Source: Candidatus Timburyella stercoris (GTDB lineage: Bacteria > Bacillota > Clostridia > Oscillospirales > Acutalibacteraceae). Taken from it: 35,951 nt of DNA. The translations under genes and the position numbers were made by a program. Shown here one piece after another: positions 1-35,951 of this stretch (the stretch's first letter is position 1; every line of letters begins with the position of its first letter). The notes under the pieces were generated by a model. The model was not told the DNA's origin, did no database searches, and saw only the letters and a program-made list of their open reading frames with translations. Location of the stretch: the NCBI GenBank assembly GCA_904384255.1, contig CAJFJP010000005.1:1-35951 (forward strand), written 5' to 3'.

Positions 1-159
1 TATGACAGAGATAACTGTGTAAGCGAAAAACTTAATAAAGCTATATCCCCGCTGAGGACATTGTTAAATCCGGCAGCGGGGACATTCAAAAATCAATAAA
101 ACACCGTCAGGCAGTTAGCAAAAACCAATAAAATGACATGTCCTGCAGCCGGCAAAAAA

Positions 160-2373
160 TTAGAAATGCGTGTGGAAGGTACGGTGTATAACGTCAAGCT
201 GCTGCTCCCGTGTCAGCTTAATAAAGTTAACGGCATAGCCGGAAACCCTTATAGTAAGCTGCGGGTATTTTTCCGGATGGTCCATAGCGTCTAAGAGGAC
301 CTCCCTGTTTATTACATTGACATTTATGTGGTGTCCGCCCTCGTTGAAATATCCGTCGAGCAGCCCTACAAGGTTTGCGTCCTTTTCATCCTCCGTCTTG
401 CCCAGCGACTGCGGGACTATTGAGAAAGTATAGGATATGCCGTCCTCACTGTAATCATAAGGAAGCTTGGCAACGGATATCATGGAGGCTACGCAGCCGT
501 TTTCATCGCGGCCGTGCATTGGGTTTGCACCCGGAGCAAACGGCTCGCCCTTTTTGCGCCCGTCCGGAGTATTGGAGGTCTTTTTGCCGTATACTACGTT
601 AGAAGTTATAGTGAGTATCGACAGCGTCGGCTTGCTGTGACGATAGGTCTTGTTTTTCGCCATTTTCTTCATAAACATTTTTACAATGTTTACTGCAATA
701 TCATCTACGCGGGAGTCGTTGTTGCCGAATTTTGGGAAATCACCCTCAATTTCAAAATCAACAATCAGTCCGTCCTCGCGCCTTATAGGCTTAACATTTG
801 CATATTTAATTGCCGACAGTGAGTCTGCCACCACCGAAAGTCCGGCTATGCCGCCGGCACAGGTGCGTACAATTTCCTCATCGTGCAGCGCCATCTGCAG
901 GCTCTCATAGCAGTATTTGTCGTGCATGTAGTGTATGCAGTTAAGGGTGTTGATATATAGATTTGCCAGCCAGTCGCAGATGTAGTTAAACTTGCTCATA
1001 ACGTCGTCATAGTCGAGCTTGTCGCCCTCAACAGGGCGCAGCTGCGGCGCAACCTGGTCGCCGGAAATCTCGTCCCGCCCGCCGTTTATCGCGTAAAGCA
1101 ACGCCTTTGCAAGATTGCATCTTGCACCGAAAAACTGCATCTGCTTGCCTATGCGCATGGCCGAAACACAGCAGGCTATGCCGTAATCGTCGCCGAACTT
1201 TACGCGCATAAGCTCGTCGCTTTCATATTGAATAGACGACGTCTTTATAGACATGTCAGCGCAGTACTTTTTGAAATTTTCCGGCAGGCGCGGACTCCAC
1301 AGTATCGTAAGATTAGGCTCCGGCGCCGGACCGAGGTTTTCAAGGGTGTGCAAAAAGCGGTAGCTCATTTTAGTCACCATGTGCCGCCCGTCAACGCACA
1401 TGCCGCCGATAGACTCGGTAACCCATGTCGGGTCGCCGGAAAACAGCTCGTCGTACGCAGGCGTACGCAGAAAGCGTACCAGTCTCAGCTTCATAATAAA
1501 GTGGTCGACGATTTCCTGTATCTGCTCTTCAGTGTATTTTCCGCTCTTGAGGTCGGCTTCGGCGTAAATGTCGAGGAAGGTCGACACCCTGCCCAGCGAC
1601 ATGGCGGCGCCGTTTTGCTCCTTAACAGCGGCAAGATATCCGAAATAAAGCCACTGCACGGCTTCCTTTGTGTCCTTGGCCGGCTCTGATATGTCAAAGC
1701 CGTAGGAGGCTGCCATTTTCTTCAGCTTTTTAAGCGCCTTAATCTGCTCCGAAAGCTCTTCGCGATTCCTTATAGACTCCTCATCCATAATATGGTAGTT
1801 AAGGGAGGCTTTCGCGTCTTCCTTCTCGGCTATAAGGTAGTCGCAGCCGTAAAGCGGCAGGCGGCGGTAGTCGCCTATAATGCGCCCGCGGCCGTAAGCG
1901 TCCGGCAGACCCGTTATAATGCCGCTGTGACGCGCCTTGCGCATCTCCTCGGTATATACGTCAAAAACGCCGTCATTGTGCGTCTTGCGGTATTTAAAGA
2001 CGTTTTCCACGTCCTTGTCCATTTCCCTGCCGTACGCCTCAAGCGAGGTGCGTACCATTCTTATGCCGCCAAACGGCATAATCGCCCTCTTAAGCGGAGC
2101 ATCCGTCTGAAGGCCTACTATCGTCTCCTTGTCCTTGTCAATATATCCCGGAGCATACGCGTCGATGTCGGATATCGTCTTCTCGTCTATATCCAGCACG
2201 CCGCCCGCTTCTCGCTCCTTTTTAAGCAGGATGCTAACTTCGTCCCACAGCGCCTTTGTCCGCTCTGTCGGAGGGGTAAGAAAACTTTCATCGCCGTCGT
2301 ACGGAGTGTAGTTTCTGACTATAAAATCGCGTACATCTATGCCTTTATCCCACTTGCCTTTAACAAAGCTCAT
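160..2373 (-). CDS. pflB: Pyruvate formate-lyase (formate C-acetyltransferase)
   Basis: 737 aa; adjacent catalytic cysteines ([35 protein letters not shown]) and C-terminal glycyl-radical motif RVSGYAVNF. Confidence 0.97.
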
Positions 2374-2663
2374 ATAATCATTCCTTTCCCCGCAAGAGCT
2401 ATGCGGTTAATACAAAATTTATTTTATACTCAAAAAGTATAAATATCCTGCTTATATAATATCACCATAGCAGAATTTTGTCGAGTGAGTAAGAGTAAAT
2501 CTGCTATAGAAATCCCATATAAGCTTATACCTTGCATATTTGGCCGCAGTTAGTGTTCCAGATGTGTGCGGCAATTATACAGTACGGCGGTTATAAAAGT
2601 GCAAGGGCACACTGTTATTATTTTTTGGTTAAGCTGCGAGCATTGAAGATCATATAATATATT

Positions 2664-2704
2664 ATATTTAATATGCTCATATTCCAAATGAGCATATTAA
2701 ATAT
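2664..2704. repeat. Perfect 17-bp inverted repeat with 7-nt loop (ATATTTAATATGCTCAT-ATTCCAA-ATGAGCATATTAAATAT)
   Basis: Read directly; lies between the 3' end of the GNAT gene and the pflB upstream region. Confidence 0.9.
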
Positions 2705-2726
2705 GCACTACAGTTAAAATTAAAAA

Positions 2727-3278
2727 TCAGCGATATAAAATATAATTCAGCTCATCAAATTCCTTATTAAGCTGTTTTGCAAAGCGCTTATCGGAACCGA
2801 CATATTTAAATCCGCATTTTTGAATAACTCTTTTAGATTGCTCGTTTTGTACAAAATGAGAAACAGCAATGGCATCGAGCTTATAATTTTCAAAACAGAA
2901 TAAGATTACCGCCTTAACGGCTTCCGGCATCAGTCCCATACCCCAGTAATCCTTTGACAGTGCATAGCCTAGTTCCTTTATCCTTAAAGCTTTAAGCTCA
3001 GATTCGACTTCGTCGCGTAATGGATGCAGGCCGAGCGAGCCGATAACCCTGCCGTTTTCCTTATACACTATGGCAAAGACATTTTTGCCATCAATAAACG
3101 ATCTCAGCACCTGTCTTGAAATGTCAATATTATCATGGTGCGGCCACCCGGCCATTTCGCCAACACCGGGGACGGAAGCATAATCGTAAAAATCATGTAT
3201 GTCGCTTTCTTCCCACGGCCTCAGCAGCAGCCGTGCAGTATTAATGTGTTCACCGGTTATATCAATTTTTATATCCAT
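2727..3278 (-). CDS. GNAT family N-acetyltransferase (RimJ/RimL-like)
   Basis: TARLLLRPWEESD...ELGYALSKDYWGMGLMPEAVKAVILFCFE pattern; start reassigned from 3326 to internal ATG at 3278 (MDIKIDITG), which has an upstream GGAG. Confidence 0.85.
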   Translation of the reverse strand: MDIKIDITGEHINTARLLLRPWEESDIHDFYDYASVPGVGEMAGWPHHDNIDISRQVLRSFIDGKNVFAIVYKENGRVIGSLGLHPLRDEVESELKALRIKELGYALSKDYWGMGLMPEAVKAVILFCFENYKLDAIAVSHFVQNEQSKRVIQKCGFKYVGSDKRFAKQLNKEFDELNYILYR

Positions 3279-3896
3279 GTCATATATTCTCCATTTATGG
3301 TAAAAATAGTCCTGCCGGCAAGGCAATAGGCAATTGCTTTTTGTAATTGATTAGAGCAGAGCACCGGTAAAAGCGGAATATCGGCAAGTTTCCCATTTTT
3401 GCGCTGCGGCCGCTTTGGCTGACAGAAATAAACAATGTTAATCAAAATTAAGATAATACGGCAAAACAATTTATCGGCAAAAGTAAAGCTGTGATTATTG
3501 GTAAATGCCGGGCCGTTTTTTTGCCTGAGCCAAGCGGTATAGGCACATGAGCAATGCTTTTATTCAATTAAGAAAGCGCCGTAAAAACTACAGCGCAAAA
3601 TTTGCTTCTAAAAACACACAGCATTAATATCTGCAAGATGGTTATAAATCCTGCATAATACGCCTGCTACATTTATTAAAGCAAAAGACAAATGCCGGAC
3701 ATTTAAATTGTTTTAAACGTCCGGCTGTTCAGCTTAACATTTAAGATATAGCCGTGCCGGTTATATGCCACACCGTATACTATATAAAGGCCAAATTTTC
3801 CGGCAGATGGCTAAAAACCTATGCCTTATACTTTACAGTAAGCTTTGCGTGACGGGAGGCGGCGCATTGAACAGTCAAGCAGTGCGCTGCGGCTGT

Positions 3897-5549
3897 TTAT
3901 TTTTTAAAATATTCTGCCGCCCTGTTTAGTCTGGAAGATGTTCTGTCTCGACCAAGTATTTTCATAATTTCAAACAAATCCGGCGAGTTTTTGCGTCCCG
4001 TAACCGCCGTGCGTATTACCGCCGACACATCGCCGATATGTCCTTTATACTTATCGGGCTCAGACTTATACTCTTTCGTGTTTTCGGCATAGCCCAGAGA
4101 GGAGCATAACTGCTTGACGCTGTCAAACCACAGAGTCTTATCCCCGTCTAAGTGCGGATTTTCAGCATAACGCTCCAATATTTCCACCGCATCAGAAGCG
4201 GATACGTTTTCCGGCAGTTCATACTGCGGTGCAAATGTGTCGTCATAAAAATAAGATATAAACTGCGCCGTCTCATTCCACTTCGCAATATCCTTGCGCG
4301 GTTTGGGAATATCCCTGTCAATGGAGAAAATGGCCGCGGCATAAGCCTTGTCGCCGCTTAGCCTGTTATATAATGCCGCATCGTATTTTTCAGCCCAGCT
4401 AAGCAGGCTGTTCAGCACATCTTCAGTGCTCATGCGGGAGATGTAATTTTTGCTTACATCCAGCAGCTTGTCCATGTCGAACAGCGCGCCCGACTGACTC
4501 ATTTTATTAAGCTTTAAGTCAAAGTCGAATATGTCGGCGTCCTTATTCGCACGCCGCCAGTCCTCAAAGCCAGAGCTCGCTATGGTAAGCAGATATTCCA
4601 GCACGGCGCGCGGCTCAAATCCCTGCTCGGAAAAATACTTAACCGCTGCCTCAGGGTCACGGCGCTTGGAAAGCTTACGCTTCGAGCCGCCCTCGCTTTT
4701 CATAATGGGCGCTATATGCGCATATTTCGGCGGCTTAAAGCCAAGCAAGCGGAAAAGCTGCAGATGTATAGGTACCGAGCTTATCCACTCATCGCCGCGT
4801 ATAACATGGGTGGTACGCATTAAATGATCGTCGACGGCATGCGCAAAATGGTAGGTGGGTATGCCATCGGATTTAAGCAGGACTATATCGGTGTCGTTTT
4901 CAGGCATTTCTATTTTGCCCTTTATGGCGTCGGTAAAGATTACCTTGTTTTCTTCATTTCCCGGTGATTTCAGCCTTAATACATATGGTGCGCCGGCATC
5001 GAGCTTTTGCTTTATTTCATCAATTGAAAGGCTGCGGCAGCGGGCATATTTGCCGTAATACCCCGGGCGAATTTTCTGACTTTCCTGCTCGCTGCGGGTT
5101 TGCTCCAATTCCTCTTCGGTGCAGAAGCAGGGATATGCCAGCCCCTCAAGCACAAGCTTCTTTGCGGCAGAATGATAAATATCTCTGCGCAGCCGCTGCC
5201 TATAAGGAGCATATGAACCCTTTTCGCCATCCGGCATAAAGCCCTCGTCCGGTACTATGCCGAAGGATATAAGACCGTTTACAATGTCTTCAAGCCCGCC
5301 TTCAACCTCGCGCTTTTTGTCGGTGTCTTCAATGCGCAGATAAAATATGCCGTCTTTGCCGGCCGCCATGCGGTTGATAAGCGCTGAGTAAAGCACGCCT
5401 AAATGCAGATATCCCGTGGGACTCGGAGCCAGACGCGTTACCTTTACCCCCTCTTTAAGTCCGCGGTGAGGATATTTTTCTTCATAATATTCAAAGTCCT
5501 TTATATCCTTGTCAAATAAAAGGTCCGCTAAATAACGATTGCTGTCCAA
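3897..5549 (-). CDS. gltX: Glutamate--tRNA ligase
   Basis: 550 aa; class I signatures RLAPSPTGYLHLG and KRKLSKR. Confidence 0.95.
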   Translation of the reverse strand: MDSNRYLADLLFDKDIKDFEYYEEKYPHRGLKEGVKVTRLAPSPTGYLHLGVLYSALINRMAAGKDGIFYLRIEDTDKKREVEGGLEDIVNGLISFGIVPDEGFMPDGEKGSYAPYRQRLRRDIYHSAAKKLVLEGLAYPCFCTEEELEQTRSEQESQKIRPGYYGKYARCRSLSIDEIKQKLDAGAPYVLRLKSPGNEENKVIFTDAIKGKIEMPENDTDIVLLKSDGIPTYHFAHAVDDHLMRTTHVIRGDEWISSVPIHLQLFRLLGFKPPKYAHIAPIMKSEGGSKRKLSKRRDPEAAVKYFSEQGFEPRAVLEYLLTIASSGFEDWRRANKDADIFDFDLKLNKMSQSGALFDMDKLLDVSKNYISRMSTEDVLNSLLSWAEKYDAALYNRLSGDKAYAAAIFSIDRDIPKPRKDIAKWNETAQFISYFYDDTFAPQYELPENVSASDAVEILERYAENPHLDGDKTLWFDSVKQLCSSLGYAENTKEYKSEPDKYKGHIGDVSAVIRTAVTGRKNSPDLFEIMKILGRDRTSSRLNRAAEYFKK

Positions 5550-6211
5550 ATTAAACTCTCCTTATAATATATAGTAAATAAGCTGTCAAACAAGCTTTAT
5601 TATGATACAAAAATTGATTTTTGCACCGGTAATCCGCCTAATTTCAATTATAGCTATATTATCGCAGAAACCGGCGCAACTATCAACCCAATTTGGAAAT
5701 TTTTATGCATATGACATGCCTTGTCTGCTTAGCTTTTAAGTGTGAAAACAGTAAGTTCAATAAGCCGCACAGATGAAAATGCTCATATTTTATATATTAA
5801 TAAATTGCCGATTTGACGCGTGAGTTATAATATTCTGCTGAAAAGGTTATAGCCATATTTTTAACTATGCCTTGGCTTTTAAGCGCAATGTACACAATTT
5901 GCGGGATATCAAATATCAGCTCATCCCGGCTGTTTAAACACGATATTGAATATGACAACCGGAGCCGGCGGCAGCGTTTTATATCCGACAAGATGCGATA
6001 ATTGTAAAAAATATTACACTATGCCGAGAGCATATATCTGCGTCTGAATTTATAGATGGCCTTATTTTTCGTACAGTTAAACATCATTTGACTGCTTTGC
6101 TTTTTGGCGTTGCGCCGCTGCCGGCTGAAAAAGGGAAAGGTATAGCAAAAGAGTTCTTTTATATATCGGATATATATGATAAAATATAAAAAAAGAACAA
6201 GAGGTGCCGAT

Positions 6212-7093
6212 ATGAGAAAAAAGGTTTCCGCGTTTTTATTGGCTGTTGCACTGCTAATGCTGCCTAGCTGCGATATGTTGGGCATACAGCCGCATACAGC
6301 CGTTTCATCGGTTTCCGGCGGTACAATGGAAGTGCATTTTATAGATGCAGGACAGGCCGACGCTATCTTTATAAGGCTGCCGGACGGCAAAATTATGCAG
6401 ATTGACGCAGGGAAAAATAATACCGGCGACGAGATAACAAAATATATAAAATCGCAAGGCGTTGAAAAAATAGATTATCTTATAGGTACTCACCCTCACG
6501 AGGATCACATAGGCGGACTGGATAATGTTATAGAAGAGTTTGAAATAGGCAAAATTTATATGCCGCGTGTTTCTGTCTCCGAAACTCCGACGACACAGAC
6601 TTATGAGGATGTACTGACAGCGGTAAAAGACAAAGGACTGACAATAACGGCGCCGCATGCGGGCGATGTAATAATAAATGGCGAAGGCTATACTGCTGAG
6701 GTGCTTTCTCCAAAGCGTGAAGACTATACCGACTTAAACGAATATTCGATAGCAATAAAGCTTACATACGGCTCGGAGAAGTTCTTGTTTATGGGTGATG
6801 CTGAAGCAATAAACGAGCGTGAGATAATAGATGCTGGCTATGACATTGACACAGATGTGCTAAAATTGGGGCATCACGGCAGCAGCACTTCTTCTACTGA
6901 GGCTTTTTTAAAGAAAGCATCGCCGGATTATGCTGTAATATCTTGCGGTATGGGCAACTCGTACGGACACCCGCATGACGAGGTGCTTAAACGTTGCAAT
7001 GATCTAAAAATAAATGTGCTCCGCACTGATACCGACGGCACAATAATTATGAGGACCGATGGTGAAAGTATAGATGTATCAAAAGAAAAATAG
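6212..7093 (+). CDS. ComEC-C-terminal-like MBL-fold hydrolase, predicted lipoprotein
   Basis: HxHxDH motif (THPHEDHIGGLDN), LKLGHHGSSTSS, GHPHDEVL; start reassigned to 6212 (MRKKVSAFLLAVALLMLPSC lipobox) with RBS AGAGGTG. Confidence 0.88.
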   Translation: MRKKVSAFLLAVALLMLPSCDMLGIQPHTAVSSVSGGTMEVHFIDAGQADAIFIRLPDGKIMQIDAGKNNTGDEITKYIKSQGVEKIDYLIGTHPHEDHIGGLDNVIEEFEIGKIYMPRVSVSETPTTQTYEDVLTAVKDKGLTITAPHAGDVIINGEGYTAEVLSPKREDYTDLNEYSIAIKLTYGSEKFLFMGDAEAINEREIIDAGYDIDTDVLKLGHHGSSTSSTEAFLKKASPDYAVISCGMGNSYGHPHDEVLKRCNDLKINVLRTDTDGTIIMRTDGESIDVSKEK

Positions 7094-7334
7094 CTCGGCA
7101 TACATTTAGCAAAGCCTGCGGGTTTAGACTGAACTCACAGAAAAGCGCTTTATAACGGCCGTATGTTTTTCATATGCCTGTACAAAACCGCAAATTGGAG
7201 GCGCAATGGAAACGAGTGCGGTTGTGCGCCTTTGTGACGAAGCGGGCCACGGGCAAACGGAAAATACAGAATAAATGGCGTTATGAAAAGATATCAGCGA
7301 AAGATTTTGACCGTATCATAAAGATGCGGCGCGT

Positions 7335-7612
7335 ATTTTTTGTTTAAGCTGCTGGTGACTGAACCCGATATGCCGAAAATGTACCGATGCAGCGTTTCAC
7401 TTTTTCGCCCTTTGGCGTACATCTGATGTGATTAAGCATACTGGTGGCATCAAAAGTAAAAGTTTATTCCTGCCTCATTTTAGGTGCGAAGCAGTTTTCG
7501 TGCGTGCAAGGTATAAATTTTTGTCATATGGCAGTATGGCAAAAATTTTAACGCAATGATCTACGCACAAAAAACTCTGAAAACAATATTCTGTTCGGCA
7601 CTGGGCGGCTTA
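7335..7612 (+). repeat. Degenerate interspersed repeat, copy A
   Basis: Colinear by eye with the reverse complement of 8862-9142; contains palindrome 7515-7548. Confidence 0.75.
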
Positions 7613-7944
7613 AGCACATGCGAGATAAGTTTGCTGCATAGCAAAAAATGTCCGAAAAGTATGCTTCAGCTTTTTGTCTTATTTCTGGCAAAGCGCTTTA
7701 ATGCGCTTAATATGTCTAAGCCGAGAGTATTCGGCAGATTTTGCAGGCTTGAAGGCAAATCCTGAATGCTGTTTGCCTGCTGAAAAGTGGCAGTATGATA
7801 AATGGTCGGAGGACTGCCTGTTCTGACTCAAAAGCGAGCATGGCGGATATAACTGCGAGATTAGCGTAACTATCAGTGAAGAGAGCCATGATTTCGCTGC
7901 AGGCAGATGAAGCGACAAATATAAAAAAGCGGAGATAAAAAATT

Positions 7945-8667
7945 ATGTCAGAAATATTTTCCCGATTAGAAATGCTTATAGGTAAAGAAGCGCTTAAAAA
8001 GCTCAGCGACAGCAAAGTAGCGATATTCGGTATCGGAGGAGTGGGCGGCTATACAGCGGAAGCGCTCATACGTTGCGGTGTTGGCAGTTTTATACTCATT
8101 GACAACGACACAGTGTCAGCTTCCAACATAAACCGCCAAATAATAGCCGACGAAACTACAGTGGGAAAATATAAAACAGAGGTAATGCGCGAGCGAATGC
8201 TTAAAATAAACAGCGCGGCAAAAATAGAGGAAATAAGAAAGTTTTATCTGCCGGGCGACAACCTTGACTTTTTATCAGGCTGTGATTATGTGGTCGACGC
8301 TATAGACACAGTATCATCAAAAATAGAGCTAGCGGTGTGGTGTGAAAGCATGGGCCTGCCGCTGGTAAGCGCGATGGGTGCAGGAAACAAGCTTAATCCG
8401 GCAATGTTTGAAGCAGCAGATATATACGATACATCTGTATGCCCGCTTTGCCGGGTAATGCGGACAAATCTTAGAAAGCGGGGCGTAAAATCGCTTAGGG
8501 TGGTGTATTCAAAAGAAAAGCCGATAGCTCCCATTTGCCATAGCAATGTTGAAAATGATAACAAGCTCAGTGCATCCCATAGGCCGCTGCCGGGGAGCAT
8601 ACAAATGGCACCGGCAGCCTGCGGCCTTATTATCGCATATGAAGTGGTGAAGAATATAATAAAATAG
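7945..8667 (+). CDS. tcdA: tRNA threonylcarbamoyladenosine dehydratase (TcdA/ThiF/HesA family)
   Basis: GIGGVGGYTAEALIRCGVG nucleotide-binding motif, NINRQ, SHRPLPGSIQMAPAACGLIIA typical of TcdA; RBS GGAG upstream. Confidence 0.9.
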   Translation: MSEIFSRLEMLIGKEALKKLSDSKVAIFGIGGVGGYTAEALIRCGVGSFILIDNDTVSASNINRQIIADETTVGKYKTEVMRERMLKINSAAKIEEIRKFYLPGDNLDFLSGCDYVVDAIDTVSSKIELAVWCESMGLPLVSAMGAGNKLNPAMFEAADIYDTSVCPLCRVMRTNLRKRGVKSLRVVYSKEKPIAPICHSNVENDNKLSASHRPLPGSIQMAPAACGLIIAYEVVKNIIK

Positions 8668-8861
8668 CAATAATGACAATTGCCGGCAAAAATTATATTT
8701 TAGGGCTATAAAATAATGTAAATAAACTTGTACAGCAATACAGCAGGGCTCTTGCAGAAAAAACGTCTTACCATGTATTATTTTTGCATAAATATATATT
8801 AGTGTAAATCAAAAACACAGCGGAAAATATTTATAATTTAATTAGCATTGGTGAATTGTAT

Positions 8862-9142
8862 AATCTGCCGAGTGTCGAACATAATATAGCTTTCGGCAGC
8901 TTTTCCGCGCAGACTGTGTTTAAAATCTTTGCCATACAGCAATATGGCAAAGATTTGTGCCTTACACACATCACACATAAAAACATTCTCGCTGAAATTG
9001 CTTTATAACTAAAATGCCGGCGGCAGGGATTTTTAAAATGGCTGGCGAGCTGACGCACACCAAGAGAGAAAAAGAAAATACGCGTCGGCACATTTTTGGC
9101 ATATTGAATTCAGCCTCCGGCAGCTTAAGCAAACAAAAATTG
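8862..9142 (-). repeat. Degenerate interspersed repeat, copy B (inverted relative to copy A)
   Basis: Reverse complement aligns by eye end-to-end with 7335-7612; contains perfect 14-bp palindrome 8923-8956. Confidence 0.75.
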
Positions 9143-9321
9143 GTCGTCAAATAATACTGGCTAAACATATATTATGCATTTGGTACGCCTTAATATTGAT
9201 AACAGAATATGATATTTATGTAACAATAAATACAATTTTGTAATAAAGTATCGACTTCCTTGACACATGCCGATTAAACGTATAAAATAAAACTACATTA
9301 TTAAATGGAGATGTATGTTAT

Positions 9322-11106
9322 TTGCAAAATACAGATAATTTATGCATGGGATGTATGAGGAATAAAAATCCGGAAGAAAAGGTATGTCCATATTGCGGAT
9401 ATAATGAAGAGATGCTCCAGCCAGAGCCGTTTTTGCCGGTGAGGACAGAGCTTAATGGTCGTTATGTTGTCGGCAAGGTGCTCAGCTCAAACGGCGAGGG
9501 CATAACTTATTTGGGCTGGGATAAGGCATCAGACACTTCTGTAAGGATAAGAGAATATTTTCCGGACGGCATGGTTTCACGCAAAGACGGCATTTTAAGC
9601 GTATCCAGCGAATATGATTACAGCTTTAACGAAGGGCTTGTGCAGTTCCTGGACTTAGCGCGCGGTCTTGCACGCATGCGTGAGCTGCCTGCGATAATAT
9701 CGGTTTACGATATATTTGAAGAAAACGGCACGGCATATTATGTAGCGGAAAATATAGATGGGATAACATACCGTGAATTTTTGCTGCGTAATGGTGGTAC
9801 CATAAGCTGGAAACAAATATCTTCTATGCTGATGCCTGTACTGAATACACTGTCTTCACTGCATGCGGTTGGAATAATACATCGCGGCATATCTCCGGAA
9901 ACTATGATGGTAGGAAGAGATGGCCGTATAAGGCTTATTGGATTTTGCATAGAGCCGGTACGTACGGCCCGCACTGATTTTTCCGCACAGCTTTTTCCGG
10001 GCTATGCTGCAATAGAACAGTACGGCTTTGACGACCAGCAAGGCACATGGACGGATGTCTATGCCTTTGCAGCGTGCATATATCGTACAATAGTGGGGAA
10101 TCCGCCGCCGGAGGCGACCGCGCGTGTAACGGATGATAATATGACCGTGCCGGCATCTGTAGTGAGTATAACTCCGTCAAATGTTATTTCTGCATTGGCT
10201 GATGCGCTTCAGATATTGCCGGAGGACAGAATACAGACGGCAGAGGCATTTAAAGAAGAGCTTTCTTTCAGCCGTAGCACATCATCAAGCAGCACAGCGG
10301 AATTTTCTAAAAAGTCTGTGACGGGAAAGATAGCTTCAAAGCAAAAGCAGAAGAAAAAGAAAAAGTCGTCAATGAAATATTGGCTTATCGGCCTGCTGAC
10401 AACGATACTGCTGCTGGCTGTAATAGCGGCGATACTTATACCAATAATTTTGCCGGATGAAGAACCGCAGCCGTCAGTGTCATCAATGCCATCGGCGCCG
10501 TCTGTTATAATACCGAGCAACACCACTCCTTCGGTGCCGGACGACAGCGTGGTGTCGGTACCAAACTTTGTAGGGCAGGCGTACAGCGCACTGGTTAACA
10601 ACGTAGAATATAAGGATATATTTGATTTTGTAATATCAGAAACAAAGCAGTACAGTGATCAATATCCTAAAGGCACTGTAATATCTCAGACGCCGAACAG
10701 CGGTGAAAGTGTTCAGAAAGGTTCAACAATAACGCTGGTTATAAGCCTTGGCAGCGCTAAGGTAGAAATTCCGAATGTAATAGGCATGGGCAAGGAACAG
10801 GCGGAGCTTGAGCTTTATAAAGCTGGCTTTTCAAATATAACGCTGCTTGAAATAAATGATTCGGCGCAGGCACCGGCATCTATAGTGGCGGTAGAGGCGC
10901 TTGAGCAGACGGTTTCATATACAGTAGGCGACGCGGTGTATGCCGATCTTCCAATTTTCTTAACGTATAATACGTATGAGCCGCCACAGTCGAATGTTTC
11001 TTCGCAGGGAGGATTGACATCCAGTATGACAGGAACAGGAGGAACGAGTTCTTCCAACTCATTAAACGGAACATCTTCGACTCCTGCATCGACGGCGTCG
11101 CATTAG
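9322..11106 (+). CDS. Zinc-ribbon / protein-kinase-fold (predicted pseudokinase) / TM / PASTA-domain protein
   Basis: N-term CMGC..CPYC; kinase fold with degenerate motifs (VRIREYFP, HRGISPETMM, LIGF); TM WLIGLLTTILLLAVIAAILIPIIL; two PASTA repeats (VPNFVGQ..., IPNVIGMGKEQAELELYKAGF); TTG start after GGAG. Confidence 0.88.
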   Translation: MQNTDNLCMGCMRNKNPEEKVCPYCGYNEEMLQPEPFLPVRTELNGRYVVGKVLSSNGEGITYLGWDKASDTSVRIREYFPDGMVSRKDGILSVSSEYDYSFNEGLVQFLDLARGLARMRELPAIISVYDIFEENGTAYYVAENIDGITYREFLLRNGGTISWKQISSMLMPVLNTLSSLHAVGIIHRGISPETMMVGRDGRIRLIGFCIEPVRTARTDFSAQLFPGYAAIEQYGFDDQQGTWTDVYAFAACIYRTIVGNPPPEATARVTDDNMTVPASVVSITPSNVISALADALQILPEDRIQTAEAFKEELSFSRSTSSSSTAEFSKKSVTGKIASKQKQKKKKKSSMKYWLIGLLTTILLLAVIAAILIPIILPDEEPQPSVSSMPSAPSVIIPSNTTPSVPDDSVVSVPNFVGQAYSALVNNVEYKDIFDFVISETKQYSDQYPKGTVISQTPNSGESVQKGSTITLVISLGSAKVEIPNVIGMGKEQAELELYKAGFSNITLLEINDSAQAPASIVAVEALEQTVSYTVGDAVYADLPIFLTYNTYEPPQSNVSSQGGLTSSMTGTGGTSSSNSLNGTSSTPASTASH

Positions 11107-11447
11107 ACCTATGAACAGCAAATGCAGTAAAAGCAAAGCTATTAAAAAAGTCAAATTATTTTCATAAATAAAGAGACTTTGTGATTATATGTCCTAATAT
11201 AGCAAGTAGGCAGATAACTGTACAAATAAATGTAAATGCTTAAAGGTTGAAATGCTAAACTCAGTTACACAAAAATGAAAAGCAAGGATGTTGGTTATAA
11301 CAATATATAACATCATGATAAATTAAATAATAGCTTTTATAATTTTTAAAATTTAATTTTTCTGACTCTGACCAGATTTGGAGGCTTCTTTGTTTTCCAT
11401 ATAATAAAAATGTTATAAAGAGCAGGTTTGAGTCTATTAAATCGAGA

Positions 11448-11487
11448 AGAGAGATAAAACCTCAAATGTGTTTTATCTCTCTTTTTT
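11448..11487 (+). terminator. Rho-independent terminator
   Basis: AGAGAGATAAAAC-CTCAAATGT-GTTTTATCTCTCT followed by TTTTT. Confidence 0.85.
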
Positions 11488-11570
11488 AATTACAAAGTGT
11501 AAAAAAATAAGAATAATTGCCGTCCGTATTTGAAACAATAAATTTAGTATAAATACGGGAGTGAAAAATA

Positions 11571-11927
11571 ATGGAGTTTGTAAAAGCATTTGTAATAGGC
11601 GGCCTAATATGTGTAATAGGCCAGATTTTAATAGATAACACAAAGCTCACGCCGGCGCGTATATTGGTACTGTTTGTAACAACGGGAGTAGTATTGACGG
11701 CTGTTGGAGTATATCAGCCGTTGGTGGATTTTGCCGGGGCTGGTGCTACTGTTCCGCTTACGGGATTTGGATATTCAATAGCAAAAGGCGTAGAAAAGGC
11801 TGTAAATGAATATGGCTTACTTGGCGCTCTTACCGGAGGGATAACGGCTACAGCGGCAGGAATAACAGCGTCAATATTTTTTGGCTATATCATTGCTCTT
11901 GTTGCAAAGCCGGGAGATAAATCGTAG
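11571..11927 (+). CDS. spoVAE: Stage V sporulation protein AE
   Basis: IDNTKLTPARILVLFV...FAGAGATVPLTGFGYSIAKGV...GLLGALTGGITATAAGITA is characteristic of SpoVAE. Confidence 0.93.
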   Translation: MEFVKAFVIGGLICVIGQILIDNTKLTPARILVLFVTTGVVLTAVGVYQPLVDFAGAGATVPLTGFGYSIAKGVEKAVNEYGLLGALTGGITATAAGITASIFFGYIIALVAKPGDKS

Positions 11928-12007
11928 CTGTGTGAAAAATGCATATTTTAAAATCTATATTGATTAGTTTAAAACAGAATGCAATAGAAATTAAATCTGT
12001 AGTTTAA

Positions 12008-12042
12008 TTAAAAACGGCAGCCGCAAATTTTTGCGGCTGCCG
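12008..12042 (-). terminator. Rho-independent terminator downstream of pduL
   Basis: CGGCAGCCGCAAA/TTTGCGGCTGCCG hairpin, T-tract on the minus strand. Confidence 0.8.
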
Positions 12043-12110
12043 CAGAAGAAATTAAAATAAATATAAAAGTTTATGTTAAGTTTAGACTTTTAAATTAGAA
12101 ATACATAAGT

Positions 12111-12689
12111 TTAAAAATAAATTATCTCACCATATGTGTCAGAGCCAATCATAGCAGCATTACCCTCATCGGTATCAACATGCATTGCCAAGCTAAACTT
12201 ATCGCTGACCCTTATAACTACATCACCGAAAACGAGAGAGCGGCTGTTGGAATTTACTTTTACATTTACTATTTGACGATCTTTAACATTAAAGCGCTCT
12301 GCATCGGCAGGAGTCATATGAATATGCCGCTTGGCGACTATAACGCCTTTGTCAATTTCAATTTCGCCGGCAGGACCTATAATCTTGCAGCCGGGAGTGC
12401 CGTCAATATCGCCTGATTCTCTTACAACGCAGGGAATACCAAGCGAACGTGCATCGGTAGCGGATATTTCCACTTGTGTAGCGCTTCTGACAGGGCCTAA
12501 TATGCTGACATTTTCCATTGAACGTTTAGGTCCAACTATTGTGACACGTTCACCGCTGGCAAACTGACCCGGCTGAGAAAGCTCTTTGCGGACAGTAAGT
12601 TCATAATCCTTTCCAAATAAAACATCCAAAGCTTCGCGGCTGACATGAACATGACGCGCAGAAACTTCAATTAGTATACTTGATTCCAT
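12111..12689 (-). CDS. pduL: Phosphate propanoyltransferase / phosphotransacylase, PduL family
   Basis: EVSARHVHVSREALDVLFG, GPKR, KRHIHMTPADA motifs. Confidence 0.94.
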   Translation of the reverse strand: MESSILIEVSARHVHVSREALDVLFGKDYELTVRKELSQPGQFASGERVTIVGPKRSMENVSILGPVRSATQVEISATDARSLGIPCVVRESGDIDGTPGCKIIGPAGEIEIDKGVIVAKRHIHMTPADAERFNVKDRQIVNVKVNSNSRSLVFGDVVIRVSDKFSLAMHVDTDEGNAAMIGSDTYGEIIYF

Positions 12690-12935
12690 GGAATTCTCTC
12701 CTTATAAATTTTTGTGCGAGATTATTTTACACCCAAAGGTGAACAATTTCAATAACCGATGACAAAATATAATATAATATGATATAATAATATTAAAATC
12801 GACTAAAAACAACAAAAAATAAATTGTCTGCAAACATTGACTGAAACAATTATCACATTTTGCGAGGGTAACAAATGATGTACAGCGCTAAAAAGAGCAT
12901 AGACACAGCAAATTTATTGTATAGGGGGTAATATT

Positions 12936-13511
12936 ATGAATTGTGGTAATTTGAATGAGCTAAGGCGGCTTTGCTTGGACTGCAGGCTGTGTGAACTTCA
13001 CAGCGGTAGGACAAATGTTGTATTTGGCACAGGTAATCCCCATGCAGAGATTATGTTTATAGGTGAAGGACCCGGGGAGCAGGAAGATATAACAGGCGAA
13101 CCGTTTGTTGGGCGCGCTGGCAGACTTTTAGACAAATATTTTTATGCTATGGATATTGGACGCGAAGATATTTACATATCTAATATGGTAAAATGCCGTC
13201 CGCCACAGAATAGAGATCCATCTCCCGAAGAGCAGGATATATGCTTACAGTATTTAAGAGAGCAAGTAAGGCTTATAAAGCCGAAAATGATAATTTGCCT
13301 GGGCAGAATAGCGGCTCAGAAGCTGATTGATCCGGGATTTAAGGTAACCAAGCAGCACGGAGAATGGGTTGAAAAAAATGGTGTTCTGATGATGGGAACC
13401 TTTCATCCGGCATCATTGCTTCGCAATCCTGCGCAGAAACCCGCCGCGTTAGAGGATTTTATGAAAATACGCGATAAAATAGCCGAAATGAAGATTAAAG
13501 TAAAAAAATAA
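12936..13511 (+). CDS. Uracil-DNA glycosylase, type 4 (Fe-S) family
   Basis: [47 protein letters not shown]. Confidence 0.94.
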
Positions 13512-13565
13512 TGATTGACCTGTTCTATTAGATAGAGATAGAAATAGAGCAGGTCAATCATTTTT
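13512..13565 (+). terminator. Rho-independent terminator after the UDG gene
   Basis: TGATTGACCTG...CAGGTCAATCA followed by TTTTT. Confidence 0.85.
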
Positions 13566-13906
13566 ATATAAATAATTTTTAGCTTAAGAGAGAGGCAAAA
13601 GCTTAAAACTTTATCATAAAAAATATAAAAAGCTGCTATCCAAATTCAACAAAAAATTAGGTAAAAAATATCTGCATATTTTAAAACACCTTAATAGATT
13701 TCTTAAGTTAGGCTTGGTAATAAGCATGTCCTTATGCATAGTGCAGACATTTAAAATTATTTTATATTAGCTGTATGGGAACATGATACATATATTGCTG
13801 CTTGGCGTTGTATTTTATTTGTCATCGATATGCTTAATATATGCACATGCATTTTTCTGTAAGAATATAATTTGCGGCGGATGCTATGAACAAATAGTGG
13901 AAAAAA

Positions 13907-14500
13907 TTATTTACCATCTGTCTCGCTCTGCTCATCAAGCGACATAGAAAAGCTTGGAATAAACTCTTTTAAAAAGCAGTCAACCTCCGGCATGCTGTAC
14001 TCCTCCAACGTATGCCGGATAGTTTTTGCGGCATCACGAAATTCATTGTTGCCCATCTTCTCCTCTTCAATACACTTTATAAGCGCCGACAGTTTATCAG
14101 CAGCCTTGATTATGCGGTTTATTTCCTCGCTGCTTCCATCAAATGCACTGCGGTAGTCGGGCTGTATGTCCTGCGGCAAATAGGATATAAGACGGTTGGA
14201 CGCGACAGTCTCAAGGCTTTTATAAGCAGTTTTTATTTCAGGATTATAATATTTTACAGGCGTAGGCAGATCTCCCGTTATAATCTCGCTGCAGTCATGA
14301 AAGAGTGCTGCAACCGCAGCCATGTTTTCATCAACATTACCGCCGTACCGGCGGTTTTTTATTATACACAGCGCATGTGCTATAACAGCGGTGTCAAAGC
14401 TGTGCTCGCACAAATTTTCCTGACGCAGGTTACGCATAAGCCCCCATCTGTATATATGCTTCATGCGCCAAAGCATGGCGTAAAATTGATTTTTGCTCAT
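13907..14500 (-). CDS. YfbR-like 5'-nucleotidase (HD domain)
   Basis: RWGLMRNLRQENLCEHSFDTAVIAHAL, ALFHDCSEIITGDLPTPVKY, AADKLSAL. Confidence 0.9.
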   Translation of the reverse strand: MSKNQFYAMLWRMKHIYRWGLMRNLRQENLCEHSFDTAVIAHALCIIKNRRYGGNVDENMAAVAALFHDCSEIITGDLPTPVKYYNPEIKTAYKSLETVASNRLISYLPQDIQPDYRSAFDGSSEEINRIIKAADKLSALIKCIEEEKMGNNEFRDAAKTIRHTLEEYSMPEVDCFLKEFIPSFSMSLDEQSETDGK

Positions 14501-14636
14501 AATTGGCTCCTTATTACATATTCGGCAAATTTATTATAATTCACACACATTGATATGTAAATGGGCAAAAATTTACTTTATTATTTGAAGCAGTGCTGTT
14601 ATAATGTAAATTATAAAAACGTAGGATGGGATATAA

Positions 14637-17555
14637 ATGCAGATATTTCAAAGAAATGGAAGCGGGATAAAGCAGACAAACCAGAAAGAGCTTTATTTAA
14701 TGGCGTTTGGGCTGTCGTTTATCGCCGCCTGTGCCCTGTTCATCCCCTTTATGATAAAGGACGGAGGCTACTTTTTATTTTATGGCGACTTTAACGTACA
14801 GCAGATACCGTTTTATAAAATGTGCCACGACGCAGTACGGTCGGGAGATATATTCTGGAACTGGAACACCGATCTTGGTGTAAACTTTATAAGCTCATAT
14901 TCGTTTTACTTATTAGGAAGTCCGTTTTTCTGGCTGACCATACCATTCCCGAGCTGGATGGTGCCGTACTTAATGGGTCCGCTGCTCATACTTAAATTTT
15001 CATGCGCGTCTTTAACGGCTTATATATATCTCAGGCGTTTTGTAAAGCCGCAAAGCGCTGTTATTGGCGGACTGCTCTATGCATTTTCGGGATTTTCAAT
15101 ATATAATATATTCTTTAATCATTTCCACGAAGCGATAATCATTTTCCCCATACTTCTTTATACATTAGAGCTGTATATGGAGGAGAATAAAAAGGGAGTT
15201 TTTGCTCTTGCGGTGTTTGCTGCCGCGTTTATGAACTACTTCTTCTTTGCCGGCATGGTAGTATTTGTAATGATATACTGGCTGCTGCGCATGCTTTCCG
15301 GCAAATGGAGCATAACCATGCCGCGGTTTGGATGGCTGCTTTTTGAAGCGGTGATAGGCGTCGCGCTGGCAGCGGTACTGCTACTGCCGACGGCACTGAC
15401 GGTGCTTGCCAATCCGCGCACCAGCAGTCAGCTTATGGGCTGGGACAATGTGCTGTACGGTAAGAATCAAATATTCCTTAACGCCATAGAGGTATTTTTC
15501 TTCCCGCCGGACTTGCCGGCTCGCCCGGTATTCTTTACGGGGTCGGATGTAAAGTGGTCATCGCTTGCGGCGTGGCTGCCGGTATTCAGCATGACTGGTG
15601 CTATAGGCTTTATGTGCGCCAAGAAAGGGCACTGGCTCAAGCGCATAATAATAATACTCTTCTTTATGGCGCTTGTGCCGGGGCTTAACAGCTTGTTCTA
15701 TATGGCGAACTCGGCATATTATGCGCGCTGGTATTACATGCTGGTGCTCATGATAGTACTTGCTACGGTAATCTCATTTGAGGACAAGGATGTCAACTGG
15801 TGGCAGGGACTAAAATGGACAGCGGGAATAACGGCGGCGTTTATATTAGTAATAGGCTTTTTGCCGGCCAAGACGGATGGCAACGGCAAGGTAACGCAGT
15901 GGGGACTTTACGACCATGAGTTTACCTCGCGCTTTTGGATAACCTGCGCTATTGCGGCGATAAGCCTCGTCATTTTGGCGTTGCTTATTACTATGATGCG
16001 AAAGCCAAAGGAGGCGAAGAATTTCTTTAAAACGACCGTCTTTGTGGTAATGGCGGTGTCGGTGATATATTCGTCTTACTTTGTAGCGGGCGGCAAAACT
16101 CACTCAAACGACTCAGATGAGGTAATAAACAATTATATAAGGGGCGCGGATAAAATTACTCTGCCGGACAGCGGCGTTATCCGCACCGACTTTTACGACT
16201 GCATGGACAATGCCGGCATGTTTCTTGAGCTGCCTACAATAAATGCTTTCCACTCGGTGGTGCCGGTGTCTATAATGAATTTCTATGAGTATGTCGGCGT
16301 AACGCGGGACGTTGCATCGCGTCCGGAATATGACGATGAAGCGCTGCGCAGCCTGCTTTCGGTAAAATGGATGTTTGATTATGCCGGCGACAGCAGTAAT
16401 TTTGAGTCCGCCAGCGGTTCAACAAAAATGAAAGGCTATAATTATTACGCCACTCAGAATGATTTTAAAATATATGAAAATACTAACTTTATACCGTTTG
16501 GCTTTGCTTATGACACATATGCAGATAAGTCAACAGCGGATTCTATAGATGAGAAGAATAGAGCGCATCTAATGCTCAAGGCGCTTATATTGGATGATGA
16601 GCAGATTGCGCGGCATTCTGATATATTGACAAATATTGCTGATACGCTTGTAGACGAGAGTGTAGATTCGACTCAGATGACGGAGGACGGCAGCTCGACA
16701 GGCAGCACGAGTGTAAAAAACCAATTAGATTTCAGCTATGACGCGCTTGTTCAGGACGTTGCAGAGCGAAATCTTCAGTGTTCGTCTTATTTTGCTTACG
16801 ACAATCGCGGTTTTGACTGCACGATAAATCTTGACTCAGAGCAGCTGGTATTTTTCAGCGTGCCTTATGAGGATGGCTGGAGCGCGACGGTAGACGGTCA
16901 GGCGGTAGACATAGAGCAGGTAAACATAGGCTTTATGGCGGTAAGAGTAGGCGCCGGCGAGCATACAATACGTTTTAATTACATGACGCCTGGCCTTGGC
17001 TGGGGTGCTTTAATATCACTTGGCGCGGCTGCAGCGCTGATTATATATGTAATTCTTTGGAAGGTATATTCCAGAGATAATATGGAAGTATTTGAGCGCG
17101 AGCGCCGTGCGCAGGCAATAAAGGTATTTGATGATGATGCCGTTAATACTGGATTTAAAGTAAATCTGCCACAGAGTGACAGGGCAAGCGGCGGGCAATA
17201 TAATGATGAATACAACGGCGCACCGCAGGATGAGCAGAGTTCTGAAAATAATAATACAGAAGCAGGACTTAATATGGATAACCAGCCGGCAAAAGACGCC
17301 GAAACCGGCGGAAATTATACTCATGACGTAAGCAGCGGAAAGGATATAACGCCTCAAGAGAAAGATGATGAGCAGCCTGACATAAAGCCGGAGACAGAAG
17401 AAAATACATCTGATACGGCAAACCGAGAGCCGGCGGCGCCTAACGATACTGCTGATACCGGCAAAGAAGAGCGGCCTTGCAAAGATGTGAACGGCCTTTC
17501 CGATAAGTCAGACAAAGCGGATGCTGACGGCCAAAATACCGGCCTCGGCGAATAA
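14637..17555 (+). CDS. YfhO family multi-spanning membrane protein with long hydrophilic C-terminal tail
   Basis: Polytopic; GGYFLFYGDFNVQQIPFYKMCHDAVRSGDIFWNWNTDLGVNF and FFSVPYEDGWSATVDG typical of YfhO. Confidence 0.9.
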   Translation: MQIFQRNGSGIKQTNQKELYLMAFGLSFIAACALFIPFMIKDGGYFLFYGDFNVQQIPFYKMCHDAVRSGDIFWNWNTDLGVNFISSYSFYLLGSPFFWLTIPFPSWMVPYLMGPLLILKFSCASLTAYIYLRRFVKPQSAVIGGLLYAFSGFSIYNIFFNHFHEAIIIFPILLYTLELYMEENKKGVFALAVFAAAFMNYFFFAGMVVFVMIYWLLRMLSGKWSITMPRFGWLLFEAVIGVALAAVLLLPTALTVLANPRTSSQLMGWDNVLYGKNQIFLNAIEVFFFPPDLPARPVFFTGSDVKWSSLAAWLPVFSMTGAIGFMCAKKGHWLKRIIIILFFMALVPGLNSLFYMANSAYYARWYYMLVLMIVLATVISFEDKDVNWWQGLKWTAGITAAFILVIGFLPAKTDGNGKVTQWGLYDHEFTSRFWITCAIAAISLVILALLITMMRKPKEAKNFFKTTVFVVMAVSVIYSSYFVAGGKTHSNDSDEVINNYIRGADKITLPDSGVIRTDFYDCMDNAGMFLELPTINAFHSVVPVSIMNFYEYVGVTRDVASRPEYDDEALRSLLSVKWMFDYAGDSSNFESASGSTKMKGYNYYATQNDFKIYENTNFIPFGFAYDTYADKSTADSIDEKNRAHLMLKALILDDEQIARHSDILTNIADTLVDESVDSTQMTEDGSSTGSTSVKNQLDFSYDALVQDVAERNLQCSSYFAYDNRGFDCTINLDSEQLVFFSVPYEDGWSATVDGQAVDIEQVNIGFMAVRVGAGEHTIRFNYMTPGLGWGALISLGAAAALIIYVILWKVYSRDNMEVFERERRAQAIKVFDDDAVNTGFKVNLPQSDRASGGQYNDEYNGAPQDEQSSENNNTEAGLNMDNQPAKDAETGGNYTHDVSSGKDITPQEKDDEQPDIKPETEENTSDTANREPAAPNDTADTGKEERPCKDVNGLSDKSDKADADGQNTGLGE

Positions 17556-17624
17556 TAAAGCGGTTTAATTTTCAAATGGATGAAGTCGTTGAGGCTACAT
17601 CCAAAGTAGGACAGGTGAAAGCGA

Positions 17625-18572
17625 ATGGCCCCGGTTTTATATATTGTAATACCCTGCTACAATGAGCAGGAGGTGCTGCCGGAAACAATCAAGCGTCTTA
17701 GCGCAAAGCTGTGCGAGATGATAGGCAGCGGCTTATGCAGCAGTGAGAGCCGTATGTTGTTTGTTGATGATGGCAGCAAAGACAGCACATGGGAAATAAT
17801 AATAAAAGCTCACAGTGAAAATGAGTATGTCTGCGGGCTTAAGCTTTCGCATAACCGAGGACATCAGAATGCATTATTAGCAGGGCTTATGTCAGCTAAA
17901 GAGCTTTGCGACTGCGCCGTTTCGATGGACGCGGATTTGCAGGACGATATAGGCGTGCTGGATGAATTTGTACAGAAATATATCGATGGTTGCGACATAG
18001 TGTACGGCGTGAGAAGCAACCGAAAAAAGGATACATTTTTTAAGCGGTTTACGGCGGCGTGCTTTTATAAATTTATGAAGCTGCTGGGCGTTGAGATAAT
18101 AAATAATCATGCAGACTACCGTTTAATGAGCAAACGTACGCTTAATACGCTCAGCGAGTACAGGGAGGTAAACCTATTTCTGCGCGGCATAGTGCCTCTC
18201 ATGGGCTTTAAAAGCGACATAGTATATTACGAGCGCGATAAGCGCTTTGCCGGTGAATCAAAATATCCGCTTAAAAAGATGATATCTTTTGCTGTTGACG
18301 GAATAACGTCGTTCAGCGTAAAACCGCTTAAGCTGATATCAAATGTCGGCATAATAATATCGCTGCTCAGTGTGCTTGGCATACTTTATGCGCTTATATC
18401 TAAGATTATGGGCACAGCGGCGCCGGGCTGGACTGCGACGATTGCCTCAATATGGCTTGTGTGCGGTATTATTATGTTTTGTCTTGGCGTAATTGGAGAA
18501 TATATAGGAAAGATATATATTGAAGTAAAAGCGCGGCCGAAGTACACTGTAGAGGAATTTTTAAAAAAGTAA
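17625..18572 (+). CDS. Glycosyltransferase family 2 (GtrB/DPM1-like, two C-terminal TMs)
   Basis: VIPCYNEQEVLPETI, FVDDGSKDST, SMDADLQDD, FAGESKYPLKKM. Confidence 0.93.
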   Translation: MAPVLYIVIPCYNEQEVLPETIKRLSAKLCEMIGSGLCSSESRMLFVDDGSKDSTWEIIIKAHSENEYVCGLKLSHNRGHQNALLAGLMSAKELCDCAVSMDADLQDDIGVLDEFVQKYIDGCDIVYGVRSNRKKDTFFKRFTAACFYKFMKLLGVEIINNHADYRLMSKRTLNTLSEYREVNLFLRGIVPLMGFKSDIVYYERDKRFAGESKYPLKKMISFAVDGITSFSVKPLKLISNVGIIISLLSVLGILYALISKIMGTAAPGWTATIASIWLVCGIIMFCLGVIGEYIGKIYIEVKARPKYTVEEFLKK

Positions 18573-18600
18573 TTATTATAATTTAAGAAAAATAAGATTT

Positions 18601-18633
18601 AAGGGAGACAGCATGAAAAATGCTGTCTCCCTT
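18601..18633 (+). terminator. Strong hairpin, probable terminator after GT2
   Basis: AAGGGAGACAGCAT-GAAAA-ATGCTGTCTCCCTT, 14-bp stem; no immediate uninterrupted U-tract. Confidence 0.6.
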
Positions 18634-18708
18634 AGATTTTCGTAAAAAGGGTGAACAAATGGGAGAGATTAAATACAAAGTCAAATGTTAGATACAATTT
18701 TATTAATT

Positions 18709-21384
18709 TTACTGCTTATGGATGCGAATAGATTTATTATAAATCCGCTTTACAAGCTTTACAATTTCCACTTGAACAATGGAGAGTAAAGATAACCCGA
18801 TTACAATAAGCCATTGTATGCCGTTCAGTGAAGTAAGCTGAAATGCATTTCTCAAAGCCGGAATAAACAAAATACATAGCATTAGCAGTGCAGAGGCAAG
18901 AAAAGAAACTACCAGCCATACATTTATTCCTTCTGCTCTCACCCAAATAGGCTCTGTATTAGAGCGCTGATTAAAAGCTCGCAGCATCTGTGAAAAGGCC
19001 AGTACACAGAATGCCATGGTCTGCCCGGCGAAATGACCGCCCAGATGTGCGCCAATCCAGTATGCACAGGTAGTTATAGCTGCCACGAAAATGCCTTGTG
19101 TAATGACACGGCGTACTAAATCTTTTTCAAATAGAGTACCTGATTTAACAGGCTGATGTTTCATAATATTTTTACTTGCCGGATCAATACCCAATGCCAA
19201 CGCAGGCAGGGTGGCTGTAGCAAGATTTACCCACAAAATATGAACCGCAAGCAAAGGAGCCTCCCAATTAAATAATGTGGCAATGAACAAAGTTAGAATT
19301 TCTGCTATATTACCAACCAGAAGAAATTGTATAACCTTTTGGATGTTTCGATATACACGTCGGCCTTCTTTAATGGCATAGGCAATCGTAGTAAAGCTAT
19401 CGTCAAGCAAAATCATATCAGCGGCGTCTTTAGCTACATCCGTGCCGGTTATGCCCATAGCAACACCGATGTCCGCCGCTTTTAATGCGGGAGAGTCATT
19501 TACACCGTCACCGGTCATAGCGGCAACTTCACCAGTGCGTTTTAAACTTTGAATAATTCTAAATTTATCGGCAGGCGATACACGGGCAAAAACAGTAGTA
19601 GTTTTAACGACTTTGTCAAGAGCATCATCATTCATATTGTCAAGCTCGTCACCGGAAATTACTGTATCGCCGTCTCGATAGATTTCCAGCTCTTTTGCAA
19701 TAGCGAGAGCCGTTATTTTATGGTCGCCGGTAATCATAATTGTTCGAATACCAGCTTGACGACAAGTGCGTACAGATTCAGCTACTTCTTTCCGCGGCGG
19801 ATCTATCATGCCAGCTACGCCGATAAATGTCATGTCAAACTCTACATTTTCATCATCGTCCGCTGGCAAAGCCGGCAAAGTGCGCATGGCAAATCCAAGT
19901 ACACGCAGTGCGTTTTCTGACATAGAAAGGCAGAGCTTTGTAATATGTTCTTTGTCTGCTACTGTAATAGGCCGCACTCCGCTGGAAGTCAGAATGTGCG
20001 TGCAGAGGAAAAGCATCTCATCTACTGCACCTTTTGTATAAGCAATTATGCGGTTATCAATTTGATGTACCGTTGTCATTCTCTTTCTATCAGAGTCAAA
20101 GGGCTGTTCAAATAAGCGCGGGTATTCATCTTCCAAACTTTCATGATCAATTTCAAAAGCCTGAGCCATGTAAATTAGCGCACCTTCGGTCGGATCGCCG
20201 ATAATTTCACCTTTACGGTCCGGATCAAGGCTTGCATCATTACAAAGGGCGGCGGCATAGACCAGTTCTCTATATACCTCCGGATGCTGTTGAGAAGCAT
20301 CTTCAACCGGCGTGGTTTTCCCGGCCTCAAAATCTCCGTTAACCGCAATATGCGTTACGGTCATTTTATTCAAAGTGAGGGTACCGGTTTTATCTGAGCA
20401 AATTACAGTAGCGCTTCCCAAAGTTTCCACAGCAGGAAGTTTGCGTATCAGCGCATTTTTCTTTGCCATACGCTGTACGCCCAACGCCATTACAATTGTA
20501 GCCGTTGCAGGTAATCCCTCAGGGATAATGGAGATTGCCAGAGAAATTGCAACAAGAAATTGTGGAATAAGAGGACGTTGGTACAATGCGCCAATGGCAA
20601 AAATCAAAACACAGACAATAAGTCCTATTATAGTAAGAGTTTTGCCAACCGCATTTAGCTTCCGTTTAAGAGGGGTATCCATATCATCCTGATTATCAAG
20701 CATGCCGGCAATATTTCCCACTTCTGTATTCATACCGGTTGCAACTACAACACCCGCTGCGCGTCCGTAGGTTACAATAGCAGATGTATATACCATGTTG
20801 CTGCGGTCACCGAGAGGGCAATCTTCCGGCAAAATATCTTCTGCTTCTTTTTCAGATGGGACGGATTCTCCTGTTAAAGACGCTTCCTGAACCTTTAAAT
20901 TTGCAGACTCAATTAACCGCAAATCGGCCGGGATCATGTCACCGTCACTTAGCATTACAATATCGCCTATAACCAACTCGCCGGCAGGGATAATACTTTC
21001 CTCGCCCTGTCGTAGTACGCGGGCAGTGGGGGCGCTCATATTACGCAGCGCCTCCAGCGACGATTGCGCTTTTTTCTCTTGCACAATACCGATGATTGCG
21101 TTGACAATAACGATGATAAAAATTACCAACGCCTCTGTCCATTCTCGTAAAAAAGCGGAGAGTGCTGATGCGCCTATAAGAATGAGTACCATTGGATCAA
21201 AAATTTGTGCTTTCAGCATTTGCAAAATAGTCTTTGGCGGCTTTGAGCGCAGCTCATTGCGCCCATTTTTTCTAAGCCTTTCAGCAGCCTCGGCATCGCT
21301 TAGCCCATCTTCAGAGGTGTGTAAACTATGATAAACTTCTGTAATTTGCTGAGCATGCCAAGGCTTGCGTTTGTGATTATCCAT
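18709..21384 (-). CDS. Cation-translocating P-type ATPase (P2-type, annotated-as-calcium family)
   Basis: PEGLPATATIVMALG, CSDKTGTLTLNKMTV, TGDGVNDSPALKAADIGVAMG; start reassigned from 21474 to ATG at 21384 (MDNHKRKPWHAQQ), since the 21474 start lies next to the leader terminator. Confidence 0.93.
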   Translation of the reverse strand: MDNHKRKPWHAQQITEVYHSLHTSEDGLSDAEAAERLRKNGRNELRSKPPKTILQMLKAQIFDPMVLILIGASALSAFLREWTEALVIFIIVIVNAIIGIVQEKKAQSSLEALRNMSAPTARVLRQGEESIIPAGELVIGDIVMLSDGDMIPADLRLIESANLKVQEASLTGESVPSEKEAEDILPEDCPLGDRSNMVYTSAIVTYGRAAGVVVATGMNTEVGNIAGMLDNQDDMDTPLKRKLNAVGKTLTIIGLIVCVLIFAIGALYQRPLIPQFLVAISLAISIIPEGLPATATIVMALGVQRMAKKNALIRKLPAVETLGSATVICSDKTGTLTLNKMTVTHIAVNGDFEAGKTTPVEDASQQHPEVYRELVYAAALCNDASLDPDRKGEIIGDPTEGALIYMAQAFEIDHESLEDEYPRLFEQPFDSDRKRMTTVHQIDNRIIAYTKGAVDEMLFLCTHILTSSGVRPITVADKEHITKLCLSMSENALRVLGFAMRTLPALPADDDENVEFDMTFIGVAGMIDPPRKEVAESVRTCRQAGIRTIMITGDHKITALAIAKELEIYRDGDTVISGDELDNMNDDALDKVVKTTTVFARVSPADKFRIIQSLKRTGEVAAMTGDGVNDSPALKAADIGVAMGITGTDVAKDAADMILLDDSFTTIAYAIKEGRRVYRNIQKVIQFLLVGNIAEILTLFIATLFNWEAPLLAVHILWVNLATATLPALALGIDPASKNIMKHQPVKSGTLFEKDLVRRVITQGIFVAAITTCAYWIGAHLGGHFAGQTMAFCVLAFSQMLRAFNQRSNTEPIWVRAEGINVWLVVSFLASALLMLCILFIPALRNAFQLTSLNGIQWLIVIGLSLLSIVQVEIVKLVKRIYNKSIRIHKQ

Positions 21385-21463
21385 ATTGGATAAACCATTC
21401 CTTTCTTTAAAAAAATAATATATTTTTGACCACCTTTCAGCGGTGACCAGCAAAAAAGAAACA

Positions 21464-21510
21464 CAAAAAGGCATAGCCTGCTTTCTAACGGTTAGATACA
21501 GGTTATGCCT
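21464..21510 (-). terminator. Intrinsic terminator (attenuator) in the P-type ATPase 5' leader
   Basis: Transcript AGGCAUAaCCUG...CAGGcUAUGCCUUUUU; ~80 nt upstream of the ATPase start. Confidence 0.8.
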
Positions 21511-21581
21511 AATATATAAAACTTATTCAGTTTCAAATAAATATTACTTCGGTCAGCGTCGCTACTATCGGCGTCGTCCAT
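21492..21581 (-). CDS. Candidate leader peptide, 29 aa (MDDADSSDADRSNIYLKLNKFYILGITCI)
   Basis: ATG...TAA ORF missed by the ORF track because of length; its 3' end overlaps the 5' arm of the leader terminator; AGGAA upstream at somewhat long spacing. Confidence 0.6.
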   Translation of the reverse strand: MDDADSSDADRSNIYLKLNKFYILGITCI

Positions 21582-22019
21582 AATTTTGGGTTCAATTCCT
21601 TTTCTCAATATTATTTTAGTAATCATTATATGTAATAATCATACTTTTGTCAACCGAGTCTTTGACAAGATTATGAGTCAAGAGATCTATGCCTTTCCAG
21701 TCTTTTAAATCATTTGCCCGTGCATAGTTGGCATATTTTTATGGGAATCCATAACAGCCAATATCTATATAACTAATTTCAAAATAGCACTATACTTTAA
21801 ATTTAAAATATTATTTTTGACAATGTACAATTAAGCAATTTAACATTCCAGCCTTTTTAAAAGTTATGCAGACTTTCACCTAAACAATTTAAATTTTAGC
21901 TTTTTATTAAAATGTCACCGTAGCAATATAAAGCTTACTTAGACATATAAAGAAGTTATAAAAATATGTTGACACCACATGTATCCAAACTTTAGTAAAA
22001 AGCCGGCGCACGTACTGCC

Positions 22020-22326
22020 TCAAGACTCAGTCTGGTGACAATAGTCTGGAGATATAGGTGATTTATGGGCAGTGAGTAAAATAAAAACTGAGTGCGAACG
22101 CGACCTTGCATCCAGGCTCAGCCTGTGGGAAGCATTGACAAAATAGATACCCACTGAAAACGCGAGTGAAAAGGTAAAATAAAAAACTGAGCCCGAATGC
22201 GAACATACGTCCAGGCTCAGCCTGGTGGAAAGCATTGACAAAATAGATACCCACAGAAAACGCGAGTGAAAAGGTAAAATAAAAAACTGAGCCCGGAACG
22301 CGAACATGCGTCCAGGCTCAGCCTGG
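22020..22326 (-). repeat. Tandem array (~100-bp unit, about 4 copies, decaying) of the tRNA-Arg 3' flank/terminator
   Basis: 'ccaggctcagcctg' motif begins at about 22021 (degenerate), 22111, 22210, 22311; units share 'agcattgacaaaatagatacccac.gaaaacgcgagtgaaaaggtaaaataaaaaactgagcccg'. Confidence 0.88.
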
Positions 22327-22403
22327 TGGCCCGCCCGAAGGGATTCGAACCCCCAACCTCTGGAATCGGAATCCATTGCGCTATCCAATTGCGCCACGGG
22401 CGG
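22327..22403 (-). tRNA. tRNA-Arg, anticodon CCG, 3' CCA encoded
   Basis: CCGCCCG TG GCGC AATTGGATA GCGC A ATGGA TTCCGAT TCCAG AGGTT GGGGG TTCGAAT CCCTT CGGGCGG G CCA; 7-bp acceptor stem. Confidence 0.95.
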
Positions 22404-22538
22404 ATACATGACTAAATTAATATACTGCCTATATATGTGTTTTGTCAAGATTAATATATCGCTGCCGTTAAAAAATGCAAGAGCCCCAATTTCATGGCTG
22501 AACCAGCAACTGAGGAAAATCCATACAGCACAGAACTG

Positions 22539-23204
22539 TCAGGATTTTTCTGCCCTTTTCTTTTTTATGTTGTCGGCATCCTCATATACATTATACTGTT
22601 TTATATAATTCTTCCACTCGTCGTTAGAGACATGCGGATGCTCTTTTTTATACTTCTCATATATCAAGGCCTCTGCTTTATCGTACTTTTTAAATATATT
22701 CTTTTTATCTTTAAAGCATATGATATAAATTATTATAACAGCTAAAATATACACTATTATAGGCAGCAAATGCTGCAACACAAAACGCTCCGTACCATTT
22801 TCCAAAGTAAGGCGCCTATGCTCTGTCTCGCTAAGGAAAAAAATTAACGTGATTATACCGGCGGGCAGTGCAAATATCAATGTAAGCAGATATTTTTTAA
22901 GTATCATAACTATAAATGCGGCTATCATAGCAGCGCTTACCGAGAACATAACAATAAGCGCTGAGCGAAGCTGAACAATATCATAGTTATCCGGATAGAT
23001 GGCAGCGTCCTCCAGATTTAAAAATATTTGAAAAATATAAGCCGCATTAACAAGCAGGAGATAAATCGCGGCGATAAAATAGAAAGCTTTGCAGAGTTTT
23101 GTAGTATTGCCACCAAGATGTGACCAGTTTTCATTGGCGCGGAATATGCGCTGCTCTTCTTCACGCACTATTTTTTCCATTAGCGTTGGATTCCTGTATT
23201 TCAT
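22539..23204 (-). CDS. Uncharacterised membrane protein (about 4 TM)
   Basis: 221 aa with four hydrophobic segments and charged termini; family not recognised. Confidence 0.7.
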   Translation of the reverse strand: MKYRNPTLMEKIVREEEQRIFRANENWSHLGGNTTKLCKAFYFIAAIYLLLVNAAYIFQIFLNLEDAAIYPDNYDIVQLRSALIVMFSVSAAMIAAFIVMILKKYLLTLIFALPAGIITLIFFLSETEHRRLTLENGTERFVLQHLLPIIVYILAVIIIYIICFKDKKNIFKKYDKAEALIYEKYKKEHPHVSNDEWKNYIKQYNVYEDADNIKKKRAEKS

Positions 23205-23463
23205 AAACAGCTCCTGTGTTTTTTATTATACTTTTGCGGTGCACAAAATTTTCTGCCATGTATTAATCAAAAACTATCAGCATATCTCAGTGATATTTTT
23301 GGAAATATTCCACACAGCGTATTTATATTTTTTTATTATACTACCTAAATCATAATGTTTCAACTTAAAGCTTTTATAAACTGTGAATATAACGTAAAAT
23401 ATATTGATGCAAAATTTACGATGTGTTAAGATAAATTTAAAATTACATTTTAGGTGAGTAATT

Positions 23464-23952
23464 ATGTTTAGGCAAATGCGAAGAAAAAATCAGCAGCTTT
23501 CTTTAGAGGAGTGCAGCGAAATATTAGTTAATGGAAGTTCTGGTGTACTGGCACTGGAAGGAGATGACGGATATCCTTATGCTGTTCCGCTCAGCTTTGT
23601 TTATAATGATAAAAAGATATTTTTCCACTCCGCAAAGACAGGTCATAAGATAGACAGCATAAAGTCAAATGATAAAGCGTCGTTTTGCGTTATAGCAAGA
23701 GATGATGTGAGACCAGAGGAATATACTTCATATTTTAAAAGCGTAATTGCGTTTGGCAAAATACGAATTTTAAAAGATGAGGAAGAAATACGAAAAGCTA
23801 TTGCTTTGCTGGCAATTAAATATAATTCGCAGGACAGCATTGAAAAGAGAGAGCGGGCAATCGAAGCGGGGTATGCAAACTTATGTATGCTTGAGCTTAA
23901 AGTTGAGCATTTAACAGGAAAACAGGCAAAAGAGCTGATTGATAAGAAATAG
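23464..23952 (+). CDS. Pyridoxamine 5'-phosphate oxidase-like (NimA-like) flavin-binding protein
   Basis: GYPYAVPLSFVYNDKKIFFHSAKTGHKIDSIKSNDKASFCVI. Confidence 0.88.
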   Translation: MFRQMRRKNQQLSLEECSEILVNGSSGVLALEGDDGYPYAVPLSFVYNDKKIFFHSAKTGHKIDSIKSNDKASFCVIARDDVRPEEYTSYFKSVIAFGKIRILKDEEEIRKAIALLAIKYNSQDSIEKRERAIEAGYANLCMLELKVEHLTGKQAKELIDKK

Positions 23953-24437
23953 AATTTATGCCAGTTTTAAATATGAACAATATAAGCAAAGGTAATATAG
24001 GCTGGGCAGCAGTCTATCTATTTTGGCTTAGACATGATATGAGGGAAAGATTAACCGGTCTAAATTTTTGTTAAATTTATTTAAATAGCATATTTCAATG
24101 TCATGCATAGATTTTGTGTAGTTATGCTGCGATGTATGCAGCGGCTTGCAGCAGACATACAAGTGTACAGCAGACTTGACCCAGCATCAGAGAAGGCGGT
24201 AAACTGTACAAATTACTGCGTTATTGCATTGATATTTATCTGTATAATAATTATATATGCTGCATAAAAAAGCAAAAAGATTATTATAAATATATTCGGA
24301 GTAAATAAGCGAAGCTTTAATCCTTATATTTGATTATGTGACAAAATTAGCTAAACAGTTATACAATAAGGGCTTTGTTTGACTTGACTTGAGCTTTACA
24401 TGCGTTTACAATTATTAAAACAGGAGGCAGTAAAGCA

Positions 24438-25652
24438 ATGAATATAACTGAGTTAAGCTTAAGAATAGCGTCGGCGACGGTTTATAAAGGCGTGATTAAT
24501 GAGCCTGTAGTGCGCCAGATATGTGAGTATGTAAGGCTTAAGGCTGCCGGTGCGGGTAAGGAAGAGATTGTGTCCGCTGCTGCTGCGGTTTTTTGTTCTG
24601 CACTGGAATTTGATAAAAGCAGCGATATTTGCGGCGCGTTTGTCAGTGCAGCTGAAACGGACGAAAATCCTGTGTCGAGAGCTCTGGCCTTTGGCGAAAA
24701 ATTGCAGGATGATATAAAGTCCGCCGCGCTTTTTGATTTAGAAACACTTGTAGAGCTTATGCATCTGTGTCCCGAAAAATCTGATTTACCGGCGGGCGCG
24801 CCGGTATGGACATCGGAGGATAAAAAACATATATCGGCCGATACAGAGTCATTTTTTAATTATCTTAAAGGCTATTATGAGAAAAACGGATATGGTATTG
24901 TATCCAGGCACAGCGCCTTTAAATATGAGGGAGGCCTTATCCCGGCAGTCAATACCGATAAAATCCGGCTTGCCTCGTTAAAAAGCTACGATGCCGAGCG
25001 CGCGGTGGTTAAAGAGAATACTGAGGCGTTTGTAAAAGGGCTTCCGGCGCAGAATGTGCTGCTATACGGCGACAGGGGCACAGGCAAATCCGCCACCATA
25101 CATGCGCTGCTTAATGAGTACAGCGGCCGTGGCCTTAGAATGATAGAGCTTGCAAAAAACAATTTAAGCGGATTGTCAAGCCTAATAGGAATTTTATCGA
25201 GATATCCCAATAGATTTATAATATATATTGACGACTTGTCGCTAAGCGGGGACGAGGCGGTGCTGAGCGACCTCAAGGCGGTGCTGGAGGGATCGCTTGA
25301 AAAAAGGCCGGATAATATTTTGGTTTATGCGACTTCAAACCGCCGGCATCTGGTAAAGGAAAAGTCGACCTCTGAGCTTTCAAAAGAGACAAACGACGCC
25401 GATGCGCGCGAAGAAATGCTGTCGCTGTCGGACAGGTTTGGACTTACGGTGACATTCTTTAACCCCAATCTTAAGGTATATCGTGAAATAGTGGCGTTTT
25501 TGGCAAAAGAGAACGGCATAAACATAGATGAGCAAACGCTTTTTGCGGCAGCCGACAGGTTTGCCGTACGCAGAGGCGTACGCTCGCCGCGTACAGCGCA
25601 GCAGTTTATAGAATATGCTGCCGGCCGCATAAATCTTGGCCTTGATTTATAA
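24438..25652 (+). CDS. DUF815 AAA-type ATP-binding protein
   Basis: Walker A GDRGTGKSATIHALL, Walker B FIIYIDDLSLS, ATSNRRHLV; DUF815 organisation. Confidence 0.88.
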   Translation: MNITELSLRIASATVYKGVINEPVVRQICEYVRLKAAGAGKEEIVSAAAAVFCSALEFDKSSDICGAFVSAAETDENPVSRALAFGEKLQDDIKSAALFDLETLVELMHLCPEKSDLPAGAPVWTSEDKKHISADTESFFNYLKGYYEKNGYGIVSRHSAFKYEGGLIPAVNTDKIRLASLKSYDAERAVVKENTEAFVKGLPAQNVLLYGDRGTGKSATIHALLNEYSGRGLRMIELAKNNLSGLSSLIGILSRYPNRFIIYIDDLSLSGDEAVLSDLKAVLEGSLEKRPDNILVYATSNRRHLVKEKSTSELSKETNDADAREEMLSLSDRFGLTVTFFNPNLKVYREIVAFLAKENGINIDEQTLFAAADRFAVRRGVRSPRTAQQFIEYAAGRINLGLDL

Positions 25653-25871
25653 CGGCGGTAGTATGTGTACTTAAGCCAAAAGTAATTTTTATATAATTCT
25701 GTTTTTAAGGCATAACAAGAAAATATATGTTGCTTTAAATACAATATGCTGTATATCAGCCGGATGATCTTGGCAAATATCCGGTTTGTAAAAATGCGGC
25801 CGGTAGATTTTATTTTCGCCGATAAGGCTGTCTTAAAAAGCAGACGAATTAAAAATAAGGGAGCGGATGAA

Positions 25872-26834
25872 TTGAAAAAGATAATATCTATTCTTCTTGC
25901 AGCGCTTATGGCAGCAGGATTATTAACATCATGCAGCGAGGGCGGCGGAGGGGTAACAATAGAAGGCCGTGACGATTTCCCTGCAACAGTCAGCGGCGTA
26001 GAAATAAAGTCCGCACCGCAGAAGGTTATATGCCTTTCGCCGTCTGTTACAGAGATTATATATGAATTAGGCTCTTATGCTCAGCTTTACGGCGTGTCTA
26101 ACGACTGTGACTACCCGGAGGAAGCGGCGCAGAAAGAAAAGATGGGTACAGCCATTAGTCCTGATACAGAAAAAATAATAAATGCGAGCCCCGACCTTGT
26201 GATAGTGAGCGGAAATTTAAATGACGAGCTAAGCGAGAGTCTCAAGCTGCGTAATATACCCGTCATTTCAATAGAAGCGGCACAGAATATTGACAGCCTT
26301 AAAGATGTATATGTGGCGGTCGCCACTGCATTTGCAGGAAAAACTACCGGACAGATAAACGGCGAGACGACATATAATAATCTTATAAACAAGATAAAGA
26401 ATGAGGCAAACTTAGCGGGGCAGACGCTGAAAAAAGCGGTGTTCATTCCGTCTGACGGCATAATTGCATATAAGGACTCGTTTATATCTGATATAATGAC
26501 GCTTGCTGGGGCAGAGAATCCGGCGGAAGCCGTACCAGAAGGCAGCGATTGGGCATCGTATGTGGCGTCTTTAAACCCCGACTATATTTTCTGCAGCGAT
26601 GGCATAGTTCAGAGCATACTTGAAAATCCTGCGCTTGCAGAGACAAACGCAGTGAAGTCTGGTAATGTAAAGGGCATAAATCCGGCACTTTTTGAGCGTC
26701 AGGGCGGGCGGATATATGAAGCGGCAATGGAGATGTACCGCGCAATGTACGGAGCAGAGGATAACACTTCGGGTACTGATGTATCTGGAGAAAATTCTGC
26801 CGCCGGAGCATCCGAGGCGTTATCAGCGGAATAA
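25872..26834 (+). CDS. ABC transporter substrate-binding lipoprotein (BtuF/FepB-like helical-backbone fold)
   Basis: Lipobox LLTSC; ICLSPSVTEIIYELG..LYGVSNDCDYPEEA; TTG start at 25872 preceded by GGGAG (ORF track start 25746 rejected). Confidence 0.88.
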   Translation: MKKIISILLAALMAAGLLTSCSEGGGGVTIEGRDDFPATVSGVEIKSAPQKVICLSPSVTEIIYELGSYAQLYGVSNDCDYPEEAAQKEKMGTAISPDTEKIINASPDLVIVSGNLNDELSESLKLRNIPVISIEAAQNIDSLKDVYVAVATAFAGKTTGQINGETTYNNLINKIKNEANLAGQTLKKAVFIPSDGIIAYKDSFISDIMTLAGAENPAEAVPEGSDWASYVASLNPDYIFCSDGIVQSILENPALAETNAVKSGNVKGINPALFERQGGRIYEAAMEMYRAMYGAEDNTSGTDVSGENSAAGASEALSAE

Positions 26835-27104
26835 TCCAGTCACTTGCGCTTTTAAAGCTTAAACGGATTAAATTTTGGAATAAAAACAAAACCTCAGATA
26901 AGAACTAAACGGGTGGCATTATGCTTATATTTAATTTAAAGAAGAGCAGAAGTTTATATCACATCAATACTTAAGATACGAAAAATCTAATTTTGGTCAG
27001 CGGCCGCAGTTGCAGCCGATTTTATAACGCTGTTTGTACACATTTAAGCTATCTGCTGTTCCTAAAATCGGATATGGCGGAGAATAATCTTAAATAGATA
27101 AATT

Positions 27105-27134
27105 AATGGGAGCGCAAAGACGCTCCCATTTTCT
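27105..27134 (+). terminator. Rho-independent terminator
   Basis: AATGGGAGCG-CAAAGA-CGCTCCCATT-TTCT. Confidence 0.75.
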
Positions 27135-27552
27135 ATAAATGCAACTGTGAAAAATTATCTCCAGCATGCTATTGTAAAAATTTAAACTAAACTGCTGTAA
27201 AACAATAACAATATGGCCTTTTTAAACATGACACCTACCACCGGCGGATAATGCTTCCCAATAGGTCATATATTTTCTAACGGTAATATGGGAAACTTAT
27301 CGCTCTCCGCATATTTTCAAATGGGTGAAAACACAAACTTCTTAACGATATAGCGCCCGTTTATAGCATGAGCATACGCCGCAGGGGAAAGACGCTGAGC
27401 AATACGGAGAAAATAGCGGTATAATGCTCCGCTGTTTTTGGGATGGACATAAGAAGGCAAATGCTTTTTAGCCGTCATGTATAGATTATTAAAATGTAAA
27501 AGCTTTGACAAACGCGATATTTCATTGGAAAAAGCAATGCAAAGAGCGGGCT

Positions 27553-28869
27553 TTAATTTTTAGCGGTTGTTTTATTGTTTCGGCTAAGCATGCGGCTAAG
27601 AAGCGTGTCATATATTGGCTCAGACTTAAGCAGGCCAGCAGTGACATAAGCTATGAGTGATATCAGCATCAGCGGCAGCAGATTTTCAACACTGCCCGTC
27701 ATTTCACATATCAGCAATGTGCCCGTAATAGGCGAACGAACTACAGCAGAAAAATAGCCCGCCATACCCAGCATTATATAGTTATCTATTTTAAATCCAA
27801 GAGAGAACATATCAAACACATTTCCGACAGCTGCGCCGCAGACGGCCCCTAATGTAAGCAGCGGCAGAAATATTCCGCCCGGTACACCGGAACAGAAGCT
27901 TAAAATTGAAAATACAAATCGGGCGATAAGCAGTATAATAAGTGACGACAGCGCTGTCTTGGCGCTGATAGATGCAATTATGTCATTGCCGCCGCCGAGC
28001 ATAATTGGGCATATAAAACCTATAATTCCAGCCAAAACAAACGGTATAGCTGTTTTTATAAATGACAATTTGATTTTATCATATATCCCCTGCATGAACG
28101 GTACACATATCTGATACAGCTTTCCGAAAAGGCCCAAAACTATGCCGAGAATTAGTATTATCCAGTAGTGCTTTAATTCAATAATACTTATATCCTGGAA
28201 ATTAAATATTGGCTGCTGTCCAAAGGCAAGGCGCGATAAAAATGCCGCCGAAAAGCACGATGTCATTGAGGAAAGAAGCAAATTAAGCGAGAATCTTTTA
28301 TGCAGCTCTTCTATTGCAAATATAACTCCGGCTAAAGGCGCGTTAAAAGCCGCCGCCAGTCCGGCGCTTGCACCACAGGTTATCAAAAGCCTGTTTTCAT
28401 CGCTGCCTGATTTGCCTATTTTAGATATTCCCTTGCCGGCCATTGCGCCAAGCTGAACCGACGGCCCCTCTCTTCCAAGCGCCAGTCCTGAGCCTATTGT
28501 TAGCAGGCCGCCTAAAAATTTGGCAAGCAGTACGCGCCACCACTTTTGCTCAAAATGCCCATACAGCTCGCCTTCGACCTGCGGAATACCGGAGCCGGAA
28601 ATAAGCGGTTCCCATTTTAGCAGCAATGTGGTTAAAAGAGCAAATACCAAAAGAACTATAAGCCATATTGGAATAAAAACGGGGTGGTTTTGTCCAAATG
28701 ACAAAAGCATATGAAGCAAATCGCTGCTTTTTGTTAAAACGGCGCGGAATAATATTGCACTCAGTCCGGCAAAAATTCCCACCGCTATGCTCTTTAATAA
28801 AGTGATATAATTAATACATAAGACTTTGTCAAAGCTGTTTTTTGATTTTTCACACATATACTTTGTCAC
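27553..28869 (-). CDS. ClC family chloride channel/H+ antiporter
   Basis: GSGIPQVEGEL, GREGPSVQLGA, IFAIEELHKRF, GVPGGIFLPLLTLGA. Confidence 0.94.
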   Translation of the reverse strand: MTKYMCEKSKNSFDKVLCINYITLLKSIAVGIFAGLSAILFRAVLTKSSDLLHMLLSFGQNHPVFIPIWLIVLLVFALLTTLLLKWEPLISGSGIPQVEGELYGHFEQKWWRVLLAKFLGGLLTIGSGLALGREGPSVQLGAMAGKGISKIGKSGSDENRLLITCGASAGLAAAFNAPLAGVIFAIEELHKRFSLNLLLSSMTSCFSAAFLSRLAFGQQPIFNFQDISIIELKHYWIILILGIVLGLFGKLYQICVPFMQGIYDKIKLSFIKTAIPFVLAGIIGFICPIMLGGGNDIIASISAKTALSSLIILLIARFVFSILSFCSGVPGGIFLPLLTLGAVCGAAVGNVFDMFSLGFKIDNYIMLGMAGYFSAVVRSPITGTLLICEMTGSVENLLPLMLISLIAYVTAGLLKSEPIYDTLLSRMLSRNNKTTAKN

Positions 28870-29327
28870 CTCATAAGCTGACTCACATAATTTTAAAAAT
28901 ATGTATTAGATAATAAATATTAATCTAATTAAAAATGATTTTTAAAAAGACGAGATATAGCGAATGCCAAGTCAAATTAAGACTTAAAGCATAAAATATT
29001 AGATGTTTATAGCAGCATTTGCATTATATTACAGATTGCATTTATTGCATTCGACTTAAGTCTGATGCTTCTGTATAAATCCGATATTTATTATAATGTT
29101 GGAGGGTATATGCGTCAAATAAATATTAAGCTTTTATTTCATATGCTGCATGATTGGTGGTAAAAAATATTTATAAGCGGGGTGAATTTAAGGTAGATAT
29201 TTGTTGATAATATACTTTTATTTTTGCTGATATATTAATTAATGATTGAATTTGCTGATAAATTGTATTATTATTAGGATATTAAAAATTTGTAAATTAG
29301 GCATAAATAATAAAGGGCTGAATAAAG

Positions 29328-29765
29328 TTGAAGAATAAGGGAATAAAAGCTTTGCTGCAGACAGAGCTTGTTCAGCAGATGATAAGATATGCTTTTGTAG
29401 GCGGCGCCGCGACAGTTGCGGACTGGGGCTGCCTTTTTCTGCTGCATGATATCTTAAAGATGCAGATACTTATTGCTACCGCCGTAGGCTGTTTTGCCGG
29501 AATTTTAGTGAATTATTTTTTATCTAAGCGTTTTGTGTTCAGGCAGGAGATAGGTATAAAAAAGCGTTATGAATTTATAATGCATGCCGTTATAGGCTTT
29601 ATAGCACTGGGCTTTAGCCTGTTGCTTATGTATATATTCAACATGCTGTTGGGGATACACTGGCTTATATCCAAAATAATAATGACGGCGATAGTGTTTG
29701 TGTGGAACTTTGCCGCCAGAAAAATGCTTTATGTGGTGTTTGAGAAAAAGGGGGATAAACTGTGA
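29328..29765 (+). CDS. GtrA family membrane protein
   Basis: IRYAFVGGAATVADWGCLFLL...ILVNYFLSKRFVF...KIIMTAIVFVWNFAARKMLYV; TTG start. Confidence 0.9.
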   Translation: MKNKGIKALLQTELVQQMIRYAFVGGAATVADWGCLFLLHDILKMQILIATAVGCFAGILVNYFLSKRFVFRQEIGIKKRYEFIMHAVIGFIALGFSLLLMYIFNMLLGIHWLISKIIMTAIVFVWNFAARKMLYVVFEKKGDKL

Positions 29766-31345
29766 AAAGGGTTGTTATAATAGGCGCCGGGCCGGCGGGG
29801 CTTACTGCTGGATACAAGCTTTTAAAAGAAGCTCCTGGGAAGTATGAGGTAACTATACTCGAGGGCAGTGAGGCAATAGGCGGTATCTCTCAAACAATAC
29901 GCACCGGCGGCAACAGGATGGATATAGGCGGCCACCGCTTTTTTACCAAAGACAAAGAAGTAATGGAATTCTGGAAGACGGTTATGCCGATACAGGGCAG
30001 CCCTTCTAAAGATAATATTATTTTGAATAAGCAGCAGGAACTTTGCGCCGGAGGTCCTGACCCTGAAAAGGAAGACAGGGTTATGCTTATTAGAGACAGG
30101 GTGTCGAGAATATATTATCTTAAATCATTTTTTGATTATCCGGTAAGCATGAAATGGCAGACTTTTAAAAATATGGGCTTTTCCCGCACGGTAAAGGCGG
30201 GGTTTAGCTATCTTAAATCCTGCATAGTCAAAAAGGACGAGACCTCCCTTGAGAATTTCTACATAAACCGTTTCGGCAAAACGCTTTACAGCATGTTTTT
30301 TGAAAAGTATACCGAAAAACTGTGGGGCCGGCATCCAAGCGAAATATCGGCAGACTGGGGCGCGCAGCGTGTTAAAGGACTTTCTGTTACCGCAGTTATA
30401 AGCGATATGTTTAAAAAAGCATTTCACATAAAATCCAAAAAGGTAGAGACGTCGCTTATTGAGCAGTTTTATTATCCCAAGTTTGGACCCGGCCAGCTGT
30501 GGGAGCAGACGGCCGCTGATTTTGAGAAAATGGGCGGGCATCTTCTCATGCGTCACAATGTGGAGAAAATAAATGTTAGGGACGGCAGAGTACTTTCTGT
30601 AGTATGCAGCACAGAAAGCGGAGATAAAACGATAGAGGGCGATATCTTTATATCATCTATGCCGGTAAAGGACCTTATAGCCGATATATCAGGTGAGGAA
30701 GCGCCGCAGAAGATACGGGAAATTGCGGCGGGGCTGCCGTACCGCGACTTTATAACGGCAGGACTGCTTGTCGACAGACTTAATCTTAAAAATACAACAA
30801 ATATAAAAACACTCGGCAACATTGTTCCAGACTGCTGGATATATGTACAAGAGCCGGACGTAAAAATGGGCCGCATACAGATATTCAACAACTGGTCGCC
30901 GTACATGGTTGAGGACCCGGAGCATACGGTGTGGATAGGTCTTGAGTATTTCTGCAACGAGGGCGATGACATGTGGAATATGTCGGATGAGGAATTTGTA
31001 AATTTTGCGTCCGGCGAGCTGGTTAAAATGGGCATAATAGATTCCGGCAGCGTAAAGGCGTCGCACAGGGAAAGGGTCAAAAAGGCGTATCCTGCTTATT
31101 TTGACACATATGCAGAAATGGACAAGGTAGTGGACTATCTCAACTCGGTTGACAATTTATACTGTGTGGGGCGCAACGGCCAGCACAGGTATAATAATAT
31201 GGACCACTCAATGGCAACAGCGTTCAGGGCAGTTGAGCATATAATGGGTGTTGGCGGCGTAACGCGCGAGGATATTTGGAAAGTAAATACTGACAAGGAA
31301 TATCATGAGATGCAGGCAGAGCAAAACGCCGCGACGGCGGATTAG
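29762..31345 (+). CDS. NAD(P)/FAD-dependent oxidoreductase (COG1232 / UDP-galactopyranose mutase-like)
   Basis: VVIIGAGPAGLTAGYKLL; GGISQTIRTGGNRMDIGGHRFFTK; GTG start overlapping the gtrA stop. Confidence 0.9.
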   Translation: MKRVVIIGAGPAGLTAGYKLLKEAPGKYEVTILEGSEAIGGISQTIRTGGNRMDIGGHRFFTKDKEVMEFWKTVMPIQGSPSKDNIILNKQQELCAGGPDPEKEDRVMLIRDRVSRIYYLKSFFDYPVSMKWQTFKNMGFSRTVKAGFSYLKSCIVKKDETSLENFYINRFGKTLYSMFFEKYTEKLWGRHPSEISADWGAQRVKGLSVTAVISDMFKKAFHIKSKKVETSLIEQFYYPKFGPGQLWEQTAADFEKMGGHLLMRHNVEKINVRDGRVLSVVCSTESGDKTIEGDIFISSMPVKDLIADISGEEAPQKIREIAAGLPYRDFITAGLLVDRLNLKNTTNIKTLGNIVPDCWIYVQEPDVKMGRIQIFNNWSPYMVEDPEHTVWIGLEYFCNEGDDMWNMSDEEFVNFASGELVKMGIIDSGSVKASHRERVKKAYPAYFDTYAEMDKVVDYLNSVDNLYCVGRNGQHRYNNMDHSMATAFRAVEHIMGVGGVTREDIWKVNTDKEYHEMQAEQNAATAD

Positions 31346-31374
31346 AAAATAAATAAACGGGGAGAGCAAAATCA

Positions 31375-31626
31375 ATGATAGACTTTAGATATGATACACA
31401 GCTTTTAATTGACGGCGAAAATCTTGATGAAGACGCCATAAACGAATATTTTGTTAAAAATTTTGAGGGTGACTGCCTGCTGGCGGTAGGCGATGAAACC
31501 TGTATAAAAATTCATTTTCATACCAATGAGCCGTGGAAAGTGCTGGAGTATTGCTCCACATTGGGTGAGATTTACGACATCGTGGTAGAGGATATGGACA
31601 GGCAGTCGAGAGGGCTTAGAGGGTAG
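31375..31626 (+). CDS. Stand-alone DAK/FakA-like domain protein (83 aa)
   Basis: FRYDTQLLIDGENLDEDAINEYF...CLLAVGDETCIKIHFHTNEPWKVLEYCSTLGEIYDIVVEDM resembles the internal region of YloV/FakA proteins. Confidence 0.7.
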   Translation: MIDFRYDTQLLIDGENLDEDAINEYFVKNFEGDCLLAVGDETCIKIHFHTNEPWKVLEYCSTLGEIYDIVVEDMDRQSRGLRG

Positions 31627-31676
31627 AATATATTATTTAAAACGAAAATATATCCTGCATATACATAAATATTTAT

Positions 31677-31725
31677 AATATACGTCTGCATTGCCTTTAT
31701 CGGGCGTGCGGGCGTATATTTTTTC
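31677..31725 (+). terminator. Rho-independent terminator
   Basis: AATATACG...CGTATATT followed by TTTTC. Confidence 0.65.
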
Positions 31726-31815
31726 TTGATTTATAGGCCGGGATAAAATATAATAAAATGTGCGATAATAATGCTGTTAAGAACAGCGTTTAATAAATAA
31801 AGGGAGGCTTACGCC

Positions 31816-33309
31816 TTGGACAAGAAAGAAATAATGGAATTGCTGGAAAAAGAGCCGAAGGATAATACAGAATACTCGGTCAGACGGGAAAAGCTGCTTA
31901 ACGTTTATAAGTCTGGTCGGTTGCCGTATGCCGCTAAGTTTGAGCGCACGCATACTCTTAAACAGGCGACGGAGCTTGAAGTGGGAGATAAAACCGCCAT
32001 ATGCGGCAGGGTAGTATCTAAACGCAGTTTTGGCAAGTTCATGTTTATGAATATACAGGATGTAAATGCCAAGATGCAGATAAGCCTTTCGCTTAACGAC
32101 TTGGGCGAAGAGGATTATAAGTTTGCCAAGAATAATATAGACGTAGCCGACTTTATAGGCGTCAGCGGTGAGATATATCTTACCAAAACGGGAGAGCTTA
32201 CGGTAAAATGTTTCAGTGTAAAACTCCTTTCAAAAGCGCTGCGTCCGCTTCCGGAAAAGTGGCACGGACTGGAGGACACTGACCTTCGCTACCGCCAGAG
32301 ATATCTTGACCTTATAGTCAACGAAGAGGTAAGGGATGTTTTTGTAAAGCGCTCTAAGATAATATCGTATATACGCAGCTATCTTGAGCAAAACGGATTT
32401 ACAGAGGTAGAAACCCCGCAGCTTCAGTCGGTGGCTTCGGGCGCGGTGGCGCGCCCATTCATCACAAAGCACAACACGCTGGACAAGGATTTTTATCTGA
32501 GAATAGCGCCGGAGCTGTATCTTAAACAGGTGGTAGCCGGCGGCTTTGACAGGGTGTTCGAGATAGGCAAAAATTTCCGCAACGAGGGTATGGACGCCTC
32601 TCACCTGCAGGAGTTCACTATGCTTGAATGGTATGCCGCTTATTGGGACTTTGAGGATAATATAAAATTCTCTGAGGGGCTTATAAAGGGGCTTGTACAG
32701 AGCGTAACGGGCAGCACTAAGATTAAGTTCGGCGATGATGAAATAGAGTTCGGCGGCGACTGGACGAGGATAGATTATACAAAAGCGATGAGTGACCTTT
32801 TAGGCGAGGATGTGTTGAGCTTTACCGAAACGGCGGAGCTTAAAAGGGCGATTGAGTCTAAAAATCTGCTGGAAAAGGCGGATTTAGACAAGTGCAAGTC
32901 GGTGCCGTCTCTTATAGACATGCTGTTTAAGCGCAGGCTGCGCCCGTCAATAATACAGCCGACGGTGCTGTACAATTATCCTGCATGCCTTATTCCGCTG
33001 GCACGCAGGAATGATGAAAATTCCAATATTATCGACATGTTCCAGGTGGTGGTATCCGGCTGGGAGCTTATGAAGGCTTATTCTGAGCTGGTCGACCCCA
33101 TAATACAGCGAGAGGCGTTTTATGAGCAGCTGCGCAACCGCAATGCCGGCGACGACGAGGCGATGGATATTGACGAGGCGTTTGTAACGGCTATGGAACA
33201 CGGCATGCCGCCTATGTCCGGCTTGGGAATGGGAATAGACCGCTTAGTGGCTATTATATGCAATCAGCCGACACTGAGAGATGTAATACTCTTCCCGCTG
33301 GTTAAATAG
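31816..33309 (+). CDS. lysS: Lysine--tRNA ligase, class II
   Basis: FRNEGMDASHLQEFTMLEWY, GMGIDRLVAIICNQPTLRDVILFP; TTG start after AGGGAGG. Confidence 0.96.
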   Translation: MDKKEIMELLEKEPKDNTEYSVRREKLLNVYKSGRLPYAAKFERTHTLKQATELEVGDKTAICGRVVSKRSFGKFMFMNIQDVNAKMQISLSLNDLGEEDYKFAKNNIDVADFIGVSGEIYLTKTGELTVKCFSVKLLSKALRPLPEKWHGLEDTDLRYRQRYLDLIVNEEVRDVFVKRSKIISYIRSYLEQNGFTEVETPQLQSVASGAVARPFITKHNTLDKDFYLRIAPELYLKQVVAGGFDRVFEIGKNFRNEGMDASHLQEFTMLEWYAAYWDFEDNIKFSEGLIKGLVQSVTGSTKIKFGDDEIEFGGDWTRIDYTKAMSDLLGEDVLSFTETAELKRAIESKNLLEKADLDKCKSVPSLIDMLFKRRLRPSIIQPTVLYNYPACLIPLARRNDENSNIIDMFQVVVSGWELMKAYSELVDPIIQREAFYEQLRNRNAGDDEAMDIDEAFVTAMEHGMPPMSGLGMGIDRLVAIICNQPTLRDVILFPLVK

Positions 33310-33415
33310 TATAGAGAGAAATTATTGCCTGGGAAAAGTTAACCGATAGTCGGGAAAGTATTTAGCTTTGCGGCACGGTATATGACAAAACTCAAGCAGC
33401 AAATGGAGACAAATT

Positions 33416-34144
33416 ATGAGAGATTATAAAAAAGAGCTTAAAGACAGAGTAGAATTTATAAAGGGCATGCTGAAATCCAGCGGATGCAGCGGCGTTGTGT
33501 ACGGCAACAGCGGCGGCAAGGACAGCGCGCTGGTGGGTATACTCTGCAAAAAGGCGACAGACAATGTCTTAGGGGTTATTATGCCTTGCCAGAGCAAGCA
33601 GAATTTTGGCTCGGACATGAGCGATGCGCTTAAAGTCGCAGAGAAATTCGATATAGAAACAGTTACAGTAGATTTAAGCGATGTAAAATCTGAGATATGT
33701 ACATCTATTGAAAGGATTTGTAAAATAACGGATGCTGCGGGCGTAAATATAGCACCCAGACTGAGAATGACAACGCTGTATGCAATAGCGCAGTCACGCG
33801 GGGCACTAGTTGCGGGTACCGGCAACCGCAGTGAGGGCTATATGGGCTATTTCACTAAGTGGGGCGACGGCGCTTATGACTTTAATCCCATTGCCGATTT
33901 AACGGTTACAGAAATATATGAATTTTTGCGCTTTTTAGATGCGCCGAGAGAAATAATCGAAAAAGCCCCTTCGGCCGGGTTGTATGAAGGGCAGACGGAT
34001 GAAAAGGACATGGGCATATCTTACGCTGCAATAGATAATTATATTTTAACTGGCAAAGGAACGCCTGAAGAAATAGAAAAGATTGAGGCGGCGCATAGAA
34101 AAAGTCTGCACAAGCTAAATCCATCGGCAAAATACGGCGGATAA
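33416..34144 (+). CDS. nadE: NAD(+) synthase (NH3-dependent type)
   Basis: SGGKDSALVGILC, ARLRMTTLYAIAQ-like RLRMTTLYAIAQSRGALVAGTGNRSEGYMGYFTKWGDGAYDFNPIADL. Confidence 0.94.
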   Translation: MRDYKKELKDRVEFIKGMLKSSGCSGVVYGNSGGKDSALVGILCKKATDNVLGVIMPCQSKQNFGSDMSDALKVAEKFDIETVTVDLSDVKSEICTSIERICKITDAAGVNIAPRLRMTTLYAIAQSRGALVAGTGNRSEGYMGYFTKWGDGAYDFNPIADLTVTEIYEFLRFLDAPREIIEKAPSAGLYEGQTDEKDMGISYAAIDNYILTGKGTPEEIEKIEAAHRKSLHKLNPSAKYGG

Positions 34145-34168
34145 GCCGGTTGCTTATTATGTATTGCT

Positions 34169-34198
34169 GCGGACGCCTCAATGGTGCGTCCGCTTTTT
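34169..34198 (+). terminator. Rho-independent terminator after nadE
   Basis: GCGGACGC-CTCAATGGT-GCGTCCGC-TTTTT. Confidence 0.85.
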
Positions 34199-34739
34199 GC
34201 TTGCCTCAGCGCTGACATAGTTGCCGCTTGAAGGCCAGCGGCCGCTCATAAACGGCCAAAAACGCTAAACTGATATTGCATTTGACGGAGATGTATCGGG
34301 CAATAATTTTATTATTGTGTTACAAACATGGGATAAATACGCGGCAATGGGGATACTTGAAAATATGCGCGGCGCATGTGGTGTCAATGATGGCCATAAG
34401 TCTGTTTTTATCTTATCGACTTGTATAGCAGATGTTTAACGGCATTGAAAATAACTTAGTTCGGATTGTAAGGAAGCTTCATCTGCTGTTTGATAATTTC
34501 GGCGCACATGGCGAGCTTTTGATAGTCCGCAGAGGCGTGGCGGATTTTTGATAATGTATCGGCAAATAAAAGCGGTAAAACCGTGTATTTAAGGCAGAAA
34601 TTTTTTGCAGATTTTTATATGGATAAACTGCTGTAATTTCATCATTAAACCTTGTTGTTTTTGACGTAATAATTACAGTTAAATGCGTTGCTTTTTGACA
34701 TAAAAAATGCTATTATTAAAATAATTTATTTAGAAGGCT

Positions 34740-35555
34740 GTGATGTTAGGATTGGCAAAAAAGCTCACATTGTATGGTTTTAACAACCTCACTAAGACAC
34801 TAAGTTTTAATATATATGATATATGCTATGCTAAAAGCGAGCGAGAACAGAGGGATTATATATCTTATATAGATGAACAATACAATTCGGAGCGGCTTAC
34901 CAATATCCTTTGTAAGGTAACTGAGATTATCGGCGCGAGTGTGCTCAATATATCCAAGCAGGATTATGAACCGCAGGGCGCTTCTGTTACGGTACTTATT
35001 AAAGACCAGACACGGCCGGTGGCGCAGAAGCACATGACGGACGAGTCGGAGACGATAGTTGCGCATCTTGATAAAAGTCATGTTACGGTACATACATTTC
35101 CGGAATACCATCCGGATAATTCAATAGCCACTTTCCGCGTTGATATAGATGTATCTACCTGCGGTACAATATCCCCGCTTAACGCACTTGACTATCTTAT
35201 CGGCAGCTTTGACTCGGATATTATTACTATAGATTACAGGGTTAGGGGATTTACCCGTTCAGTAGACGGCAAAAAGCTGTTTATGGACCACGATATACGC
35301 TCTATTCAGGATTATATCGCCGACAAAACGCTTACTAAATATGACGCTATAGATGTAAATGTATATCAGTCGAACATATTCCATACAAAAATGCTGATAA
35401 AAGACATTGAGCTGCAGAACTATTTATTTAACAAAGATATATATGAAGTGCCGCCTAAGCGCCGGCTGGAGATAACCGACAGCTTGAGGCGCGAGATGAT
35501 AGAGATATTCAGCGGTATGAATATATACGATACCGACTTCGGAGGCGCGGAATGA
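34740..35555 (+). CDS. speD: S-adenosylmethionine decarboxylase proenzyme
   Basis: [49 protein letters not shown]; pyruvoyl-enzyme pattern, E. coli-type length. Confidence 0.94.
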
Positions 35556-35951
35556 GCCGGCTCAGTCAGAGTAGCGCACCTGTTTATGAAGCGCTGAAGA
35601 AATACAGGGCCGATAGAGTGGTTCCGTTTGACGTGCCTGGGCATAAGGGCGGCAAGGGCACGCCGGAGCTGACAAGGTTTTTAGGACAGGATTGTCTTAA
35701 GGCGGACGTCAACTCCATGAAGCCTCTAGATAATTTAAGTCATCCTGTTTCTGTAATAAAGGACGCGGAGCAGCTTGCCGCCGATGCTTTCGGCGCAGCG
35801 CACGCGTTTTTTATGGTGGGCGGCACAACATCGGCAGTACAGGCGATGATATTTGCAGCCGTCGGCGAAGGCGACAAGATTATAATGCCGCGCAACGTGC
35901 ATCGCAGCGCCATAAACGCACTGGTCATAAACGGCGCTGTGCCGGTATATG
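35552..35951 (+). CDS. Orn/Lys/Arg decarboxylase, N-terminal part (truncated by window end)
   Basis: [47 protein letters not shown]...[15 protein letters not shown]...[12 protein letters not shown]; start overlaps the speD stop (ATGA). Confidence 0.93.

Follow-up and report, generated by a model that had tools for sequence, protein, structure and literature searches.

An acidic leader ORF running into an intrinsic terminator upstream of cation-transporter genes in many gut Clostridia: a possible ribosome-dependent attenuator

The window, that is the whole stretch of 35,951 nucleotides analysed here, comes from the draft genome (2.0 Mb, 190 contigs) of Candidatus Timburyella stercoris. It carries on its minus strand a gene for a P2-type cation ATPase preceded by a leader with its own promoter, a short upstream ORF (uORF) and an intrinsic terminator. 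The features are the following.

21625..21653, minus strand: promoter TTGACA-17-TATAAT, 12/12 match to sigma-A, 43 nt upstream of the leader ORF
21597..21604, minus strand: Shine-Dalgarno-like sequence GAAAAGGA (AAAAGGA) of the leader ORF, its position kept in alignment A1
21492..21581, minus strand: acidic leader ORF of 29 codons, MDDADSSDADRSNIYLKLNKFYILGITCI*
21552..21578, minus strand: acidic stretch DDADSSDAD, codons 2-10 of the leader ORF, presumed to be ribosome-destabilising
about 21466..21510, minus strand: intrinsic terminator AGGCATAACCTG..CAGGCTATGCCTTTTT, whose 5' arm is shared with the end of the ORF
about 21427..21450, minus strand: second hairpin between the terminator and the ATPase ribosome-binding site, with compensatory changes at 5/5 pairs (alignment A3)
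21388..21406, minus strand: extended Shine-Dalgarno AGAAAGGA(G)TG..ATCC of the ATPase, near-invariant in 24 leaders
18709..21384, minus strand: P2-type cation ATPase of 891 aa, with the M6 motif NLATATLPALALG

Transcription is predicted from the promoter to start at about 21618. The small acidic ORF had been described in the initial annotation, which also took its final codons to be the 5' arm of an intrinsic terminator and placed the ATPase start codon about 80 nt further on, and the locus bears out all three points. Indeed, the ORF follows a Shine-Dalgarno-like sequence; its last codons form one arm of the hairpin AGGCATAACCTG...CAGGCTATGCCT, which is followed by TTTTT and is contained in the minimum-energy fold, the whole leader being 2.5 standard deviations more stable than shuffled sequences; and some 80 nt after the hairpin comes the ATG at 21384 that fits the conserved ribosome-binding site. 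The stop codon of the leader ORF lies 15 nt inside the terminator 5' arm. A longer ATPase ORF of 921 codons, starting at 21474, was rejected, its start being inside the hairpin and not conserved. The similarity of the extended Shine-Dalgarno of the ATPase (AGAAAGGAGTGATTGATCC in relatives) to the complement of the 16S 3' end extends well beyond the core and would account for the 15 nt that separate AGGAG from the ATG. The initial annotation had missed the sigma-A promoter, as well as the presence of the same leader before the CNNM genes described below.

Relatives of the window ATPase with 61-90% identity are found in Clostridia, Lactobacillus, Clostridioides and Akkermansia. Most of those from Clostridia display the same order of promoter, acidic uORF, terminator, in many cases second hairpin, and ribosome-binding site, and a promoter with at least 10 of 12 matches lies 28-62 nt upstream of the uORF in 36 of 43 leaders. 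Of 78 homologous ATPase leaders, 41 carry an acidic uORF under fixed criteria (Shine-Dalgarno, ATG or GTG start, length of 15-75 aa, four or more D/E among residues 2-11, position within 330 nt); dinucleotide shuffling of the same set leaves 0.26 on average, and 1 of 256 generic intergenic regions qualifies. The same criteria retrieve none in the 30 leaders of genes encoding MgtE importers. The leader is absent from the ATPase homologues of Clostridioides difficile and Lactobacillus; a DNA search in the same genus matched only the window itself, the one other member of the genus covered by it showing no leader. In a different phylum, Akkermansia glycaniphila carries a version of it, with the peptide MDQSSSDDNGS and a terminator reading GGCATGACC/GGCCATGCC.

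The ATPase leaders were made into a covariance model (R1), and its search in two genome samples, of 391 and 300 respectively, identified, for example, an ATPase leader reading MDDSDESDTDRK... in genome G386 (E=9.7e-20). Partial matches spanning only the terminator, and matches to Asp-rich protein ends (L134, L321, L325 and L333), were discarded as chance. One MgtE gene (L331) is preceded by a similar uORF (MDGDASSPYPAWSRF...) and a hairpin with no clear T-run; the model match beside this gene falls on the promoter, not on the uORF, and this single case was set aside. On the basis of these comparisons, the acidic leader over a terminator occurs far beyond the window, in many gut Clostridia.

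As a test, the initial annotation had proposed to look for conservation of the frame, its acidic N-terminus and its overlap with the terminator arm, with a bias towards synonymous changes, and the leaders clearly pass it. Among 30 distinct aligned ATPase leaders, pN/pS is 0.34 in frame as against 1.24 and 1.19 in the +1 and +2 frames, and codon third positions vary most (p=0.0005). The Asp codons swap GAC and GAT and also change to Glu, and the Arg11 codon alternates between CGA and AGG, a two-step synonymous change, while the AGC of codon 7 is nearly invariant. Judged from these substitutions, the leader ORF is under coding constraint and the peptide, not just the DNA, is conserved.

The acidic residues occupy a precise part of this peptide. 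D/E account for 48% of residues 2-10 and 5% of residues 11-20 in 43 ATPase uORFs (41% and 5%, respectively, in the CNNM uORFs), and basic residues show the reverse distribution; D/E-X(0,1)-D/E is found in 41/43 and 25/26 uORFs. The commonest ATPase leader peptide is MDDADSSDADRS, with variants such as MDDSDESDSERS, MEESDSSDPDQS, MDASDSDADGK and MSGDDGDSTADNP. Ser and Ala are interspersed among the Asp residues and, unlike in MgtL, the leader peptide of the enterobacterial mgtA gene, Pro is often absent; some uORFs nearer the MgtL type combine Asp/Glu with Pro (MSDSSDSDSEPPSP, MDDSPLPEP, MEDSSVSDIEPPS).

In all 42 distinct ATPase leaders, frame 0 ends no more than 12 nt short of the terminator arm or continues into it, whereas the other two frames get that far in only 13 and 16 of them; for CNNM leaders, the corresponding figures are 28 of 28 for frame 0 and 15 and 10 for the others. 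Although indels place the arm anywhere between 56 and 82 nt from the ATG, the frame still reaches it in the 42 ATPase leaders, the uORF passing right through the terminator in 11. What the leaders conserve is this reach of the frame to the arm; the exact overlap of the window, with the stop codon 15 nt inside the arm, is not kept. The terminator helix itself has changed on both sides, in a compensatory manner, at 8 of 10 consensus pairs.

The possible effect of a ribosome was calculated on the 42 ATPase leaders with a simple model of ribosome-covered RNA. The median terminator energy is -22.1 kcal/mol for the free RNA, again -22.1 when a ribosome sits at codon 10, but only -4.9 when the stop codon or the arm is occupied. 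In this model, the terminator is unaffected by a ribosome at codon 10 in 42/42 leaders, and it loses half of its energy or more in 33/42 once the ribosome is at the stop codon or on the arm. A few leaders (L039, L118) have their stop codon 10 nt before the arm, so that the footprint covers only 2-3 nt and most of the calculated energy is kept. Altogether, translation of the leader ORF and the geometry that couples it to the terminator are strongly supported by the comparison of leaders.

No useful Rfam match was obtained in the leader at gathering or permissive thresholds, which returned only a tRNA and chance matches, and no metal riboswitch (M-box, yybP-ykoY, NiCo and others) was detected in the window or at 16 related loci. 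Together with consensus folding, these searches support the earlier proposal that no aptamer is involved. Likewise, no conserved antiterminator appears in alignment A1, RNAalifold on 42 leaders returns the terminator only, and no alternative conserved fold was found in the leaders. By eye, uORF codons 9-11 (CUGACCG) seemed able to pair with the second hairpin's 3' arm (CGGUCAG), but this fails in L045 and was abandoned. As no conserved antiterminator is predicted, direct occlusion of the terminator by the ribosome is the simplest model.

The R1 search also matched leaders of CNNM/CorC-type genes, which are unrelated to P-type ATPases and belong to a family whose characterised members export Mg2+ (PMC12421838). 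The CNNM identity was read from the sequences and agrees with a PF01595 search, which places CNNM domains at the positions of these genes in several of the genomes (e.g. G131:C1, G108:C36, G081:C51 and G093:C30). The peptides (MDSDAGDSNAE, MEDSTDGDNP, MEDSDSSDGDRS, MDADDDDANGNN...) are acidic at the same place as those of the ATPase leaders. A model built from CNNM leaders alone (R2) matches the window ATPase leader (E=6.1e-10) and other ATPase leaders, and its new matches having an acidic uORF and a readable downstream gene again precede CNNM genes. Under the fixed criteria, 13 of 94 CNNM leaders carry an acidic uORF (dinucleotide-shuffle mean 0.40), an upper figure, as some of these uORFs (L206, L253, L255) look like tails of upstream coding sequences.

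The window ATPase falls in the P2 Ca-ATPase-like group; among solved structures, Listeria LMCA1 and the Ca2+ pumps of eukaryotes match it best. However, the 'Ca' label is unsafe, because the Ca2+-binding Asp of transmembrane helix 6 (M6) is replaced by Ala (NLATATLPALALG); the acidic M6 ligand of Ca2+-transporting P2A ATPases of the SERCA/LMCA1 type (SERCA D800) is thus lacking. The same replacement is seen in almost every leader-bearing homologue for which M6 was examined (loci L039-L118), and the equivalents of E771 and N768 are retained in this Ala-bearing subfamily. Two paralogous ATPases of the window genome keep the Asp. Although the subfamily is annotated as Ca2+ pumps, the motif indicates that it probably transports another ion, for which Mg2+ is, by analogy with the CNNM partner genes, a reasonable candidate.

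Acidic residues that are next to each other, or nearly so, among the first 30 of a protein pause or release the ribosome; motifs of the D/E-X(0,1)-D/E class destabilise E. coli ribosomes and, in MgtL, respond to Mg2+ (PMC11282234). Such an effect demands that the acidic residues be placed at the N-terminus, which is the only place where the uORFs have them. The leader is therefore somewhat more plausibly than otherwise a transcription attenuator that relies on ribosome destabilisation. At low free Mg2+, the run of Asp, Ser and Ala codons at the uORF start would destabilise the young elongating ribosome, and a shortage of anything else that stabilises ribosomes could have the same effect. A ribosome that survived would reach the end of the uORF and cover the terminator 5' arm, so that RNA polymerase would read on and the exporter gene would be transcribed; one dropping off among the acidic codons would leave over 25 nt between itself and the arm, so that the terminator would fold and the gene would be off. 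On this scheme, high cytoplasmic Mg2+ should lead to more export, because completed uORFs would mask the terminator. The initial annotation held that the direction of the effect could not be predicted from the sequence, a view that we would revise, because complete translation is suggested as the ON state both by the genes that follow and by the lack of an antiterminator. The presence of the leader before two unrelated transporter families further suggests that ribosome stability is used as a magnesium gauge that switches export on. We infer the destabilisation by acidic residues in these bacteria, the Mg2+ signal and the ON-at-high-Mg2+ direction. Against this reading stand the Ser and Ala among the Asp residues, the frequent lack of Pro and the few leaders in which the footprint barely touches the arm, as well as two general considerations: destabilisation by acidic residues has been demonstrated mainly in E. 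coli and yeast systems, and in some Firmicutes transcription outruns translation, which would weaken the coupling between uORF and terminator.

A translated attenuator could also respond to a signal other than Mg2+, such as translation capacity, ATP sensed via an EttA-type ABC-F protein, or ribosome-targeting stress. Ribosome pausing and drop-off at early acidic residues are countered by EttA, which also acts on MgtL (PMC11282234), and ABC-F-like proteins are present in the genome, none of them above the EttA cut-off. However, the two unrelated cation-transporter families found downstream, one of them with characterised Mg2+ exporters, favour a cation signal and make this alternative rather unlikely.

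The sign might also be opposite, drop-off at low Mg2+ turning the gene on through an alternative RNA structure, as for mgtA, with the ATPase as an importer. MgtL does run in that direction in enterobacteria, and the altered ion-binding site of the ATPase leaves its direction of transport uncertain. Nevertheless, no conserved antiterminator pairs exist upstream of the terminator, the footprint calculation indicates that a dropped-off ribosome leaves the terminator free, and the partner genes belong to a family whose characterised members export, whereas the MgtE importers lack the leader (30/30); we consider this improbable.

Two further alternatives place the sensor elsewhere. The Asp-rich nascent chain might itself bind Ca2+ or Mg2+ inside the ribosome and cause a metal-dependent stall, as the D-x-D-S-S-D-x-D of the window peptide resembles a small metal-binding loop. 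Yet the spacing varies (MDSDAGD, MEDSTDGD, MSGDDGDSTAD, MDADDDDAN) in a way ill-suited to a binding loop, and the acidic residues would still sit deep in the tunnel, so that such a sensor is very unlikely. Alternatively, the leader could act as RNA, with GACAGUAGCGAC being an aptamer or protein site and the ORF incidental. The nucleotides around AGTAGCGAC are indeed well conserved among close relatives, and codon 7 is nearly invariant, but an RNA-level motif was rejected on the frame-specific pN/pS; two-step synonymous changes such as that at Arg11 and the CNNM leaders, whose nucleotides have fully diverged from those of ATPase leaders with the acidic peptide kept, also speak against it, and little credence is left for it. 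Lastly, classical attenuation through shortage of charged tRNA-Asp, suggested by the abundance of Asp codons (172 D among residues 2-10 of the 43 ATPase uORFs), was rejected as barely credible, since Glu freely substitutes for Asp (MEESDSSDPD, MEDSDSSDGD, MEDSSVSDIE), the regulated genes are unrelated to Asp and no antiterminator was found.

Like the leader described here, MgtL of mgtA in E. coli and Salmonella is a short uORF with N-terminal acidic residues upstream of a P-type ATPase gene, set in a divalent cation context, and early drop-off is proposed to decide transcription termination. Coding constraint, promoter and Shine-Dalgarno point to a translated short uORF before a divalent cation transporter gene here too, and the acidic residues, often accompanied by Pro in MgtL-type leaders, lie within the first residues. 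The output differs: refolding of the mRNA exposes a Rho site in the MgtL system, whereas the uORF here overlaps an intrinsic terminator, a conserved hairpin with a T-run; MgtL turns its gene on when translation aborts, whereas completed translation is predicted to do so here. Direct comparison of the peptides with the EPDP motif of MgtL gave no sign of homology: they lack this motif and are unrelated beyond acidity. The P-type ATPase is also of a different class and the hosts are Firmicutes. In Salmonella, high Mg2+ induces the Mg2+-protection genes corC (ybeX) and mgpA, a destabilising stretch at the N-terminus of CorC itself and the YoaL leader ORF of mgpA each being proposed as the reason (PMC12421838). 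The effect there is on the gene's own translation or involves ORF overlap, whereas a separate leader ORF would act here on a transcription terminator.

Attenuators of antibiotic genes in Firmicutes (vmlR) and that of ilvB in Corynebacterium also combine a translated uORF with an intrinsic terminator and let ribosome position decide read-through. In those systems a stall forms an antiterminator (for ilvB, PMC11109978), and the quantity sensed differs. More generally, the leaders share with trp/erm-type attenuators a uORF whose translation would meet the terminator region (42/42 and 28/28 leaders) but not, according to RNAalifold on 42 leaders, mutually exclusive antiterminator and terminator structures. 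The M-box and yybP-ykoY riboswitches likewise control Mg2+/Mn2+ transporter genes in cis in Firmicutes, but the information appears here to reside in a peptide.

Enterobacterial MgtL is essentially the one known case in which cations are sensed through the destabilising effect of nascent acidic residues on ribosomes, and most CNNM-type genes have, to our knowledge, no described regulator. The literature searched, mostly openly accessible main texts, contains no description of such a leader in Firmicutes, and the main texts of two large intergenic-region surveys mention no P-type ATPase or hemolysin-type gene. We propose, tentatively, that these leaders represent an undescribed and widespread Mg2+ sensor of Firmicutes with ribosome stability as receptor, in which a finished acidic uORF overrides an intrinsic terminator, two unrelated exporter families are on at high Mg2+, as the logical mirror image of MgtL, and a P2 ATPase subfamily with a rebuilt ion site exports Mg2+. 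If so, destabilisation by nascent acidic residues would be a general principle that extends to Clostridia and perhaps further, with a variant that is inverted, relies on a terminator and governs export; a regulator would be supplied for CNNM-type genes, and a function for a P2 ATPase subfamily now annotated as Ca2+ pumps.

Some minor observations may be added. The CNNM proteins themselves (L177-L296) are often acidic at their start (MDSDS.., LETDSS.., MDDSIG..), with at least 2 D/E in residues 2-9 in 32 of 94, a count made without a control set; these starts recall the self-encoded destabilising N-terminus of CorC. No acidic uORF precedes the CNNM gene of the window genome itself (L237, MDDGPIG..). 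Upstream of the leader, a tRNA-Arg(CCG) gene (22403-22327, minus strand) is directly followed by a 100-nt tandem repeat (22076-22329; 2.5 copies, 91% match), and a NimA-like gene of the 5-nitroimidazole reductase family lies at 23464-23952 (195 bits, below the NCBI cut-off of 260).
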